A DNA stretch of 64,000 nucleotides, taken from Sphingobacteriaceae bacterium. Its GTDB lineage: Bacteria; Bacteroidota; Bacteroidia; Sphingobacteriales; Sphingobacteriaceae. The stretch is taken from NCBI GenBank assembly GCA_947479815.1, contig CANKAT010000006.1, positions 1 through 64,000 of the forward strand, in the 5' to 3' direction. Below are positions 1 through 64,000 of the stretch, piece by piece. The notes below the pieces were generated by a model. It did no database searches and was not told the origin of the DNA. It saw only the letters and a program-made list of their open reading frames with translations. Each line of letters begins with the position of its first letter. Positions within the stretch are counted from its first letter, which is position 1. The position numbers and the translations under genes were made by a program.

Positions 1-302
1 AGAGTGAAGGAACTTAGTTGTAGCCCTAAACAAATTTCTTTATCCTTTATACAAAGCGTCTTTGCGTCTTTGCGAGAGCCTTTTTTTACCTATACCCATA
101 GCAAAATTGTGGTAAGAAAACGAAGGTCCCTCACCTGCTGAAGGGCAGGGTTCGGGATGACACATGGGTTTAGCTCGGCATTTATTTTTTTTAGGCGCTA
201 TACAATCTTTTTGAGGGTATGTTTTCTTATATTCAAATCATAATTATCGAAACCTATAACCTATAAATAAAGATTTCAGTTTACATTAAAATCGAAAAAT
301 AC
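1..302. other. Intergenic region, no gene seen
   Basis: No convincing reading frame. It contains a short direct repeat of TTTGCGTC near 60-75, a 14-nt segment GAGTGAAGGAACTT (2-15) that recurs at 3612-3625, and two heptamers AACCTAT in tandem at 251-264, the same unit that fills the 31.2-kb intergenic tract. I read it as an upstream region with Bacteroidota-type intergenic repeat debris. Confidence 0.6.
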
Positions 303-1607
303 ATGAAAATAATTTACACCTTTTTATTGCTCTTACTTATACATTCCAATACTCAAGCACAGCTGAGCCAGGATGAAAAAAGTATTATCGAATATATCAA
401 AGCTCATTTTGGAGAGTCAGAAGAACTGCTAATCCAATCTGTTAATATTAACAGTGGAACTTTGAATACAGAAGGTGTCAAAAAGGTGGGTGCTATCTAC
501 CGTAAAGAACTTGATAAACTAGGGTTTACTACCGAATGGGTTAATCTGCCTGATTCGTTGCGCCGGGCTGGGCATTTGGTAGCTACCCGAAAAGGTTCAC
601 AAGGAAAACGCCTTTTTTTGATCGGGCATTTGGATACTGTTTTTGAACTGGATATGGCGTTTAGCCCCTATACAAAATTAAATGACTCTACTGCTACCGG
701 TCAAGGAGTGAATGATATGAAGGGGGGAAACATGGTCATGATTTCAGCATTAAAAGCCCTTCATTCTCTGAAACTATTAGATAATACCCAGATCATAGCC
801 TACTTCACCGGCGACGAGGAAAGTTCGGGTTCGCCGCATGCTGTGGCCAGGAAAGATTTTATTGAACGTGCCCGAACTGCTGAGATTGCTCTAGGTTTTG
901 AAGGTGCACAGGGCTTGAATACTGTGGCTGTTGCCCGTCGCGGAATTGGTGGCTGGGTTCTAGATGTAAATGCTAAAACAGGCCATTCTTCAGGAATTTT
1001 TACTGAGAGTGCAGGATATGGTGCCATTTACGAAGCTGCCAGAATAATCACGGAGTTTCGTACTCAGCTAAAAGATGAAAAGTATTTAACTTTTAATCCG
1101 GGGTTAATGAGCGCCGGATCTGAGATCAGAGTTGATAAAGCCAATGCCAAAGTTGAGGCAATAGGGAAGACTAATATCATTTCTCCTGCCGCTTATGTTG
1201 CCGGAGATCTACGCTTCATTTCAGAAGTTCAGCGTGATAAAGCAAGAGAGAAAATGAAAGCTATTACTGCTCAGAGCCTGAATGGAACCAGTTCTACTAT
1301 TACGTTTACCGATGGTCTTCCAGCTATGGAGCCAACAGAAGGCAATTACAGGCTGGTTAAATACCTGGATAAGATCTCGCGTGATATGGGTATTGGTGCA
1401 ACGCTGGCAGGTGATCCTGGATCTCGCGGAGCAGGGGATATATCTGATATTGCCAAATACGTAGATTGCTTGGATGGAATGGGTGCTTCAGGAGGCGGAG
1501 CACATAAGCCAGGTGAAGTGGTCGACCTAAAGGAGTTGCCTATCCTTGTACAGAGAGCAGCTTTAATGATCTACCGGCTGAGTCGAGCAAATTCATCATT
1601 AAACTGA
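303..1607 (+). CDS. M20 family metallopeptidase (secreted)
   Basis: A 434-residue zinc peptidase of the M20/glutamate carboxypeptidase type, expected to release amino acids from peptides or conjugates. A signal peptide (about residues 1-19, ending at the AQ junction) indicates export. Zinc-ligand motifs are visible: the GHLDTV histidine near residue 107, the aspartate of GVNDMKGG near 138, and the GDEESSGS glutamates near 170. A dimerisation domain lies in the middle and a GAGDISD-HKPGE region near the C-terminus. It heads a rightward run with the metallo-hydrolase and permease, but the gaps do not prove one operon. Exact substrate unknown. Confidence 0.88.
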   Translation: MKIIYTFLLLLLIHSNTQAQLSQDEKSIIEYIKAHFGESEELLIQSVNINSGTLNTEGVKKVGAIYRKELDKLGFTTEWVNLPDSLRRAGHLVATRKGSQGKRLFLIGHLDTVFELDMAFSPYTKLNDSTATGQGVNDMKGGNMVMISALKALHSLKLLDNTQIIAYFTGDEESSGSPHAVARKDFIERARTAEIALGFEGAQGLNTVAVARRGIGGWVLDVNAKTGHSSGIFTESAGYGAIYEAARIITEFRTQLKDEKYLTFNPGLMSAGSEIRVDKANAKVEAIGKTNIISPAAYVAGDLRFISEVQRDKAREKMKAITAQSLNGTSSTITFTDGLPAMEPTEGNYRLVKYLDKISRDMGIGATLAGDPGSRGAGDISDIAKYVDCLDGMGASGGGAHKPGEVVDLKELPILVQRAALMIYRLSRANSSLN

Positions 1608-1669
1608 TTAAGATACGCGTGCTGAAAATGCCTGGACTAATATTCTGTATCGGAATGGGTGGAATTTGG

Positions 1670-1677
1670 TACTTTTG
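1670..1677 (+). promoter_or_regulatory. Bacteroidota-type -7 promoter box (TACTTTTG)
   Basis: An exact match to TAnnTTTG lies only 5 nt before the preferred ATG at 1683. Transcription from this box would start about at the start codon, giving a leaderless or nearly leaderless message. No good -33 TTG was found, so this is a moderate call. Confidence 0.4.
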
Positions 1678-1682
1678 TAATT

Positions 1683-2321
1683 ATGATCCAAATTAAGTCA
1701 TTCGCATTTAATCCTTATCAGGAAAACACCTATATTCTTTTCGACCAAACATTGGAATGTGTGATCATTGATCCCGGAATGTATACTGGTGATGAGCAAA
1801 ATGAATTTTTGAAATTTATTTCCGACAATAAACTAAAGCCGGTTCTGCTTCTGAACACACATTGCCATATCGATCATGTTTTGGGAAACAAATTTGTTTT
1901 TGATACCTACGGATTATTGCCTCAATTTCATAAGGGAGAAGAAATTGTTCTGAATTCGGTTGTATCCTATGCACCTCAAATGGGAATTCGCTATGAAGTT
2001 TCACCACTCCCTGAAGTTTTTTTACCTGAAAGTGGTACGGTTAACTTTGGTGAATCTGAGCTTGAATTGATATTTTCACCCGGTCATTCGCCTGCTCATT
2101 TATGTTATTACAATGTAAAAGACTGCTTTTTGATTGGCGGCGATGTGTTGTTTTATCGAAGTATTGGAAGAACTGACCTTCCAGGTGGCAATCATGATCT
2201 GCTGATCACCAATATCCGTGAGAAACTATTTTCTTTACCAGATAATTGCAGGGTTTATCCGGGGCATGGACCATCAACCAGTATCGGATTTGAGAAGCAG
2301 TATAATCCTTTCCTTAGCTGA
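1683..2321 (+). CDS. MBL-fold metallo-hydrolase (glyoxalase II-like)
   Basis: A 212-residue cytosolic metallo-beta-lactamase-fold hydrolase. The metal motif HCHIDH appears near residue 59, a GHSPAHL histidine near 140, a GGDVLF aspartate near 156, and the terminal GHG motif near 196. This length and motif set fit the YcbL/GloB-like thioester hydrolase subgroup common in Bacteroidota. The frame is open from 1659, but I chose ATG 1683 because the fold starts there (MIQIKSF) and a promoter box lies between the two candidates. The permease gene starts 24 nt after it. Confidence 0.85.
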   Translation: MIQIKSFAFNPYQENTYILFDQTLECVIIDPGMYTGDEQNEFLKFISDNKLKPVLLLNTHCHIDHVLGNKFVFDTYGLLPQFHKGEEIVLNSVVSYAPQMGIRYEVSPLPEVFLPESGTVNFGESELELIFSPGHSPAHLCYYNVKDCFLIGGDVLFYRSIGRTDLPGGNHDLLITNIREKLFSLPDNCRVYPGHGPSTSIGFEKQYNPFLS

Positions 2322-2345
2322 TTCATATTACTATAGACAGATAAT

Positions 2346-3575
2346 TTGAACACCTCCTATTATATCGCCAAAAGGTATCTGTTTTCGAAGAAATCGGTCA
2401 ATGCGATCAATTTTATTTCAGGGATCTCCATGCTTGGCGTTTTTGTAGGAAGTGCTGCTCTCATCATTATTCTTTCTGTATTTAATGGTTTTGAAAACAT
2501 TGTACTCTCTATGTACAATACGTTTAGCCCTGAACTCCGAATCGAATCCCTGAAAGGAAAAACCTTTGATCCTGGGAATACTCATTTCCTGACTTTGAAA
2601 AATGATAAACGTATTATTAACTATACTGAAGTATTACAAGAAAAGGCTTTGGTACGTTATGGTGAAAGTCAGTCTATTGCTCTAGTAAAGGGTGTTAGCG
2701 AGGGTTTTATGAAAAATAAAAGCGGTCTGGATTCAGTAATTTCTAGTGGAAGTTTTACCTTATGGTCTAGGGGTCAGGATATGGCGGTGATAGGTTATGC
2801 CTTACAAAATTTTTTATCCATTAACCTGAATAATGAATTTCAAAGTCTTGATGTTTATTCACCCAGAAAAGGAGCTTTAAACCCATTGAATCCTGCCGAT
2901 GAGTTCAATGTGCGTTCCATTTATCCATCCGGTGTTTTTGCGGTTCAGCAAGAATTTGATAATACAATGATTGTTCCCATACGTTTTGCGCGCGAATTGC
3001 TTGGTGAGAATAAACTCGTATCCTATATCGAGATAAATGCTGCTAAGAATGTTGTTATTGATGATCTTCAGAAGGAGATTGAAAAATCACTTGGCAAGGA
3101 ATTCCTGGTCAAGAACCGCAGCCAGCAAAACGAATTATTGTATAAAATTCTGAATTCCGAAAAGTGGGCCATCTTCCTGATCCTTACATTTGTGTTGATC
3201 ATCGCAATCTTTAATATTATTGGATCCTTAACCATGTTGGTTATCGATAAGCGCAAAGATATTGCCATTTTAAGCAGCTTGGGAGCAGATAAATCCTTGA
3301 TTCGGGGTATTTTCTTCATTGAAGGAATGATGATCTCCATGTTTGGATGCATTCTTGGAATGTTTGCCGGATTAATCTTTATCCTGCTTCAGCAACAATT
3401 TGGGTTTATTGCCATGTCGGGTACAAATCTGATGGTCGATACCTATCCGGTTGGGATCAAGCTAACTGATTTTGTTCTTGTATTTGGAACCGTACTGCTG
3501 GTTTCGGTAATCGCTTCTGCTATCTCATCTACACTGAGTGTGAAGAATTCAATGAATTTGAGGGAGGATTTGTAG
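2346..3575 (+). CDS. ABC transporter permease, LolC/LolE-FtsX type
   Basis: A 409-residue inner-membrane permease with an N-terminal transmembrane helix (about 25-48), a large periplasmic domain (about 50-265), and three C-terminal helices of the FtsX fold (about 275-295, 320-350, 375-395). This architecture matches the lipoprotein-releasing LolC/E family, which extracts lipoproteins for outer-membrane sorting. Translation appears to start at TTG 2346, since the conserved N-terminus (NTSYYIAKRYLFS) has no upstream ATG in frame. No ATPase (LolD) gene is adjacent. The last 48 bp of this gene recur at 4845-4892, beyond the repeat block. Confidence 0.87.
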   Translation: MNTSYYIAKRYLFSKKSVNAINFISGISMLGVFVGSAALIIILSVFNGFENIVLSMYNTFSPELRIESLKGKTFDPGNTHFLTLKNDKRIINYTEVLQEKALVRYGESQSIALVKGVSEGFMKNKSGLDSVISSGSFTLWSRGQDMAVIGYALQNFLSINLNNEFQSLDVYSPRKGALNPLNPADEFNVRSIYPSGVFAVQQEFDNTMIVPIRFARELLGENKLVSYIEINAAKNVVIDDLQKEIEKSLGKEFLVKNRSQQNELLYKILNSEKWAIFLILTFVLIIAIFNIIGSLTMLVIDKRKDIAILSSLGADKSLIRGIFFIEGMMISMFGCILGMFAGLIFILLQQQFGFIAMSGTNLMVDTYPVGIKLTDFVLVFGTVLLVSVIASAISSTLSVKNSMNLREDL

Positions 3576-3581
3576 GTTATA
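3534..3581 (+). repeat. Permease 3'-end repeat, copy 1 (within the gene)
   Basis: This 48-bp segment covers the permease's last codons, its stop codon and a few bases after it. It matches 4845-4892 at 46 of 48 positions. The two differences still give an open reading with the same ending (LREDL then stop). Confidence 0.85.
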
Positions 3582-4076
3582 AAGGTCTATCTGGGGCAGG
3601 CATTCTGACCGGAGTGAAGGAACTTTGTTTTATGAAGTATAGTTTTCCGCTCATAGCTGCACAATGCGGTTAATACTATTTTTATTCTCCTCCACGCTTG
3701 CTACAAAGGAGTCCTACGGACACAGACCTTTAATAACCTCTCTTCCGCATTGTCCCGTCCCGATAGCTATCGGGAGCAGTGTTATAAATGGTAGGCAACT
3801 AAATCCAGGCACAGGAAAACTTATTTCAATCTTAAACAAATCGTCCATTCACTGAACCTCCGTTCACCTCTCTTCCGCATTGACTGGTGCGGCAATTACA
3901 ACCCTAGCCCTCGCAGAACCTTTCATAGCAGCAGGCGCAGCGGTAGCGTTTATTCGCTGTTTTTTTATTGTTTTTTAAAGGTGCTCATGGTCTCGTCGTA
4001 CCGCCTCGGCATGGTTATTTTTTGCTACAGAAAAAGAACTAAGCCCCCGCGGCCATGAGCGGAATGAAATGATAAA

Positions 4077-4097
4077 ATGCTTGGTAACACCAAGCAT
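4077..4097. repeat. Perfect hairpin in repeat copy A
   Basis: ATGCTTGGT (4077-4085) and ACCAAGCAT (4089-4097) form a 9-bp stem around a 3-nt loop. The same hairpin, with different length and loop, occurs at 4657-4683 and 33779-33799. Confidence 0.75.
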
Positions 4098-4656
4098 AAG
4101 AAACATAAATTTATTTTACAATAATTTATATGTCAATATTTTGTGTCTTTTGTCTTGAAACAAAAGGCACCAAAAGTTCAAGAAAGAACGATGCTTCCAC
4201 CGCTCCAAAAGAGTCCTACGGACACAGGGCAAAACACCTGGCCCGCCGTTCTTTCATCCCACCGCGCGGGAATTGTAGTTCATTTAATATTAATTCTTTT
4301 TAGTTAAAATCTGACAGGCTACAAAGGTGAACGTTAGTGGGGGGTTATGAACGTTCATCCACAAACGGCCGCGTACAGGGCTATAATTTTTGTTTTGAAA
4401 TGAAATTAGAGCTAACGCCCTGTCCAATGCCGCGCAAGTCGGTTAATACAATTTTTATTCTCCGACACGCTAACTCAGACCTTTAATAACCTCTCTTCCG
4501 CATTGTCCCGATAGCTATCGGGAGTAAGTGCGGCAATTACTGTCCTAGCCTTCGTAGAACCTTTCATAGCAGCAGGCGCAGCGGTAGCATTTTGGTTCTT
4601 TTTTGCTACAGAAAAAGAACTAGGCCCCCGCGGCTATGAGCGGAATGAAATTATAA

Positions 4657-4683
4657 AATGCTTGGTGGGTACCACCAAGCATT
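4657..4683. repeat. Perfect hairpin in repeat copy B
   Basis: A 12-bp perfect stem (4657-4668 with 4672-4683) around GTA. It extends the GCTTGGT stem of copy A by further GG/CC pairs, so the two copies differ while pairing is kept. Confidence 0.75.
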
Positions 4684-4844
4684 GGGTAAATTAGTTATTT
4701 GATAAAAATTTGTTTTTTGCCTTTGGTCCTAGGGACTCCTTTGGAGCAAAGAGTATTTGTGTCTTTTGTCTTGAAACAAAAGCCACCAATGCCGAATCGC
4801 CCTTCAGCCCCGAGACCATGAAGACCTATAAAAAAAATAAAATC

Positions 4845-4892
4845 CTGAGTGTGATGAATTCAATCAATTTGAGGGAGGATTTGTAGGTTATA
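4845..4892 (+). repeat. Permease 3'-end repeat, copy 2 (outside the gene)
   Basis: A detached copy of the permease's last 13 codons plus stop, reading LSVMNSINLREDL against LSVKNSMNLREDL in the gene. It sits just downstream of the repeat block, so the block is bracketed by direct repeats. It could be a target duplication, the remnant of a tandem permease paralogue, or a recombination scar. Confidence 0.8.
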
Positions 4893-4948
4893 TTTTATTA
4901 TTAAATTGCGACAATCAACCTAATCCAATTACTATTAATCCTAAAGCA

Positions 4949-5221
4949 ATGAAGAAACTCATCGTAAACCTATTATTACTAATTTTTGTTGTTTCCTTGA
5001 ATTCTTGTGCTACCATTATTGGAGGAAAAGTATCTGAATATCAAAGAATTAAGCCTTTAGCCGGAGAGCCTTCACGCAAGATTCGTGGGGTTGCATTAGT
5101 AGCAGATATACTATTATTCTGGCCCGGAGCAATTGTGGATTTTGCAACTGGAGCCATTTACCAGCCAGATAAGGGAACCGAAGCCAAAAAGGCTGATACC
5201 AATAAGCCTAAAATGTTGTAG
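4949..5221 (+). CDS. Small lipoprotein, function unknown
   Basis: A 90-residue protein with a lipoprotein signal peptide (lipobox LNSC, Cys about residue 19), followed by ATIIGGK, a pattern seen in small envelope lipoproteins. A hydrophobic stretch at about residues 50-70 could be a membrane segment. The ATG at 4949 gives a standard KK-rich signal start. It stands alone between the repeat block and a convergent epimerase gene. No catalytic motif seen. Confidence 0.7.
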   Translation: MKKLIVNLLLLIFVVSLNSCATIIGGKVSEYQRIKPLAGEPSRKIRGVALVADILLFWPGAIVDFATGAIYQPDKGTEAKKADTNKPKML

Positions 5222-5338
5222 AATACAAACTCTTTTTTCCCTGGATTGTCTATCGATTATCAAAATTGATTTTCGGTACAACATTAATTCGCTGTTGTAC
5301 GATTATATCATCATATTAAACTTGATTGACAGATCGAA

Positions 5339-6304
5339 TTAAAAATATCTGTTTGGTATGAGGTAATTTTTAACATAATCCTCAATCCCTGCTTCCAAAC
5401 TATAAAAATCAAGGCTATAACCGATTGATCTTAATTTTTCCATGCTTGCTTCAGTAAAATACTGATACTTTTCCCGGATATCTTCCGGTGTAGGAACAAA
5501 TGAAACAGTGACTGTTGCATCCATTGCATGAAATGTATTCTTTGCCAGGTCAAGGAAGGTTCTTGCCTTACCGGTTCCCAAATTATAAATTCCAGAATCT
5601 TTACGGTGCTGCATCATAAAATACAAGACGCTTACCAAGTCTTTGATATACACAAAATCACGCATCTGTTCGCCATCCTTAAAATCAGGATTATGTGATT
5701 GAAATAATTTCATGGAACCTGTTTGGCGGATCTGATTGAAGGTATGAAATATCACGGAGGCCATTCTTCCCTTATGATATTCATTCGGACCATACACATT
5801 GAAAAACTTCAGTCCTGCCCAGAAATATGGTTTTTTTCCCTGCTTTAAAGCCCAGTTATCGAAATCATTTTTCGAGTCGCCGTAAGGATTCAGGGGTTTT
5901 AGCATTGGAATCTTTGATTCATCATCATCATATCCCTGTTCTCCTAATCCGTAGGTAGCTGCTGAAGAAGCGTAAACGAAAGGAAGTCCAAATTCAATGC
6001 AGATATTCCAGATAGTCTTGGTATAATCCAGGTTCAAACGATTGAATAATTCCTTGTCCATTTCTGAAGTATCGGTACGCGCACCAATATGGAATACGAA
6101 CTGTACGTGAAGCTGATTTTCAACTAGCCAATCAGCAAAAACCTCTCGTTCTACTTGTTTGGAATAACGCTTACCCTCGAAATTTTTATTTTTGATCTCA
6201 CTAGAAAAATCATCGACCAGCACCAGATCGTAAAAACCTTCATCGTTTAGTTTTTGAACTAAACAACTTCCAATAAATCCTGCTGCTCCTGTAATAATGA
6301 TCAT
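5339..6304 (-). CDS. rfaD: ADP-L-glycero-D-manno-heptose 6-epimerase
   Basis: A 321-residue NAD(P)-dependent short-chain epimerase that makes the heptose precursor of the lipopolysaccharide core. The nucleotide-binding motif GAAGFIGS is at residues 6-13. A YGDSKNDFD segment gives the Tyr-x-x-x-Lys catalytic pair near residues 141-145, and VYGPNEYHKG is typical of HldD/RfaD. Length is normal for the family. It is 27 nt downstream of mqnD on the same strand, so co-transcription is possible although the pathways differ. Confidence 0.9.
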   Translation of the reverse strand: MIIITGAAGFIGSCLVQKLNDEGFYDLVLVDDFSSEIKNKNFEGKRYSKQVEREVFADWLVENQLHVQFVFHIGARTDTSEMDKELFNRLNLDYTKTIWNICIEFGLPFVYASSAATYGLGEQGYDDDESKIPMLKPLNPYGDSKNDFDNWALKQGKKPYFWAGLKFFNVYGPNEYHKGRMASVIFHTFNQIRQTGSMKLFQSHNPDFKDGEQMRDFVYIKDLVSVLYFMMQHRKDSGIYNLGTGKARTFLDLAKNTFHAMDATVTVSFVPTPEDIREKYQYFTEASMEKLRSIGYSLDFYSLEAGIEDYVKNYLIPNRYF

Positions 6305-6331
6305 GCTAAATGATTAATTCTATCTATACAA

Positions 6332-7291
6332 TTATAAGAATAAGATTTGTTTCGTTTCGGGGATGATTCCTAGTTTGTGTGCTTCGTTAAAGAAAGTTTG
6401 AACGGCCTTCCTTCCCACCTCACCTAAATCAATTGAAAATTTATTGACATAAAGTTCAATGTGTTTGTTGATCACCTCTTTACTCATTTCCTGTGAAAGT
6501 GAGCAGATAAAATCCATTCCAGATTCCGGATGATCAAAAGCATAGTGAACACTTCGTTTAATGATGCGGTTTACTTTTTGTTTTATATTTTCAGGAAGCT
6601 CTCTTTTAACCATAATACCACCTAAGGGAATTGGTCCCTGAGTCAAATCTTCCCAAAATTCGCCTAAATCGATAATCTTTTTCAGACCTTTTTCCTGGTA
6701 AGTGAAGCGATTTTCATGGATGATCACGCCCATATCGATCTGATGATTCAATAAGGCTGATTCAATTTCAAAGAATTTCATCTCGATCTTATTTTTCGCT
6801 TCAGGGAAGGCCAGGCTTAACAGACAATTGGCGGTGGTGTATTTGCCGGGAATGCCAATGCGGAGGTCTGAGGTTGGAGGTCGGAGGTCGGAAGTCTGAG
6901 GTCGGAGGTCGGAGGTCTGAGGTTGGAGGTCTGAGGTCTGAGGTCTGAGGTCGGAGGTCTGAGGTTGGAGGTCTGAGGTGGGAGGTCTGAGGTTTTGCAA
7001 ACCATCATTTGAAATATAGTCTTCATTCTCGCAAATGAGTAATGGCCCAACTCCAAATCCAAGAGCACTTCCTGAATCAAGCAACACATATTTTTCAGTG
7101 AGATAGGCATAGGCATGAAAGCTCAGTTTGGTGATATCGAGCTCAGCCCGGAAGGCTTTTTGATTAAGTGTTTCAACATCATCAAATACCACATCGAAAC
7201 TCAAGCCTTCAGTATCGATTTTTTGATGGATCATGGCATCAAAAATGAAGGTATCGTTAGGGCATGGAGAAAATCCGAGGCTTAGTTTCAT
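6332..7291 (-). CDS. mqnD: 1,4-dihydroxy-6-naphthoate synthase with in-frame heptamer insert
   Basis: MqnD cleaves cyclic dehypoxanthine futalosine to 1,4-dihydroxy-6-naphthoate in the futalosine route to menaquinone. The periplasmic-binding-protein-like fold is recognisable from the start (LGFSPCPNDTFIFDAM), TKLSFHAY, GIPGKYTTAN and IHENRFTY. Family members are about 275 residues; this one is 319. The extra 44 residues (about 101-144) are PQTSDLR-type heptads encoded by 19 tandem 7-bp units, placed just before the conserved GIPGKYTTAN. The start overlaps mqnB's stop by 4 nt. A change of one or two units would shift the frame. Confidence 0.9.
   Translation of the reverse strand: MKLSLGFSPCPNDTFIFDAMIHQKIDTEGLSFDVVFDDVETLNQKAFRAELDITKLSFHAYAYLTEKYVLLDSGSALGFGVGPLLICENEDYISNDGLQNLRPPTSDLQPQTSDLRPQTSDLQPQTSDLRPQTSDLRPPTSDLRIGIPGKYTTANCLLSLAFPEAKNKIEMKFFEIESALLNHQIDMGVIIHENRFTYQEKGLKKIIDLGEFWEDLTQGPIPLGGIMVKRELPENIKQKVNRIIKRSVHYAFDHPESGMDFICSLSQEMSKEVINKHIELYVNKFSIDLGEVGRKAVQTFFNEAHKLGIIPETKQILFL
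6861..6993. repeat. Heptanucleotide tandem array inside mqnD (19 units)
   Basis: Nineteen consecutive 7-bp units on the plus strand, mostly CTGAGGT, CGGAGGT or TGGAGGT. Since 3 units equal 21 bp, the protein shows a 7-residue repeat (P-[PQ]-T-S-D-L-[QR]). Only multiples of three units keep the frame. Confidence 0.95.
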
Positions 7292-7932
7292 GAATCAAAA
7301 AGATGTATCAGCGTATCATTTAACGTATTCACTGCAAGTTCAATATTCCAGTTTGCCCGGTTGCGTCGTTCCATAAAATTTGAAATTGCCCGGATCTGTA
7401 TGCACGAGGTATGGGCTTGTTCACAGGCATAAAAAAAGGCTGCACCTTCCATACTTTCAATTTCTGGATTGAAATGGGAAATGGTTTTTGAAATGGAAAG
7501 CTCATTTCCATGTACTTTATTAACAGTAATTGCTTTAACTTCTTGAAGGTTTCGGTGTTTTGTAAATAATGGGTTGGGCTTTGGTAAATACGTGCTCTTA
7601 CCAAGTCCGAGCATTTCTATAGATAAAAATTCGTCTCCATCTTCAGCACCTAACTCAACAAATGTATCTTCTTTAACCAGGCAAATAGCTCCGGGTTTAA
7701 GATTGGGATTAAAACTTCCTGCTATGCCGGCGTTTATAGCCAGGTCAAAATGTTCTTCTGAAAAGGCTTTACCCAGTGAAAATGCAGTGGGTACCATTCC
7801 GGCACCTGTTACGAGTACTTTTATTTGGTAATTCCGTATGGTTTTTTCATGAGGGGGCACATCGCTAAAAGAGAAATGTGTCAGAAAGGGTTCTATCTCG
7901 GCCCTAGTTGCGGCAACAAGTAGTATTTTCAT
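7288..7932 (-). CDS. mqnB: Futalosine hydrolase
   Basis: A 214-residue nucleosidase of the MTA/SAH-nucleosidase fold. It removes hypoxanthine from futalosine, the step before MqnC in menaquinone synthesis. Visible motifs are VTGAGMVPTAF (residues 41-51), NAGIAGSF near 87 (purine-site glycines) and ESMEGAAFFYAC near 158, where the glutamates bind the ribose. The last residue assignments are from family knowledge. The 4-nt stop/start overlap with mqnD indicates translational coupling and supports the pathway call for both. Confidence 0.88.
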   Translation of the reverse strand: MKILLVAATRAEIEPFLTHFSFSDVPPHEKTIRNYQIKVLVTGAGMVPTAFSLGKAFSEEHFDLAINAGIAGSFNPNLKPGAICLVKEDTFVELGAEDGDEFLSIEMLGLGKSTYLPKPNPLFTKHRNLQEVKAITVNKVHGNELSISKTISHFNPEIESMEGAAFFYACEQAHTSCIQIRAISNFMERRNRANWNIELAVNTLNDTLIHLFDS

Positions 7933-8068
7933 GCTGCAATTTACGCAATTCGCGTCATTTGTGCTTAAGGATTTTTCGTGATTAACCTTTTGATTGTTAG
8001 CATAAACTAAGCGGTTAACAAGCTTTGCGATGCATAGCTAAAATGAATATTCGTATAAGCCCTCTTTT

Positions 8069-8581
8069 TTAAAAATAAAACCCTAAATGTGTTGCCACAT
8101 TTGTCATATCAACCACGATTGGTTCTTTCTGACCATCTGATATAAACAATCCACATAGATCGAAGTTATTCAGATCTATAATAGTATAAGCAGAATTAGC
8201 TGTTTTAAATCGGAGGTATCTTGCATTAATAACCTCTATAACCTTGATTTTAGGATAATATTTTTTTAATACATCTCTTGAATACTTCATCTGGTAAAAG
8301 CAATCATGTTGTATGCTGTCAAATATTTTTTTACTGTTTATTTCTATATATTTTTTAGATTGAACTTTATCGGTATTAAAAAAAACTGCAGCCGGAAAAT
8401 CTATGGTGATAGTATCTTTAAAGCTGCTGGATGGTTTTCCTTGTATGATTCTGACTGAATCAAGTTTAGTGGGTAGAACCTCTTTATTTTGTATATCATT
8501 TGTGCAGGAATTTGAAAGTAGAATGAACACCAGTAGCGGGAGGTAGTTTATCAGGCCTTTAATTCCATATTCAATCTTCAT
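8069..8581 (-). CDS. Lipoprotein, function unknown
   Basis: A 170-residue protein with a lipoprotein signal (lipobox LSNSC, Cys about residue 26 from the chosen ATG at 8581). The frame extends two codons further to a TTG at 8587, but the ATG is the simpler choice. No domain recognised. It is separated from the DUF5777 gene by a likely terminator and is probably its own unit. Confidence 0.65.
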   Translation of the reverse strand: MKIEYGIKGLINYLPLLVFILLSNSCTNDIQNKEVLPTKLDSVRIIQGKPSSSFKDTITIDFPAAVFFNTDKVQSKKYIEINSKKIFDSIQHDCFYQMKYSRDVLKKYYPKIKVIEVINARYLRFKTANSAYTIIDLNNFDLCGLFISDGQKEPIVVDMTNVATHLGFYF

Positions 8582-8648
8582 GTCCAAAATTTAAATTTTT
8601 GAAAGGAGCTTACCCAAAAAATAGGTATCTCCGTGTAATTATTAATTG

Positions 8649-8688
8649 AAAAACCAACCTTCCTTTTTATTGGGTCGGTTGGTTTTTT
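8649..8688 (-). terminator. Rho-independent terminator after the DUF5777 gene
   Basis: AACCAACC (8652-8659) pairs with GGTTGGTT (8677-8684) across a 17-nt loop. It has an A/T run on each flank and lies just downstream of the leftward DUF5777 gene. Confidence 0.65.
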
Positions 8689-8719
8689 ACAGATAATAAA
8701 TTCTAATTCTATACTAAAT

Positions 8720-9694
8720 TTAGTAGTTCCATAACCTAGTTATATTAAATCCAATAAGGAATTTACCGCCTTTAACCTTTGTGCCATCTGCTCGAGTATA
8801 GTTTAAAGGGCTATTGTTGTTATAAAGATTGTTTCTTTGCTGATTTAGTGTAGAATAGTTACCCATAAACAATTGGAAGGAGTGGTTACTGGTGTTAAAT
8901 TCAAGCCCGAATGACAAATTAGGATCAGGATTTTTAGTATTGTGCTTGGTAAGCGGTTGATCGTAATTAACAATTACAGAAGTTACTGGAGTTAATTTGT
9001 ATCTGCCTGATATCGCCATTGCAAAATGATCGAATTTCATCTCTCTGAAAATCTTTGTTCCAGTACTATCATTTTTTGTGTAGAATCCATTCACTGAGTT
9101 CTGATGAGACATACTGGGGGCAACTTGTATTGAAAATTTTTGTGTTACTTTTCTAGCTATGATTAGTTGATTGAAGGAAGAAATACGTTCGGAATTGAAT
9201 TTGAAAATACTGTTATCCACATCTTTTCGTGTGTCATAGGCTAAATTTCCATAATAGGTTACACTGACAGGATATTTTCCATTCGTTTGTTTAATGATAG
9301 AGTATTTGGCATTTCCGTCCCATAACATATGATCTTTAGCAATTCCAAAACCGATATACAAATTTGTAATTGGAGCATAGTTTACACCGAGCCTGATGTT
9401 GGAGGGGGCAAAGAAACCCCAGAAATCATCATATCCCTTGTTTACAGTTCCAAATCTGTGCATAATATCCATTTCGAATGTTCCCTTAACGGGTACCATA
9501 ACAGTTTGGTTATCAATAATCCAGACACTCTCAAAAGTATTTTTGACTGGTTTGACTTTTGCACGTTTTACTGAAGTATCAGCAACGGCTGTGCTATCCT
9601 GTGCGTATAGACTTGCTTGATTAAGCAAGATACATGCAACCAAAAATCCGGTTAAAACGAACAGGCGCTTGGGTAAATATAGTAGTGGTTTCAC
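8720..9694 (-). CDS. DUF5777-type beta-barrel outer-membrane protein
   Basis: A 324-residue protein with a signal peptide (about 1-31, ending at YAQ) and then alternating polar/hydrophobic beta strands. The sequence style (FWGFFAPSNIRLGVNYAP, FGIAKDHMLWDGNAKY) matches the DUF5777 barrel family, which in Bacteroidota often neighbours YceI and cytochrome-like lipoproteins. It ends a leftward run with the CX4CH lipoprotein (19 nt away) and yceI (16 nt further). Probably an outer-membrane component of the same respiratory or electron-transfer system. Exact function unknown. Confidence 0.75.
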   Translation of the reverse strand: MKPLLYLPKRLFVLTGFLVACILLNQASLYAQDSTAVADTSVKRAKVKPVKNTFESVWIIDNQTVMVPVKGTFEMDIMHRFGTVNKGYDDFWGFFAPSNIRLGVNYAPITNLYIGFGIAKDHMLWDGNAKYSIIKQTNGKYPVSVTYYGNLAYDTRKDVDNSIFKFNSERISSFNQLIIARKVTQKFSIQVAPSMSHQNSVNGFYTKNDSTGTKIFREMKFDHFAMAISGRYKLTPVTSVIVNYDQPLTKHNTKNPDPNLSFGLEFNTSNHSFQLFMGNYSTLNQQRNNLYNNNSPLNYTRADGTKVKGGKFLIGFNITRLWNY

Positions 9695-9713
9695 ATTCTT
9701 AGGTTTAGGTCAG

Positions 9714-10097
9714 TTAATTGTTAGGAGCACCATTTCTTATCCAGTCATACACTTTTTGCCTGTCTGTGGCAGAAGGAATATATTCCTTCATTTCTCCATT
9801 GATCATAGTGTATATTCTGCTGTCTTTGGGCACAATTGTGTTCACAAATCCGCCATTTGTAACTTCTTGGTATGACGTGGCCGTTGCTAAATATGGTTTG
9901 TGAGCGCCTGAAACATGACATCCGGTTAAAGCACATTTGGTATTAAAAATAGGTGCCAAATCTTTACTGAAACTTACAGATTGCGGAGGTCCATCCGGAT
10001 CAATTGCCCCTTCAGGTATGATTGTATCCTTATAGCATCCGGTTATACCGATCACCATCGTAAAAATGAAACCGGAAAAAATTAGTAGCTTTTTCAT
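9714..10097 (-). CDS. Lipoprotein with CX4CH putative haem motif
   Basis: A 127-residue lipoprotein (lipobox ITGC, Cys about residue 21). It carries one C-A-L-T-G-C-H motif near residue 56, after the SKDLAPIFNTK lead-in usual in periplasmic haem-c domains. The spacing is CX4CH rather than CXXCH. Conserved GAH-PY and a C-terminal VYDWIRNGA segment are typical of small cytochrome-like domains of Bacteroidota. It lies between yceI and the DUF5777 barrel with very short gaps. Whether haem is actually attached cannot be told from sequence. Confidence 0.72.
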   Translation of the reverse strand: MKKLLIFSGFIFTMVIGITGCYKDTIIPEGAIDPDGPPQSVSFSKDLAPIFNTKCALTGCHVSGAHKPYLATATSYQEVTNGGFVNTIVPKDSRIYTMINGEMKEYIPSATDRQKVYDWIRNGAPNN

Positions 10098-10113
10098 AGT
10101 AATCCCTATTTAA

Positions 10114-10908
10114 TTACTTGTTATTGAAGTTCATATTACATTCGATGTCAATTTTATCTGAAATACTGGTACTTGTTATCCCAAAATCTCTACAGTTAAA
10201 TTGAAACTTTAACTGTAATCCGAAAACATCATACGGAGCTGCGGTAGTTCCTACAGTTGCTCTTTTTATATATTTTAATTTGCCAACTAGTGTTTTTGTT
10301 ATTGGAGCTCCTAGTGTTCCCTTCCATGTCAGACTTAAAGTAACGATGTAGTCATTACTCAATGGATCTAATTTTACTTCTGTTGATTTGATTTTTGCCA
10401 GATTAGTTATTCCCAGATTTTGAGTTCCTGAAATTATTGCGGTAGTGCCTAATGCAGAAATATTACAACCTGCATCACGTCCAGGTTCTCCTGTATTGGA
10501 AGTATTGATCTGCACATATCCGTTGATAAATGTTTTTGTAGGATCACTTTCATTAAATTCCCATGAATTATCTTTAACTGGCTGACCTGCTGTAGAGTAT
10601 GTGGTCATTTCTGCATCAATAACTTCATGCATGCCAAATTGGTTAAATCGGCCGGTAAGCAAACCTGCTGCTCCAACATAGCTTGTTGACCACATCACGT
10701 TAGAGTGTGCTTTATCTAGTTTCCATTCGTTGCTATTACCTACCGTCATATTTCCTGGAAGGTGAGTATTTGAACCACGTGTGATCACAGGACCCGTAGT
10801 GGCGGCGAGAGGAATGGCTTCGTTTTCATTTGTACAACTGGCAATGTATCCAGTTACGCTGACGATAAATAGGAATATCATCAGTGTTTTGTTGTTAAAT
10901 GTTTTCAT
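10114..10908 (-). CDS. YceI-like lipoprotein
   Basis: A 264-residue protein with a lipoprotein signal (lipobox IASC, Cys about residue 25) and a YceI-type lipocalin-like domain beginning at WKLDKAHSNVMWS and SYVGAAGLLTGRFNQFG. YceI domains bind isoprenoid or quinone-like lipids in known structures, which suits the neighbouring NrfD/Fe-S module. First gene of a three-gene leftward unit; a CRP/FNR-like palindrome lies about 100 nt before its start. Confidence 0.82.
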   Translation of the reverse strand: MKTFNNKTLMIFLFIVSVTGYIASCTNENEAIPLAATTGPVITRGSNTHLPGNMTVGNSNEWKLDKAHSNVMWSTSYVGAAGLLTGRFNQFGMHEVIDAEMTTYSTAGQPVKDNSWEFNESDPTKTFINGYVQINTSNTGEPGRDAGCNISALGTTAIISGTQNLGITNLAKIKSTEVKLDPLSNDYIVTLSLTWKGTLGAPITKTLVGKLKYIKRATVGTTAAPYDVFGLQLKFQFNCRDFGITSTSISDKIDIECNMNFNNK

Positions 10909-11003
10909 ATATCTGAGGTTAAAAATTGAATAAGTGGTTAAGTATTTATACCCCTAAGTTCCTATTAACTTGCCGCAACTAAAGTGATTATTATTAAGGT
11001 TTT

Positions 11004-11021
11004 AAGTGACAGATATCACTT
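11004..11021. promoter_or_regulatory. CRP/FNR-family-like palindrome upstream of yceI
   Basis: AAGTGA-N6-TCACTT is a perfect inverted repeat containing GTGA-N6-TCAC, the core of CRP-type sites. It is 96-113 nt before the yceI start. A similar but FNR-like site precedes the cytochrome c gene of the same cluster. No promoter box could be placed beside it. Confidence 0.5.
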
Positions 11022-11179
11022 TGTTGACCCGTACAATTAATACAATTTAATTTTTTAAGTATTTGAAAATCAGTAGAATATTAAGACAGATATCAGATTG
11101 AGAATAATTCTAGGATAACAATTAGTTTTTGATTTCTAGGATAGGTTTTCTATGGAATACTTATTATCAATTTAGGAGA

Positions 11180-11683
11180 TTATCTTTTTTTAAAATTGTT
11201 TAACACAAAGGTTAATAGTAGCAAACATGAAAATGTTCCAAGATTTAAAATAAGGCTGATGTTATAAATTTTCATATTATTTCTGACCATATTTATATCT
11301 GGGGAGTTAGAAATTAACTGCATCAGTTGATTTTTAACTAGTAAACTAAATATGACTAGGCTATGCATCAAACTAATCATTGTTTTTTTACTTAATGCCG
11401 GTATCCAGAAAAAGACAGCTAAAATTCCCCAACCGGTTAAGTAAGGATTTTGAATAGTTTCTAGGGAATAACCTGGATATAGGTTTCTTACTATTAGCCC
11501 CAAGTATAAAGTGCCAACTAAGGCGTATCCAAATGATAATAGTTGCTTTAGTCTGTCCTTGAAATCTTGCTTTAAATTAAAACATCCGCTAGCAAAAAGA
11601 ATTACAACATAAATTAATGGGAAGCCTGAAAAAAATGCAATTAATTCAAGTTCTTGTATGTATGCAAAAAAACTATTATCCAT
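11180..11683 (-). CDS. Polytopic membrane protein, function unknown
   Basis: A 167-residue protein with about five transmembrane helices (roughly 13-33, 48-65, 81-98, 102-120, 142-162) and no conserved motif I recognise. Same strand as the flanking electron-transfer genes and 115 nt after the secreted/anchored 301-aa protein, so it may belong to the module, but the link rests only on position. Confidence 0.65.
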   Translation of the reverse strand: MDNSFFAYIQELELIAFFSGFPLIYVVILFASGCFNLKQDFKDRLKQLLSFGYALVGTLYLGLIVRNLYPGYSLETIQNPYLTGWGILAVFFWIPALSKKTMISLMHSLVIFSLLVKNQLMQLISNSPDINMVRNNMKIYNISLILNLGTFSCLLLLTFVLNNFKKR

Positions 11684-11798
11684 TAAGTGTAATAATCTTA
11701 AAAATGCTAATTACTAACAGGGAATATGACTTATGGAAGTTCTTCCTAATTCTTTAAAACAGGAGATTTTTTTCTGCTTTCTTAATTTAAATAATGTT

Positions 11799-12704
11799 TC
11801 ACACTTCCTTCTCCGGAACAGCTAATCCCAGTTTCTTTATTTGAACAATTTGTGTGATCAGATAAATGATAGTACCCCATACACCTATGAAAATAGAATA
11901 GGCCATGATCAATAACCATATTGGCGTTCTGAATCTGGTAGTCCATAGTGTTCTTTGCTCAAAGAAACTAGTATTTGGTTTTACAACAATTCCCCATGGT
12001 ACAGTTTTTTCAACGATCAGGTTCCCATATAGATCATTATCCTGGATTTTAGCTACCAATACTAAATTTCCTTTTTGGTCGCCAGGTAAACTATCTTTAG
12101 TAAATTCTAAGCTAGCAGTACCACTGGAGTCTGTTGTGTAGGTTTCCTCATCGCCAGCAGAAAGAATGCCCCCCAGTCTTTGAACTCCAACTTTCATTTC
12201 CACATCAGCTGCTGGAACCCATACAGAATTAGTGAGTTGCATTACCTGAACAGTCACATTTCTGATTCCTTCTGTTGTTAGGGTGTCTAGTTTAATTTTA
12301 GATTTTGAAATTGCAAGTTCTGCAGCAATTTCATCTTCTTTGCCTAATGCTACGGCAATAAATGTATGCTTTGAACTTTCAGTCCAGGCAGTTTTTAATG
12401 AAAGAGGAAGAAAACTCTTAGCATTTCCATTTTTATCAGTACTTATTTTACCGATTAGATTTTCAGGTAAATTACTGTTCAGATACAATTGAAACACCTT
12501 ATTTTTTAAGGGCTCTATTTTTCTTCCCGTCTTCAATGAGTTTTCAAGTATCAGGTATTGTACTCCATTATTTATTGTGAAATAATTGAGTTTTACCAGC
12601 TCTTCAGCTTCTTCTTTTTCTTGTGCCGATACCTTGTTTATTACTACAAAAAATAGGAATTGTAGTAAAAGGAAAGCGTATTTATTTATTTTCAGCTTTT
12701 TCAT
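11799..12704 (-). CDS. Periplasmic protein with C-terminal membrane anchor
   Basis: A 301-residue protein with a signal peptide (1-27, VSA-Q), a long extracytoplasmic beta-rich region, and one transmembrane helix near residues 262-288 followed by a short cytoplasmic tail. Two segments (about 70-110 and 150-215) read like Ig-like or CarboxypepD-regulatory-like folds (TDKNGNAKSFLPL, TTDSSGTASLEFT). It follows the nrfD gene by 43 nt, so it is a good candidate for an accessory periplasmic subunit of that complex. No redox motif seen. Confidence 0.68.
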   Translation of the reverse strand: MKKLKINKYAFLLLQFLFFVVINKVSAQEKEEAEELVKLNYFTINNGVQYLILENSLKTGRKIEPLKNKVFQLYLNSNLPENLIGKISTDKNGNAKSFLPLSLKTAWTESSKHTFIAVALGKEDEIAAELAISKSKIKLDTLTTEGIRNVTVQVMQLTNSVWVPAADVEMKVGVQRLGGILSAGDEETYTTDSSGTASLEFTKDSLPGDQKGNLVLVAKIQDNDLYGNLIVEKTVPWGIVVKPNTSFFEQRTLWTTRFRTPIWLLIMAYSIFIGVWGTIIYLITQIVQIKKLGLAVPEKEV

Positions 12705-12747
12705 GAGAATATAATTATTTTTTAAAGGCTATGAATTTTTCATGAGC

Positions 12748-14088
12748 TTATTCAGGTTGTTTTGTGGGCGGTAAGCTCATGCAGGTTTCATCTTGTTCAG
12801 TTATAGTTTCCTGGATTGGAATGATCGGATAAATTCTTGCAAAAAATGTTATCACTAATAAAGAACCTGCGAGGGTTGCCATCGCTATTGCCCATTCTTC
12901 CCAGCTGGGAAAATAATGATGAAACTTTGCCGGCGCATCTTGCATAGGTAAGAATGGATGCAGAAGAGTTGGAGTAACAATCAGGTATCTTTTGAACCAT
13001 GCACCAATTACGATCATGATGCCTGCAATAAAAACGGGTAGCGGCTTTCTTCCTTTTTTAAAGACCAGAATAAGGATCGGGATGACCATACCAACAAGGA
13101 TGGCGAACCAAAACAGAGGAGCAAATTCACCTGTGAACAAACCTTTTAAATGCGCTTCTTCACCAGTTTTCATTTTAAATGCAGGAACTAGATATTCATT
13201 GATATTGAAATACAAATAAAGCAGAGATAGCATAACTACTATTCTTCCCATTTTTTCAAAATGCATTTCAGTGATATACCTTTCTAGTTTATAGAATTTG
13301 CGGAAAATAAACATTGCAACCACAACACCTCCGGCCCCAACAAGAAATGCACCAGATATAAAGTAGGCACCAAAGTTTGTGCTGTCCCAACCTGGCCTGT
13401 AGGTGGTTGCAAACAACCAGGAGGTTACTGTGTGAATGCTAAATGCAACTGGGATAATAGTTATACAAAGAATTGTTATTGCCCTATCACTTACTTTAAA
13501 CTGTTCTGAAGTTCCTCTCCAAAATGAGCCCTGAAAAAGGTATAATTTATTCAGAATACTACTTGATTGCGCTTTGAATTTGATCATGATTTTTAGATCA
13601 GGAAGCAGTGGAAGGTATAGTAGAAGTAAACTAATTACAAAATAAGTACTAATTACAATTACATCCCACATGATAGGGGATTGAATGCGGCCGTGTAAAA
13701 AAAGGTTCAGCATTCTGTCGGGGCGCCCCATATCAATAATGATGATCAGAGAAGCAAATACAATGGCCGACACCGCTATTATTTCTGCTATTCTAGTCAA
13801 TGGTGTAGCCCACTTCATATTGGACAGGCGAAAGATTGCGGTGATGAGTGATCCTACCAGACTAATAGCTACAAAGAATACAAAGTTTGAAATATAGATT
13901 CCCCATGATACATAGTCGCCCATGTTGGTTACAGCAAGTCCTTTTGAGAGCTGTCGGTAATAGGCAAAAGCACCAAATAAACAGATACTGATGAGTGTGA
14001 ATGTCCAGATCATACCAATCTTTCCAAATTTTTTGGGAAGAAGATCCTGGATGATTTGATCTTTTGTTAAAGATGGTAAATTTTCCAC
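12748..14088 (-). CDS. nrfD: NrfD/PsrC-type quinone-interacting membrane subunit
   Basis: A 446-residue inner-membrane protein with about ten transmembrane helices, of the NrfD/PsrC/ActC family that exchanges electrons between quinone and a periplasmic Fe-S subunit. Motifs include DYVSWGIYISNFVFFV (near 58-73), IDMGRPDRMLN (near 122) and SIHTVTSWLFA (near 220), all typical. It starts 10 nt after the Fe-S gene, so the two are a NrfCD-like pair. No molybdopterin, multihaem or ActB-like catalytic gene is nearby. Confidence 0.88.
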   Translation of the reverse strand: MENLPSLTKDQIIQDLLPKKFGKIGMIWTFTLISICLFGAFAYYRQLSKGLAVTNMGDYVSWGIYISNFVFFVAISLVGSLITAIFRLSNMKWATPLTRIAEIIAVSAIVFASLIIIIDMGRPDRMLNLFLHGRIQSPIMWDVIVISTYFVISLLLLYLPLLPDLKIMIKFKAQSSSILNKLYLFQGSFWRGTSEQFKVSDRAITILCITIIPVAFSIHTVTSWLFATTYRPGWDSTNFGAYFISGAFLVGAGGVVVAMFIFRKFYKLERYITEMHFEKMGRIVVMLSLLYLYFNINEYLVPAFKMKTGEEAHLKGLFTGEFAPLFWFAILVGMVIPILILVFKKGRKPLPVFIAGIMIVIGAWFKRYLIVTPTLLHPFLPMQDAPAKFHHYFPSWEEWAIAMATLAGSLLVITFFARIYPIIPIQETITEQDETCMSLPPTKQPE

Positions 14089-14098
14089 TTGTCTAATT

Positions 14099-15028
14099 TT
14101 AATGAGTTTGTTTATCAGCAGAGCTTAGATTTTCTAACCCTGATTCATAAGGGAAATTACGGCCAACTGGTGGTAGATAATAAACGCTAGGTTTTGTTCC
14201 CAGGTCTTCCATTAATCGGTAACCGGCTTTATCTTTTATTAATTCACTGAATCGGAATGTTTCTGCGCCATTTGTAACAGAATCTTCATTTAAGTCGCCA
14301 AACATGAAAACACCATTTGGGCATGCGCTTACACAGTGGGGTAATTCACCCATTCGGGCCATATCAGGGCAGAAATCACATTTACTGACAGTTCCAATTT
14401 TCTGTGGCATGCTGGTTTCGCAGGAATAAGGTTGTGCAGCCACGCTTTCTTCAAGAATTGGTTCTCCCCAATTAAATACACGGGTTGAATAAGGACATGC
14501 AGCCATACAAAAACGGCATCCAATACAACGATCACTATCGATTAATACCAATCCATCCTGTCGTTTAAAGGTTGCATCTACCGGACAAACTTTTACGCAA
14601 GGCGGTTGATCGCAATGCATACAGGTAGTTGGTTGCCAGAAAGGAGCACTTTCCTCTGCTTCTTTCATTGAAAGAACTTTTATCCAGTTTTGTCCCGGGT
14701 TTAATGAGTGGGCATGGTTACATGCTTCCTGACACTTTTTTAAATTTTTACAACGGGCCAGATCTATAACCATTACAAATTTTTTGCCTTCTATTCCTTT
14801 CCTTTCCTCACTGTTTGTTAAGGGAGGCATTTGAGGAATGGGTTTTAAAAAGGCTTTATCTATTTCGATAATTTCACCATCTACAGAGAGTAGTTTTACT
14901 GTCTCACCGCTTAGCTCGACCTTTTCTTCTGGTGCAAAAGGATTGTTTCCACATCCTGTGGCAGTTGCGGCTGCAGTAACCAGCAGGCCATTTACAAGAA
15001 AGTCTCTTCTTGAGGTATTATTTTCCAT
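14099..15028 (-). CDS. Tat-exported 4x[4Fe-4S] ferredoxin-like subunit (NrfC/DmsB type)
   Basis: A 309-residue electron-transfer subunit. The N-terminus has a Tat motif (SRRDFL, residues 6-11) and a cysteine at 26 that could be a lipidation site. Four cysteine clusters follow: about 93-107 (CKNLKKCQEAC), 136-148 (CMHCDQPPCVKVC), 168-178 (CIGCRFCMAAC) and a CDFC...HCVSAC set. This is the full complement for four cubane clusters feeding the NrfD partner. The linker before the ferredoxin domain (residues 43-61, VKLLSVDGEIIEIDK) resembles the small protein encoded next door. Confidence 0.9.
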   Translation of the reverse strand: MENNTSRRDFLVNGLLVTAAATATGCGNNPFAPEEKVELSGETVKLLSVDGEIIEIDKAFLKPIPQMPPLTNSEERKGIEGKKFVMVIDLARCKNLKKCQEACNHAHSLNPGQNWIKVLSMKEAEESAPFWQPTTCMHCDQPPCVKVCPVDATFKRQDGLVLIDSDRCIGCRFCMAACPYSTRVFNWGEPILEESVAAQPYSCETSMPQKIGTVSKCDFCPDMARMGELPHCVSACPNGVFMFGDLNEDSVTNGAETFRFSELIKDKAGYRLMEDLGTKPSVYYLPPVGRNFPYESGLENLSSADKQTH

Positions 15029-15052
15029 AGCAATTTTATCTATCGATCTGAT

Positions 15053-15283
15053 TTATTTTTTGACCCATTTTTTCAGTTCTTCATCACTGATTTTTCTTGC
15101 TGAAGAAGTCAATAGTTTTTTATCAATTTCAACCAGCTTGCCATCTTGAGTCAACATTTTTATTGTCTCGTTTTTTTCCTCCTGCTTATCCACAAATATT
15201 TTCATGAACGTAACAGATGATAGAACCGCAGCACCCCAAATCAGAAATTTTTTTCGGGTGGAGGTTTTTTGTGGATTTTCCAT
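15053..15283 (-). CDS. Small Tat-like anchored protein related to the Fe-S subunit linker
   Basis: A 76-residue protein with a Tat-like or membrane-anchor N-terminus (STRKKFL then a hydrophobic helix, about 14-30) and a short C-terminal part IKMLTQDGKLVEIDKKLL. That part mirrors VKLLSVDGEIIEIDKAFL in the adjacent Fe-S subunit. It has no cysteines. It ends 24 nt before the Fe-S gene. I infer a structural subunit of the complex that shares the linker fold; the family is not one I can name. Confidence 0.7.
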   Translation of the reverse strand: MENPQKTSTRKKFLIWGAAVLSSVTFMKIFVDKQEEKNETIKMLTQDGKLVEIDKKLLTSSARKISDEELKKWVKK

Positions 15284-15312
15284 AAAATGGTTTGTCAGGG
15301 TTTCAGGGAAAA

Positions 15313-15350
15313 GAAAAGACCAGTCTTCAAATGCTGAGACTGGCCTTTTC
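15313..15350 (-). terminator. Terminator or attenuator between cytochrome c and the small protein gene
   Basis: CCAGTCT (15320-15326) pairs with AGACTGG (15337-15343), extended by AAAAG/CTTTT flanks. It sits in the 82-nt gap inside the leftward cluster, so it may set a higher level for the cytochrome than for the genes behind it. Confidence 0.6.
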
Positions 15351-15365
15351 TTCCGGTATAAAATA

Positions 15366-15770
15366 TTATTTAAGAGTTCTGATGAAATTTACCATAGCCC
15401 AACTTTCATCTGCATCTGGTAATTTCTTTTTAAAATTGGGCATATCATCACGGCCTTCTCTTATTTTATAAAATAAGGAGCCATCAGGTTGAGCCTGAAA
15501 ATCTGCTTTTGAAAAATTACCTGGTTCAGTTTCAAGCTTGGCAGCTTTTGAACCATCGCCTAATCCTTTTGCACCATGACAAGATTTACAATGGGTACTA
15601 TAAAGCGCTTTTCCCTCAGCAATTGATGCAGGGTCAGAAGCAACTGGATTTTTCATTTTTTTGAAATTATCAGGAACAGGCCATGGTTTATTCTGACTAT
15701 TTTTCATTGAAGTAAAACTGAAACCGGTAAAGCTCATGGCTATTGCAATTATTAATGCGATCTTTTTCAT
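15366..15770 (-). CDS. Monohaem cytochrome c
   Basis: About 134 residues from the preferred ATG at 15770, which begins a clean signal peptide (MKKIALIIAIAMS). The open frame runs 13 codons further, to 15809. One CKSCHG haem-c motif lies near residue 62, with a downstream methionine in DDMPNFKK as likely sixth ligand and the WAMVNFIRTL C-terminal helix of class I cytochromes. First gene of the leftward electron-transfer cluster; an FNR-like palindrome lies about 133 nt upstream. Confidence 0.86.
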   Translation of the reverse strand: MKKIALIIAIAMSFTGFSFTSMKNSQNKPWPVPDNFKKMKNPVASDPASIAEGKALYSTHCKSCHGAKGLGDGSKAAKLETEPGNFSKADFQAQPDGSLFYKIREGRDDMPNFKKKLPDADESWAMVNFIRTLK

Positions 15771-15902
15771 AATTATATTTTTTGATTTTAATTTCGTAAT
15801 TGAGTTCAAAGGCTTATTACATGCTATAATTTGTATCTCTTATTACTAATAAAAGTATAGATAACAGGATTTCTATTCTATGTTTGAGGTCAGCTGTAAA
15901 TA

Positions 15903-15914
15903 TGATGCTAATCA
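15903..15914. promoter_or_regulatory. FNR/CRP-like palindrome upstream of cytochrome c
   Basis: TGAT-N4-ATCA matches the core of FNR sites (TTGAT-N4-ATCAA), with the outermost bases A and C instead of T and A. It is 133 nt before the cytochrome start. Short motif, so chance is possible. Confidence 0.4.
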
Positions 15915-16187
15915 CATTTTGTAATTTAAATGTCATCAGAATCGATTTTGATGTTAATTCTGTTTAAAATGAAGCGTATTGTCAATTTTGCCAGTATTTT
16001 TTATGCCTAAATAATTAGAATATAAAACGGAATGCTCATGTTAACTGAAGTAATAAATCGGCATTATTGCGTTTAATCATCTTAGCTTTCTATTAATTTT
16101 TTCATTTTGCGATACCTAGGGCATTAGGCTCATCATTACCATTATAACTGATTTATAATTCAATTAAACCATGCTGGTTAGTTTGAG

Positions 16188-16195
16188 TATATTTG
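16188..16195 (+). promoter_or_regulatory. Promoter -7 box for queD (TATATTTG)
   Basis: An exact TAnnTTTG match 18 nt before the preferred ATG at 16214, implying a very short 5' leader. No clear -33 element. Confidence 0.45.
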
Positions 16196-16213
16196 TATTT
16201 TAATTTTTTGAAA

Positions 16214-16624
16214 ATGATATATATTACGCGCAAAGAGCGGTTTAATGCAGCACATAAGCTATACAGAGAAGAGTGGAGTGACGAACAAAATCAGGAAATT
16301 TTCGGAAAGTGTTCAAATCCAAACTGGCATGGCCATAATTATGAACTATTTGTTACGGTAAAGGGGGATATCAATCCTGAAACTGGATTTGTAATCGATC
16401 TCAAAGAATTGAAACGAATCATTACCATTTATGTAACAGATGTTCTGGATCATAAGAACATCAATATTGATGTAGAATTTATGAAAGGCAAAATGGCTTC
16501 GACCGAAGTGCTGGCGGTTACCATATTTGATGTTCTTAAACCGCATATTGATGGACAGGGTGCCATCTTACATTCTGTTAAACTTTTCGAAACCGAAAAT
16601 AATTTTGTAGAATACTTCGGTTGA
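16214..16624 (+). CDS. queD: 6-carboxytetrahydropterin synthase / PTPS family
   Basis: A 136-residue pterin enzyme that converts dihydroneopterin triphosphate to 6-carboxytetrahydropterin for queuosine synthesis. Zinc histidines are visible in FNAAHKL (near residue 14) and NWHGHNYEL (near 40), with a catalytic Cys in [11 protein letters not shown]. Start: ATG 16214 ([14 protein letters not shown]), not the upstream in-frame codon at 16193, because the promoter box overlaps that codon. The neighbouring folE supplies its substrate, which favours QueD-like function over other PTPS roles. Confidence 0.88.
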
Positions 16625-16649
16625 TCTAAATGAACTCAAGCATCTGATA

Positions 16650-17282
16650 ATGGACGAAAAAAACAAGTCTTCAGAAATAAAAATCGATGGGTATACCAAG
16701 ATCGACCAATACGATCCACAAAAAATCGAGCGTATAGCGGCTCATTATAAAGCAATTTTAGCCGAGTTGGGTGAGGATCCATCCCGTGAAGGCCTTATTC
16801 AGACACCGGTTCGTGTAGCAAAGGCTTTGCAATTTCTTACGCATGGATACGATGCTAATCCAGAAGAAATTCTTCGCAGTGCCATGTTTAAGGAAGAGTA
16901 TAATCAAATGGTTGTTGTAAAAGATATTGAAGTATTTTCTATGTGCGAACATCATATGCTGCCCTTTTTTGGGAAGGCACATGTTGCTTACATACCAAAC
17001 GGCAATATTGTTGGGCTGAGTAAAATTCCTAGAGTGGTTGATGCTTTTGCCAGGCGCTTACAGGTTCAAGAGCGTTTAACAAATCAAATTCGTGATTGTA
17101 TCCAGGAAACTCTGGATGCTACCGGAGTTGCAGTGGTTATTGAGTGCAAGCATTTATGTATGTCGATGCGTGGAATTCAAAAACAAAATTCTGTGACTAC
17201 CACTTCTGCTTTTACCGGAGCTTTCGTGAATGAAACAACACGCGCTGAATTTTTGCGCCTCATTACGGCAAGCTTAAGTTAA
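16650..17282 (+). CDS. folE: GTP cyclohydrolase I
   Basis: A 210-residue enzyme that makes 7,8-dihydroneopterin triphosphate from GTP, the first step for folate, biopterin and queuosine. Motifs are [14 protein letters not shown] (about 37-50), the zinc site MCEHHMLPF (near 98-106) with the second cysteine in KHLCMSMRG (near 170), and HVAYIPNG. Length is usual. It follows queD by 25 nt, so the pair forms a pterin operon. Confidence 0.93.
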
Positions 17283-17330
17283 AAGGAGTAGTTATTTTTT
17301 ATTAAATTACATATATAGGATCCATTAATC

Positions 17331-18212
17331 ATGAAATCATACTTATTTCCGGGGCAGGGAGCCCAGTTTGCAGGCATGGGAAAAGATCTTTACGATCATT
17401 CATCTACCGCAAAAGAGCTATTTGAAACTGCCAATCAAATACTGGGTTTTAGAATCACAGACATCATGTTTTCTGGAACAGATGAAGATTTGAAGCAGAC
17501 CAATGTAACGCAGCCAGCTATTTTCCTCCATTCAGTTATTTTGGCAAAAGAGTTGAAGAATGATTTTAACCCAGACATGGTGGCTGGTCATTCACTTGGT
17601 GAGTTTTCTGCGCTTGTTGCCGCGCAGGCTTTATCCTTTGAAGACGGCTTGCGTTTGGTAAGTGCACGTGCCAATGCTATGCAAAAGGCTTGTGAGGTAA
17701 GACCTTCCACTATGGCAGCAATACTTGGACTAGATGATTTTACTGTTGAAGATATTTGTCAACGAGTAAGTGATATTGTGGTTCCAGCAAATTATAACTG
17801 TCCGGGTCAACTCGTTATTTCAGGAACTATTGAAGGTATTGATAAAGCTTGCGAGCTATTGATTGAAGCGGGAGCAAAAAGAGCAATTAAGCTGAATGTT
17901 GGAGGAGCATTTCATTCTCCTTTAATGGAGCTTGCTCGTGTTGAATTGCAATCGGCAATTGAAAATACTGAAATTAAGGAGCCAATCTGCCCAATCTACC
18001 AGAATATTGACGCTAAGGCATACACCGATGTGGCAAGCATTAAACATAATTTGATTGCACAATTGACCGGAGCAGTACGCTGGACACAAACGATTGAAAA
18101 AATGCTTCATGATGGAGCAACTTCATTTACTGAAGTTGGCCCCGGAAATGTATTACAGGGCCTTGTAAAAAAGGTTGATCGTGCTATACCAACGTTCAGT
18201 GCAGAATTGTAA
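17331..18212 (+). CDS. fabD: Malonyl-CoA:ACP transacylase
   Basis: A 293-residue cytosolic enzyme that loads malonyl onto acyl carrier protein. The oxyanion segment FPGQGAQ is at residues 6-12, the nucleophile elbow GHSLGE gives Ser88, and GGAFHSPLM near 194-202 holds the catalytic histidine. The QLTGAVRWTQT and VGPGNVLQGL motifs are also typical. Other fab genes are not adjacent. The stop codon abuts the decayed end of the convergent coiled-coil gene. Confidence 0.93.
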   Translation: MKSYLFPGQGAQFAGMGKDLYDHSSTAKELFETANQILGFRITDIMFSGTDEDLKQTNVTQPAIFLHSVILAKELKNDFNPDMVAGHSLGEFSALVAAQALSFEDGLRLVSARANAMQKACEVRPSTMAAILGLDDFTVEDICQRVSDIVVPANYNCPGQLVISGTIEGIDKACELLIEAGAKRAIKLNVGGAFHSPLMELARVELQSAIENTEIKEPICPIYQNIDAKAYTDVASIKHNLIAQLTGAVRWTQTIEKMLHDGATSFTEVGPGNVLQGLVKKVDRAIPTFSAEL

Positions 18213-18214
18213 CA

Positions 18215-18837
18215 TCATACTGAATGAATTTTTGATATCAGTCGTATTGGCCCGATTAGCAATGTTTTCTTTGCCGTTTTTTTAAACGTGAAGTGCCTGA
18301 ACTGAAATATTTGATGTTTTAAGGCGCTGATGCATTGACCTTTGTACTTAGCTCTTCATTTTGCTTTTCAAGGTTGGATGCTAGAAAACTAACGGAATGT
18401 ACATTTTATTCATTTCGTTCAGTGGTTAGATTAGCATTGAGCTTTTTTAATGTTTCTATGTCTGAGCTGTATTTTGACACTACATTTTTAAGTTCTTTAA
18501 TTTCTTCCTGTACTTTGGCAAGCTGACCTTGCGTAAGTTGACCTTGTGCTAGGGTTGCTCTCAATTCTTTGATTTGTTTTCTTGCAATATCCTGCTCACT
18601 TTTTATTTCCTGAGATGGCTTGATATTCATGCTTGAAACATTATCCAGTTCAGCTTCAATTTTGTCAATTTCAGTCTGCATTCTGGTTTTTTCATCGCTA
18701 ATAGTTACAATGCGTTCATTTGCTTTTTTATCTTTTAAAAATAAATAGGTATTGGTTCCAAGTAATGCCAGTATAACAGCAATTAAAAAATAGATTTTAT
18801 TGGAATCTTTTTGTAAAGGTTGTTCTCCGTTTTCCAT
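18215..18837 (-). pseudogene. Coiled-coil membrane protein gene, interrupted
   Basis: The intact part encodes about 143 residues from ATG 18837: a short cytoplasmic start, one transmembrane helix (about 17-34), then a long coiled coil ending in TTERNE at a TAA (18406-18408). Past that stop the same frame stays coiled-coil-like (ASNLEKQNEELSTKVNASA). After a shift near 18320 another frame reads LKTSNISVQALHV, then KNGKENIANRA after a further stop. I take this as one longer ancestral gene with a nonsense codon, a frameshift and a second stop. The upstream 143 residues may still be made. Confidence 0.72.
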
Positions 18838-19066
18838 GTACAATTAGTTGTTATAGATTCTATTTTCTTTATATAAAATCATATAATTTGAACTTCAATG
18901 ATAACAAATATATTCTTTAAGATGTATGATTCAGCTTTTTAATTCCCCATAAATTATTTTTAAGGCTTTAAGAAAGCTATTCCCTTTAGATATTATTATG
19001 ATGTATTTTGGCTTTAAGCAATAAATTAGATTATTATCTTTACTGGCATACCAGAATATCCTATTC

Positions 19067-20599
19067 ATGATAAAGAAGCTATTAGTCATTATTGCACTCC
19101 TAATTACGGCTCCATGTATTTCCAAGTCTCAAAGTACTGAACACCCGAAGCGAGAATTTAGAGGTGTTTGGGTTGCTACCGTAGCAAATATCGATTGGCC
19201 TTCAAAGCCTGGCCTAAGTGCGGACATTCAGAAAACTGAGCTTCTTCGAATTCTTGATCAGCATCAAAAGAATGGTGTGAATTCAATTTTATTCCAGATT
19301 CGTCCGGCTACTGATGCACTATATGGAAGGGGTCGGGAGTTATGGAGTCGATTTCTTACCGGAAATCAAGGTCAGGCACCTGTACCCTATTATGACCCAT
19401 TAGATTTCGCTATTGTAGAAGCCCATAAAAGGGGAATGGAATTGCATGCCTGGTTTAACCCTTACCGTGCAACGTTTAACCTGATAGATGCTCATACCAG
19501 TGCCAATCATATTACCAAACAGAAACCTGAGTGGTTCTTTACTTATGGAGGCAAAAAATTATTTAATCCCGGACTTCCGGAGGTGCGTCAATACATAGTT
19601 AGTGTGATTATGGATGTGGTTAAAAACTATGATATTGATGGTGTCCATTTTGACGATTATTTTTATCCTTATCCTGAGCCTAATCAGCCTCTTCGGGATA
19701 ATGAAACTTTTTATAAGTATGGAACTGCTTTCAAAAATATTGATGATTGGCGACGCAATAATGTGGATACCTTGATTCATGTAGTTTCTGATAGTATTCA
19801 TGCTACAAAAAAATATGTCAAATTTGGGATTAGCCCTTTTGGAATTTGGCGAAATAAAACCCAGGATCCCGAAGGTTCTGAAAGTAATGGTTTTGACGGT
19901 TACGGAAAACTATATGCAGATGCCCGTAAATGGGCTCAGAAAGGTTGGATTGATTATCTGAATCCACAGATTTATTTCCCTTTTGGTTATCAGGTGGCAC
20001 CATACGATAAGCTGGTTGATTGGTGGAGTAATAATGCCTTTGGCAAACATGTTTATATTGGTCAGGGTGTTTACCGAGCTATGGAAAACCGTCCGGGATG
20101 GAGTAACCGTCAGCAAATACCTGATCAGATTAGATATCTTAGAAAAAATGAAAATGTTCAGGGCAGTGTTTTCTTTAGTTCCAAATCGGTCACTAATAAC
20201 CTTGCAGGTGTACAGGATTCTCTTCGTATTAATTTTTATCGTTATCCTGCTCTCCAACCTGCTATGTCTTGGCTTGATGCGGTAAATCCAAATGCACCGA
20301 GTGCTTTAACTGCAAAACCAGTTGCTAAAGGCGTAGCATTAAGCTGGAAAGAGCCACTTGTGGCTAGTGATGGCGATAAAGCATACGGGTATGTTATATA
20401 CCGCTTTGATCGTGGCGAAAAGATAGCTATTGAGCAGGCTCATCATATTCTGAAGATCTCATTCAGCTCTGCCGAAACATCTTATATAGATAACACGGTA
20501 AGTGCTAACCGTAATTATATCTATGTTGTTACAGCATTAGACCGGCTTAAAAATGAAAGTCAGCATTCTAATGCTGCCTCAGTAGCTGTTCAGTTTTAA
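19067..20599 (+). CDS. Secreted glycoside hydrolase-like protein, GHL10/DUF187 family
   Basis: A 510-residue exported protein: signal peptide (about 1-20), a TIM-barrel hydrolase-like domain from KREFRGVWVATVANIDWPS (about 28) to about 390, and a C-terminal fibronectin-like domain (about 405-510). GHL10 signatures are LHAWFNPYR, DGVHFDDYFYPYP (acidic residues likely catalytic) and YLNPQIYFP. Members act on envelope or extracellular glycans. Monocistronic; it shares a bidirectional terminator with the convergent M16 gene. Confidence 0.85.
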   Translation: MIKKLLVIIALLITAPCISKSQSTEHPKREFRGVWVATVANIDWPSKPGLSADIQKTELLRILDQHQKNGVNSILFQIRPATDALYGRGRELWSRFLTGNQGQAPVPYYDPLDFAIVEAHKRGMELHAWFNPYRATFNLIDAHTSANHITKQKPEWFFTYGGKKLFNPGLPEVRQYIVSVIMDVVKNYDIDGVHFDDYFYPYPEPNQPLRDNETFYKYGTAFKNIDDWRRNNVDTLIHVVSDSIHATKKYVKFGISPFGIWRNKTQDPEGSESNGFDGYGKLYADARKWAQKGWIDYLNPQIYFPFGYQVAPYDKLVDWWSNNAFGKHVYIGQGVYRAMENRPGWSNRQQIPDQIRYLRKNENVQGSVFFSSKSVTNNLAGVQDSLRINFYRYPALQPAMSWLDAVNPNAPSALTAKPVAKGVALSWKEPLVASDGDKAYGYVIYRFDRGEKIAIEQAHHILKISFSSAETSYIDNTVSANRNYIYVVTALDRLKNESQHSNAASVAVQF

Positions 20600-20611
20600 C
20601 CTAAAGAATAT

Positions 20612-20649
20612 AAAAAAAGCCGGTTCAAAATACTTGAACCGGCTTTTTT
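20612..20649. terminator. Bidirectional rho-independent terminator
   Basis: A 10-bp perfect stem (GCCGGTTCAA, 20619-20628, with 20634-20643) around a 5-nt loop, flanked by A7 on one side and T6 on the other. It lies between the convergent hydrolase and M16 peptidase genes and can serve both. Confidence 0.93.
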
Positions 20650-20666
20650 ATGATCTCATTATGATC

Positions 20667-23492
20667 CTATTTTTCAGGAAGTAATACCATACGGATAAAA
20701 TTATCTGATAATCGGTATTGAACTGTAGCCTTTAAGAATTCAGGTGTCAATTCTTTTAATGACTCAAGATAAGATAAGATCTGCTTTGGATCTTCTTCAT
20801 TTTGATATTGGCTGGCTAGGTAGCCTAACCAAAAACCATTCTCTTTTAATTGTGTTTCAGTAGAACGAGTTTCTTCAGCAATGAATTTTTCGATGTCTAA
20901 TTTCAGAGCACCATTCTGTCTGATCTTATTAATTTCGTCTAATGTAGAGCTGATTAGTTTTTCAACATTCTCAGGTGCACAACCAAAGGAAATATTGAAG
21001 GTATATTTGCTTTTTGGAAATTTAGAATAAGATGCACGTGCACCCACACCATAAACGCCGCCTTCATCTTCACGTAAACGTTCAATTAGTTTGATTGTTA
21101 ATACTTCAGCTAGAGCATCTAACTGATTGTTATGTTTTACACTGTACGTGTAATCGCCACTAAATACCAGACGAACGCTAGCCTTTGGTTCTTGTCCTTT
21201 GTAGATTTTTTTATCAATCTTTCCGGCAGGAATATTAATTCCAAGGTCTTTAGCAGTTTCTTTGCGGTTGATTGAAGGTAATGAACCTAAGTACTGCTCT
21301 AGTAATGGCTTGATTTTTTCTGCAGTGAAATTACCAACAAAAACGAACGTGAAATCACTTGCATCAGCAAATCGTTCTTTGTAGATATCAAATGCCCTCT
21401 CCAGGTTAATCTGATTTAATTTTTCTACAGATGGTCCGGTACGGCGAACATTGTAGTTGCCTAAAATAGCAGCTAATGAATCTGCAAATACACTGTTTGG
21501 ATCGTTGCCTCTGTTTGCCAAACTTCCTTTCTGTTGTGCGATCAGTCCTTTGAAGGTTTCTGCATCTTTACGTGGAGCGGTGAAATATAAATAAGTAAGT
21601 TGAAGTGCTGTTTCAAGATCTTTTGGTGTTGTTGATCCTGATATTCCTTCAGATCTTTCTGCAATGTAAGGGTTTACAGAAACACGTTTGCCACTCAATA
21701 ATTTTGGAAGCTGAACAGAATTGAATTCTCCAATACCACCACTTCTAATGATCGCAGTTGCTGCCGAAGCCGACTGAAAATCTGCATCACTGTAAAGTGA
21801 GGTACCACCCGGGCTAAAGGCAGAAAAGCTGATCTCATCATTTTTAAAGTCAGTAGGCTTTAAAATTACCTTGATACCATTGCTCAATTTCAGCTCTGTA
21901 ACACCAATTTCTGTGGTCTTTGATTCAGATATTACTTTTCCACCACTAAGTTTTGCTGCAAGAAGTGGTTTATCAGATACCTGATCTACATAGGCAGTTA
22001 AATTACTTTGCTTGGTTGCGCCAATCCATTTTTCGATAGTTGCCTCATTGGGTAAATTAGCTTTATCCTTTTCAGGACCCATAATGATCACATCACGGTT
22101 CACATCAGTGATGTATTTTTTGGAATATCCGTTAAGGTCAGCCAAAGTGATACCACTTGTTAAAGAGTTAGCCATATTAAACTCATACTCAATACCAGGG
22201 CTAGCCTCTTGTTCAAGGAAATGACGCAAGTATTCGTTTACAAAACTAGCTGATGGTGTTTTATCTTTCTCCTTGAAAGAAGATTCCATATTAGTTAGAT
22301 AGGATTGTTTTGCACGGTCTAATTCTGTTTGTGTGAATCCAAAACGTTGTAAGCGTTCGGTTTCAGAAAGTACGGCTTTAAAACCTCTTTCCATTTCGCC
22401 TGGTTTAGCCACAACAAAGGCGCTGTAATTATCCAGGCCAGCTAAAAATGGGCTGATATTGGCACCTCCCTGAAGGAATGGAGGATCTGCTTGCTTGCTT
22501 AGATCGGCAAAGCGGGCACCCAGCATCTGGTTAAATAAAGCCCTGACCATACTATTTCTGTAATCAGTTTTAGTGATCAGTTTTGACTCTGGGTGCTTAA
22601 TTAAGATCTGAGCCACACTTACTGGGAATTCTTTATCGGTAACAGTGATGAACTGATTTTTGTTCAGCAATGTAATTGAATATTTTGTGCGCAATCGTGG
22701 TTTTGCCGGCTTTTTAAGATCAGAGAATTTTGCTTTGATCGTTTGCTCCATAGCAGCTACATCGATATCTCCAACTACAATCAGTGCCTGAAGATCTGGG
22801 CGGTACCAGTCAGCGTAAAATTGACGTAGGGTAGCAGGGGTAAAATTCTTTAAAACCTCTTCTGTACCAATTGGCAAACGCTTTGAATAACGGGTGTTAT
22901 TGAAAAGCATCGGCAGATACTGATCCTGCATACGCTGCTGAGCACCTTTTCCCAATCTCTTTTCTTCTAATACTACTCCGCGTTCCTTATTGATTTCAGC
23001 ATCATCTAATGTTGCATCTTGAGCCCAATCGCGCATAATCTGAATTCCATTTTTTAGGATCTCAGGATCATCAGAAGGGATAGGGAGTTGGTAAACAGTT
23101 TCATCAAAACTGGTGTACGCATTCAGGTCGGCACCAAAGCGCACACCTGTTTTTTGAAGGTAATTCACCAGGTCATTTTTCGGAAAATTCTTGGTTCCGT
23201 TAAAGCCCATATGTTCCATAAAATGCGCCAGTCCAAGCTGATCATCATTTTCCATAATGGAACCTATTTTGTTCGCAAGGTATAAGGTAACCCTATTTTT
23301 TGGCTCAACATTTTTACGGATGTAATACGTAAATCCGTTAGGTAGTTTACCTGTTCTTACTGCCGGATCTAAAGGGATAATCTCAGATGCCGCTCCAGTC
23401 TTGCTCTTTACATTTGTTTGAGCATTCACTATTCCAGAAACCGCAATAACTAATGCGATCGAATAGCTCAAAAATTTATTAATAGTTCTCAT
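20667..23492 (-). CDS. M16 family zinc peptidase (insulinase-like), two-domain
   Basis: A 941-residue secreted peptidase with a signal peptide (about 1-25). The inverted zinc motif HxxEH (residues 90-94, HFMEH) and the downstream ligand region (EINKERGVVLEE, near 165-176) lie in the first M16 half. The second half (about 530-930) is the usual inactive partner domain, with the R-Y type YGVGARASYSKF near 845. Length fits the PqqL-like group. It starts 42 nt after the acyltransferase gene on the same strand, so read-through is possible although roles are unrelated. Confidence 0.9.
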   Translation of the reverse strand: MRTINKFLSYSIALVIAVSGIVNAQTNVKSKTGAASEIIPLDPAVRTGKLPNGFTYYIRKNVEPKNRVTLYLANKIGSIMENDDQLGLAHFMEHMGFNGTKNFPKNDLVNYLQKTGVRFGADLNAYTSFDETVYQLPIPSDDPEILKNGIQIMRDWAQDATLDDAEINKERGVVLEEKRLGKGAQQRMQDQYLPMLFNNTRYSKRLPIGTEEVLKNFTPATLRQFYADWYRPDLQALIVVGDIDVAAMEQTIKAKFSDLKKPAKPRLRTKYSITLLNKNQFITVTDKEFPVSVAQILIKHPESKLITKTDYRNSMVRALFNQMLGARFADLSKQADPPFLQGGANISPFLAGLDNYSAFVVAKPGEMERGFKAVLSETERLQRFGFTQTELDRAKQSYLTNMESSFKEKDKTPSASFVNEYLRHFLEQEASPGIEYEFNMANSLTSGITLADLNGYSKKYITDVNRDVIIMGPEKDKANLPNEATIEKWIGATKQSNLTAYVDQVSDKPLLAAKLSGGKVISESKTTEIGVTELKLSNGIKVILKPTDFKNDEISFSAFSPGGTSLYSDADFQSASAATAIIRSGGIGEFNSVQLPKLLSGKRVSVNPYIAERSEGISGSTTPKDLETALQLTYLYFTAPRKDAETFKGLIAQQKGSLANRGNDPNSVFADSLAAILGNYNVRRTGPSVEKLNQINLERAFDIYKERFADASDFTFVFVGNFTAEKIKPLLEQYLGSLPSINRKETAKDLGINIPAGKIDKKIYKGQEPKASVRLVFSGDYTYSVKHNNQLDALAEVLTIKLIERLREDEGGVYGVGARASYSKFPKSKYTFNISFGCAPENVEKLISSTLDEINKIRQNGALKLDIEKFIAEETRSTETQLKENGFWLGYLASQYQNEEDPKQILSYLESLKELTPEFLKATVQYRLSDNFIRMVLLPEK

Positions 23493-23534
23493 ATATTTAT
23501 AATTATAGTGGTTAGCAATTGAACAGGGTAAAAT

Positions 23535-24692
23535 TTAAACTTTAATAATGATATTTTTCTTAAACATTGCCCATAGTATTAGAAGCCAAATTAGGATAAA
23601 TGTTACAGCTCCAGCGAGTGATGCGTTGACTGGTGTAAAATAGGGTGTATAAAAAGTTTCATACATCCAGACTTTTGAATTTACACGGGTTCCATCTGGC
23701 ATGCTTACCATGATTAGGGTTAATATTCTTGGGATCAAGCCAGAAAGAAAAAATACTGTAATTGCATTCACGCCATAAACAACTAAAGGCGTTGTGCCCT
23801 TTTTATAACCCTGAACATCAATGAGCCAATAGCATAATGCAAGACCGACGGTGGCCAATCCGCCTGCATATAATACAAAGGAGCTGGTCCAAAGTGCCTT
23901 ATTTATTGGAAAACAAAGATCCCAGATCAGTCCAAGTATAACTGCTAATATTCCAATAGAAAACATCCATGAAATTTTCACACTTTCTTCTCGGTCCTTA
24001 CGCCTCAGCCAGGTACCAATCAGAACGCCAAAAAGGCCGGTAGCAACAGCTGGTAAAGTACTTAGAATCCCTTCAGGATCCCAGGTTTTGACTGACTTCC
24101 ACAGATGTGCTTCGGTAAGTATTGTGCGGTCAAGCCATGCTCCTAAATTGGTTTCTTTCTCAAGATTTGCATACCCAATACCGGGTACCGGAACAAATGT
24201 CATGAGCGCCCAATACGCGATCAGGATCCCGAAAAATATTCTTAACTGGGTTTTTTGATTTGTTTTTATAAAGATCAGCGCTGTTAAAAAGAATACGATT
24301 GCAATTCTTTGAAGAACACCGGGTATACGAACCGTGCTTATAGCCTCCATTGGGTCAGTAAATACCTTAGGAAACAAATTCAAGAAAAGCCCTAATCCAA
24401 AAAGGATTAATGCCCTCTTTAAAGCAGTAAACAGAAGCTTTGACTGGCTAGTAGACTCTTTTTTACTACCCAGCGCATAACTTATTGAAACCCCAACAAT
24501 AAAAAGGAAGAAAGGAAATATTAGATCTGTAGGAGTACAGCCATTCCATTCGGCATGTTTTAATGGAGCATAAATAGTTGACCAACTTCCAGGGTTGTTA
24601 ACCAGGATCATGGCAGCTACTGTTAAGCCTCTAAAAACATCAAGAGATAAAAGCCTAACAGGCGACTTTATTAGTATGGAAGATTCAGACAT
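23535..24692 (-). CDS. NagX-type acyltransferase (DUF5009, HGSNAT-like)
   Basis: A 385-residue inner-membrane protein with about ten helices. The family start SLDVFRGLTVAAMILVNNPG (about 16-35), the PTDLIFPFFLFIVG segment (about 54-67) and HAEWNGCTPTDLI, with its conserved histidine, are those of heparan-alpha-glucosaminide N-acetyltransferase homologues. These are thought to acetylate glucosamine units across the membrane. It is third in a leftward unit after the NagB fusion and sulfatase (39 nt gap), consistent with processing of sulfated amino-sugar glycans. Confidence 0.82.
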   Translation of the reverse strand: MSESSILIKSPVRLLSLDVFRGLTVAAMILVNNPGSWSTIYAPLKHAEWNGCTPTDLIFPFFLFIVGVSISYALGSKKESTSQSKLLFTALKRALILFGLGLFLNLFPKVFTDPMEAISTVRIPGVLQRIAIVFFLTALIFIKTNQKTQLRIFFGILIAYWALMTFVPVPGIGYANLEKETNLGAWLDRTILTEAHLWKSVKTWDPEGILSTLPAVATGLFGVLIGTWLRRKDREESVKISWMFSIGILAVILGLIWDLCFPINKALWTSSFVLYAGGLATVGLALCYWLIDVQGYKKGTTPLVVYGVNAITVFFLSGLIPRILTLIMVSMPDGTRVNSKVWMYETFYTPYFTPVNASLAGAVTFILIWLLILWAMFKKNIIIKV

Positions 24693-24731
24693 ATCTTAAA
24701 ATTAGTATTCAAAAGTATACTTTTATTGAGA

Positions 24732-26261
24732 TCAGAAATTTTGAGCTAAGGCTTTTAGTGCTTCTTGGTCTTTATTTTGAATGCAAAGTTGTTCCAACTG
24801 CTTTTTTAGATCTGCTGTAAGGGCAGCATATTTTTTCTGTCCATACAAATTTTTCATTTCATGCGGGTCTTTTTGAAGGTCATAAAGTTCCCAGAAATTT
24901 TTATGGTCATAAAAACGAATCAGTTTATAACGGCTTGTCCGAATTCCGAAATGCTTCAATACACTGTGCTCACCTGGGAATTCGTAAAAATGGTAATATG
25001 CAGAGTTTCTGATGCTTGAATTGGGATCCCTTAATAATGGCATCATTGATACACCCTGAATCTCTTTCGGAATGGTAACACCTGCTGCATCTAAAAAAGT
25101 AGGAGCAAAGTCAACATTTGATATTAACTGGTTTGAAACAGTTCCTGGTTTTATTACACCTGGATACCTGATAATTAGAGGAGTGCGCATAGATTCCTCA
25201 TACATAAATCGTTTATCGAACCAGCCATGTTCACCCAGATAAAAACCCTGGTCTGAGGTATATACAACAATGGTATTCTTAGTTAGGTTGTTCTTGTCAA
25301 GATAGGCCAGGATCTTACCAATATTTCGGTCAAGCGAAAGTGTTGTACTGTAGTAATCTCGCATGTAGCGTTGATATTTCCATTCGGTGAGTGCTTTTCC
25401 TGTTAATTTTTTCTTGAGAAAATCTGCTTCAACCTGATCATAATAGGCATTCCACTTTTTACGTTGTGCCGCACTCATTCTTTTAATGAAAGCTTCTGCA
25501 ACTGCATCAGGATCGCTTTTCATCTTTAAATCGTAGCCCAGTTTCATGGTTTTTTCAATAGACATATCCTGCATTCCCGCAGCGATACGCTTATCATATG
25601 GGTCATAAAAATTCTTTGGTAATGGAAAATTGATTTGATCAAATTTACCAAGGTCGGCAGTATCCGGCATCCAGGTGCGATGCGGAGCTTTCTCGCCAAC
25701 AACAACAAAGAATGGCTTCGATTCATCACGTTTATCAAGCCAGTTGATGGTCATATCGGTTACAATATCTGTTCCATAACCATCATGCCTAGTGGTATCT
25801 CCGTTCATACTGATCATGTCGGGATTATAATAAAGCCCCTGACCCGGGAAAATATTCCAGTAATCAAAACCCTGCGGGTAGGAAACTAAATGCCATTTTC
25901 CTATCCAAGCAGTTTGAAAACCAGATTGTTTGAGACGTGCGGGAAATACATCTTGCGAAGCATCGAATCGGTCACGATTATCTCTCATCCCATTCACATG
26001 GCTATACTTGCCAGTTAAAAGAACGGCCCTGCTTGGACCGCAAATGGAATTGACTACAAATGCTCTGTTAAAAAGGGCACCTTCTTTGGCTAGTCGATCT
26101 AAGTTTGGTGTTGCCCCATATTTAGAACCATAGGCACCAATAGCACTTACCGCATGGTCATCAGTTAATATAACAACTATATTAGGCCTAGAAGATTGCT
26201 GCGCATAGGTTTTCAGGCTCAGAATACTGATAGCCAGAATGAATAGTAGTCTGATCCTCAT
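24732..26261 (-). CDS. Sulfatase (S1 family, GlcNAc-6-sulfatase-like)
   Basis: A 509-residue exported sulfatase with a signal peptide (1-20). Metal-binding aspartates occur at ILTDD (34-35). The C-G-P-S-R motif at 74-78 has the cysteine converted to formylglycine in this family, followed by AVLLTGKY. The calcium/sulfate site TSDQGFYLGEHGWFDKR sits near residue 336. The overall pattern resembles S1_11-type N-acetylglucosamine-6-O-sulfatases, supported by the adjacent NagB and NagX genes. The required maturase is not in the window. Confidence 0.87.
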   Translation of the reverse strand: MRIRLLFILAISILSLKTYAQQSSRPNIVVILTDDHAVSAIGAYGSKYGATPNLDRLAKEGALFNRAFVVNSICGPSRAVLLTGKYSHVNGMRDNRDRFDASQDVFPARLKQSGFQTAWIGKWHLVSYPQGFDYWNIFPGQGLYYNPDMISMNGDTTRHDGYGTDIVTDMTINWLDKRDESKPFFVVVGEKAPHRTWMPDTADLGKFDQINFPLPKNFYDPYDKRIAAGMQDMSIEKTMKLGYDLKMKSDPDAVAEAFIKRMSAAQRKKWNAYYDQVEADFLKKKLTGKALTEWKYQRYMRDYYSTTLSLDRNIGKILAYLDKNNLTKNTIVVYTSDQGFYLGEHGWFDKRFMYEESMRTPLIIRYPGVIKPGTVSNQLISNVDFAPTFLDAAGVTIPKEIQGVSMMPLLRDPNSSIRNSAYYHFYEFPGEHSVLKHFGIRTSRYKLIRFYDHKNFWELYDLQKDPHEMKNLYGQKKYAALTADLKKQLEQLCIQNKDQEALKALAQNF

Positions 26262-26282
26262 ATTCTTGATTTCAGACTATGC

Positions 26283-28199
26283 CTAAAATTCCCATCTGAC
26301 GAACGCTTCCATCGCTTCATATTCAGCAAGACCCAGTTTGTCGTAGGCTTTAGCAGTTTCACGCGTGCGATCTTCGGCACGTACCCAAAATTCTCTTGCA
26401 TCATCACCCGGAAATACAGGGATGTCTTTTTGAGACTGATGCTTAAATATGGCTAATCTTTTGCGTTCAACTTCCTGAGGTGAAAGAGGTACTGCCATTT
26501 GAATTTCATGGGTCTCAAATTCATGCCATGCACCACGGTACATCCATAACCAGCAATCTTTAACCCATTCTTTATCTTTAAGACGTTCAAGAGCTTCAAT
26601 AACGATATCAAAACAAACCTTATGAGTTCCATGAGGATCGGCAAAATCGCCGGCAGCAAATACCTGATGAGGTTTTACTTTGTCAAGTAATTCCATTGTA
26701 ATACGTATATCGTCTTCTGCAACCGGATTACGGATTGTTTTTCCCTTATCGTAAAAAGGAAGAGCCATAAAATGTATGTGATCATCTTTTAGACCGGCAA
26801 AACGGGCACCACTAGTTGCCTCACCTTTTCGGATCAAACCTTTTAGCGTCTGAATTTCTGAAGTATCAGCCTGATTAGGTTGTTTATTTTCCATAAACTT
26901 ACGCATAGACCCATACAGTTCTTCGAGTTTATGGGTATCCAAGTTTATTGATTTGCTGAAGTCTTTTGCAAATTCAACAAATCTGAGTGCATCATCATCC
27001 CAAACAGCGGTATTGCCTGAGGTTTGGTAAGCCACATGTACATCATGACCCTGATCAACAAGTCTGATAAAAGTTCCACCCATTGAAATTACGTCATCAT
27101 CAGGGTGAGGTGAGAAAATGATCGATCTTTTTTTATCAGGAACCGCTCTTTCAGGCCTTTGAGAATCATCCGCATTGCTTTTTCCTCCCGGCCAACCAGT
27201 TATGGTATGTTGAAGTTTATTGAAAATATGAATATTGATATTATAAACCGGACCTTTCTCAGTAGCTAGCTGCGCCATTCCATGGTTGTTATAATCTTCT
27301 TCGGTAAGTTTTAGGATTGGTTTCCCAAGCGTGTTGGCAAGCCAGATCACCGCCTTTTTGATCATTTGTACATCCCATGTGCAATCTTTAACGAGCCATG
27401 GAGTATTGAACCTTGTTAGTTCTGAGGCAGCATCCTGATCGAGTATAAACTCTACATTTTCAGAAAGTTGCAGGTAGGTTGCTGGCACTTCAGATGAAAT
27501 TTCACCTTCAACTGCCTTTTTGATGATGAAGGCCTTTTTTGTGTTCCATGCCATCAGTATGATTTCGCGGGCTTTAAAAATGGTTCCAATGCCCATTGTA
27601 ATGGCCTTAGTTGGTACATTTTCTTTTCCACCAAAATCGCGTGAAGCATCTCGTCGGGTCAAATCATCAAGAGTTACCAATCTAGTTCCTGAATTTGGAG
27701 CTGATCCCGGTTCGTTAAAACCAATGTGCCCGGTACGGCCGATACCCAATAACTGAAGATCAAGTCCACCTAATTCTGTAATCTTTAGTTCATAATTCAA
27801 ACAAAAATCATGAATTTCTTCGATTGGCAAAGTTCCATCAGGAATATGAACATTATCCATATTGATGTCAATATGGTTGAATAAATTTTCTTTCATAAAA
27901 GTCACATAGCTTTGTGGCGATGTGGATTTCATTGGAAAATATTCATCAAGATTGAATGTGATCACATTTTTAAAGCTAACTCCTTCTTCTTTATGAATAC
28001 GTACAAGTTCGCGATAAACTCCTAAAGGTGTAACTCCAGTTGCAAGTCCAAGGATTGCATTTTCGCCTTTCAATTGTTTGCTAACAATTAGGTCGGTAAT
28101 GCGGCGTGCCACCTTTTTAGATGCAATATCCTGGTTTGCATAAACAGTTACAGGAAGTTTTTCGAATCGGGTTTCTTCGAGAAGATTTAATCTGGCCAT
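26283..28199 (-). CDS. nagB: Glucosamine-6-phosphate deaminase fused to PIG-L/LmbE domain
   Basis: A 638-residue fusion. Residues 1-275 are NagB (GlcN6P to fructose-6-P plus ammonia), with LATGVTPLGVY (52-62), the catalytic aspartate in NLDEYFP (near 85) and GIGRTGHIGFNEPGS (152-166). Residues about 355-625 are a PIG-L deacetylase-like domain with the metal motif PHPDDD (364-369) and FADPHGTH near 535. The fusion is known in Bacteroidota. It leads the amino-sugar operon, 21 nt before the sulfatase. Confidence 0.92.
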   Translation of the reverse strand: MARLNLLEETRFEKLPVTVYANQDIASKKVARRITDLIVSKQLKGENAILGLATGVTPLGVYRELVRIHKEEGVSFKNVITFNLDEYFPMKSTSPQSYVTFMKENLFNHIDINMDNVHIPDGTLPIEEIHDFCLNYELKITELGGLDLQLLGIGRTGHIGFNEPGSAPNSGTRLVTLDDLTRRDASRDFGGKENVPTKAITMGIGTIFKAREIILMAWNTKKAFIIKKAVEGEISSEVPATYLQLSENVEFILDQDAASELTRFNTPWLVKDCTWDVQMIKKAVIWLANTLGKPILKLTEEDYNNHGMAQLATEKGPVYNINIHIFNKLQHTITGWPGGKSNADDSQRPERAVPDKKRSIIFSPHPDDDVISMGGTFIRLVDQGHDVHVAYQTSGNTAVWDDDALRFVEFAKDFSKSINLDTHKLEELYGSMRKFMENKQPNQADTSEIQTLKGLIRKGEATSGARFAGLKDDHIHFMALPFYDKGKTIRNPVAEDDIRITMELLDKVKPHQVFAAGDFADPHGTHKVCFDIVIEALERLKDKEWVKDCWLWMYRGAWHEFETHEIQMAVPLSPQEVERKRLAIFKHQSQKDIPVFPGDDAREFWVRAEDRTRETAKAYDKLGLAEYEAMEAFVRWEF

Positions 28200-28226
28200 T
28201 TGATTCTGACTATATTAGGTGAGACG

Positions 28227-28234
28227 CAAATATA
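28227..28234 (-). promoter_or_regulatory. Promoter -7 box for the nagB operon
   Basis: TATATTTG on the minus strand, an exact match to TAnnTTTG, 27 nt before the nagB start. No convincing -33 element. Confidence 0.4.
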
Positions 28235-28402
28235 ATTACAAAAAATTTATCCTTTGGAATTGCCTAAAAATTATCTTGGTTAATTTAATTACGAACTAAA
28301 TCTGGTTTCATAGTATACCTGATAAAGTTAACAACACATTAAAGATTAATATACTCAAGGCTAGTTCTGTTTCTATTTGAGTAGATTAAGGTTAATGTTC
28401 TT

Positions 28403-29014
28403 TTACAATAACTTAAACCCCAGACTTATATGAAATACATTCTGTTGTTGACTATATTTTTCACTTTGGCTTACATTGCTCAATCCCGATTCATAACGAA
28501 CATCAAAGGTGAGGTTGCCCAAATCAATTCCACTTCCTGCCTGGAATCCAAGGGTTTGTTTCTTATAATTTCCAAAATCACTAAGTGAATTGTATGCTGA
28601 GCCAAGGGTATTGTTTTCATCAATGATAAACGATACGATGGGCCCGCCCATAAAACGAAGGTTTAGTTTATTGCTTCCAATCTTTGTTCCAACTAAAAGT
28701 GGAAGGTCAAGCGTGGTGAACTTTATTTTGCCTTTCACATCAATCATTCTTGAATTCATGTCAAGGCTGGTAAATTCATTACCTTTTGTTCCGAGATACA
28801 ATTCAGGTTGGAAATATATTCCGGCACCACCCACTCTGCTGAATATTCCTGCCTGGTATCCCATTATATTTTTTTGATCTGTCAGGTCATCTTTGGTTTT
28901 TAGGTTCGAATAATTGACACCTCCCTTAATTCCGAAGGTAAATTTTGATTTTTGTGCCATTACCGTAATTGAAGTTATTCCGAAAAGGCATGTGAATAGG
29001 ATTATCTTTTTCAT
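28403..29014 (-). CDS. Outer-membrane beta-barrel protein (PorT-like)
   Basis: A 203-residue protein with a signal peptide (about 1-20, MAQ junction), then FTFGIKGGVNYSNL and alternating beta strands ending in a terminal hydrophobic strand (ISLGFKLL). This fits the OMP_b-brl_2/PorT-like barrel family of Bacteroidota. Single gene; ligand or role unknown. Confidence 0.82.
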   Translation of the reverse strand: MKKIILFTCLFGITSITVMAQKSKFTFGIKGGVNYSNLKTKDDLTDQKNIMGYQAGIFSRVGGAGIYFQPELYLGTKGNEFTSLDMNSRMIDVKGKIKFTTLDLPLLVGTKIGSNKLNLRFMGGPIVSFIIDENNTLGSAYNSLSDFGNYKKQTLGFQAGSGIDLGNLTFDVRYESGLSNVSQSEKYSQQQNVFHISLGFKLL

Positions 29015-29108
29015 ACTATTTTATTTATAACTAATAAACAATATTAATTCTAAAATATTGTATTTATTCATTTCTACGAATTAGCTTGAAATTTGTCGGG
29101 ATAAAATT

Positions 29109-29116
29109 TAATTTTG
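29109..29116 (+). promoter_or_regulatory. Promoter for the CsbD-like gene (TAATTTTG)
   Basis: An exact TAnnTTTG with a TTG at 29086-29088, 20 nt upstream, the usual Bacteroidota spacing. It is 14 nt before the ATG at 29131. Confidence 0.55.
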
Positions 29117-29130
29117 TACAAATTTATACC

Positions 29131-29346
29131 ATGGCAGAGATCAGCATCAGTAATTCAGAATGGGATCGTTTGAAATTAAAGATCAAGCGTAAATACACTA
29201 ACCTTAGCGATGAAGATCTTTCATATGAACAGGGGCAAGAAGAAGAATTGATTACCCGCTTGATGGCTCGATTGAGGCGTAAAAGAGAGTATATCGTATT
29301 CACGCTCAAAAAAGGCATGGAATTCCTTGAAACAAATCGCTTATAA
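29131..29346 (+). CDS. CsbD-like small stress protein
   Basis: A 71-residue cytosolic protein. The pattern W-x2-LKLKIKRKY-x-NLSDEDL-x-YEQGQEEEL matches CsbD-family proteins (WxxLKGxxKExxGxLTDDDL), which accumulate under general stress, with no known enzymatic role. I chose ATG 29131 (MAEISISNSEWD), not the in-frame codon at 29086, because the promoter boxes lie between them. Confidence 0.72.
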   Translation: MAEISISNSEWDRLKLKIKRKYTNLSDEDLSYEQGQEEELITRLMARLRRKREYIVFTLKKGMEFLETNRL

Positions 29347-29423
29347 TAGAAAGCTTTTCTGGCTTGATCTTTATAATTCAAAAAAGGCAGTTTTTTTATA
29401 ATTTAAATTCATAATTTAAACGT

Positions 29424-31157
29424 ATGAATAAACAGTCCGGTTCAAATCCTAATTTCCTGAAAATAGTAAAGGGATTTATCCTTAGTGCGGTTATTATCTC
29501 GTTTTTTTCTTTTTCATACGTTGAAGACCTGTTTCAGGTGTCTAAGAATCTAGACATTTTTGCAGCAGTTTATAAACAGTTGAGTATAAATTATGTAGAT
29601 GATGTGAATTCATCAGAAATGATGAAAATTGGAATTGATGCAATGCTTGAAGATCTGGATCCATATACGGAGTATATTCCAGAGTCGGATATCGAAGATT
29701 ATAAACTTAAATATGTAAGTACTCAATATGGAGGCATTGGTGCAACAATTTCAACTAGAGATGGTAAAGTAATCGTTGCAGATCCCTATCAGGGTTTCCC
29801 GGCCCAGAAGGCAGATATTCGTGCAGGCGATGAGTTACTTGAGATTTCAGGAATATCTTTAAATGGAAAAAATAATGAGCAGGTTAGTTCTATGCTTAAA
29901 GGATCAAAAGGTACGCCAGTTAAGCTTTTGATTCAACGACCTGGAATTGTTAAACCCATACTAATAAACCTTGTTCGTGAAGAGATAAGGCAAGATAATG
30001 TCAAGTATTTTGGCATGCTCGATAATCATGTTGGGTATATTAAGTTGGATAAGTTTCTTGAAAATTCTGCCCAAGAAGTTAGTGATGCCTTGACTGAGCT
30101 AAAGAAGAATAATCTCAATGGCTTGGTCCTGGATCTTCGTTTCAATGGCGGTGGCATATTACAGGAAGCAGTAAAAATAGTTAACCTTTTTGTTGATAAA
30201 GGGGTAACCGTGGTGATTCAAAAGGGTAGAAATCAAAATAAATCGATTACCTATACTACCTCAAATAATCCTGAGGAGCCATCTCTTCCATTGGTGGTGT
30301 TGGTCAATAATCGTTCAGCTTCAGCTTCAGAAATTGTTGCAGGATCTTTACAAGACCTAGACCGGGCCGTAGTGATTGGTCAGCGTAGCTTCGGAAAAGG
30401 ACTTGTTCAGCAAACATTCAATCTTCCGTACAACAGCCTTGTAAAGGTTACTGTTGCTAAATATTATACTCCATCTGGCCGATGCATACAAGCATTAGAC
30501 TATACTCACAGAGATGCTGATGGATCTGTTGTTAAAGTGGCTGATTCTTTGATCACAGAATATAAAACCAAAACAGGCAGATCTGTTTATGATGGAAGCG
30601 GTATTTATCCTGACCTATTTGTAAAGCCTCTTAAGTATAGTATGATCACTCAAACGCTAGCTTCAAAATACCATATTTTTGACTATGCCACCCAGTTTCG
30701 CATTCAAAACCCCTCAATCACTGATGCTAAAACGTTCAAACTCACTGATGCAGACTTCGAAAATTTTGTAAGTTTTCTTTCAAAAAGAGATTATAGTTAC
30801 AATTCACGCTTAGAAAAATTGCTTAATGAAGTGCGTGATGAGGCTAAGAAAGAAAGCAAACTGGGCGAAGTTTCTACTGAATTAGCGGCATTGAATACCC
30901 GAATTTCAACTGCAAAGAAGAATGATCTGAGTATCTACAAGGAAGAGATCAAAAAAGTTTTAGAGGGCGAAATCGTATCACGGTATTACTTTGAAAAGGG
31001 AAGGCTTGAACAAAATTTCAAATACGATCAAGACCTCAGCGAATCACTTAAATTGATTGCTAATAAAGCTGTAATCGCCTCCATTTTAAATGGCGAAGGA
31101 ACCTATAAATCTATTGGTAAACCTGGAGCGGAATTTTCTGCTAATACTGGGAAGTAG
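29424..31157 (+). CDS. S41 family C-terminal processing protease (CtpA-like)
   Basis: A 577-residue protease with an N-terminal signal anchor (about 13-32), a PDZ domain (about 98-180, GGIGATIS start), and the S41 catalytic core. Ser in NNRSASASEIVAG (about residue 300) and Lys in RSFGKGLVQQ (about 325) form the Ser-Lys dyad. The C-terminal 170 residues are helical. Acts in the periplasm on protein C-termini. The stop codon lies inside the heptamer tract that fills the gap to the convergent gene. Confidence 0.9.
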   Translation: MNKQSGSNPNFLKIVKGFILSAVIISFFSFSYVEDLFQVSKNLDIFAAVYKQLSINYVDDVNSSEMMKIGIDAMLEDLDPYTEYIPESDIEDYKLKYVSTQYGGIGATISTRDGKVIVADPYQGFPAQKADIRAGDELLEISGISLNGKNNEQVSSMLKGSKGTPVKLLIQRPGIVKPILINLVREEIRQDNVKYFGMLDNHVGYIKLDKFLENSAQEVSDALTELKKNNLNGLVLDLRFNGGGILQEAVKIVNLFVDKGVTVVIQKGRNQNKSITYTTSNNPEEPSLPLVVLVNNRSASASEIVAGSLQDLDRAVVIGQRSFGKGLVQQTFNLPYNSLVKVTVAKYYTPSGRCIQALDYTHRDADGSVVKVADSLITEYKTKTGRSVYDGSGIYPDLFVKPLKYSMITQTLASKYHIFDYATQFRIQNPSITDAKTFKLTDADFENFVSFLSKRDYSYNSRLEKLLNEVRDEAKKESKLGEVSTELAALNTRISTAKKNDLSIYKEEIKKVLEGEIVSRYYFEKGRLEQNFKYDQDLSESLKLIANKAVIASILNGEGTYKSIGKPGAEFSANTGK

Positions 31158-31341
31158 TAAGTTATAAGTAGTAAGTAATAAGTAATAAGTTATAAGTATT
31201 AATACAGCTAAATTCTACAACCTACAACCTATAACTTTTAACCTAAACTTATAACCTATAACCTACAACCTATAACTTTTAACCTACAACCTATAACCTA
31301 AACTTTTAACCTATAACCTATAACCTATAACTTACAACTTA
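31152..31341. repeat. Heptanucleotide tract bridging two convergent stop codons
   Basis: Left part (31152-31200): about seven 7-bp units AAGTNNT. Right part (31219-31341): about 17 units of AACCTAT/AACCTAC/AACTTTT, two of them one base short. The two parts are roughly complementary, so a transcript could fold back. The tract begins in the S41 stop codon and ends in the prolyl-oligopeptidase stop codon. No conventional terminator is seen here. Confidence 0.9.
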
Positions 31342-33471
31342 ATACTTCAACCCCATATTATACAGCATAAACGCCCATTTATCGGCTTGCTCTTCAATAA
31401 TTTTTCCGGTTGGTTTTCCTGCACCATGACCTGCATTGGTTTCGATTCGGATAAGTGCCGGGCTAGCGCCTTTATGATACTCCTGTAATCTGGCTGCAAA
31501 TTTAAAGGAGTGGGCTGGAACAACGCGGTCGTCATGATCGGCAGTAGTAATCAATGTGGCTGGATAAGAAATGCCAGGTTTTAAAGCATGATAAGGCGAA
31601 TATTTCAATAGATAATCAAACATTTCTTTCGAATCTTCTGCCGTTCCATAATCATAGGCCCATCCGGCTCCAGCAGTAAATTTATTATACCTGAGCATAT
31701 CCAAAACACCTACTGCAGGAAAAGCTACTTTAAAAAGTTCAGGCCGCTGACTCATCACGGCTGCTACCAATAAACCTCCATTTGAACCTCCGGCTATGGC
31801 CAGATATTCTTTTGACGTGTAGTTATTGCTGATCAGGTATTCTGCTGCGGCTATAAAATCATCAAATACATTTTGCTTCTGCATTTTGGTTCCCGCTAGG
31901 TGCCATTTCTCACCATATTCACCACCGCCTCGCAGGTTTGGTACTGCATATATTCCTCCCTGTTCAAGTAAAATAATATTTGAAGTACTAAATGCCGGGG
32001 TCAGGCTCACACTAAAGCCACCATAACCATATAAAAGAGTTGGGTTTTTACCGTTAAGTTCAATTCCTTTTTTATGGGTAATGATCATCGGAATTTTTGT
32101 TCCGTCTTTAGAAGTATAGAACACTTGCTTGGAAACAAATTTAGAAGGATCAAATTCAACTCCCGCCTTTTTATATTCAATAGATTGCCCTGAAGCTATA
32201 TTATACTTGAAGATTGTTGGAGGGTAGATATACGAAGTAAAGGTATAGTACAACTCTTTTTCTGTTTTTTTGGCACTAAAACCGCTTGCAGAACCTACAC
32301 CGGGTAATGTAACTGTTCTTTCTAAATTGCCCTCCATATCATACTGCATCACCAGAGATGTTGCATCTTTCAGGTAACTGGCAAAGATTTTGCCACCGGC
32401 AGTACTCACATTTAGAACATTCTCTGTTTCTTTGATCAGATCCTTCCAGTTTTCTGGAGTCGGATTTGAGGCATCTACAGTTACCACTCTGTAGTTTGGT
32501 GCATTATGATTGGTAAATAGGTATAGTTTATCTCCCTGGTTGTCGATCACAGAATGATCTCCCTTATAATTGTTCACTATATTGACTATTGCACTTCCAG
32601 GTTTGGAAAGATCCTGAATGTATAGTTCATTTCCTGTTGTGGATACAGCTGCCGTAATCACTAAAAATCGCTGGTCTTCTGTTAGGCCACCACCAATATA
32701 TCGGCGCGGAGTTTGATCGCCGCCAAAAATCAGTTTATCCTCTTTCTGCGAGGTTCCGATGGCATGAAAGTACAGTTTATGATATTGTGTAAGTCCAGAA
32801 AGCTGGCTGCCCTCTTTAGGTTTGTCATAACTGCTGTAATAGAATCCTTCATTTCCTTTCCAGGACAGGCCTGAAAATTTAACGTCAATTAGGGTATCAC
32901 CCACAACAGATTTGTTAGATGTATTTAATACAATTACTTTTCTCCAATCGGAACCCCCTTCTGAGATCTGGTAGGCTACCAGGCTGCCCTCTTTTGTAAA
33001 TTCAATTCCTGCAAGCGAGGTAGTTGCATCTTTTGAAAAAGTATTTGGATCTAGAAAAACTTCAGGTTTGTTTTTATCTTTTTGTCGGTACAGAACATAT
33101 TGATTCTGTAAACCATCATTTTTATAGAAATAGGTATATACACCTTCCTTAAACGGTGCGGTAAATTTTTCATAATTCCACAAGGTTTCTAATCTTTTTT
33201 TGATGTCTCCTCTGAATGGGATTCCTGATAAATAGCCCTGAGTTACTTTATTTTCTGCATCAACCCATGCTTTGGTTTCTGCAGAGCGATCATCTTCCAA
33301 CCAGCGGTAAGGGTCATTGATCTTAGTACCAAAATAGGTATCAAAAACGTCAGTTTTAGTAGTTATAGGATAGTTCATGGATTTATTAATAGGACTTGTA
33401 TGTTGAGCTATTCCAAAAAATGGACTGATTAGAATAGCAATTACGAAGATTGATTTTTTTAATCTTTTCAC
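31339..33471 (-). CDS. Prolyl oligopeptidase (S9A)
   Basis: A 710-residue secreted serine peptidase: signal peptide (about 1-22, GIAQ), a seven-blade propeller (about 75-420), and an alpha/beta hydrolase domain with GGSNGGLLV (nucleophile Ser near 558), DHDDRVVPAHS (Asp near 643) and NAGHGAG (His near 680). Cleaves short peptides after proline. Start is GTG at 33471; no ATG precedes it in frame and the signal peptide begins there. Full family length. Confidence 0.92.
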   Translation of the reverse strand: MKRLKKSIFVIAILISPFFGIAQHTSPINKSMNYPITTKTDVFDTYFGTKINDPYRWLEDDRSAETKAWVDAENKVTQGYLSGIPFRGDIKKRLETLWNYEKFTAPFKEGVYTYFYKNDGLQNQYVLYRQKDKNKPEVFLDPNTFSKDATTSLAGIEFTKEGSLVAYQISEGGSDWRKVIVLNTSNKSVVGDTLIDVKFSGLSWKGNEGFYYSSYDKPKEGSQLSGLTQYHKLYFHAIGTSQKEDKLIFGGDQTPRRYIGGGLTEDQRFLVITAAVSTTGNELYIQDLSKPGSAIVNIVNNYKGDHSVIDNQGDKLYLFTNHNAPNYRVVTVDASNPTPENWKDLIKETENVLNVSTAGGKIFASYLKDATSLVMQYDMEGNLERTVTLPGVGSASGFSAKKTEKELYYTFTSYIYPPTIFKYNIASGQSIEYKKAGVEFDPSKFVSKQVFYTSKDGTKIPMIITHKKGIELNGKNPTLLYGYGGFSVSLTPAFSTSNIILLEQGGIYAVPNLRGGGEYGEKWHLAGTKMQKQNVFDDFIAAAEYLISNNYTSKEYLAIAGGSNGGLLVAAVMSQRPELFKVAFPAVGVLDMLRYNKFTAGAGWAYDYGTAEDSKEMFDYLLKYSPYHALKPGISYPATLITTADHDDRVVPAHSFKFAARLQEYHKGASPALIRIETNAGHGAGKPTGKIIEEQADKWAFMLYNMGLKY

Positions 33472-33493
33472 GTGATTTCTAATTTATTATCTT

Positions 33494-33501
33494 CAAAAAT
33501 A
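33494..33501 (-). promoter_or_regulatory. Promoter -7 box for the prolyl oligopeptidase gene
   Basis: TATTTTTG on the minus strand, an exact TAnnTTTG match, 22 nt before the GTG start. Confidence 0.4.
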
Positions 33502-33559
33502 GAGAAAGCAATCCTATAAATGGTCAGAAGCCGGTCAATTGTTAGCCTTGATTGGGGGC

Positions 33560-34175
33560 AGATTATTTTGACAACAGCATGTCAGATTTTAACTAAAAAG
33601 AATAAATAAAAAATGAACTACAATATCCGCGCGGTGGGATGAAAGAACTGCGAGCCAGGTGTATGGCCTAGAGGGCTGAAGCTTCGTTCTTTCTTGAACT
33701 TTTGGTGCCTTTTGTTTCAAGACAAAAGACACAAAATATCGATATAAAATTATTTTAGAATAATTTTATGTTTCTTCTGCTTGGTGTTACCCACCAAGCA
33801 TTCATGATTTCATTCCGCTCATAGCCGCGGGGGCCTAGTCCTTTTTCTGTAGGAAAAAAGTACCAAAACCCCACCGCTGCGCCTGCTGCTATGAAAGGTT
33901 CTGCGAGGGCTGGGGTTGTAATTGCCGCACCAGTCAAGGCGTAAGAGAGGTGAACGGAGGTTCAGTGAATGGACGATTTGTTTAAGATTGATATAAGTTT
34001 TCCTGTTCCTGGATTTAGCTAATTCCATTTATAATTTCATTCCGCTCATAGCCGCGGTATTGGACATGGCGTTAGAACTATTAGCATCCCAAAACAAAGT
34101 ATCATAGTCCTGTACGTAGCCGTTTGTGGATGAACGTTCATAACCCCCACTAACGTTCACCTTAGTTGCAGGCTC
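33560..34175. repeat. Dispersed repeat block, copy C (inverted)
   Basis: An inverted counterpart of copies A and B at 3.6-4.8 kb, with the same blocks in reverse order on the opposite strand. They include the foldback at 33700-33735, the GCTTGGTG/CACCAAGC hairpin (33779-33799), the cagcaggcgcagcgg block, and a GTTATGAACGTTCATCC block at 34130. No supported gene, although a short frame at 33755-33937 stays open on the minus strand. Confidence 0.8.
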
Positions 34176-34190
34176 AAAATAAATTTTATG

Positions 34191-34198
34191 TATTTTTG
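34191..34198 (+). promoter_or_regulatory. Promoter for lpxH (TATTTTTG)
   Basis: An exact TAnnTTTG with a TTG at 34166-34168 (22-nt spacing), ending only 4 nt before the ATG, so the message would be leaderless or nearly so. It sits at the edge of repeat copy C. Confidence 0.45.
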
Positions 34199-34202
34199 AG
34201 TC

Positions 34203-34955
34203 ATGTCAGCCAATAAAATATTTTTCGCCTCCGATTTTCATTTTGGAGTACCTGATCATCGTGCTAGTCGAGAGCGCGAAGACTGTGTGGTTAGGTGGCT
34301 TGAGCAGATCAGACATGAAGCAAGTGAGATTTACCTGATTGGAGATATTTTTGATTTCTGGTTTGAGTACGGGGCGGTAATTCCTAAAGGCTTTATCCGG
34401 TTTCAAGGAAAAATTGCTGAGTTAGTAGATTCTGGTATCAAGATTTTCTTTTTTAAAGGCAATCACGATATGTGGATGTTTGATTATTTTAAAAAAGAAC
34501 TTGGAGTACAGATCATATCAGATGAATTGATTCTGGAAAGAAATGGTAAAAGATTTTTTCTGCATCATGGCGATGGTCTTGGTCCTGGCGATGCTAACTA
34601 TAAGTTTCTGAAAAAAATATTTAGGAGTAATTTTTGCCAATGGTTGTTTGCTAGGATCCATCCAAATTTGGGTGTTCAAATTGCAAGAAAGTGGTCTATG
34701 CAAAGTAGGCTGCAGAACAATAAAAAAGAGGAGTTTACAGACCTTTCGAAAGAGTGGCTGGTTAGCTATTCAAAAGATTTGCTTCTTAAAGAGCACTTCG
34801 ATTTCTTGATCTTTGGGCATAGGCATTTACCTTTAGAAATTCAGCTCGGAGAAAGTAAGTATATCAATCTGGGCGAGTGGATTAATTTCAATTCATATGC
34901 CGTGTTTGATGGCGAAAAACTTGAATTGCGGTATTTTGAAAAGCATTCATCCTGA
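34203..34955 (+). CDS. lpxH: UDP-2,3-diacylglucosamine diphosphatase family protein
   Basis: A 250-residue calcineurin-fold phosphoesterase of the LpxH group, which yields lipid X in lipid A synthesis. Metal motifs in order: SDFHFG (near 10), GDIFDFWFEYG (near 48-58), KGNHDMW (near 85), HHGDGLGPGD (near 120) and FGHRHLP (near 201). No UDP-specific proof, but the WFEYG and GDGLGPGD features are typical for LpxH of Bacteroidota. A second phosphoesterase of the same fold is at 56404. Confidence 0.83.
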   Translation: MSANKIFFASDFHFGVPDHRASREREDCVVRWLEQIRHEASEIYLIGDIFDFWFEYGAVIPKGFIRFQGKIAELVDSGIKIFFFKGNHDMWMFDYFKKELGVQIISDELILERNGKRFFLHHGDGLGPGDANYKFLKKIFRSNFCQWLFARIHPNLGVQIARKWSMQSRLQNNKKEEFTDLSKEWLVSYSKDLLLKEHFDFLIFGHRHLPLEIQLGESKYINLGEWINFNSYAVFDGEKLELRYFEKHSS

Positions 34956-35027
34956 TTTTAATCCATCAAAACAAAGCCGGCCTATTTCCGATTTCGTTTA
35001 ACCTTCAATTATTATCCAAAAAAGGCG

Positions 35028-35035
35028 TATTTTTG
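35028..35035 (+). promoter_or_regulatory. Promoter -7 box for prfA (TATTTTTG)
   Basis: An exact TAnnTTTG match 59 nt before the prfA ATG. No clear -33 element. Confidence 0.4.
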
Positions 35036-35094
35036 AGGCCTTGAATTCAGGCCCGTAATTTCAGTCCTTAAAACAGGATATTTCAACCAATACT

Positions 35095-36168
35095 ATGTTA
35101 CAAAAATTAGAATTTATTAAGGAACGCTGGCAGGAAGTTGAGCGCGAGCTGAGTAATCCGGCAACGATGAGCGATATGAAGCGTTTTGCTCAGCTGAATA
35201 AGGAATATAAAGACTTGACCAAGATTGTTGATGAGTATAAAATTTACAGCAATGTGATCAGCAATATTGATGCAAATAAGAGTCTACTTTCTAATGAGAA
35301 GGATGAAGAATTGCGTGAAATGGCCAAGATGGAGCTCGACGAATTAGTACCTCAGCAAGAGCAGCTAGAAGAAAAGATTCGTGTAATGCTTATTCCTCAA
35401 GATCCTGAAGACAGTAAGAATGCAATTGTGGAGATCCGTGGAGGAACAGGAGGTGATGAGGCGGCGCTTTTTGCTGGAGATCTTTACCGAATGTATACCC
35501 GTTATTGCGAACGCAAGGGCTGGCGTATGGAGGTTGTTGATGTAACTGAAGGAACTGCCGGAGGGTATAAGGAAGTTGTATTTAATGTGACAGGTGAAGA
35601 TGCCTATGGGCAGTTGAAATATGAATCAGGTGTTCACCGGGTGCAGCGCGTTCCAGATACCGAAACTGCTGGTCGTGTGCATACATCGGCGGCATCTGTA
35701 GTGGTATTGCCAGAGGCAGATGAGTTTGATGTTCAAATCAGCATGAATGATGTGCGCAAAGACTTGTTCTGTTCATCGGGGCCAGGTGGTCAATCTGTTA
35801 ATACCACTTACTCTGCAGTTCGTTTAACCCATCTTCCTACCGGGATTGTGGCGCAGTGTCAGGATCAGAAGTCGCAGTTAAAGAATTTTGATAAAGCATT
35901 TGGTGTTCTTCGGAGCAGGGTTTATGAACTAGAGCATGCAAAGATGCTCGAAGAAACCTCTAAAAAGCGTAAAACTATGGTTGCCACCGGCGACCGCTCT
36001 GCAAAAATTCGTACGTATAACTATCCTCAGGGTAGGGTTACAGAACACCGCATTGGCTTAACAATCTATAATCTTCCAAATGTAATGAATGGCGATATTC
36101 AAGAAGTAATTGATCAATTACAGCTTGCAGAGAATGCAGAAAAGATGAAAGAAGGTTCAATGGCCTAA
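35095..36168 (+). CDS. prfA: Peptide chain release factor 1
   Basis: A 357-residue class I release factor recognising UAA and UAG. The peptidyl-hydrolysis motif GGQ occurs in [11 protein letters not shown] (near 228-230), preceded by the [15 protein letters not shown] segment (about 113-127). The C-terminal [25 protein letters not shown] block is typical of RF1. Length is normal. It is followed directly by tRNA genes. Confidence 0.95.
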
Positions 36169-36291
36169 TAAGATTAAGGCTTTTGATGCTGAAATCTTAA
36201 TCATTTGTATTGTTAATAATTGAAAATAAGCAGGTTAGGCACATAACGGAAATTAAGGTTTTTATTATTTGCACCATATAGGTTAATCCCG

Positions 36292-36299
36292 TATATTTG
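36292..36299 (+). promoter_or_regulatory. Promoter for tRNA-Lys (TATATTTG with TTTG -33)
   Basis: TTTG at 36268-36271, a 20-nt spacer and TATATTTG at 36292-36299, a full match to the Bacteroidota consensus, 42 nt before the tRNA start. Confidence 0.65.
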
Positions 36300-36341
36300 C
36301 CTCACTTTTAAGAAAAACGGTTACGTTAATCTGAAAAGGAT

Positions 36342-36414
36342 GATTCCGTAGCTCAGCTGGTAGAGCATTACACTTTTAATGTAGTGGTCCTGGGTTCGAA
36401 TCCCAGCGGGATCA
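36342..36414 (+). tRNA. tRNA-Lys (anticodon TTT)
   Basis: A complete 73-nt cloverleaf: acceptor GATTCCG/CGGGATC with one T-G pair, D-arm AGCTCAGCTGGTAGAGC, anticodon loop CTTTTAA giving TTT, and T-arm CTGGGTTCGAATCCCAG. CCA is not encoded. Confidence 0.97.
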
Positions 36415-36504
36415 CAAAAAACGTGCGCAGCACGAGTAAAATAATTTCTCTGGGATGAGAAGTTTATCCCGTTTAAAAACGGGGAATCCCAGCGGGATCA
36501 CAAA
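36398..36504. repeat. Direct repeat of the tRNA-Lys 3' end
   Basis: The 21-bp tail of the tRNA and its flank (36398-36418, beginning GAATCCCAGCGGG) recurs exactly at 36484-36504, 86 bp away. The spacer holds small stems, including CCCGTT/AACGGG. It could be a relic of integration at the tRNA end or a partial tRNA duplication. Confidence 0.85.
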
Positions 36505-36584
36505 GTAAGGTGCATAGCACAAAATAAACAGTATCTTTCCTGTGTTAACAGGATTAACCCTAAGGGGAGATATTAAGATAGTGA

Positions 36585-36658
36585 GGATCGGTAGTTCAGC
36601 TGGTTAGAATGCCGCCCTGTCACGGCGGAGGTCGCGGGTTCGAGTCCCGTCCGGTCCG
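36585..36658 (+). tRNA. tRNA-Asp (anticodon GTC)
   Basis: A complete 74-nt cloverleaf: acceptor GGATCGG/CCGGTCC, anticodon stem CCGCC/GGCGG with loop CTGTCAC giving GTC, and T-arm GCGGGTTCGAGTCCCGT. It is followed at once by sequence resembling an integration-site flank. Confidence 0.97.
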
Positions 36659-36775
36659 CAAACACTCGATTAACACCCTGTAAGTCAATAGCTTATGGGG
36701 TGTTTTGTTTTATAGGTACAACATAGGCACAACAAATATCAAATTTCTTCCCATTTTCTTCCCCATTTAACTTGT
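36655..36775. other. Integration-site-like flank after tRNA-Asp, copy 1
   Basis: From the tRNA 3' end the sequence runs through GCAAACACTCG, TAAGTCAATAGC, TTTTATAGGTACA and TCAAATTTC blocks that recur in the same order at 42853-42960. It also has a GGTACAAC / GGCACAAC pair, like the short arm sites recognised by tyrosine integrases. Confidence 0.55.
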
Positions 36776-36799
36776 AAAAGCAGATACCCCTGATGGCTG

Positions 36800-37036
36800 T
36801 TAATTAGATTTATAATTTCTTATAAGTTTTATTAAGTATGATATTACTATAATAAAGACTATACCCAATAGATATAAGTTTGAATACAAGTTGTGGTTGG
36901 TAACTCTAAACCTAGCTCCTATACCTATAATATCCCATTGATTAAACCTGATTCTACCAGCAAGTTCTGACCATAGACCCAGGTATAGTAACAATAGAGT
37001 ATAAATTATAAGGATTAACCAGGGCTTTATTTTCAT
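36800..37036 (-). CDS. Small membrane protein, function unknown
   Basis: A 78-residue protein with two hydrophobic helices (about 5-22 and 53-70) separated by a charged loop. No recognisable family. It is on the opposite strand to its neighbours within the accessory region and could be a spurious frame, although the two-helix layout is protein-like. Confidence 0.45.
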   Translation of the reverse strand: MKIKPWLILIIYTLLLLYLGLWSELAGRIRFNQWDIIGIGARFRVTNHNLYSNLYLLGIVFIIVISYLIKLIRNYKSN

Positions 37037-37087
37037 AATAAATTGATATGTTTAAATATATTAATTCATAATGGAAAACTTTTACTT

Positions 37088-37372
37088 ATGAAATCAATTA
37101 TAAAATATTTACTAATAATATCAGTAGTATTTACAGTAGTGTCTTGTGAGGAAGATAAGAAGCCAACTTATGATCAGCTATTAGATGAACATGATAAAAA
37201 TAATTCAATCACTTCTGCAATCTATGGTATTCTTGTATTAGGTGCTTTTATATATGTTGGCTACAAGGTGGGTACTTCATTAAAAGCGCCTTCAGAAAGT
37301 ACTAGAAAAAATAAGTTTGATGGTCCTTTTTTAAACAAGGATGATGAGGATGATTTTCATCCGACAGTTTGA
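37088..37372 (+). CDS. Small lipoprotein with membrane helix, function unknown
   Basis: About 94 residues from ATG 37088, chosen because it starts a proper lipoprotein signal (lipobox VVSC, Cys about residue 18). An acidic stretch, one transmembrane helix (about 41-57) and an acidic tail follow. The open frame extends to 37043 but the extra residues add nothing signal-like. Accessory region gene of unknown role. Confidence 0.6.
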   Translation: MKSIIKYLLIISVVFTVVSCEEDKKPTYDQLLDEHDKNNSITSAIYGILVLGAFIYVGYKVGTSLKAPSESTRKNKFDGPFLNKDDEDDFHPTV

Positions 37373-37609
37373 ATATTCAAATAAGAAAATTTGTGCTCAG
37401 TAAGAAAATTTAATGTTTACAATCTGGGTCATATGACATCTATTATTTTTTCGAATTCCTAACTGGTTTTGAATTTTTATTTTTCACTTCCTCAACAATT
37501 ACTTGTTCAGATAAGTTTGCATATCTATTTAATTATCGTCTTTTTTATCCCTACCATTCTTTTCAAAATGGTATTATTCATTCCTTTTGAAATTGAAGAT
37601 GTTAATAGT

Positions 37610-37735
37610 TTACTTCTTCCTGATTCTTGTCGAAACTATCGTGTGTTTTATGCAAAATCCAATTTCATTTCTGCCATTCTCATATTCCTTAATGGCTTCT
37701 ATAGTCTGGGTTTCTGTGAATCTGGTCTTTTTCAT
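37610..37735 (-). pseudogene. IS3-type transposase OrfA remnant 1
   Basis: The minus strand reads MKKTRFTETQTIEAIKEYEN... for about 24 residues, the N-terminal helix of IS3-family OrfA HTH proteins, then drifts and stops after 41 codons. The upstream GCTAATTTAAATG (about 37759-37771) is shared with remnant 2 at 48.06 kb. The long plus-strand frame over the same stretch (37469-37753) is its shadow. Confidence 0.65.
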
Positions 37736-37880
37736 ATTTCCAATTTAATTTAGCAATTCAAGCTAATTTAAATGGCCAACTTTAGGGATTAAGATTGGAC
37801 TTGTTTATAGGTTTTTCAAAATAATAAAACTAACTAGTAGGATAACTGATAGCATTAAAAAATCAATGAAATAAATTTTT

Positions 37881-38414
37881 TTATATACTAGATTTCAGCT
37901 GATTTAAAAATTGTTCTTTTGTCAAAATATCTTTTTCAAACAAATCAATTAATAATTTGATTTCACCTGACTTATTTGATTTTTCGGATTTTGCAGCGGG
38001 TTTTTCAATTACTTCTTTCCCTTCTTCAACCCACATTTTTAAATTAGAATTCCAATTGAATTTAAGTGCTTTTTTAGTACAAGCATTAAATTTTTGAAAA
38101 TATTCAATGAATTGCTCATCTGACACTATTTTTTTTGGGTTTCCTGTAAAATAAGTTACACTTTTAACGCTCTCACCACGTGTTGAATCTTTATATAAAT
38201 GACAGCAACCTATAAATTCGGATGGTAAATGAATTTTTCTTTCACTTTTTGCATCACTAATTCCAGTAAAGTAGAAATCAGTATCAATAATATGTTTTTC
38301 ACATAAATAACCATGTTTTGGACATTGATAATGAACTGGATTTTCTTCTGCAAAATAAAATTCCTTACATGCGTTGCACCGAAATTTTGGGTCTTTTAAT
38401 GATTGTTTTGCCAT
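37881..38414 (-). CDS. Zinc-ribbon-like protein with SHOCT-like C-terminus
   Basis: A 177-residue soluble protein. The N-terminus has paired cysteines and histidines (CNACKEFYF near 14-22; HYQCPKHGYLCEKH near 28-41) that look like a zinc-binding module. A further CCH is near 70. The last 30 residues (KLLIDLFEKDILTKEQFLNQLKSSI) resemble a SHOCT oligomerisation tail. Function unknown; it sits between mobile-element remnants. Confidence 0.65.
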   Translation of the reverse strand: MAKQSLKDPKFRCNACKEFYFAEENPVHYQCPKHGYLCEKHIIDTDFYFTGISDAKSERKIHLPSEFIGCCHLYKDSTRGESVKSVTYFTGNPKKIVSDEQFIEYFQKFNACTKKALKFNWNSNLKMWVEEGKEVIEKPAAKSEKSNKSGEIKLLIDLFEKDILTKEQFLNQLKSSI

Positions 38415-38769
38415 AAATAGTAGTAGTTAATTCAAAAGAATTAGACTTCTGAAAATTAAATAAATCTAAGAATTCTCCTAAATTCAAATTTATTCAAATT
38501 ATTTACATTAATCATTGAACTGAAAACCATTCACTTAATTCATATTATTGAATTTGAACATGAATATATTAATTCTTTCGGAGTATACTGTAAAATTAAT
38601 TTAGAACCGTTTAGATGTGATCAGTATAATGATAAACCCATTATATATTATGTTTAAAGGTGTTTACTGTTAAATAAGATTAAGGTCGTATTTCCCGTCT
38701 GGCCTGCAAAATTTTGCCAAGTGTATAATACAGGTTTTTTATAGGTAGTTGAGATGTTTGCAGGAAATA

Positions 38770-38997
38770 TCATTTGACACTTTTTCCAATCGAATTTCCA
38801 ACTTCCAACATCATCTGAATATCTGAGTCACTTTTGATGTATTTCTGTAAGGTGGATAGTTTTTTATGACCTGTAATTTTCATAATTTGAACTAGAGGCA
38901 ATCCGTGTTCATACAATTGGGTAGCTATGCTGTTAGCGGATGTGCCATTATTCTTCTTAATTTTTAAATTATAATCTAATAAGTTTGCAATTTGCAA
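38770..38997 (-). pseudogene. Tyrosine integrase C-terminal remnant 1
   Basis: A 75-codon frame whose residues 20-60 (TSANSIATQLYEHGLPLVQIMKITGHKKLSTLQKYIK) match the end of phage-type tyrosine recombinases, with the GH box and the catalytic tyrosine (KYIK). The upstream catalytic domain is missing. Its apparent first codons are the HigBA operator, so the start is artefactual. The tail IQMMLEVGNSIGK recurs at 44.76 kb. Confidence 0.75.
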
Positions 38998-39006
38998 ACT
39001 TATTAG
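38976..39006. promoter_or_regulatory. Perfect 31-bp palindromic operator of higBA
   Basis: The left arm CTAATAAGTTTGCAA (38976-38990) and its exact complement (38992-39006) flank a single T. It contains the TTTG -33 element (38984-38987) of the promoter whose -7 box is 39008-39015. Binding here by HigA would block the promoter, the standard autoregulation in this family. Confidence 0.8.
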
Positions 39007-39007
39007 T

Positions 39008-39015
39008 TAATTTTG
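39008..39015 (+). promoter_or_regulatory. Promoter -7 box of higBA (TAATTTTG)
   Basis: An exact TAnnTTTG, 20 nt after the TTTG inside the palindrome and 4 nt before the higB ATG, so the message would have almost no leader. Confidence 0.65.
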
Positions 39016-39019
39016 ATGT

Positions 39020-39349
39020 ATGAAGATCCTTGTAAAGAAGACGATTCTATTTTACACTGAAAAATACCCAATTGCAAAAACTCAATTGTTGATTTGGTAT
39101 AATGAGTTTTCAAAATTGGATTTTCACAATTTCAATGAACTCAAACGAGTTTACGGAAATGCTAGTATCGTAAACAATGACAGAGTTGTTTTCAATATTA
39201 AGGGAAATGATTTTCGATTAGTGGTTTCAGTAAACTTTTTACAAACGGCTTGTTATGTAATTTGGTTTGGAACTCATAAAGAATATGATAAGATTAATGT
39301 TGAAACTGTTCCTTTTGACACGGCAATCTTAAACTATAAAAAGCTATAA
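39020..39349 (+). CDS. higB: HigB-type mRNA interferase toxin
   Basis: A 109-residue toxin of the HigB (RelE-superfamily) type, which cleaves mRNA at the ribosome. The family pattern is visible: WYNEFSKLDFHNFNELKRVYGNAS, IVNNDRVVFNIKGNDFRLVV, and VIWFGTHKEYDKINVETV with the conserved H-x-EYDKI near the end. It is directly followed by higA with a 1-nt gap, toxin first, as usual for hig loci. Confidence 0.88.
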   Translation: MKILVKKTILFYTEKYPIAKTQLLIWYNEFSKLDFHNFNELKRVYGNASIVNNDRVVFNIKGNDFRLVVSVNFLQTACYVIWFGTHKEYDKINVETVPFDTAILNYKKL

Positions 39350-39350
39350 A

Positions 39351-39707
39351 ATGAACTGGAAAGTATTAAAAACAGAAGAAGATTACAATAAAGCTTCTAT
39401 GCGATTGATGGAAATATTCCTTGCAAAACCTAACACACCAGAAAGTGACGAGTTAGATTTACTTATGGTTTTGGTAAAAGATTACGATGATAAGCATTAT
39501 GCATTACCTGAACTTGATGCTTTAGAAGTTATCAAATATAAAATGCAGGAAATGGGATTGAAGGCAAAAGATCTTGAGCCAATAATTGGAAGCAAAGGTC
39601 ACGTTTCATCTATTCTTTCAGGAAAGCGTGAAATCACTTTGAAAATGGCGCAGAAACTTAAAAATTATTTTAGTATTCCTGCTGAAGTATTTTTACATAA
39701 CGCATAG
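39351..39707 (+). CDS. higA: HigA-type antitoxin (XRE HTH)
   Basis: A 118-residue partner of HigB. The N-terminal part (about 1-50) is the toxin-neutralising region; residues about 62-112 form a Cro/C1-type helix-turn-helix (YKMQEMGLKAKDLEPIIGSKGHVSSILSGKREITLKMA split across helices). It likely binds the palindrome at 38976-39006. It ends in a normal HTH_3 tail. Confidence 0.9.
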   Translation: MNWKVLKTEEDYNKASMRLMEIFLAKPNTPESDELDLLMVLVKDYDDKHYALPELDALEVIKYKMQEMGLKAKDLEPIIGSKGHVSSILSGKREITLKMAQKLKNYFSIPAEVFLHNA

Positions 39708-39869
39708 TAAATCTCTATTTGCGCTTTTTTCAAGGCATTACCGCTAGTTTTCACCGCTAGCGAGCTGACTCTATTTTTCCTGGTTGGTGTTCCTCAAACA
39801 TAAAATAAAAAAACTAACGCTCTAGCTACTACATTCTTCACTGTTGTTATGCATATCGGTTCAAAATAT

Positions 39870-39894
39870 GTGAATTAGTACTTCACTTAATTTG
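39870..39894. promoter_or_regulatory. CACTTAATT element upstream of the membrane-sensor-like gene
   Basis: GTGAA-N7-TTCAC (39870-39886) is an inverted repeat, continuing into CACTTAATT (39884-39892). The same 9-mer is present three times in the palindrome at 41281-41314, just past the gene. A near-consensus -7 box (TTAATTTG) overlaps it. Confidence 0.55.
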
Positions 39895-39944
39895 ATGTGT
39901 TTAAATGAATGAGTATTATTAGGTTTGATATTAATAGCTTATTC

Positions 39945-41267
39945 ATGATGAAGAAAGTACTGGCAGGTTTTATTTTATTTGTTTTCTATAGTTTTTCCTC
40001 GTTTGCAGATATTAAATATCTGAATTGGTTGGATAGTTCGGTGCAGCTTAGAAAAAGAATAGACCTAAACAATAAAAAACTCGAATTGGAAGTTCAGCCA
40101 GGCCAATGGCAGATCATTCGTCCAATTGAATTAGACAGTTTAGTTAGCCAGCATCTTCCTCCAAGAACTACTTGCTACAGTTTTTATTTGGGCGAGTCTA
40201 AATGGCGCTTTGTGCTTGCGGGCACGGGGATCGTTTTTAATTTTGATGAAGCCCAAGGCTTACTTAGCAAGGCCGACAGAACTTATTATGCAGGTTATAA
40301 TTTTGGTGCCAGTGTTTTTCGTCGTAAAAATACCTTGCATAGTTTTGGGGGTTCAGGCTTTTGGAATTTTAGCCAGGCATTGACCTTTTTTGATGAGCAT
40401 TCTAAAGAATGGGAAAATATCAAAGCAGAAAATTTAGGACCTAAATCTATATTTAATGGATTCCATGGCTATGATTTAAAGTCTGATTTATTTTATTCTG
40501 GAGGCTCAGAATACCATTCTTTTTTGAAAAAGCAGCCTACTCTAATTGATGCGGAATTTTATGCTTTTGATTTTACAAGCAATCGCTGGAAATTATTGGG
40601 GAATATCATGCCTAAACTTTTGGAAGCAAAGGGCCGAGAAATTAGGTGGTCGGGGCGTTATTTTGTTCAATTCTCAGAAGAAGAAGTCTTTATCATAGAC
40701 CCTGTAAAAAATCAGGTTTTTCACTATCAAAATAAAACAAAATCGTATAAAGCTGCTCCTTTGATGTATATCCAAGAGGGAATTATTCATGGCTATTGGG
40801 ATGAGGAGGCAGGTAAACGCTTTAGCATTAGCATTGCTGAGCTGCTTCAAAATTCAGAGCCCATAGGCCAGTTCTACTCCCCAAAATCTAAGCTCAATTA
40901 TATTCTCGCGGGGCTCTTTGTATTGGTATTTCTTGGGATAGTATTTACTTACTACCGTAAAAATAAAAAGCAACTTCAACTCAATCTGGATGAGCATGAA
41001 CTCAGTTTATTGAATACACTATTAACTTCCCAGCAAGGTGGCTTAACCACTATTGAAGTAAATGATTTATTGGGCCTTGCTAAAAAGAATTTAGATAACC
41101 AGCGTAGGTTGAGATTGAATATTATCTCTAATATCAATCATCAAATTTATTTGAAATATCGAATTGAAAACGCCATTGTACGAATCTCATCTTCAGATGA
41201 TAAACGGCAGAGTTTATACACGCTCAAAAATGAGGTGCTGCCTGTTTTAAAAAAGGAATTTAGTTGA
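39945..41267 (+). CDS. Membrane protein with kelch-like periplasmic part and cytoplasmic helical domain
   Basis: About 440 residues from the MMKK start: a signal-type helix, a long extracytoplasmic region (to about 315) whose repeated G-F/W blocks look kelch- or propeller-like, a transmembrane helix (about 317-338), and a roughly 100-residue cytoplasmic domain. The cytoplasmic part (LTTIEVNDLLGLAKKNLDNQRRLRLNIISNIN) resembles an HTH or winged-helix fold, so a membrane-bound regulator is plausible. The upstream and downstream CACTTAATT sites support that idea. No named family recognised. Confidence 0.62.
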   Translation: MMKKVLAGFILFVFYSFSSFADIKYLNWLDSSVQLRKRIDLNNKKLELEVQPGQWQIIRPIELDSLVSQHLPPRTTCYSFYLGESKWRFVLAGTGIVFNFDEAQGLLSKADRTYYAGYNFGASVFRRKNTLHSFGGSGFWNFSQALTFFDEHSKEWENIKAENLGPKSIFNGFHGYDLKSDLFYSGGSEYHSFLKKQPTLIDAEFYAFDFTSNRWKLLGNIMPKLLEAKGREIRWSGRYFVQFSEEEVFIIDPVKNQVFHYQNKTKSYKAAPLMYIQEGIIHGYWDEEAGKRFSISIAELLQNSEPIGQFYSPKSKLNYILAGLFVLVFLGIVFTYYRKNKKQLQLNLDEHELSLLNTLLTSQQGGLTTIEVNDLLGLAKKNLDNQRRLRLNIISNINHQIYLKYRIENAIVRISSSDDKRQSLYTLKNEVLPVLKKEFS

Positions 41268-41280
41268 GTTACTTTTCGAT

Positions 41281-41314
41281 TTAATTAAGTGAATCACTTA
41301 ATTCACTTAATTAA
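41281..41314. promoter_or_regulatory. Perfect 14-bp-arm palindrome with three CACTTAATT copies
   Basis: TTAATTAAGTGAAT (41281-41294), a 6-nt spacer and its exact complement (41301-41314). It contains CACTTAATT on the plus strand at 41295-41303 and 41304-41312 and on the minus strand at 41283-41291. It lies 14 nt after one gene and 60 nt before the next. It lacks a T-run, so it looks like an operator rather than a terminator. Confidence 0.65.
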
Positions 41315-41373
41315 TCTTGAACCTATGGGCTAGTTTCAACAATTTACTCTACACAAACTTATTATATTAATAA

Positions 41374-42690
41374 ATGAAAAGAATATTTCTTTTGTTGCTG
41401 ATACTCGCTGTGGTTGCTTGTAAAAAAACTACTCCAACTACTCCAACTACCCCAACTACTTCAACTACGCCAACTACCCCAACACCACCCCCAATAATTG
41501 ACACTAAAACTACGTATAGTACTAAGCAAGATAATATTTTTTCTACGGCTTTGAAGGTAAACACGATCCATCCAGAAAGCATAAAAATTATCAACATTAA
41601 TGGCGCATATACACTGCTTTCATCTACTGCCGATTTATTTGGAACTACTTACGACTATTTGAGGTCATTTAGTATTAACACAAGTACTGGCCTACTTACC
41701 GAAAATACAACAGCATTTTTAGGTGAATATAAGGAAGTTGGATTCCCTAAAAGTCCGTTTTACTACGAGGATTTAAACGGTGATGGTATCAAAGATTTAT
41801 TCCTTGCTGATCATGGTAAAGAAACTCCTTCCTTAAAGATCAATGGTCAGTATCCTGGCTTCGTGTCGCACTGTTTTTTTGGGAAAGCTAATGGCACTTT
41901 TGCTAAAGCTCAAATTGGTGATTTGACAGATACTAAACGTTTTTACCATAATTCTGCAGTAGGCGACTTAGATGCTGATGGCGACAAAGATTTGGTTGTG
42001 CAATCCTTTTCGCAAGAAGAAATGACACTTTTCATCAATAATGCCGGTGTTTTAACTAAAAAAATGAATATTACTACCAACAACCAAACTGGGAGTATTT
42101 TCATCACCGATATTAATGGAGATAATGTTCAGGACTTAATTTCTGCTCCTTACATTGATTATTATCCAACACCAATTTCAGCGGTTCAACGCATTAACGT
42201 ATCAGGCAACAGCTTCACCAAAACTAACATATCGAGTTTTTTACCTTTTGGTGCTAACTACGGTGCTTACAAGGTATTCGGATTAAACAATCCAAAAACC
42301 AATAAACCAAACTTGTTTTATTTTACTGAAGGAGGAATTGGTGATCAAAAAATCTTTAGGTCAAAAGACAGCGATTTTACTAAACTTGATGAAATTAGCA
42401 CTGTACAAAACACTGCGCACACGAACGGAACAAGAGATTATATGATAATGGATTTAAATTTTGATGGAATTGATGATATTTTCTTTATTACCAATCTTGG
42501 CGAAAAACTAAATGAAAGAGTTTGGATTAACAAAGGTGACAACACTTTCGAAAACCCAAAATGGGAATTTGACGACAGCATAAAGGCCTTTGTTATCCCT
42601 TTTGGTAGCAATACGAGCACCGGGAAAATGAAATTTTTATCCTTTGACCAGAAGAATTCACAGTTTATTGAAATTTACACGAAGAAGTAA
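41374..42690 (+). CDS. FG-GAP/VCBS-repeat lipoprotein
   Basis: A 438-residue lipoprotein (lipobox VVAC, Cys about residue 16) with a Thr-Pro-rich linker (about 18-42) made of a 9-bp DNA repeat. The rest has at least three FG-GAP-like calcium blades with D-x-D/N-x-D-G loops (DLNGDGIKDLF, DLDADGDKDLV, DINGDNVQDLI, DLNFDGIDDIF). Such propellers bind partners or sugars at the cell surface. Possibly controlled through the palindrome just upstream. Exact role unknown. Confidence 0.82.
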   Translation: MKRIFLLLLILAVVACKKTTPTTPTTPTTSTTPTTPTPPPIIDTKTTYSTKQDNIFSTALKVNTIHPESIKIININGAYTLLSSTADLFGTTYDYLRSFSINTSTGLLTENTTAFLGEYKEVGFPKSPFYYEDLNGDGIKDLFLADHGKETPSLKINGQYPGFVSHCFFGKANGTFAKAQIGDLTDTKRFYHNSAVGDLDADGDKDLVVQSFSQEEMTLFINNAGVLTKKMNITTNNQTGSIFITDINGDNVQDLISAPYIDYYPTPISAVQRINVSGNSFTKTNISSFLPFGANYGAYKVFGLNNPKTNKPNLFYFTEGGIGDQKIFRSKDSDFTKLDEISTVQNTAHTNGTRDYMIMDLNFDGIDDIFFITNLGEKLNERVWINKGDNTFENPKWEFDDSIKAFVIPFGSNTSTGKMKFLSFDQKNSQFIEIYTKK

Positions 42691-42852
42691 ACAATTAATT
42701 GTTAACCGTGTACCCTCCAATAAAAGATTATGCTGCTGTAATTCCTGGGTGCAATGCAGAAATTAGCTTTTAAGATTAATAGAAAGATTTAGTGGAAAGG
42801 ATAAATTTTTTAAAGGTATTTAGTATAAAATAGGATTAAAATCGGAATCTTT

Positions 42853-42960
42853 TCCGCGCTGCAAACAATCGGATATACTCTTTAAGTAAATAGCCTCTTG
42901 GGTATTTTTTTATAGGTACACCAATTCTCAAATTTCGCCCCATTTTCTTCTCGCAATTAG
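42853..42960. other. Integration-site-like flank, copy 2
   Basis: Matches 36655-36775 in order (GCAAACAATCG, TAAGTAAATAGC, TTTTTATAGGTACA, TCAAATTTCGCCCC), diverged by roughly a third. Each copy is followed about 1.9-2.1 kb later by a minus-strand integrase tail, suggesting tandem decayed elements. Confidence 0.55.
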
Positions 42961-43242
42961 TTTATTATCCAGAATGGTTGATTTAGATATGGTCGTCTTT
43001 TAATTAATAAAATTTTGGCAGGTTTAGCTAAGAGCTTTGAAATTTAAAATTATACTATTGATTGTCATGAACAAATAGATTAGCGTTCATGCAGAATCTA
43101 TTTTGGCTGCGAAGAGGCCATTTAAAAAGAAAGAAATCGAATCAAAAAGCCAACATTGCTTGAGCGAAGAAAAGCTTATCAAAGATCAATTTTAAGCCAA
43201 AGTTTTGAAAACCAAAGAAAATAAATAATTTTGATTGAACAC

Positions 43243-43297
43243 GAAACTCCAACTAGAATTATACCTAATATCGGTCCATTTTATGCTGACTATTTAC
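43243..43297. repeat. Short direct repeat left of the pyruvyl-transferase-like gene
   Basis: GAAACTCCAACTAG then ATTATA and TAATATCGGT, paired with 44901-44957. The pair brackets the gene at 43417-44694. The sequence could encode TPTxII-NIG in both copies, so it may be a duplicated coding remnant. Confidence 0.6.
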
Positions 43298-43416
43298 ACT
43301 CAAAATTAATTGATGCTAATAATGGAGCTAATTTTGGTCAAAATCCAGGCTACTATTCTTAATTTTAAAGTTTCACGCCAATACTGTAGGCTTGAAACTT
43401 ATTTTAATTACTAAAA

Positions 43417-44694
43417 ATGATAAATCGAAGAATTTTTGTAAAAAGTATTTCTTTAATATCAGGTTCAATATTAGCCTCTTTGGCATACAAGGCTCATGGT
43501 TATAGCTCTGATAAAAGTTCTAAATTTAAAGGTAAAAAGATACTACTTCGATCCTCTTGGCAAACTGTCAATATTGGAGACATAGCTCACACGCCTGGAG
43601 TTTTACATTTACTTGAAAAATACATGCCAGACGTTGAGGTCAGACTTTGGGCTGGTGATGTAGGAAATGGGGTGAAAGAGTTGCTTTTGAAACGATTTCC
43701 TAAGCTTGAGATTTTCACTTCATCAAATACTGATGCTGTACAAAGAGCATTTAAGGAATGTGATTTTCTTCTTCATGGTTCAGGACCTTATTTAGTTGCT
43801 GAAAAAGATGTAGAAAAGTGGAAAAATGAAACCGGGAAGCCTTATGGTATTTATGGCATAACTTACAATGATACGAATGCATCTGCAAATACAAACTACC
43901 TGTTATCAAATGCGCTATTTGTATTTTTCAGAGATTCCTACTCCCTTAATTATGCCAAAAGCCTTGGCGTGAATAGCAAAATAATGGATTTTGGGCCCGA
44001 TGGAGCTTTTGCGGTTGATACATTTAATGAAAAAGCTGCAAGATCTTTCTTGAATAAAAATCAATTAGAAGAAGGCAAATTTATGTGTGTGATTCCTAAG
44101 TATAGGCATACTCCATATTGGTTAATTCCGAGTAAAAATCGACCATTTGATGCACCCAAAGATGCTATAAATCAGACTTTTAAGGAACATGATCATAAGG
44201 CTCTTAGGGAGGCTATTATTGCCGTAGTTACAAAAACGGATTTAAAAATTTTGATTGTACCCGAAGACCAAACTGAGGTGGCAATTGGAAAAGAAATGTT
44301 ATATGATCCTTTGCCAGAGGCAGTTAAAAAAAGAGTTGTTTGGAGGAATAAATATTGGCTTACTGATGAAGCTATCAGTACATATAAATTGTCGGCCGGA
44401 ATTTTTGGTAATGAAATGCATTCTCCAATCATGTCTGTAGGAAATGGAATACCTGCAATTGTATGCCGATTTAAAGAACAGACAAGTAAAGGTATCATGT
44501 GGCGTGATATCGGATTGGGAGATTGGTTATTTAATCTGGATGTAGAAAAAGAGATAGAAGGGATTGTTCCTGCTGTTTTAGAAATGGCACAAAATCCACA
44601 AAAAGCAACAGAAAAAGTTAAAAAAGCAAAGCAAAACGTCGAAAACTATCAGGCTGAAACTATGAAAGTATTAATTAATATATTAAATCAATAA
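43417..44694 (+). CDS. Tat-exported polysaccharide-pyruvyl-transferase-like protein
   Basis: A 425-residue protein. A Tat signal (NRRIFVK, residues 3-9, with a hydrophobic stretch to about 26) precedes a PS_pyruv_trans-like domain (about 40-400): LRSSWQTVNIGDIAHTPGVL, DFLLHGSGPYLV, GIYGITYND, FFRDSYSLNYAKSLG and FGNEMHSPIMSVGNGIPAIV. In the classical family the enzyme is cytoplasmic and uses PEP, so export argues for another substrate or role. Isolated gene between short direct repeats in the accessory region. Confidence 0.78.
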   Translation: MINRRIFVKSISLISGSILASLAYKAHGYSSDKSSKFKGKKILLRSSWQTVNIGDIAHTPGVLHLLEKYMPDVEVRLWAGDVGNGVKELLLKRFPKLEIFTSSNTDAVQRAFKECDFLLHGSGPYLVAEKDVEKWKNETGKPYGIYGITYNDTNASANTNYLLSNALFVFFRDSYSLNYAKSLGVNSKIMDFGPDGAFAVDTFNEKAARSFLNKNQLEEGKFMCVIPKYRHTPYWLIPSKNRPFDAPKDAINQTFKEHDHKALREAIIAVVTKTDLKILIVPEDQTEVAIGKEMLYDPLPEAVKKRVVWRNKYWLTDEAISTYKLSAGIFGNEMHSPIMSVGNGIPAIVCRFKEQTSKGIMWRDIGLGDWLFNLDVEKEIEGIVPAVLEMAQNPQKATEKVKKAKQNVENYQAETMKVLINILNQ

Positions 44695-44756
44695 CTCTTT
44701 TAAATCATCAAATCAATTCTACTTTAACCGGCTTTTTAATATTAATGAATCTATAA

Positions 44757-44815
44757 TCAGATTAAATTTTTTCCAAGGTCTAGCATCATCTGAATTTTCT
44801 GTTCTGATTTGATTA
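44757..44815 (-). pseudogene. Tyrosine integrase C-terminal remnant 2
   Basis: The minus strand reads KSEQKIQMMLDLGKNLI then stop, matching KSDSDIQMMLEVGNSIGK of remnant 1 at 38.8 kb. Only about 20 codons remain. Confidence 0.55.
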
Positions 44816-44900
44816 ACCGCAGATTTTATCAATGATGTAGTTCTCTGTTAATTGTTTTTTCTTCTAGGTGTTTTCATAATTAATTAAAAAATTAATATAT

Positions 44901-44957
44901 GAAAACTCCAACTAGCATTATATTTAATATCGGTTCACGTTATAATGACGATTTAAA
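44901..44957. repeat. Short direct repeat right of the pyruvyl-transferase-like gene
   Basis: Partner of 43243-43297. Here it is preceded by an ATG and a short frame of about 43 codons, which I do not call as a gene. The 351-nt gap 44695-45045 otherwise holds only the integrase tail. Confidence 0.55.
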
Positions 44958-45045
44958 TCAATCTATTTATTTTCAGTACTTTAGAATCTTTATTAAAGGA
45001 ATATTGTTCAAATTAGAGAAAATATAAGATCTAGTGTCTGTGCTT

Positions 45046-45252
45046 ATGAAACAAATTATACTACTCATTCTTTTAGTTTTATTTAGTGTCAAGAGTGGTT
45101 TTTCTCAAAATCAATTTGCAGTTACCGTAAAGGGAATTAAGCAAAATGATTCGGTACTTGTAACTATTCAAAGGAGTGCAGAATTTAAAGATCAAAAATG
45201 GGCAAAATACACTGCTAGTGGATCATCAAAAGTAGATTTTCAGCTTGCCTAA
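45046..45252 (+). pseudogene. Truncated secreted protein
   Basis: 68 residues from ATG 45046: a clear signal peptide (about 1-20, GFSQ junction) and the beginning of a beta-rich domain (FAVTVKGIKQNDSVLVTIQRS), ending abruptly at QLA. The start of the domain looks conserved but the remainder is absent, so I regard it as the 5' stub of a longer gene. A genuine small secreted protein is the alternative. Confidence 0.45.
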
Positions 45253-45338
45253 CGCTATTTCATGTAAAACGCAATTCAATACTTTAAATAAAAAGCGGGG
45301 TATTTAGAAACGCTTTATTTTAAAACTTGTAAGCCTCA

Positions 45339-46262
45339 TTAACCTTTCTCGGCCTTGTTCTTTTCAAGGGCAATACTCTTTGCAAATTTATTGTGAACCA
45401 AGATGATTAGAAGCCCAAAAATAATGGCGCATACAATCAATATATTATTTAGTAATCCAGTTATAGAAAATGATAAACGGATTAGGATAGTTGATATAAT
45501 AAATCCCGAATTTCTAATAACCTTATGGAATTCATCAGTTAAAAAAAATGAGAATAACAATAATATAACATCTGCAAAAATTAGAAAAGTAAAAAACTGC
45601 TCAAAAAAGATGTTGTTGATATTGGCAAATGAAGAATTGCTGCTCACCACTGGGTTAATAATTTTTATTGACCAGTCTACAAAAGAATAAATGGCAAGTA
45701 AAATAAAAATAGGAACCAAGGCCGTAGCTAGTATCTTCTTAATTTTCACAAATCTAGATACAGCACCAAGTTGTGCTTGATTTAGCGGTTTTGAATTGTA
45801 TGTGATTTTACTTTGAATATAGAAAAGGTAAATAAGAAAAAACATCAATATAGAGGTAGCCAAATCGTATGTAAATTGTAAATCATATTTTATATTGAAC
45901 CAATCTGTTGTAAGAGTCAAATTTGAAAGGTCCTTAAATAATCTACGAATTACAATCAATGTCATTATCTCATATTGCTTACCAATATAGGTGGTAAAAG
46001 ATTTTGGAAGGTAATATATCAGTAGATATACCTCATACAATAGTATAAATGAAAAGGGCGTATAAATAGCAGCAATTGGGTTGCTTAATAGATCAGTTGA
46101 ATTGTTTATTGAAATAATACCAAAGTCAACCAAATAGATTAGTACAAGGTGACTTATGAAACTAGCAATGGCTATGGATAGAATAATCCACTCACTACTT
46201 TTTCTTGTTTTTTCGGAAAGAAATTTTTGATAAATTGGTTCAACTAGTTTTTCAAAAGTCAT
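45339..46262 (-). CDS. Polytopic membrane protein, function unknown
   Basis: A 307-residue protein with about seven or eight transmembrane helices and a basic N-terminus (EKTRKSSEW). No recognised motifs. Strongly AT-rich codon use like the rest of the accessory region. Single gene with no clear partner. Confidence 0.65.
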   Translation of the reverse strand: MTFEKLVEPIYQKFLSEKTRKSSEWIILSIAIASFISHLVLIYLVDFGIISINNSTDLLSNPIAAIYTPFSFILLYEVYLLIYYLPKSFTTYIGKQYEIMTLIVIRRLFKDLSNLTLTTDWFNIKYDLQFTYDLATSILMFFLIYLFYIQSKITYNSKPLNQAQLGAVSRFVKIKKILATALVPIFILLAIYSFVDWSIKIINPVVSSNSSFANINNIFFEQFFTFLIFADVILLLFSFFLTDEFHKVIRNSGFIISTILIRLSFSITGLLNNILIVCAIIFGLLIILVHNKFAKSIALEKNKAEKG

Positions 46263-46614
46263 AATGTATAGTTATTAGTGTTTAACTAGTTTTAAAAGAT
46301 TTTTCTTTCTCATTAAAGAAAACAATTGAAATTAAACATTTTATCTAATTTATCAAGGACTTAATTATAGGGGGGGCTTAAAATGGTGTGGGCGCTTATG
46401 AGGTTCCATAATTCCAGACCGCCAAATCAATCGATTATAGCAATCATCTCAATTAAATAGGTAAAACTTTATTAATCAGAAAGCACGCAGTACCTACATT
46501 AATGAGGTTTTTTACAAAAACCTCTTAACAATTGGTTTTGTATTCAAATAATTTATCTATTTTAATTTATTATTTGAACTTAATCCTAATTATTAAACCA
46601 TTAATTAATTAATC
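46263..46614. other. Divergent intergenic region before the MFS gene
   Basis: No gene seen. Contains a perfect 9-bp hairpin, GAGGTTTTT/AAAAACCTC (46504-46524), about 90 nt before the transporter start. It lacks a T-run, so it may be a leader structure rather than a terminator. Confidence 0.45.
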
Positions 46615-47835
46615 ATGAATCAAACTGTCAATGCAAATCGCCTATTCTTGGCTAGTTGCTTTGCACTTATTACAACGGCATTCTCGTTTAGTATACGTGC
46701 AGGCATTTTAACACAATTGGGAACTGAATTGAATCTGGACACAGTTCAATTGGGTCACATCAATCAAATGTGGTTTTTGGGTTTTCCAATATCCATGATC
46801 TTGGGAGGTATTTTTTACGCTCAAATTGGGCCTAGATTGATTATGCAAATTGCTTTATTAGCACATGCAATTGGTATAGTGATGACTATTTATGCCACAG
46901 ATTACTACACCTTGCTTATTTCTACCCTATTAATTGGTTTAGGTAATGGTTGTACCGAAGCAGCTTGTAATCCAATGATCGCTGATTCTTATTCTGGCTT
47001 GGCGTTCAGCAGAAAGATCAATCGTTTCCACATGTGGTTCCCTGGTGGTATAGTTCTTGGTGCTTTGATCTCAAAATTCATGACTGAAGCAAGCATGAGC
47101 TGGCAGGCTCAAATCTGGGTAATTTTGATACCTACGATCATATATGCAGTTTTATTCTTTGGTCAAACTTTTCCAAAACCAAGAATTTCAGAAAATTCAA
47201 CTTTAGATAATTTTAAAGCAATGTTAAACCCATTGTATTTGTTTATGGCTGCATGTATGGCATTAACTGCTATATCTGAGTTTGGTCCGCAGCAATGGGT
47301 GGGTCCAATCCTTTCAAAGGCAGGAGCAAGCCCAATGTTGATCCTAGCATTAGTAACTGGTTTGATGGCTGTTGGAAGATATTTTGCAGGCCCGCTGATC
47401 AAGAATTTGAATACTGTTGGTGTTTTACTGGGTTCGGCCATTTTCGGTGTGATCGGTATATACATGATGAGCACCATGGATGGTAGTATGCTTTATGTTG
47501 CTGCTGTGTTTTATGCACTTGGAATCTGTTATTTCTGGCCAAACATGATCGGTTTCATTGCAGAGAGTATGCCACAAACAGGAGCTCTAGGGCTTTCAAT
47601 TATGGGCGGAATAGGAATGTTTTCTTCTTCTATGTTCCAACCAATTATTGGAGCATGGATTCAGGAAAATAAAATAGTAGCGGTGTCACAAGGATTAGCT
47701 GGTGATGCGGCAGATTTGGCTGCCGGTCAGGCAACTTTATCAAATATGCTTCTTTTCCCTGCTATTTTAATCTTAGCATTTCTTGCATTATACTTATACA
47801 TGAAAAAACAAAAACCGCTAAGCGCGGCTGTTTAA
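46615..47835 (+). CDS. MFS transporter
   Basis: A 406-residue inner-membrane carrier with 12 predicted helices in two halves. The first-half pattern (GFPISMILGGIFYAQIGPRLIMQIALLAHAIG split over helices 2-3) and GLGNGCTEAACNPMIADSY fit sugar-type MFS proteins of Bacteroidota (FucP-like relatives). Substrate unknown. The gene ends in a strong terminator, so it is separate from the sugar-acid operon that follows, although its position suggests a related substrate. Confidence 0.85.
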   Translation: MNQTVNANRLFLASCFALITTAFSFSIRAGILTQLGTELNLDTVQLGHINQMWFLGFPISMILGGIFYAQIGPRLIMQIALLAHAIGIVMTIYATDYYTLLISTLLIGLGNGCTEAACNPMIADSYSGLAFSRKINRFHMWFPGGIVLGALISKFMTEASMSWQAQIWVILIPTIIYAVLFFGQTFPKPRISENSTLDNFKAMLNPLYLFMAACMALTAISEFGPQQWVGPILSKAGASPMLILALVTGLMAVGRYFAGPLIKNLNTVGVLLGSAIFGVIGIYMMSTMDGSMLYVAAVFYALGICYFWPNMIGFIAESMPQTGALGLSIMGGIGMFSSSMFQPIIGAWIQENKIVAVSQGLAGDAADLAAGQATLSNMLLFPAILILAFLALYLYMKKQKPLSAAV

Positions 47836-47843
47836 TAATTTTT

Positions 47844-47874
47844 ATAGAGGGGGCTTTTGCCCCCTCTATTTTTC
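47844..47874 (+). terminator. Rho-independent terminator after the MFS gene
   Basis: ATAGAGGGGGC (47844-47854) pairs exactly with GCCCCCTCTAT (47859-47869) around TTTT, followed by a T-run. Confidence 0.92.
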
Positions 47875-47913
47875 TATCGTACTTCTACAACACTGTACAT
47901 TTAATTTCTATCC

Positions 47914-48048
47914 TTAATTAAATCTTGAGCACTTATAAAAGGCTGCCATAATTTCTTGGGGCTTCTCAAGGCTCAAAATATTCCTGCAATTCTCCTTTTT
48001 CTTAACTGCATTTACAATCTGGATTCCTGCAATTTTAGTCTTTTTTAT
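47914..48048 (-). pseudogene. IS3-type transposase OrfA remnant 2
   Basis: The minus strand reads (I)KKTKIAGIQIVNAVKKKENCRN, alignable to remnant 1 (MKKTRFTETQTIEAIKEYENGRN) and to IS3-type OrfA starts. The initiator ATG has become ATA and the sense is lost after about 25 codons. GCTAATTTAAATG (about 48073-48085) lies upstream as in remnant 1. The remainder of 47875-48211 shows nothing else. Confidence 0.6.
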
Positions 48049-48211
48049 ATTTCTATTTAATTCGGTGTTTTATGCTAATTTAAATGTTTGAAATTTTGGA
48101 GGAAGTTTTAAGTGGATACCCGAATTTGGCGGGATAAAAAATAGTAGTCAATTTTTAACTATTAGCCCAATTTGCAATTTATAAATAGACAGTATTACCC
48201 AGATTTAAACA

Positions 48212-48979
48212 ATGAAAAATTTAAAACAAAGATTATTGAATGGAGAAACCTTAAATGGTTGTTGGTTAAATCTGGGCAGTGCTGTTACTGCCGAAATTGT
48301 GGGTTTATCTGGTTTTGATTGGGTATTGATTGATCTGGAGCATGGTGCAGGTTCAGAAGGCAGTACCCTATCACAGATTCAGGCCATTGAACATACATCA
48401 ACAGGTGTAATTGTACGTGCTGAAAGTACTGAACCACAGAGAATTCACAGAGTTCTGGATATGGGTGCTGAAGGGGTAATGTGTCCAAAAGTAAGAAATG
48501 CTGACGAGGCTCTGAAAGTTGTCAAAGGATTGCATTATCCTCCTTTTGGCAACAGAGGGGTAGCCAAAATGGTGAGAGCTACTCAGTTTGGTCTGAATTT
48601 CAACGATTATTATGCAAAATCCAGAGAACAGATACTTGGTATCGTACAAATTGAAACCACTGAAGTCCTTAATCACCTGGATGAAGTAGCTACAATTGAT
48701 GGTGTAGATGTTCTATTTATTGGACCTGCAGACCTTTCCATGGAATTGGGCATATTCGGGCAGTTTGAACATCCTTTATTTGTAGAAGTATTGACTAATA
48801 TAGTTGGAGCGGCAAAAAGGGCTGGTAAGGCTGCCGGGATTTTATTCTTTAATCCGGATGACTATCAGCGCTATCATAATTTGGGAATTCGATTCCTGGC
48901 ATGTGGTGCAGATGCCACCTTTGTTGCAGAAGGTGCGAGAAATATGGCCGGGAAAATGGCAAAATTTAAAAACCAATAA
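48212..48979 (+). CDS. garL: HpcH/HpaI-family aldolase, probably 5-keto-4-deoxy-glucarate aldolase
   Basis: A 255-residue class II aldolase. Family motifs: WVLIDLEHGAGS (about 36-47), GVIVRAE (about 69), GAEGVMCPKVRNADEA (about 89-104), YPPFGNRGVAK (near 112) and ETTEVLNHLDEVATIDGVDVLFIGPADLSMELG broken into metal/substrate loops near 150-180. In the GarL branch it cleaves 5-keto-4-deoxy-glucarate to pyruvate plus tartronate semialdehyde. The neighbouring reductase and dehydratase genes support that reading. Confidence 0.82.
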   Translation: MKNLKQRLLNGETLNGCWLNLGSAVTAEIVGLSGFDWVLIDLEHGAGSEGSTLSQIQAIEHTSTGVIVRAESTEPQRIHRVLDMGAEGVMCPKVRNADEALKVVKGLHYPPFGNRGVAKMVRATQFGLNFNDYYAKSREQILGIVQIETTEVLNHLDEVATIDGVDVLFIGPADLSMELGIFGQFEHPLFVEVLTNIVGAAKRAGKAAGILFFNPDDYQRYHNLGIRFLACGADATFVAEGARNMAGKMAKFKNQ

Positions 48980-48995
48980 ATTTAAAAACCAAATT

Positions 48996-50435
48996 ATGGA
49001 TCCTTTTCTTTTGTTATTAATAGGCGTAATTATTGTAGTAGGTGGAATAATTGGATTAAAACTTCATCCTTTTCTGGCCCTATTGTTCGCGGCATTTATT
49101 GTTGCTTTACTTACCCCTCCTGATTTTATTCAAAATTTCGGACTTGAAAAGGGTATGTCAGCGGATGCTGCCATGGCTCTTTCAAAGAAAAATGTAGGTG
49201 AACGGGTAGCTACTGAATTTGGGAATACTGCAGCAAAGATTGGAATATTAATAGCTATGGCCGCTATAATAGGAAAATGTTTGTTGGAAAGTGGTGCTGC
49301 TGAGCGGATTATAAGATCTATCCTATACTTAACTGGTATGGACAAGGCTCCAGTGGCATTTTTGGTTAGCAGCTTTTTTATTGGTATCCCTGTATTTTTT
49401 GACACTGTCATTTTCTTAATGATTCCTTTGGTAAAAGCAATGACTTTAAGAATTGGAAAGAACTATTTATTATTGGTCATGTGTGTGATGGCGGGTGCCG
49501 CAATGGCGAATTCATTAGTCCCACCTGCACCTGGACCATTATTTTTGATCGGTGAGATGAATATTCCGATTGGTTTGATGATGGTTGCGGGTACAATTGT
49601 TGGACTCTTCACTATTACTTCAGGTTATTTTTTCGCAGTTTGGGTCAATAAAAAACGGCCTATTGAACTAAGAGATTCTTTGGATGCCAAAATTGAAGAT
49701 ATAAAGGCCTCAGCAATTCTTGATACCAAACACCTTCCAGGCCTGGGCATTTCTTTACTTCCAATACTCATTCCTCTTATTTTTATCTGTATTGACACAG
49801 TTGTAAACGTAATGAAACCTGCTGATAGTAATAACTTATCGCCATTAATTCAAAATCTTATTGGTGTTTCTGCTTTTTTAGGAAATAAAAATACAGCAAT
49901 AATATTAGGTGGTGTTGCTGCTATTTTAGTTCTTGCAAGTAGAAAGAAGCATTCAAAAGAGGGACTTACAACCTTTATAGGGACTGCCTTAACAAGTGGT
50001 GGTAGCATTATATTGATCACCTCTGCAGGTGGTGCATTTGGGGGTATGCTTCAGCAAACCGGAATTAGTTCTCAGATCGCTATAATGACTCAGGATTACC
50101 AGATGTCCTTAATACCTTTGGCTTTCCTTATCGCAGCAGTTGTCCGTACAGCCCAGGGATCAGCAACAGTAGCTTTGATTACAGCATCAGGAATATTATC
50201 TGGTATGGCTATGAATGCTAATCTGGATTTCCATCCTGTTTATCTGGGATTGGCCATTGGTTGCGGTTCCAAATTGGTTCCTTGGATGAATGATGCTGGG
50301 TTCTGGATAATTTGTAAATTAAGTAATCTGACAGAAAAAGAAGCGCTCAAAACCATTTCACCTTTATTGGTTGTAATGGGTATTACAGGTCTGATTGTCA
50401 TTATGATCGGGGCGAAATTATTCCCTCTTGTTTAA
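48996..50435 (+). CDS. GntP-family sugar-acid permease
   Basis: A 479-residue transporter with about 12 helices, of the gluconate:H+ symporter family. Signatures include GIPVFFDTVIFLMIPL and MCVMAGAAMANSLVPPAPGP, and AAVVRTAQGSATVALITASG near the C-terminus. The frame extends back to 48804 inside the aldolase gene, but ATG 48996 starts the first helix (MDPFLLLLIG) and follows the aldolase stop by 17 nt. Probable import of gluconate/glucarate-like acids. Confidence 0.9.
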   Translation: MDPFLLLLIGVIIVVGGIIGLKLHPFLALLFAAFIVALLTPPDFIQNFGLEKGMSADAAMALSKKNVGERVATEFGNTAAKIGILIAMAAIIGKCLLESGAAERIIRSILYLTGMDKAPVAFLVSSFFIGIPVFFDTVIFLMIPLVKAMTLRIGKNYLLLVMCVMAGAAMANSLVPPAPGPLFLIGEMNIPIGLMMVAGTIVGLFTITSGYFFAVWVNKKRPIELRDSLDAKIEDIKASAILDTKHLPGLGISLLPILIPLIFICIDTVVNVMKPADSNNLSPLIQNLIGVSAFLGNKNTAIILGGVAAILVLASRKKHSKEGLTTFIGTALTSGGSIILITSAGGAFGGMLQQTGISSQIAIMTQDYQMSLIPLAFLIAAVVRTAQGSATVALITASGILSGMAMNANLDFHPVYLGLAIGCGSKLVPWMNDAGFWIICKLSNLTEKEALKTISPLLVVMGITGLIVIMIGAKLFPLV

Positions 50436-50459
50436 AGTTTAGAAAATAATTTGTTAGTA

Positions 50460-51314
50460 ATGGAAAAAATAGGTTTTATTGGTTTAGGTATCATGGGAAA
50501 ACCGATGGCATTAAACCTGATTAAGGCCGGTTATCAGGTTAATGTATTGAGTGCAAGTAATGCTTCCGGCATCTTGAAGGAAGCTGGTGCAAGTTTGATT
50601 GACAATATTGCAGAACTATCAAAACACTCAGATATAATTATTACTATGTTGCCCGATTCTCCTGATGTAAAAAATGTAGTTTCTGAGGTGTTGGAAGGAA
50701 TAAATTCTGGATCTCTATTTATTGATATGTCCACAATATCGCCGGCAGTAAGCCTGGAAATATTCACAAGTATGAAGAATAAGGGTGTATCTGCCTTAGA
50801 TGCACCAGTTTCGGGTGGTCAGGTAGGGGCAGAAGCAGCCAGTCTATCCATCATGGTTGGCGGTGATGAACCATCCTTTAATAGGGCTCTTCCTATTTTT
50901 CAGGCTCTTGGGAAAAATATAGTATTGATCGGCGAACCGGGCGCAGGTCAGGTTACAAAGGCTTGTAATCAAATGATTGTTGGTATTACTATTCAGGCCG
51001 TTTCAGAGGCTTTTTCACTGGCCAAAAAAGCGGGCGTCAATTTACCGAAAATGCGCGAGGTTTTACTAGGAGGATTTGCTCAAAGCCGTATTTTAGATTT
51101 ACATGGGCAGCGAATAATTGATAAAAATTTTGTCCCCGGTTTTAAAGTTAAATTACATAAAAAAGATATGGGAATAGCCCTTCAAACCGGCAATGAGCAT
51201 CATGTTTCACTTAAGGCAACTGCACTGGTTGCTGAATTAATGGGTCAATTAGTGAAGAATGGATTTGGCGATCTTGATCACAGCTCATTGGCATTATTAC
51301 AAGAAGAAAAATAA
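50460..51314 (+). CDS. garR: 2-hydroxy-3-oxopropionate (tartronate semialdehyde) reductase
   Basis: A 284-residue beta-hydroxyacid dehydrogenase. The NAD(P) motif GFIGLGIMGKPMA is at residues 4-16, the substrate loop DAPVSGGQVGAE near 117-128, and catalytic Lys in GQVTKACNQMIVG near 170. It reduces tartronate semialdehyde to D-glycerate, the product line of the preceding aldolase. I chose ATG 50460 over the upstream TTG at 50451. Gap to the GntP gene is 24 nt. Confidence 0.88.
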   Translation: MEKIGFIGLGIMGKPMALNLIKAGYQVNVLSASNASGILKEAGASLIDNIAELSKHSDIIITMLPDSPDVKNVVSEVLEGINSGSLFIDMSTISPAVSLEIFTSMKNKGVSALDAPVSGGQVGAEAASLSIMVGGDEPSFNRALPIFQALGKNIVLIGEPGAGQVTKACNQMIVGITIQAVSEAFSLAKKAGVNLPKMREVLLGGFAQSRILDLHGQRIIDKNFVPGFKVKLHKKDMGIALQTGNEHHVSLKATALVAELMGQLVKNGFGDLDHSSLALLQEEK

Positions 51315-51347
51315 TAATTATTTAACGAAACTAATAAACACTAAACT

Positions 51348-52478
51348 ATGCAACGTAGAAATTTTGTTAAAGCCTTAACTGCCGGAGCATTAGTGCCATC
51401 GGTTTTGGCACCCATGGACTCAAGGGCTGAAGGCAACTTCGAAAATAAGGCAAAACCCAAAAAAGTATTAATGAAAGTGGGATGCCAATCAGGGGGAACC
51501 ACTGAAGAGAATTTACAGTTGAAAGGCCGTTGTGGTGTATACAATATTGATGGCGGATCTCCCAAATTTATTCCTGGCGTAGGTTGGGATCTTGAAGATT
51601 CATTTAGAAAAAGAGATGCTTGCGAAAAGTATGGGATCAGTTTGGATGCATATCATTGGGCCTTAACATCTGCCGGTATTGATAAGGTAAGTGTGCCTAA
51701 TGTTATGCTGGGGAAAAGTCCGGAGAGAGATCGTGAAATTGACATGCTTAATCAAATGATCATGGTAGCCGGTAAGACTGGGGTAAAGGTATTGAATTAT
51801 AATACAACTATTTTACCTGTATTGAGAACAGGGAAAGTTGTTGATCCAAAAAGGGGAAATGCAGAATATAGTGTCTGGAATTATGAAGAGGCAGTAAAAA
51901 GAAATGACCCAAAAACAATTGCAGGTGATGTAAACATTGATGAAATGTTTGAAAGGATCACATATCTATTGGATAGAACTTTACCAGTTGCCAAAGAGTA
52001 TAATGTTAAACTTGCAAACCACATAGCTGATCCTCCAACCCCGGCTGGTTATCGCGGAATAACACGATGGAACAGTCCGGATGTTTTTGCGGGAATCAAG
52101 AGATTCGCGCAATTATACGATAGTAAATATCATGGTTTTAACTTCTGTATAGGGTCTATAGCTGAAGGGTTAAAGGATCCCAAGAATGATATTATTCCTA
52201 TTATTAGATGGGCTGGTGAGCGAAATCAAATATTTAATGTTCATTTAAGAAATATTAAAGGCGGTTGGAATAATTTCCAGGAGGTTTATCCTGATAATGG
52301 TGACATGAATTTTCTGCAGGTTGTACGTGAATTACGTGAAGTGGGTTTTGATGGTATGGTGATGCCTGATCATGTTCCACATCATCATGATCCTTTAGCA
52401 AACTGGCAGTCTTTTGCATTTTGTTATGGATATATTAAAGGATTAATACAAGCGGTAACTGAAGAAGCGACAGTCTGA
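51348..52478 (+). CDS. Tat-exported UxuA-like TIM-barrel protein
   Basis: A 376-residue protein with a Tat signal (QRRNFVK, 2-8, hydrophobic to about 22, ADSRA-like end) and a TIM barrel like mannonate dehydratase. Recognisable blocks are MKVGCQSGGTTEENLQLKGRCGVYNI, LANHIADPPTPAGYRGITRW, FNFCIGSIAEG, IFNVHLRNIKGG and DGMVMPDHVPHHHDP. These contain the metal-site Cys/His/Asp positions typical of UxuA. UxuA itself is cytosolic, so export is unusual. Its role in the operon is inferred only. Confidence 0.78.
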   Translation: MQRRNFVKALTAGALVPSVLAPMDSRAEGNFENKAKPKKVLMKVGCQSGGTTEENLQLKGRCGVYNIDGGSPKFIPGVGWDLEDSFRKRDACEKYGISLDAYHWALTSAGIDKVSVPNVMLGKSPERDREIDMLNQMIMVAGKTGVKVLNYNTTILPVLRTGKVVDPKRGNAEYSVWNYEEAVKRNDPKTIAGDVNIDEMFERITYLLDRTLPVAKEYNVKLANHIADPPTPAGYRGITRWNSPDVFAGIKRFAQLYDSKYHGFNFCIGSIAEGLKDPKNDIIPIIRWAGERNQIFNVHLRNIKGGWNNFQEVYPDNGDMNFLQVVRELREVGFDGMVMPDHVPHHHDPLANWQSFAFCYGYIKGLIQAVTEEATV

Positions 52479-52496
52479 TATTTAGGATACAAATAG

Positions 52497-53801
52497 ATGA
52501 TAAAACAAAGGGGTCCTCTAATCAGTGACATCAGTATCACACCGATTGCCATTGTTGACCCGCCATTATTGAATGCTGCGGGACTTCATGCTCCATATGC
52601 CTTGAGGATCATTTTGGAAATAATAACAGATGATCAGATTACTGGCATAAGTGAAATACCGGGCAATGAAGATATTGAGCAGGCGCTAATTGAGGCGAGG
52701 GAACTCCTTGTTGGAAAAGATGTATTTCAGCTTAATCAAATCAGACAGGTCTTAACTGCCAGCTTTGGATCTGAATCTCCTGCAGAAAGAGGTGAAGCTC
52801 CTTGGGATCAGCGAAAGTTAGTGCATATTTTTAGTGCCGTTGAAGTTGCTTGTATGGACATCATTGGGAAAGTTCTTGGGCGCCCAATAGTTGATTTATT
52901 AGGAGGCAAATTGCGGGATTCTGTGCCCTTTTCGGCCTACCTTTTTTATAAATATGAAGGTGCAGGTGCTGAGTATGGGTTTCATGTAAATCCAGCAGCT
53001 CAAGGTTGGGAAGCGGCTAAACAGAAAGCCGCTTTAACTCCTGCCGAAATCATAATGCAAGCTAAAGCAATGTGCAGCGAATTTGGATTTAAATCGATCA
53101 AACTTAAGGGTGGTGTTTTTGAACCCAGGCAGGAAGTGGATGCAATTCTTGCCCTTTACAAAGAATTTGGGCCAGAAGTACCCCTTCGTTTCGACCCGAA
53201 TGCAGTTTGGAAATTAGAAACCGGAATTCAATATGGTAAGGAATTAGAAGGCGTTTTGGAATATCTTGAAGATCCTGTTCGGGGGCAAGAAAATATGGCT
53301 GCTTTACGAAAAATATTGAAAACTCCTCTGGCCACTAATATGTGTACCACCTCGTTTGATGATATACCTAATAGCATTAAAATAGGTGCCGAAGATATAA
53401 TTTTAAGTGACCATCATTTCTGGGGCGGACTAAAGGCATCTATGACGCTAGCAGGAATTTGTGAAACATTCGGAAGAGACTTGTCAATGCATTCAAACAG
53501 CCATTTGGGAATATCTCTGGCAGCAATGGTGCATTTGGGAGCCGCTCTTCCCAATTTGCCATATGCCCTTGATACGCACTATCCATGGCAGTCTGATGAA
53601 ATTATTATGGGTGGTAGGATAAAGTTTGTTGATGGTTCAGTAGCTGTTCCTACAGATCCCGGATTAGGTGTGGAATTAGACAAAATTGCTCTGGCAAGAT
53701 TGCATAAAAACTATTTAAACTGTGGCTTGACTAAGCGTAATGATGAAATTGAAATGCAAAAAGTAGTCCCAGGATGGAAATTTCTATCTACACGATGGTG
53801 A
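52497..53801 (+). CDS. gudD: Glucarate dehydratase family enzyme (enolase superfamily)
   Basis: A 434-residue dehydratase expected to convert D-glucarate to 5-keto-4-deoxy-glucarate. Catalytic features: the K-x-K motif in SIKLKGG (near 202-204), metal aspartate in RFDPNAVW (near 231), the Glu/Asn ligands in LEDPVRGQE and TNMCTTSF, and the base-site histidine in HSNSHLGISLA (near 337). Length and order match GudD. Substrate specificity toward glucarate or a related diacid is inferred from the neighbours. Confidence 0.87.
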   Translation: MIKQRGPLISDISITPIAIVDPPLLNAAGLHAPYALRIILEIITDDQITGISEIPGNEDIEQALIEARELLVGKDVFQLNQIRQVLTASFGSESPAERGEAPWDQRKLVHIFSAVEVACMDIIGKVLGRPIVDLLGGKLRDSVPFSAYLFYKYEGAGAEYGFHVNPAAQGWEAAKQKAALTPAEIIMQAKAMCSEFGFKSIKLKGGVFEPRQEVDAILALYKEFGPEVPLRFDPNAVWKLETGIQYGKELEGVLEYLEDPVRGQENMAALRKILKTPLATNMCTTSFDDIPNSIKIGAEDIILSDHHFWGGLKASMTLAGICETFGRDLSMHSNSHLGISLAAMVHLGAALPNLPYALDTHYPWQSDEIIMGGRIKFVDGSVAVPTDPGLGVELDKIALARLHKNYLNCGLTKRNDEIEMQKVVPGWKFLSTRW

Positions 53802-53932
53802 TCTGAATTCTCACTGATGAATCTGTCTTTTTAATTCGTTTATTAAATCCAGTGGATTTGTGCTCTTTTTTTAACAAATTCAAAGAATCGTTTTTAATTT
53901 AGTATACCATAAGGAAATATGAAATATTGCCT

Positions 53933-56152
53933 ATGAACAAAGCAAATATGCTTCTTAAAAATAAGTTGATCAAAAAAATACCTTTAGGCTTATTTCTGTT
54001 TTTCATTTTATTGTATGCAGGTTGCCAGATGGCTAAACAGCAGTCCAGAACTTGGAGTACCTACAAGGCGGATGCAAATAGCAGTAGTTTTTCTCCTTTG
54101 AAGCAAGTTAACAAGTTAAATGTTACCGACTTAGAATTAGCCTGGACATTCCCCTACCAGGATGCTCCTCCAGGTGCAAAAACCTCTAGAAGTGAAGCAA
54201 ATCCAATTGTAATAGACGGTGTGATGTTTATTTCATCAGCCCGTAATAGGATTTATGGCATTAATGCAAGTAATGGCAAACAAATATGGTCTTTTGATCC
54301 GTTTAACGGCGGATTAGGTGGAGGGTATAGTCGTGGAGTTACCTATTGGGAAGATGGAAATGATAAAAGAATTCTATTTACTGCTGGAAATCATCTCTTT
54401 GCGGTAGATGCCCGATCAGGCAAATTAATTTTGTCATTTGGTCAGAATGGGAAGGTGAATTTAAATTTTGGTATGAGGGGCAATCCTGATAAGATATTTG
54501 TTGCACCTACCTCACCCGGGATTATTTATAAAGACCTATTGATTCTGGGTACATCAGTTTCAGAATTATATGGCGCCGAGCCTGGTTACCAGCGTGCCTA
54601 TAATGTTAAAACTGGGAAGCTGGTTTGGACTTTCCATACTATTCCACATCCTGGAGAATTCGGATATGATACCTGGCCAAAAGATGCCTGGAAATATTCA
54701 GGAGGTGTTAACGACTGGTCTGGAATGAGCCTTGATGAAAAACGGGGGATGGTATTCCTTGCATTAGGATCGCCCTCTTATGATTTTTACGGCGGAGATC
54801 GAAAGGGCCAAAATTTATTTGGTAACAGTGTGGTGGCTCTTGATGCTCAAACTGGGAAATATATCTGGCATTTTCAAACTATTCATCATGACCTTTGGGA
54901 TTATGATCTGTCGGCACCTCCAAATTTAGTATCTGTTGTTCATGATGGAAAAAAAATTGATGCGGTAGCACAAACCTCTAAAATAGGATTTATTTATTTG
55001 CTCAATCGCGAAACTGGGGAACCCTTATTTCCAATTGAAGAGCGCCCAGTACCTGCTTCAGATGTGCCCGGAGAAGAAGCCTGGCCAACTCAACCATTTC
55101 CATTAAAACCAGAGCCTTATGCCCGCCAGCATATTTCATTGGATAATTTGAGTAATTTTTCAAAGGAGTCAAATGATGAATTATTGAAAAGATTTAAGTC
55201 CATAAGATATGAAGGTCTTTTTACTCCACCTTCCTTAAGAGGCAATGTCAATCTTCCTGGAACTAGTGGAGGCTCAAATTGGGGGGGAGGTGCTTTTGAT
55301 CAGACAAGCGGGATAATTTATGTTAGGGCTACAAATACCCCCGGAGTGAGCCTCATGAAAAAAATGGAACCTGAAAATGAATCCGGTACCCCATTTACCC
55401 GGGGAAAAGCCCTGTATGCTACGCATTGCCAGGCTTGTCATGGGATAGATAAGAATGGGGATGCAGATTATCCCTCATTAGCAGGCCTTAAAAGCCGAAT
55501 GACTGAAGAAGAAGTATTAATTAAAATAAGAGGGGGTGGTGGCAGGATGCCATCTTTTGCAAATATAATTGCAGGAAAGGAAGAGGCTATTATTTCGTTT
55601 CTATTTAATAATGATTCACAATCAGCAAGGGAAATTAATTTTATGAAAGAAATAGCAAAAAGCGAATCAGCGAATACGGAAGCGGATAAATATAAACTAA
55701 GCACCCCCGTCAGGTACCTTGATATTTTATCTAATGGTAAATTCCGTGATGTAAAAGGGCGCTATGGAATTAAACCTCCATGGACGACCCTAAATGCAAT
55801 TAACCTTAATACTGGTGACTATGAATGGTCTATTCCATTAGGTAATTATCCACATTTGCAGGAAAAAGGGGAGCCGGAAACAGGTTCCGAAGGGAATACC
55901 GGGCCAATTGTAACTGCCGGTGGCCTTGTATTTATAGGTGCTAACATGGGTGCAAATAATTTTAAGTTTCGGGCTTATGATAAAGATACAGGTAAGTTGT
56001 TATGGGATACTCAAATTCCAGCAAATACCACATCCAATGCATCCACATATTTTAGTGGTAAAAAACAATATATTGCTGTTTCAGTGGCAGGTGATTTAAC
56101 TAATCCTGCAGGGTATATTATGGTTTATGCTTTGTTTGATAAGAAAAAATAA
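53933..56152 (+). CDS. PQQ-dependent dehydrogenase with internal cytochrome c domain
   Basis: A 739-residue lipoprotein (lipobox YAGC, Cys near residue 31 of the chosen ATG). It carries an eight-bladed quinoprotein propeller with tryptophan-docking blades, plus an inserted class I cytochrome domain (CQACHG near residue 500, followed by methionine-bearing GGRMPSF). Known homologues oxidise aldoses or alcohols in the periplasm and pass electrons to the quinone or cytochrome chain. ATG 53933 is preferred over TTG 53927. PQQ biosynthesis genes are not in the window. 131 nt separate it from gudD. Confidence 0.9.
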   Translation: MNKANMLLKNKLIKKIPLGLFLFFILLYAGCQMAKQQSRTWSTYKADANSSSFSPLKQVNKLNVTDLELAWTFPYQDAPPGAKTSRSEANPIVIDGVMFISSARNRIYGINASNGKQIWSFDPFNGGLGGGYSRGVTYWEDGNDKRILFTAGNHLFAVDARSGKLILSFGQNGKVNLNFGMRGNPDKIFVAPTSPGIIYKDLLILGTSVSELYGAEPGYQRAYNVKTGKLVWTFHTIPHPGEFGYDTWPKDAWKYSGGVNDWSGMSLDEKRGMVFLALGSPSYDFYGGDRKGQNLFGNSVVALDAQTGKYIWHFQTIHHDLWDYDLSAPPNLVSVVHDGKKIDAVAQTSKIGFIYLLNRETGEPLFPIEERPVPASDVPGEEAWPTQPFPLKPEPYARQHISLDNLSNFSKESNDELLKRFKSIRYEGLFTPPSLRGNVNLPGTSGGSNWGGGAFDQTSGIIYVRATNTPGVSLMKKMEPENESGTPFTRGKALYATHCQACHGIDKNGDADYPSLAGLKSRMTEEEVLIKIRGGGGRMPSFANIIAGKEEAIISFLFNNDSQSAREINFMKEIAKSESANTEADKYKLSTPVRYLDILSNGKFRDVKGRYGIKPPWTTLNAINLNTGDYEWSIPLGNYPHLQEKGEPETGSEGNTGPIVTAGGLVFIGANMGANNFKFRAYDKDTGKLLWDTQIPANTTSNASTYFSGKKQYIAVSVAGDLTNPAGYIMVYALFDKKK

Positions 56153-56403
56153 AATATATTTTGTTGATTTTTATTAAATTTTCCCTCCACCTCTTTTTTA
56201 TAATTGGTAATCTCTCTGTATATTTTATGCAACAATTCCTAACAATTTGCTGTTACTGATTTAATATTTAGGTAATATGTATTCATTAATGTTGTAAAGA
56301 TTAAATAGAATGAATTGAATCAAATCTACACTCAGTTATCCGAACATCTTTTCTACTTCATCTTTATTCGTTTTTCTAAGATCAACTCCTTTTTTAGACA
56401 TTA

Positions 56404-57261
56404 ATGAATAAAAACAAGAGACAGGTAGAACTAGTTGTAATCTCGGATGTGCATCTCGGCACCTATGGCTGCAGGGCAAAAGAGCTACTGCATTATTTGA
56501 AATCAATCAAGCCCAAAATTGTTGTATTGAATGGTGATATTATTGATATATGGCAATTCAATAAAAGCTATTGGCCTAAATCACACATGAAGGTGATTAA
56601 GCATATCATGAACTGGCTTAGTAAGGGCGTTAAAGTATATTATATAACCGGCAACCATGACGAAATGCTTAGAAAGTTTGAAGGTTTCAAGATGGGATCA
56701 TTTCAAATACTGAACAAGCTGATTATCGAATTGGATAACCAGGAAAAGGCCTGGATATTTCATGGTGATGTTTTTGATGTGACCATGCAGCATTCAAAAT
56801 GGCTTGCAAAACTTGGAGCCATAGGTTATGATACACTGATCATCATCAATAGTCTTGCAAACTGGGTATCAGAAACCCTATTTAAAAGGGGTAAAATTTC
56901 GTTCTCTAAAAAAATTAAAAATAGTGTTAAGGGTGCTGTTAAATTTATAAATGGCTTTGAAGAAACTGCAGCAGACATTGGCATCAGTAACAATTATCAG
57001 TATGTAGTTTGCGGCCATATCCATCATCCAGAAATGCGTAAAATTGAACATGCGCATGGAAGTATCATGTATCTGAATTCGGGCGATTGGATTGAGAATC
57101 TTACTGCATTAGAATACCATAAAGGACAATGGGATTTATTTCGCTTCAGTGAATCAGAAAGAATCGCAATGCTTAAAACTGCCAACGAAGAAGTTGAAGA
57201 GATGGATATTAAGCAATTATTTAATCAGATGGTTTCTGAATTTAAATTAAAATCATCATGA
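56404..57261 (+). CDS. Calcineurin-fold UDP-diacylglucosamine hydrolase-like phosphoesterase
   Basis: A 285-residue metallophosphoesterase. Metal motifs: SDVHLG (near 14), NGDIIDIW (near 44), TGNHDE (near 80), FHGDVFD (near 118) and CGHIHHPE (near 203). It resembles the LpxH-like phosphoesterases that occur beside glycolipid glycosyltransferases. It overlaps the glycosyltransferase start by 4 nt (ATGA). It may act on a lipid or sugar nucleotide rather than the lipid A intermediate, since lpxH is present at 34.2 kb. Confidence 0.83.
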   Translation: MNKNKRQVELVVISDVHLGTYGCRAKELLHYLKSIKPKIVVLNGDIIDIWQFNKSYWPKSHMKVIKHIMNWLSKGVKVYYITGNHDEMLRKFEGFKMGSFQILNKLIIELDNQEKAWIFHGDVFDVTMQHSKWLAKLGAIGYDTLIIINSLANWVSETLFKRGKISFSKKIKNSVKGAVKFINGFEETAADIGISNNYQYVVCGHIHHPEMRKIEHAHGSIMYLNSGDWIENLTALEYHKGQWDLFRFSESERIAMLKTANEEVEEMDIKQLFNQMVSEFKLKSS

Positions 57262-58352
57262 AAATCCTTTATGCCATACAAGGTACAGGCAATGGGCATG
57301 TTACCCGCGCAAGAGAGATCATTCCCTTGTTAAAAAAAGAGCATGATGTTGATTTATTAATCAGTGGAACTCAGGCAGATGTAGCACTTCCGTTTAAAAT
57401 CAACTATCGCTTTCATGGTTTAAGTTTCATATTCGGTAAAAAGGGAAATGTAGACATAACTGAAACGTATAAAAAATCTCGTTTAAAGCAGTTGATCAAA
57501 GACATAAAATCACTTCCTGTCAGCGAATACGATTTGGTAATTAGCGATTTTGAACCTGTTTCGTCTTGGGCTTGTTATTTTTCAGGAAAGCCTTGTATTT
57601 CAATTAGTCACCAAGCGGCTGTTATTAACAAAAAAGCGCCGAAGGCTAAGAATTTTGACCCTCTTGGAAAAGTGATTCTTCGGTCTTATGCCCCCTCAAC
57701 CAGTCAGTATGGCTTTCATTTTTTACCTTATGATAGCAATATCTTTACTCCAGTAATTCGTGCTGAAGTACGACAAAAAGAACCTCTTAATTTGGGCCAT
57801 TATACCGTTTATCTACCAGCTTATGATGATGAACGATTAGTGAAAATATTATCGAAGGTTGAACATGTTCAGTGGCAGGTATTTTCAAAACACAATAAGG
57901 AGTCATTTCACGAAAAAAATGTCTGGATACGACCTATCAATAATGACGAATTTATAGATAGCATGTCAAAGGCAAGCGGTGTGTTTTGTGGGGCTGGATT
58001 TGAAACTCCTGCAGAAGCTTTGTATTTGAAAAAGAAGCTAATGGTTATTCCAATGACTGGCCAATATGAGCAGCAATGCAATGCGGAGGCATTAAAAAAC
58101 CTGGGTGTTCCTGTAATTAAAAGCCTGAAGAAAAAACACCTGCAAAAAATAGTGGACTGGGTTTCGAATGGCAAAGTTATTCCGGTAAATTTTCCAGATA
58201 TGACTGAAAAAATATTGAAAGATATTATTGAAAAGGAATCACAGGATTCAACAGTAATTAAGCCTTTAAAAATTAAGCGATCTGATTTTAAATTATTTCG
58301 AAATTCTAATTTCTTTAAGATATTAGAGAAAACTTCTTTTAGATTATTTTGA
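57258..58352 (+). CDS. Glycosyltransferase (MurG/GT28-like fold)
   Basis: A 364-residue GT-B-fold transferase. An N-terminal GTGNGHVTRA loop (residues 9-18) is the acceptor/membrane-side motif of GT1/28-type enzymes, and the C-terminal half has GVFCGAGFETPAEALYLKKKLMVIP (near 240-264), the donor-site region. It has no transmembrane segment. It is translationally coupled to the phosphoesterase before it (ATGA) and the GH1 gene after it, so the trio is likely a small glycan or glycolipid pathway. Confidence 0.82.
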   Translation: MKILYAIQGTGNGHVTRAREIIPLLKKEHDVDLLISGTQADVALPFKINYRFHGLSFIFGKKGNVDITETYKKSRLKQLIKDIKSLPVSEYDLVISDFEPVSSWACYFSGKPCISISHQAAVINKKAPKAKNFDPLGKVILRSYAPSTSQYGFHFLPYDSNIFTPVIRAEVRQKEPLNLGHYTVYLPAYDDERLVKILSKVEHVQWQVFSKHNKESFHEKNVWIRPINNDEFIDSMSKASGVFCGAGFETPAEALYLKKKLMVIPMTGQYEQQCNAEALKNLGVPVIKSLKKKHLQKIVDWVSNGKVIPVNFPDMTEKILKDIIEKESQDSTVIKPLKIKRSDFKLFRNSNFFKILEKTSFRLF

Positions 58353-59689
58353 TATTTAACAAGTCAGATTTTGGTGAGCAATTTGTCTGGGGTGTAGCAG
58401 CCTCAGCATTTCAAACTGAGGGGTCAACTAATGCAGATGGCAAAGGCCCATCCATTTGGGATGAGTTTTCTAAAAAAAAAGGAAAAATCTTTAAAGGGCA
58501 TTCTGCCGATGTAAGTTGTGATTTTTACAATCATTATACCGGCGATATTGCATTGATGAAATCAATGCACATCAATAACTTCCGGTTTTCACTCTCTTGG
58601 TCACGAATATTTCCGAATGGTAATGGAGAATTAAATAGTAATGGAGTTGCATTTTATGACCGCGTTATAAATCTTTGTCTTGAATTTGGTATTACCCCAT
58701 GGGTAACTATTTACCATTGGGATTTACCCCAGGCTCTCCAGCAAAAAAATGGATGGGCAAACCGAGAGATTGTTGATCATTTTTCTGAATATGTATCTTT
58801 TTGCATCAATCATTTTGGTGACAGAGTAAAGCATTGGATGATATTGAACGAGCCTATGGTCTATACCGGAGCAGGATATTTTCTTGGCATTCATGCCCCA
58901 GGCAAACGGGGTATGGATAATTTTATTCCGGCAATCCATCACTCAGCACTTTCGCAGGCTGCAGGTATTACACTTGCAAAACAACTGCGAAGTGATCTGG
59001 AGGTTGGCACTACTTTTTCGTGTTCAGCGATACATCCGCATACAAGTAGGGAAAAGGATATCAATGCGGCAGATAAAGTAGATGCCCTAGTTAACCGACT
59101 ATTTGTTGAACCGCTTTGCGGGCTTGGCTATCCGATTGAAAGTTTACCTTTCTTAAAAAGAATCGAAAAATTTATGCGCCAAGATGATGAGAAGGCCTTG
59201 CAGGCGGTACCTGATTTTATAGGGATACAGAATTATACCCGCGAAGTGGTTAAGCATTCTTACTTCACACCTTATATAAATTCATCACTGGTGAGTGCAA
59301 AAAAAAGAGTGGATGAGGTTACTGAGATGGAATGGGAAGTATACCCTCAGGCCATGCATGAAATGCTGCATCATTTTTCGAAATACAACTTCAAAAAAAT
59401 CTACGTAACAGAAAATGGGGCCGCATTTCCTGACACAGTATCTGATGGGAAAGTACATGATCACCAACGGAAAAATTACCTGCAATCCAATATGGCAGAA
59501 ATACTCAAAGCAAAGTCAGAAGGTGTAAATGTGCAAGGATATTTTGTGTGGAGTTTTACTGACAACTTTGAGTGGGCAGAGGGCTATAGGCCCCGCTTTG
59601 GACTGGTTCATGTAAATTATGAAAACCAGAAAAGGATTATTAAAGAATCAGGCCATTGGTACAGTAATTTTTTGGCGGGTATCTATTAA
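58349..59689 (+). CDS. Family 1 glycoside hydrolase (beta-glucosidase)
   Basis: A 446-residue cytosolic GH1 enzyme. The N-terminal FVWGVAASAFQTEG motif (12-25), acid/base Glu168 in the LNEP motif and nucleophile Glu355 in the VTENG motif are all present. Start is TTG 58349, whose last base overlaps the glycosyltransferase stop (TTTTGA), another sign of coupling; the next ATG would truncate the barrel. No signal peptide, so the substrate must be imported or made inside. Its pairing with a glycosyltransferase is unusual. Confidence 0.88.
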   Translation: MIFNKSDFGEQFVWGVAASAFQTEGSTNADGKGPSIWDEFSKKKGKIFKGHSADVSCDFYNHYTGDIALMKSMHINNFRFSLSWSRIFPNGNGELNSNGVAFYDRVINLCLEFGITPWVTIYHWDLPQALQQKNGWANREIVDHFSEYVSFCINHFGDRVKHWMILNEPMVYTGAGYFLGIHAPGKRGMDNFIPAIHHSALSQAAGITLAKQLRSDLEVGTTFSCSAIHPHTSREKDINAADKVDALVNRLFVEPLCGLGYPIESLPFLKRIEKFMRQDDEKALQAVPDFIGIQNYTREVVKHSYFTPYINSSLVSAKKRVDEVTEMEWEVYPQAMHEMLHHFSKYNFKKIYVTENGAAFPDTVSDGKVHDHQRKNYLQSNMAEILKAKSEGVNVQGYFVWSFTDNFEWAEGYRPRFGLVHVNYENQKRIIKESGHWYSNFLAGIY

Positions 59690-59947
59690 CAATTTCCTAA
59701 TCCCAAGAATGCCATTTATTAACAGTCTACTTATTGCACGTAGGCTTTTAAATCAGCATTAATTTTAATTGTTATTATTAGAAAGTTAACTCAACTTTAA
59801 AATAATGACTCGTATTTATAAAGACTTCATTAACTACATTATTAAATTCTCTTTTTCATCATCTAAAAAAAATATCACCTTACTTTTTTGCTAATATCTG
59901 ATAGGCACTTTTGAGCATTAATAAAAGCTAACTCAAAAATCCTTTCA

Positions 59948-62900
59948 ATGAAACGACAATTTTTACAACTTATTTTTAAAGGTTTTATTCTCCTTCTAAT
60001 CAGTCCCTTCACTTTTCCAGTTGAAACATTTGCCCAGAATTCAGTCTCAGGAAAAGTAAAAGATTCAAAAAATGAACCAATTCCGGGTGTTAGTGTTCGT
60101 GTAAAAGGAACTACTATTGGTGTAACTACTGATGTTAATGGTGATTTTAAAATAGCTACACCTGCTAGTCAGGGCTATCTTGTTTTTTCATCAATTGGTT
60201 ATTCAACTACTGAAATTCAACTTGATAAAAGAAGTGTTTATGAAGTTATTCTTGCAGAAGACAATAAATTTCTGAATGAAGTTGTAGTAACTGCTCTTGG
60301 AATAAAAAGAGAAGAAAAATCACTCGGTTTTGCCGCTCAAACTATCAACGCTAATGCTGTGGTCGATGCCAAAACAAATAACTGGGTAAATTCTTTATCT
60401 GGTAAAGTTGCCGGATTAAATATACAAGGTGCAGGTGCTGGCCCAATGGGCTCTTCTCGAATAACCTTAAGGGGCGAGTCTTCTTTAAATCTTGATAATA
60501 ATCAGGCTTTGATTGTAGTTGATGGGGTTCCAATTAGTAGTAAAATCACCGGAACAGGTTTTAATTCACATCTTGCTGCAGATAGTCCGGTTGATTACGG
60601 TTCAGGTGTATCCGATATTAATCCTGATGATATAGAAAATGTAACTGTTTTAAAAGGCCCAGGTGCAACCGCATTGTATGGTAGCCGTGCAGCTGGAGGG
60701 GTTATCATCATAACTACAAAATCTGGAGTAAGAAAAGATGGAAGTATAGGTATAACCTTTAACAGTAATTTTAATATTGAACAAGTTAACCGATATCCTG
60801 ATTATCAGTTTGAATATGGCGAAGGCAGAACCAGCAGTTACTATTCGTATCTCGATAGCCCTGATGGAATCAATACCAGTACTACTGCTGCCGCAGGGCG
60901 TGCTTGGGGTCCTAAATTTGCCGGACAAAGCTTTTACCAATATGATCCAAATACGGTAGGGAACAAACCCACTCAAAAAACTCCTTGGGTACCTTATGAC
61001 AATTATATTTCAGGGTACTTTCAAACAGGTCAGACCCTATCTAATAGTCTTTCAATTGATGGAGGAAATGATAAGGGCTCAGCTAGATTATCAATCACTC
61101 ATCTAAAAAACAAGTGGATTATCCCGAATACTGGTTTTGAACGTTTAAATGCTTCTTTGGCAGTAAATCAGAAAATTTCTAATAAACTAAAGATTAGCGG
61201 AAGAGCTAATTATACCAATAAGCGAAGTGATAATCTTCCAATGGCCGGTTATAATAATCAATCGCTCATGTACTTTTTAATTATTGGCCCGTCTCCAAAC
61301 GTTAACCCCAATTGGTATAAGCCATACTGGCAACCAGGGCTTGAAAATGTGCTTCAGAAAAATCCATTTAACCCCGGGCCAGATAATCCTTATTTGGCCA
61401 TGTATGAGATGCTGAATAAAATGAATAAGAATGGTTTGATTGGTTCTGTTTCTGCTAACTATGAAATTTCTAAAAAGTTTGACCTGATGGTAAGAAGTGG
61501 AATTGACATGTCTTTCGAATTCCGATCACAACAGCGACCATTTAGCATGACCAAATATCCAAGAGGAATGTATCGCGAGCAGAATGTATTTAGCTATGAG
61601 TCAAATACCGATGTATTGCTCTCATTTAAAGATAAACTTTCATCAAAGATAAATATCAATGCATCAGCAGGGGCTAACTCGATGAGTCAAACGTATGATT
61701 TTGCTGGATTATATGCAGATCAGCTTGCGCAGCCAGGAGTATATCAAATTTCAAATAGTTTGGATCAGGCAGTTGCAGACCCCTTAAAAACTGGCAAGGC
61801 AATTAACAGTATTTATGGAAGTGCGCAAATTGGCTTTGACGAAAAGATTTTTTTAGATGTGACCGGACGAAATGATTGGTCAAGTACACTTCCAGCAAAG
61901 AATAATTCATTTTTTTACCCGTCGTTAAGTTCAAGTTTTGTTCTTGATGAAATATTCTCACTTCCTAAAGTTATTTCGTTTGCAAAACTAAGAGCTTCTT
62001 GGGCACAAGTAGGTAATGATACCAGACCTTATCAAACTGCCAGATATTATGATCGGATCTATGGAAATAGTTTTACCAATCCGGGGCAGTTATTTAACGC
62101 AGAATTGAAACCTGAAATTACCGAAAGCTATGAATTTGGTTTAGACCTGCGTTTATTTAAAAACAGGCTCGGTTTAGACCTCGCGTATTATGATAATAAT
62201 AGTAAAAATCAAATTCTTTCAATTCCATTGGATCCTGTAACTGGATTTTCAAATGCCTTGATTAATGCAGGCTTGATCAATAGCAAGGGAATAGAGGTTA
62301 AGTTAATGGGTAAACCTATTGTGACTAATAAATTTTCATGGAGTACCACATTGCTTTGGAATAGAAACCGGAGCTATGTTAAAGAATTATCGAATGGTAT
62401 AACGAACCAAATTATTTATCAGCACGGTTCAAATGTTTCGATAGAAGCTCGTGTTGGTGGGTTGATGGGCGATATGTATGGAAAAGGTTTTCAACGCTCT
62501 CCTGATGGTCAGATAATCTATAGTTCAGCCAATGGTTTACCAGCACCACTTGATCCTAAAGTACGTAAAATGGGTAATGCCTTTGCTGATTGGAAGGGTA
62601 GTGTCATGAATGAATTAACCTATAAAAACATCAGATTTAGCTTACTTATAGATGGGCAAAAAGGTGGTGCAATGTATTCTCAGACGAACCATAAAAACAA
62701 TACTCTTGGAAAAACAGTGGTCACTCTGCCAGGAAGAGATAACGGTATTGTAGGTGAGGGAGTGGTTAAATTGGCAGATGGTTCTTTTATTCAAAATACC
62801 AAAGTTGCTGATGCAAGCGCCTATTATGATAACTACTATCAGATCAGTAATGCTGAAACCAATATTTTTGATGCGTCTTTTATCAAAATAAGAGAAGTAA

Positions 62901-63118
62901 GACTTGAATTTGAATTGCCTTCTCAATTACTTAAAAAAATAGGAGTTCAAAGAACGAGTATTGCATTATGGGGTAGAGACTTGTTTAATTTCACCAAATT
63001 CCCTGGATTTGATCCGGAGGGTGGAAATTTAAATAATGGTACGTTAACACCAGGAGTAGAGCTAACCCAGTTTCCGTCAAATCGTACGGTTGGAACAAAC
63101 CTGACCTTTAAATTTTAA
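59948..63118 (+). CDS. SusC/RagA-family TonB-linked outer-membrane transporter
   Basis: A 1056-residue TonB-dependent barrel. Signal peptide (1-29), then a CarboxypepD_reg-like domain (about 33-110, VSGKVKDSKNEPIPGVSVRVKGT start split), a plug domain (about 115-230, with PDDIENVTVLKGPGATALYGSRAAGGVI near 205-233), and the barrel to the C-terminus (FKF end). It pairs with the SusD-like gene 34 nt downstream. The imported glycan cannot be read from sequence; an unrelated GH1 is adjacent. Confidence 0.93.
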   Translation: MKRQFLQLIFKGFILLLISPFTFPVETFAQNSVSGKVKDSKNEPIPGVSVRVKGTTIGVTTDVNGDFKIATPASQGYLVFSSIGYSTTEIQLDKRSVYEVILAEDNKFLNEVVVTALGIKREEKSLGFAAQTINANAVVDAKTNNWVNSLSGKVAGLNIQGAGAGPMGSSRITLRGESSLNLDNNQALIVVDGVPISSKITGTGFNSHLAADSPVDYGSGVSDINPDDIENVTVLKGPGATALYGSRAAGGVIIITTKSGVRKDGSIGITFNSNFNIEQVNRYPDYQFEYGEGRTSSYYSYLDSPDGINTSTTAAAGRAWGPKFAGQSFYQYDPNTVGNKPTQKTPWVPYDNYISGYFQTGQTLSNSLSIDGGNDKGSARLSITHLKNKWIIPNTGFERLNASLAVNQKISNKLKISGRANYTNKRSDNLPMAGYNNQSLMYFLIIGPSPNVNPNWYKPYWQPGLENVLQKNPFNPGPDNPYLAMYEMLNKMNKNGLIGSVSANYEISKKFDLMVRSGIDMSFEFRSQQRPFSMTKYPRGMYREQNVFSYESNTDVLLSFKDKLSSKININASAGANSMSQTYDFAGLYADQLAQPGVYQISNSLDQAVADPLKTGKAINSIYGSAQIGFDEKIFLDVTGRNDWSSTLPAKNNSFFYPSLSSSFVLDEIFSLPKVISFAKLRASWAQVGNDTRPYQTARYYDRIYGNSFTNPGQLFNAELKPEITESYEFGLDLRLFKNRLGLDLAYYDNNSKNQILSIPLDPVTGFSNALINAGLINSKGIEVKLMGKPIVTNKFSWSTTLLWNRNRSYVKELSNGITNQIIYQHGSNVSIEARVGGLMGDMYGKGFQRSPDGQIIYSSANGLPAPLDPKVRKMGNAFADWKGSVMNELTYKNIRFSLLIDGQKGGAMYSQTNHKNNTLGKTVVTLPGRDNGIVGEGVVKLADGSFIQNTKVADASAYYDNYYQISNAETNIFDASFIKIREVRLEFELPSQLLKKIGVQRTSIALWGRDLFNFTKFPGFDPEGGNLNNGTLTPGVELTQFPSNRTVGTNLTFKF

Positions 63119-63152
63119 TCACAACTAATTCAATTTAATAATTTATTAAATC

Positions 63153-64000
63153 ATGAAACTTCCATTAAACATTGTTCTCTTTACAGGAATATTGATATCC
63201 TCACTCGTCTCTTGTACCGATAAATTTGAGAGCTTAAATACAGATCCCAATCGACCAAAAGATGTTACTCCAGGTGTTTTACTTGGGCAAATGCAGTACA
63301 GAATTGTAAATAATACTATTACAGCTTCCCGAAATTTTACTCATGAATTAATGCAGGTTGATGCTCCCCGATCAAGCACAAGCGGGCAGGGATTACACCG
63401 GTATGTGGTACAGCCAGGAGAGGCAGTTTGGTCAGGGTTTTACGATCGATTAACAGACGTTGATGATATTTATTCTATTGCTGATAATCTTAAGGAGAAT
63501 AATTATAAAGCCATTGCTTTGGTCTACAAAAGTTGGGCTTATTCTATTCTGACAGATCTTTATGGAGATGTTCCTTATTCTCAGGCAATTAAAGCACAGG
63601 AGGGCAATTTTGCACCTGCCTTCGATAAGCAAAAGGATATTTATATTAAAATTCTAAAAGATCTGGAAACTGCCAATACGCTATTTGATGATACCAAGGC
63701 ACTTACCTACGGTGGTGATATGGTGTACAATGCTAATGCGTTAACAAGTGGTAAAAATAGTGGCATTCAGCGCTGGAAAAAATTTGCAAACTCACTTCGT
63801 TTAAGGTTATTGTTAAGAATTTCAAAACGTGATGGTGAAATCAACGTAAATCAGCAAATTAATTCAATTCTTTCTGACCCAACCGCAAATCCTGTTTTTG
63901 CATCGAATTTGGATGATGCAATTTTTAAATATCCAGGTACATTTCCCTACTTTAATCCGTATTACAATGCCAGAACACTTGACTGGAGGGATGGAACTTA
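63153..64000 (+). CDS. SusD/RagB-family lipoprotein (truncated at window edge)
   Basis: At least 282 residues are in view; the gene runs off the right edge, so there is no stop. Lipoprotein signal with lipobox LVSC (Cys about residue 21), then the LNTDPNRP lead-in and helical TPR-like SusD core (KALALVYKSWAYSILTDLYGDVPYSQA-like region near 110-135, RWKKFANSLRLRLLLRIS near 207-224), matching the SusD_2-like branch. It captures glycan at the cell surface for the SusC partner. Confidence 0.9.
   Translation, partial: MKLPLNIVLFTGILISSLVSCTDKFESLNTDPNRPKDVTPGVLLGQMQYRIVNNTITASRNFTHELMQVDAPRSSTSGQGLHRYVVQPGEAVWSGFYDRLTDVDDIYSIADNLKENNYKAIALVYKSWAYSILTDLYGDVPYSQAIKAQEGNFAPAFDKQKDIYIKILKDLETANTLFDDTKALTYGGDMVYNANALTSGKNSGIQRWKKFANSLRLRLLLRISKRDGEINVNQQINSILSDPTANPVFASNLDDAIFKYPGTFPYFNPYYNARTLDWRDGT

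Follow-up and report, generated by a model that had tools for sequence, protein, structure and literature searches.

The window, a 64,000-nucleotide stretch of a draft Sphingobacteriaceae genome (G000), carries an intact gene for a LolC/E-like permease followed by a block in which dispersed non-coding repeats form a mosaic, a small lipoprotein-like gene and, on the opposite strand, the gene for ADP-glyceromanno-heptose 6-epimerase (Table 1). The genus is probably Daejeonella, the closest named relatives being Daejeonella and other Sphingobacteriaceae. The permease exceeds the Pfam cut-offs for FtsX and MacB_PCD and scores 209 bits against NCBIfam lolCE, under the cut-off of 362 bits. We found no second closely related permease in 20 same-genus genomes, contig-split pieces aside. 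The lipoprotein-like gene has a patchy distribution: it lies behind the permease in G000, G009, G017 and G018 and was not found in the other loci read. Further along the window, positions 6834–7015 hold a short-period tandem repeat with spacings of 14 and 21 bp, which encodes repeated RPPTSDLQPQTSDL-like residues within a 319-aa ORF on the minus strand; this ORF has no NCBIfam match, and its neighbour is the gene for futalosine hydrolase.

Table 1. Features of the permease locus and of the blocks compared with it. Positions are those of the window unless another locus is named.
Feature	Position	Strand	Basis and remarks
Intact LolC/E-like permease gene, with copy 1 at its 3' end	2346..3575	+	ORF; Pfam FtsX, MacB_PCD; one close homologue per same-genus genome
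Copy 1 of the duplication, original gene end	3534..3581	+	Pairwise match to 4845-4892
Block between the copies, a mosaic of dispersed non-coding repeats	3582..4844	.	Genome matches; repeat similarity 3601 to 4842
Copy 2 of the duplication, beside the native downstream neighbour	4845..4892	+	46/48 against copy 1; conserved in G003, G004
Small lipoprotein-like gene, downstream of copy 2	4949..5221	+	ORF; homologues directly behind the permease in G017, G018, G009
ADP-glyceromanno-heptose 6-epimerase gene	5339..6304	-	TIGR02197 above cut-off; adjoins copy 2 directly in G003, G004
Second block of the same repeat family, without flanking duplication (comparison)	33576..34169	-	Repeat match; flank score 9.5
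Locus 2, 63-bp duplication	L120 3819-3881 and 4844-4906		Between divergent glycosyltransferase and methyltransferase genes
Locus 3, 93-bp duplication	L117 3983-4075 and 4425-4517		8 differences

The 48 bp at the end of the permease gene recur on the far side of the block (locus 1). As a sequence-only reading had reported, the two copies are identical except at two positions. Copy 2 contains the last permease codons and stop (NLREDL, TAG) followed by GTTATA. When positions 2346–4892 of the window were shuffled 20 times, the best 48-base match was 27–32, against 46 of 48 in the real sequence. The flanks of this block reach a match score of 43; the 99th percentile of 800 control flank pairs is 14.5, and three of the 800 score at least 38. 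Chance is excluded as the source of the match. The earlier reading also placed the block exactly between the copies, which is nearly the case: similarity to the repeats stops 19 bp short of the left copy and 2 bp short of the right one.

The copies are 1263 bp apart, a distance filled almost wholly by the non-coding repeat mosaic. Its longest listed ORF has 63 aa; none reaches 70 aa, and no integrase gene lies between the copies. One unit of the block is an imperfect palindrome of ~130 bp (30 aligned copies). Four loci gave no Rfam match for a conserved RNA structure, and covariation was little. In the 3.2-Mb draft genome the repeat family yielded 100 reported matches at ~35 places by hand count, and our searches of open-licence papers returned no recognisable description of it. 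Blocks are frequently located at contig ends, and the block sequence adjoining the duplications varies among loci and among species, with no common element ends. At one block (L117 4090–4338) an 82-aa ORF runs through a repeat unit. Elsewhere, a G004 block (L138, contig C164) joins flanks that in G000 sit on two contigs, each beside a block (L122 on C51 and L128 on C1), an arrangement which suggests that blocks behave as rearrangement breakpoints.

The DNA behind the permease end was read in 19 of the 20 same-genus genomes (all but G012; for G019 a second contig was used, and G018 offered just 424 bp). Only G000, G003 and G004 carry their gene end twice, and none of the remaining 16 loci has a further copy downstream of the permease. 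In G003 the duplication spans 69 bp with one difference, its copies are separated by 334 bp, and the bordering bases diverge immediately on both sides; given such sharp edges, the original duplication looks to have been 67–69 bp long. The G003 segment corresponds to window positions 3515–3583, so that the 48 bp of the window are probably the remainder of a slightly longer duplication. In G004 ~48–50 bp match, 5 of 48 positions differ and ~1.34 kb separates the copies. The differences between the copies inside each genome are about the size of those among the three genomes, so the event took place slightly before the three-genome split or the copies have been homogenised.

Which copy belongs to which neighbour can be read from the relatives. 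In both G003 and G004 copy 2 continues straight into the heptose epimerase gene, whose stop in G003 is one base away from the TAG of copy 2. In three genomes with a single gene end (G013, G014 and G002) the match to the epimerase starts at the first base past the permease stop. The lipoprotein-like gene sits between copy 2 and the epimerase in G000. Copy 1 is the permease's own and copy 2 is that of the native downstream neighbour; this holds for a loss of the lipoprotein-like gene from G003 and G004 as well as for a gain in other genomes. Copies so placed have the layout of a target duplication.

We examined the flanks of other blocks for direct repeats. Of 59 block instances prepared, 56 were tested, three being dropped because they lay less than 60 bp from the locus end, and the contig-end loci L131, L135, L140, L002, L020 and L006 were left out; merging orthologues reduced the tested instances to ~43 distinct loci. 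The sequence-only reading had proposed a search for gene-end duplications beside other repeat copies, and the outcome is divided. A direct repeat across the flanks was not detected at ~40 of the 43 distinct loci, but two blocks besides that at the permease stand out with long flanking duplications of low-copy sequence (loci 2 and 3). At locus 2 the duplicated segment is non-coding intergenic DNA, not a gene tail or gene end, and the duplication is common to G003 and G004 as well. The same site in G010, G018, G019 and G017 is a single short intergenic region, single-copy and free of a block. Locus 3 is the weakest case: its segment occurs once in G003, where it is continuous with the left side and another palindromic repeat lies further right, and the surrounding DNA is locally repetitive. 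The three duplicated segments do not match one another.

Other sites at and around the blocks take several forms. Across the three versions of locus 2 (L120, L134 and L148), both G004 copies share a base absent from the G000 and G003 copies, which hints that the flanking repeats have exchanged sequence. A fourth high-scoring duplication (L189, on contig C12 of G010) was set aside, its segment being itself a multi-copy repeat. The block at L142 in G004, with empty sites in G003 and G010, has no flanking duplication. Three candidate empty sites were rejected: G004 carries a smaller block at L112, the two flanks of L126 lie on separate contigs that each end in repeats, and L118 has other, unmatched sequence in G004. 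At L118 a block at 3756–4322 in G000 faces ~490 bp of unmatched sequence at the same place in G004 (C79 5497–5984), which would fit an independent filling or replacement of the site.

Among the origins that the sequence-only reading had offered, a very long target duplication is favoured over a restored gene end and a lost tandem paralogue, both of which are unlikely. Direct copies flank the block at three loci; at loci 1 and 2 three genomes share the arrangement, and the sites of relatives are single-copy. That reading had also named, as evidence to the contrary, repeat copies lacking any flanking duplication together with relatives bearing two tandem permease genes; most other repeat copies do lack a duplication, and no relative has two tandem permeases. 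A short segment might instead have been duplicated in tandem by slippage, with repeat DNA entering between the copies later. Most blocks have no duplication, so duplication is not necessary to insertion, which agrees with this order of events; it would, however, call for a pair of independent events three times over, once per locus. A scan blind to the blocks, covering 66 loci (532,355 bases), turned up 47 pairs of direct repeats within the limits set for size and spacing. Those of low copy number, seven entries in all, fall at loci 1, 2 and 3 and every one straddles a block, with adjacent copies less than 150 bp apart left uncounted and within a sample of loci mostly picked for carrying blocks. 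We regard prior slippage as unlikely.

Very unlikely, in our judgment, is an integrase-type element that brought the gene end as its attachment site and, in integrating, made the gene whole again; the block would be its remains. The 3' ends of genes are well-known integration sites, and a length of 48–69 bp is usual for an identity segment. Against such an element, the 48-bp gene end is absent from every other copy of the repeat family in the G000 genome, copy 1 is continuous with the gene, locus 2 does not lie at a gene end, the block has no ORF of at least 70 aa, and the segments duplicated at the three loci did not match. We find it highly improbable that a whole tandem permease copy once stood here and was replaced by the block in all but its tail. 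The final codons and the stop do still read intact in copy 2, but each of the 20 genomes has one close permease, the DNA between the copies holds no convincing remnant (the best tblastn hit, in G004, has an E of 0.65, and G000 and G003 give no hit), and the segment duplicated at locus 2 is non-coding. An artefact of draft metagenome assembly, suggested by the frequency of blocks at contig ends and by what seemed to be another permease end in G019 (C144) but proved to be a 149-bp contig overlap, is scarcely credible. At loci 1 and 2 the three genomes, each binned on its own, are in agreement, and in no genome are the two copies identical.

Returning to target duplication, we consider it probable that repeat DNA was inserted ancestrally behind the permease stop with a target duplication of variable length, produced by a staggered break or a template switch. 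Duplications of 63–93 bp would attend some of the insertions of palindromic repeat DNA and not others. In the common ancestor of G000, G003 and G004, repeat DNA would have entered just past the stop codon, leaving on both sides a target of ~67–69 bp that comprised the final ~60 coding bases of the permease together with its stop and GTTATA. Copy 1 would have remained with the permease, and so kept it intact; copy 2 would have stayed with the downstream neighbour, probably as a functionless relic that was cut down to 48 bp in G000. The content of the block would have changed afterwards, separately in each species. We infer that insertion and duplication formed a single event, although at the permease locus they could be separate events.

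The most likely route would be through nicks or a break staggered by 60–95 bases, or through a template switch in which a replication fork moves onto a hairpin-rich repeat and returns upstream of its departure point; the ~130-bp imperfect palindrome could stall forks or be nicked. Staggered breaks and template switches both yield duplications of variable length, and template switches also yield none, or deletions. Direct copies on both sides and a single-copy empty site, two marks of a target-site duplication, are present. A fixed or narrow length is lacking (63, ~68 and 93 bp, and none at L142), as are defined ends common to the copies. This spread of lengths, together with the absence of duplications at most blocks, argues against a fixed-stagger transposase, and the block is not a classical transposon of that kind. 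Ku (PF02735) was found in none of five genomes (and in one of 14 control genomes, Bacillus subtilis), which makes Ku-dependent end joining unlikely.

Two of the three sites are compact: the stop-to-stop gap at locus 1 in G003 is one base, and the genes at locus 2 share a short upstream region. With such close neighbours a duplication spares both gene ends or the upstream sequence, which may be why these examples persist; persistence at locus 3 needs no explanation of this kind. It is possible, albeit doubtful, that the Daejeonella repeats spread without a conventional transposase, by a process that can duplicate 60–95 bp of target, and that in compact spots the duplication keeps the ends or upstream regions of the neighbours intact and so selects the insertions that survive.

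Flanking duplications of such length and variability provide a way to study the entry of non-coding repeat mosaics into gene-dense bacterial chromosomes. Were the process general, it would explain how repeats settle among tightly packed genes without breaking them, and the direct repeats could permit exact loss of a block through recombination. The finding is a modest yet real clue to the insertion of repeat mosaics.

Known systems resemble the blocks in part. REP/BIME elements likewise combine short palindromic units into mosaics at numerous intergenic sites. They differ from the present case in that the G000 draft genome has no match to the Y1 transposase (PF01797, the RAYT family), found in five of 14 control genomes, and long flanking duplications are not known as a feature of REP/BIME. 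Template-switch insertions of the MMBIR type would explain mosaic inserts with variable or no flanking duplication; the leading papers that our search turned up concern human, cancer and yeast DNA, and for the present blocks MMBIR is a proposal. The YPAL/RU-2 element of Yersinia is a 168-bp palindromic non-coding element with target duplications of 3–26 bp (PMC2229807). The likeness lies in small non-coding palindromic repeats, here an imperfect unit of ~130 bp, joined to target duplications of variable length; the difference lies in duplications of 63–93 bp at a minority of sites, around mosaic inserts without common ends. Insertion sequences of the IS1202 group make target duplications of 16–28 bp, termed unusually long (PMC10132070). 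They encode a transposase, whereas the block here has neither a transposase nor a fixed duplication length. The duplications of 63–93 bp exceed those of both YPAL/RU-2 and the IS1202 group.

Follow-up and report, generated by a model that had tools for sequence, protein, structure and literature searches.

Where do electrons pass to from an NrfD-type membrane subunit and its iron-sulphur partner when no catalytic enzyme is encoded beside them? This question is raised by a run of genes from a Sphingobacteriaceae bacterium, located in the 64,000-nucleotide stretch of contig CANKAT010000006.1 analysed here (the window). The nine genes named in an initial annotation all lie where it had placed them, on the minus strand, and a tenth, encoding a lipoprotein, was added to the set. 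The features are:

15902–15915 (no strand): Crp/Fnr-type palindrome ATGATGCTAATCAC, upstream of the cytochrome c gene; match to RTGAYN4RTCAY.
15366–15770 (minus): monohaem cytochrome c, periplasmic, 134 aa; Pfam Cytochrome_CBB3, 8e-12; 35 of 35 full loci.
15053–15283 (minus): 76-aa Tat-signal protein; 33 of 35 loci; aligned by hhalign to the N-terminus of the Fe-S protein.
14099–15028 (minus): Fe-S Tat lipoprotein, periplasmic, NrfC/PsrB/DsrO-like; three 4-Cys and one 3-Cys ferredoxin-type clusters; 35 of 35 loci.
12748–14088 (minus): NrfD/ActC-like quinone-reactive membrane subunit; PF03916, 117 bits; 35 of 35 loci.
11799–12704 (minus): 301-aa protein, the module marker; 35 of 35 loci and 7 of 296 Bacteroidota genomes; AlphaFold model.
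11180–11683 (minus): 167-aa polytopic membrane protein; 13 of 35 loci; in relatives mostly directly before YceI.
11006–11019 (no strand): Crp/Fnr-type palindrome GTGACAGATATCAC, upstream of the YceI gene; match to RTGAYN4RTCAY.
10114–10908 (minus): YceI-type lipoprotein, lipid/quinone-binding fold; PF04264, 35 bits; 24 of 35 loci.
9714–10097 (minus): small c-type cytochrome lipoprotein; haem motif CX4CH in 49 of 50.
8720–9694 (minus): DUF5777 outer-membrane barrel, 12 strands; PF19089, 247 bits; AlphaFold and Foldseek.
8069–8587 (minus): 172-aa lipoprotein accompanying the DUF5777 gene; 13 loci, and 11 of the 35 loci with enough flank.

Pfam supports the assignment of DUF5777, YceI (cut-off 23.7 bits), NrfD, the 4Fe-4S dicluster domains, and cytochrome c, and has no family for the CX4CH, 76-aa, 167-aa, and 301-aa proteins. 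The length of the cytochrome c is counted from its likely ATG start, the open frame extending to 15809; CXXCH and the methionine are kept in 53 of 54. The initial annotation had described two further membrane proteins. The 167-aa product is polytopic, but the 301-aa product is secreted and carries a pair of Ig-like domains as well as a single C-terminal transmembrane helix (AlphaFold pLDDT 85).

The gene set in the window includes no catalytic gene, whether for a molybdopterin, a multihaem, or another enzyme. Clustering of all open reading frames from 56 loci likewise yielded no catalytic subunit beside the module in at least three loci of relatives; the recurrent extra gene encodes EB_dh, a haem-binding cytochrome lipoprotein. 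The lack of an adjacent catalytic subunit, as first described, thus extends to relatives, but it is less odd than was claimed, since the NrfD complexes ACIII, Qrc, and Dsr are also without a classical one.

The genes form a conserved unit. The synteny search across Bacteroidota that the initial annotation had proposed showed the gene order recurring in ~55 loci of other genomes, far beyond chance, and preserved across families. Environmental isolates such as Niastella vici and Flavihumibacter are among the bearers of the module. The genes for cytochrome c, the Fe-S protein, NrfD, and the 301-aa protein occur together in all 35 relatives with enough flanking sequence, which bears out the view of an uncharacterised conserved system. 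The Tat peptide is found in 33 of these 35 loci, and DUF5777 in 32, within 6 kb of NrfD. Among 296 unselected Bacteroidota genomes, DUF5777 lies within 5 kb of the 301-aa marker in all seven that have the marker (p=0.001, against a background of 115/296 genomes with DUF5777 anywhere and ignoring kinship). The initial annotation had named two outcomes that would speak against it, a catalytic subunit conserved alongside and a failure of the DUF5777/YceI half to co-occur with the NrfCD half. Neither was observed.

The redox core retains the features expected of a quinone-linked complex, as had been suggested. The NrfD Pfam domain scores far above its gathering score of 25.8, and the nearest solved relative is ActC (6f0k_C, E 1e-43). 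Ser137, Asp142, and Arg367, equivalent to ActC Ser164, Asp169, and Arg395, are each invariant in 58 of 58 sequences; Ser137 is the universal quinone-site serine, and Arg367 is the arginine that gates the ion path in mid-membrane. Asp119, at the acidic/His position of TMH2 (His139 in ActC), is kept in 56 of 58, and an aspartate also occupies this position in DsrP, QrcD, and HybB (PMC8076601). The Fe-S protein has the four cluster motifs first described, with 15 cluster cysteines rather than 16. Its motif I is C-x5-C-x3-C (CKNLKKCQEAC), with one cysteine of the distal cluster lost, and a paralogue in a second module has CDGCKKCTEAC at this position. The distal cluster may be of the [3Fe-4S] type, with a higher potential. 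The N-terminal stretch of the Fe-S protein has a paralogue in the 76-aa Tat protein (hhalign 98%, E 3.6e-14).

Which acceptor the core serves is suggested by the genomes in which it is found. Clade II nitrous-oxide reductase (NosZ) is encoded in 34 of 41 module-bearing genomes. In the unselected sample, NosZ occurs in 7 of 7 module genomes against 99 of 296 overall (33% background; p=4e-4, kinship ignored); within the module's own family, the association is weak (6 of 9 genomes with the module against 38 of 112; p=0.057, kinship ignored). NosZ is not obligatory, since at least five module-bearing genomes, including the complete genome G101, are without it, and many NosZ genomes are without the module. 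In one metagenome-assembled genome (L047), RIC, the module, HemN, cytochrome c, NosZ, and NosL occupy a single island of no more than 20 kb. NirK scores above its cut-off in 12 of 41 module-bearing genomes, a count that stands without a background rate. Almost every genome of the family, the present one included, encodes an ActC-like NrfD belonging to ACIII, and ACIII could be an alternative electron feeder of NosZ.

The promoters of the module carry the palindromes listed above, which are the only two matches to RTGAY-N4-RTCAY in the window, one at each of its two promoters. The site at 15902–15915 has the highest PWM score in the window. The relaxed consensus is expected by chance ~1.2 times per 64 kb, and both sites depart from the strict consensus; their evidential weight is in their position, not their number. 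The motif ATGAYN4RTCAT was found de novo at module promoters (35 sites in 34.7 kb, against 5 in 47.4 kb of other promoters at the same loci), with RTGAY ranking first of 120 permuted half-sites. The classical FNR box TTGAN6TCAA occurs at module promoters at chance level only, and the palindrome was not seen in 12 of 47 module loci.

The same palindrome is enriched at promoters of nosZ operons in module-bearing genomes (13 sites in 5.9 kb, against 6 in 28.6 kb elsewhere; p=1e-6, kinship ignored; 13 of 20 loci), a test that is independent of the module promoters. The module and the nosZ operons of the same genomes thus have a predicted operator in common. In the present genome, the palindrome is flanked by cyt c-nosZ on one side and by a divergently transcribed Crp/Fnr gene on the other. 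From genome to genome, a palindrome at the module may tend to go with one at nosZ, an impression by eye that is suggestive only and carries no weight here. Neither the palindromes nor a connection with nitrous-oxide reductase had been noted in the initial annotation. New here are the palindromes at both module promoters and their counterparts at nosZ.

With moderate confidence, we propose that the locus encodes a stripped-down NrfD-type menaquinol:cytochrome c oxidoreductase together with an outer-membrane redox cassette, switched by Crp/Fnr as part of a low-oxygen/nitrogen-oxide respiration regulon. Menaquinol would be oxidised by NrfD, with proton movement probable, and electrons would travel by way of the Fe-S protein to the monohaem cytochrome c, whose gene invariably accompanies the Fe-S and NrfD genes (35/35). 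The terminal reductase would be encoded elsewhere in the genome and would most often be clade II nitrous-oxide reductase; the gene for the latter has its own adjoining cytochrome c gene. Induction would be by a putative regulator of the Crp/Fnr family. The direction of electron flow, proton pumping, and NosZ as acceptor are likewise putative, and the module may be part of anaerobic breathing in these Bacteroidota.

Electrons could instead enter through the cassette. It would oxidise a small molecule, either in the periplasm or at the outer membrane, and the Fe-S/NrfD pair would then deliver the electrons to menaquinone, as QrcCD does with those of cytochrome c3. NrfD complexes are known to run in both directions, Qrc being an example (PMC8076601, PMC13059093); the haem subunit of ethylbenzene-type dehydrogenases belongs to the EB_dh family, and the set includes a barrel of substrate-channel size. 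However, the set encodes no oxidising enzyme, and regulation of the module together with an electron-accepting reductase suggests output. We consider such input improbable.

The menaquinol:cytochrome c scheme for nitrogen oxides leaves the presence of the barrel and YceI/EB_dh in the set unexplained. Across the phylum, a cassette is found that consists of the barrel, a small cytochrome (or Rieske) lipoprotein, and YceI or EB_dh, and the window has this composition, with DUF5777 above cut-off beside YceI and the small cytochrome lipoprotein. In other loci, EB_dh, with an invariant CX3CH haem motif, replaces or joins YceI, and homologous cassettes have CXXCH at the CX4CH position. The literature searched contained no mention of DUF5777, or of NrfD together with YceI.

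The initial annotation offered, as one reading, a quinone-linked electron conduit reaching the outer membrane. Spelt out, electrons would leave menaquinol by way of NrfD, the Fe-S protein, and cytochrome c, reach the CX4CH/EB_dh lipoproteins, and cross the outer membrane with the help of DUF5777. Every cassette member has lipoprotein or outer-membrane features, and the halves co-occur, as would be expected of such a conduit; the haem motif of EB_dh fits as well. Two sister metagenome-assembled genomes (L070 and L073) have, at the cassette's upstream place, three multihaem cytochromes (8, 4, and 4 CXXCH) with an MtrC/MtrF-like match, and a T9SS surface protein. A path that crosses the outer membrane is less likely, though, because the modelled barrel (pLDDT 80; Foldseek matches to NanC, OmpG, and Tsx), with 12 strands and the size of NanC/Tsx, is too narrow to sheath a cytochrome. 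Each lipoprotein, moreover, has a single haem, and most DUF5777 cassettes occur without any NrfD. The optimal surface-export signal, C-X-K-(D/E)2, has two acidic residues (PMC5080379), whereas the residues following the lipid cysteine in the cassette lipoproteins (CYKD, CTKND, and CTHKD) include one, a partial match. These features weaken the conduit, which we now regard as unlikely. In the preferred reading, the cassette would be a second component of the regulon, associated with the outer membrane, and is probably a channel with redox partners on the periplasmic face.

The two parts might also be merely adjacent, with only their regulator in common: a quinol:cytochrome c module of the ordinary kind beside a redox or nitrosative-stress cassette of the outer membrane. 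DUF5777 cassettes are far more widespread (115/296 genomes, against 7/296 for the NrfD module) and elsewhere have Rieske or diheme partners; each part has its own promoter and palindrome, and RIC adjoins the module in L043 and L047. Their constant proximity in the seven module genomes of the sample and the gene order maintained across families argue against mere adjacency, to which we assign a low probability. More tentative than the menaquinol:cytochrome c proposal itself is its fullest form, which we consider possible but doubtful: an unrecognised energy-conserving electron-supply complex for anaerobic nitrogen-oxide (mainly N2O) respiration in Bacteroidota, in which NrfD/Fe-S without a catalytic subunit extends physically as far as the barrel with its lipoproteins, the c-type cytochrome and YceI/EB_dh.

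How Bacteroidota that reduce N2O with the clade II enzyme supply electrons to NosZ, and whether energy is conserved, bears on a greenhouse-gas sink. The module is a concrete, testable candidate for this supply, with a shared predicted operator, and provides a first context for DUF5777, which is present in more than a third of sampled Bacteroidota.

Among known systems, ACIII (ActABCDEF) is similar in having an NrfD closest to ActC with the same quinone and gate residues, a ferredoxin-type Fe-S protein, a monohaem cytochrome c, and no true catalytic site. Unlike ACIII, the module lacks the pentahaem ActA, the molybdopterin-like half of ActB, and the second NrfD (ActF), none of which belongs to the module or recurs within 10 kb of it. 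The cysteine is lost at motif I rather than at motif III as in ActB, and the module NrfD forms its own clade, excluded from that of ActC (support 100/99); an ACIII-like locus lies elsewhere in the same genome. DsrOP is also a Tat-exported Fe-S protein with an NrfD, and DsrO (187 bits) and DsrP (143 bits) are the top NCBIfam matches, below their cut-offs of 200 and 350; DsrM, DsrK, and DsrJ do not adjoin. In NrfABCD, an Fe-S/NrfD pair supplies quinol electrons to a periplasmic c-type cytochrome, but NrfC (TIGR03149) matches at 116 bits against a cut-off of 377.6, and NrfA and NrfB are absent from the cluster. The pair in QrcABCD lets quinone and a soluble cytochrome exchange electrons; here QrcC and QrcD score 121/400 and 78/570 bits, with neither the hexahaem QrcA nor QrcB. 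MtrCAB-type conduits and Cyc2 likewise combine a barrel with c-type cytochromes at the outer membrane. Porin-cytochrome barrels of the MtrCAB type have >20 strands around a multihaem cytochrome, whereas the module in the window has a barrel modelled with 12 strands, a separate monohaem lipoprotein with one haem motif, and no multihaem cytochrome. Finally, the module differs from clade II nos clusters in that it is normally distant from nosZ and its NrfD is no recognised nos gene, but it shares with them the class of palindrome, the genomes, and, in L047, an island.

The module lies on a single strand, according to the gene listing of the window:

8069-15770, minus strand: module of ten genes

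Its order is cytochrome c, 76-amino acid Tat protein, Fe-S protein, NrfD, 301-amino acid protein, 167-amino acid membrane protein, YceI lipoprotein, CX4CH lipoprotein, DUF5777 barrel, and 172-amino acid lipoprotein. All genes named in the initial annotation are present here, and its gene list is correct. The Tat peptide, judged by sequence, is a paralogue of the N-terminus of the Fe-S protein, and probably uses the same partner for docking or anchoring. The 301-amino acid protein is modeled as a transmembrane helix bearing two Ig-like domains. Elsewhere in the window (53927-56152, plus strand) is a lipoprotein that resembles PQQ-dependent dehydrogenases and has a cytochrome c domain inserted in it; it scores under family cut-offs.

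A family-wide search of 121 genomes found a close NrfD in 9, and a scan of public genomes yielded 47 further loci. Nearly all of these come from Chitinophagaceae/Sphingobacteriales MAGs, with isolates including Niastella vici and Flavihumibacter also represented. Synteny was counted at the 35 loci flanked on each side by 6 kb or more. The Fe-S protein, cytochrome c, and 301-amino acid protein each occur in 35/35, the Tat peptide in 33, DUF5777 in 32, CX4CH in 31, YceI in 24, and EB_dh in 9. Three loci lack DUF5777 within 6 kb; two belong to sister MAGs with multihaem cytochromes there, and in the third DUF5777 is 6.2 kb off. Among 296 evenly drawn Bacteroidota genomes, seven carry the 301-amino acid marker, all with DUF5777 within 5 kb (0.001 by chance, given DUF5777 in 115/296). 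The NrfCD and DUF5777/YceI halves do co-occur, as had been claimed (32/35 loci, 7/7 marker genomes). No catalytic gene recurs beside the module at the relatives' loci, which upholds the initial view that it has no catalytic subunit. In the two sister MAGs (L070, 3-7806; L073, 3-7816), the place directly upstream of the module is taken not by the DUF5777 cassette but by three multihaem cytochromes (8, 4, and 4 CXXCH) together with a 1580-amino acid Big_2 protein that ends in a T9SS sorting tail. Second, diverged copies (Fe-S, NrfD, 301-amino acid, EB_dh, CX4CH, DUF5777) occur in L060 (14076-20313) and L070 (14544-21178), adjoin an Fnr-like gene, and have an Fe-S protein retaining 4/4 motif I cysteines.

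DUF5777 is, in its predicted model, a channel-sized barrel of 12 strands, with a fold resembling NanC, OmpG, and Tsx. In genomes lacking the NrfD module, it neighbors YceI and a small cytochrome, or a Rieske protein, with a diheme cytochrome sometimes adjacent; a Rieske lipoprotein takes the cytochrome's place in the DUF5777-YceI cassettes of four loci (L122, L125, L134, L146). The CX4CH motif is a real haem site, because CXXCH stands at that position in homologous cassettes. At 19 loci, YceI is replaced or joined by an EB_dh lipoprotein whose CX3CH motif is invariant; this motif reads CYASCH (e.g., L060, 4831-6174), an unusual haem c spacing, and two members have an extra CXXCH. Lipoprotein N-termini in the cassette match the Bacteroidota surface-export signal only partially. 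The outer-membrane conduit proposed initially is possible but weakened, as a cytochrome is unlikely to be housed inside the barrel. The parts would better fit a putative substrate channel accompanied by redox proteins at the periplasmic face or, alternatively, a lipid- or quinone-binding YceI touching a cytochrome.

NosZ (TIGR04246 above its cut-off) is encoded in 34 of 41 module-bearing genomes. In the phylum sample it occurs in 99/296 genomes and in 7/7 with the module (p=4e-4), and in the Sphingobacteriaceae in 44/121, with 6/9 module genomes versus 38/112 others (p=0.057); both tests ignore phylogeny. One MAG (L047) encodes RIC, the whole module, HemN, a 412-amino acid membrane protein, cytochrome c, NosZ, and NosL within 20 kb. 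Membrane proteins of 412-414 amino acids (HAHSHFAFAGW motif; no Pfam/NCBIfam match) adjoin clade II nosZ in 13 loci (e.g., L209, 12955-14199; L047, 14392-15630), some preceded by the palindrome described below.

A de novo palindrome search of module promoters found ATGAY-N4-RTCAT. The strict palindrome has 35 sites in 34.7 kb of module promoters, against 5 in the 47.4 kb covered by the remaining promoters at these loci; RTGAY was the best among 120 permuted half-sites, and the site occurs in 35/47 loci. Because the palindrome was derived from these promoters themselves, nosZ promoters provide an independent test: nosZ-operon promoters of 20 module-bearing genomes have 13 sites in 5.9 kb versus 6 in 28.6 kb of neighbors (p=1e-6). 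RTGAYN4RTCAY occurs exactly twice in the window, upstream of cytochrome c and of YceI; none was found at this genome's ACIII-like locus. The strict form is not rare genome-wide (33 sites versus 23 in the control), and four of the 33 are on the 49-kb nos contig. In this genome's nosZ operon (contig 15), the palindrome separates the cytochrome c gene from a divergently oriented Crp/Fnr gene, the likeliest predicted regulator. A published study suggests that nosZ is under Crp/Fnr control in a different clade II organism, where the sites are TTGA-N6-TCAA (PMC11539149). GTGAYN4RTCAC also occurs just upstream of DUF5777 cassettes free of the NrfD module (L133, 8178-8975, preceded by a Crp-family gene; L128, 10193). 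This regulatory and genomic tie to nitrogen-oxide respiration is new.

In the most economical scheme, electrons would pass from menaquinol through NrfD and the Fe-S chain to cytochrome c, and on, perhaps via other periplasmic cytochromes, to a terminal reductase encoded elsewhere. NosZ is the best candidate acceptor, not the sole one, because complete genomes without NosZ retain the module. Directly downstream of the module (6332-7932, minus strand) are a futalosine hydrolase (TIGR03664, 160 bits, above cut-off) and a 319-amino acid MqnD-looking protein without an NCBIfam match, which look like the futalosine route to menaquinone and match the quinone the module would use. The MqnD-like gene contains an in-frame 7/14-bp tandem array (6861-6993; CGGAGGT x19), giving the protein an NLRPPTSDLQPQTSDL-type repeat.

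The module is a real, conserved variant of NrfD-type quinol:cytochrome c oxidoreductases, undescribed as far as the literature searched shows. ActC chains of alternative complex III (ACIII) are the best solved relatives of its NrfD, which, by analogy with the proposal for ACIII, may translocate protons. Aligned to 6f0k_C, ActC Ser164, Asp169, and Arg395 correspond to Ser137, Asp142, and Arg367 (each 58/58); the serine is common to all quinone-binding NrfD-like subunits (PMC8076601), and Arg395 is the gate arginine. ActC His139 is Asp119 in the module, as in DsrP, QrcD, and HybB, and Asp253 is not conserved (Leu225). ActC forms one clade with the module NrfD outside it, in a tree whose very long outgroup branches leave the deep order unsure. 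Of the four ferredoxin-type cluster motifs in the module Fe-S protein, three are complete and one has three cysteines only. Going by how this fold is usually arranged, the cluster that lacks a ligand is the one most distant from the membrane, at the exit to the partner. ActB (motif III CIGTRYC in this genome) instead has its [3Fe-4S] cluster at the membrane end.
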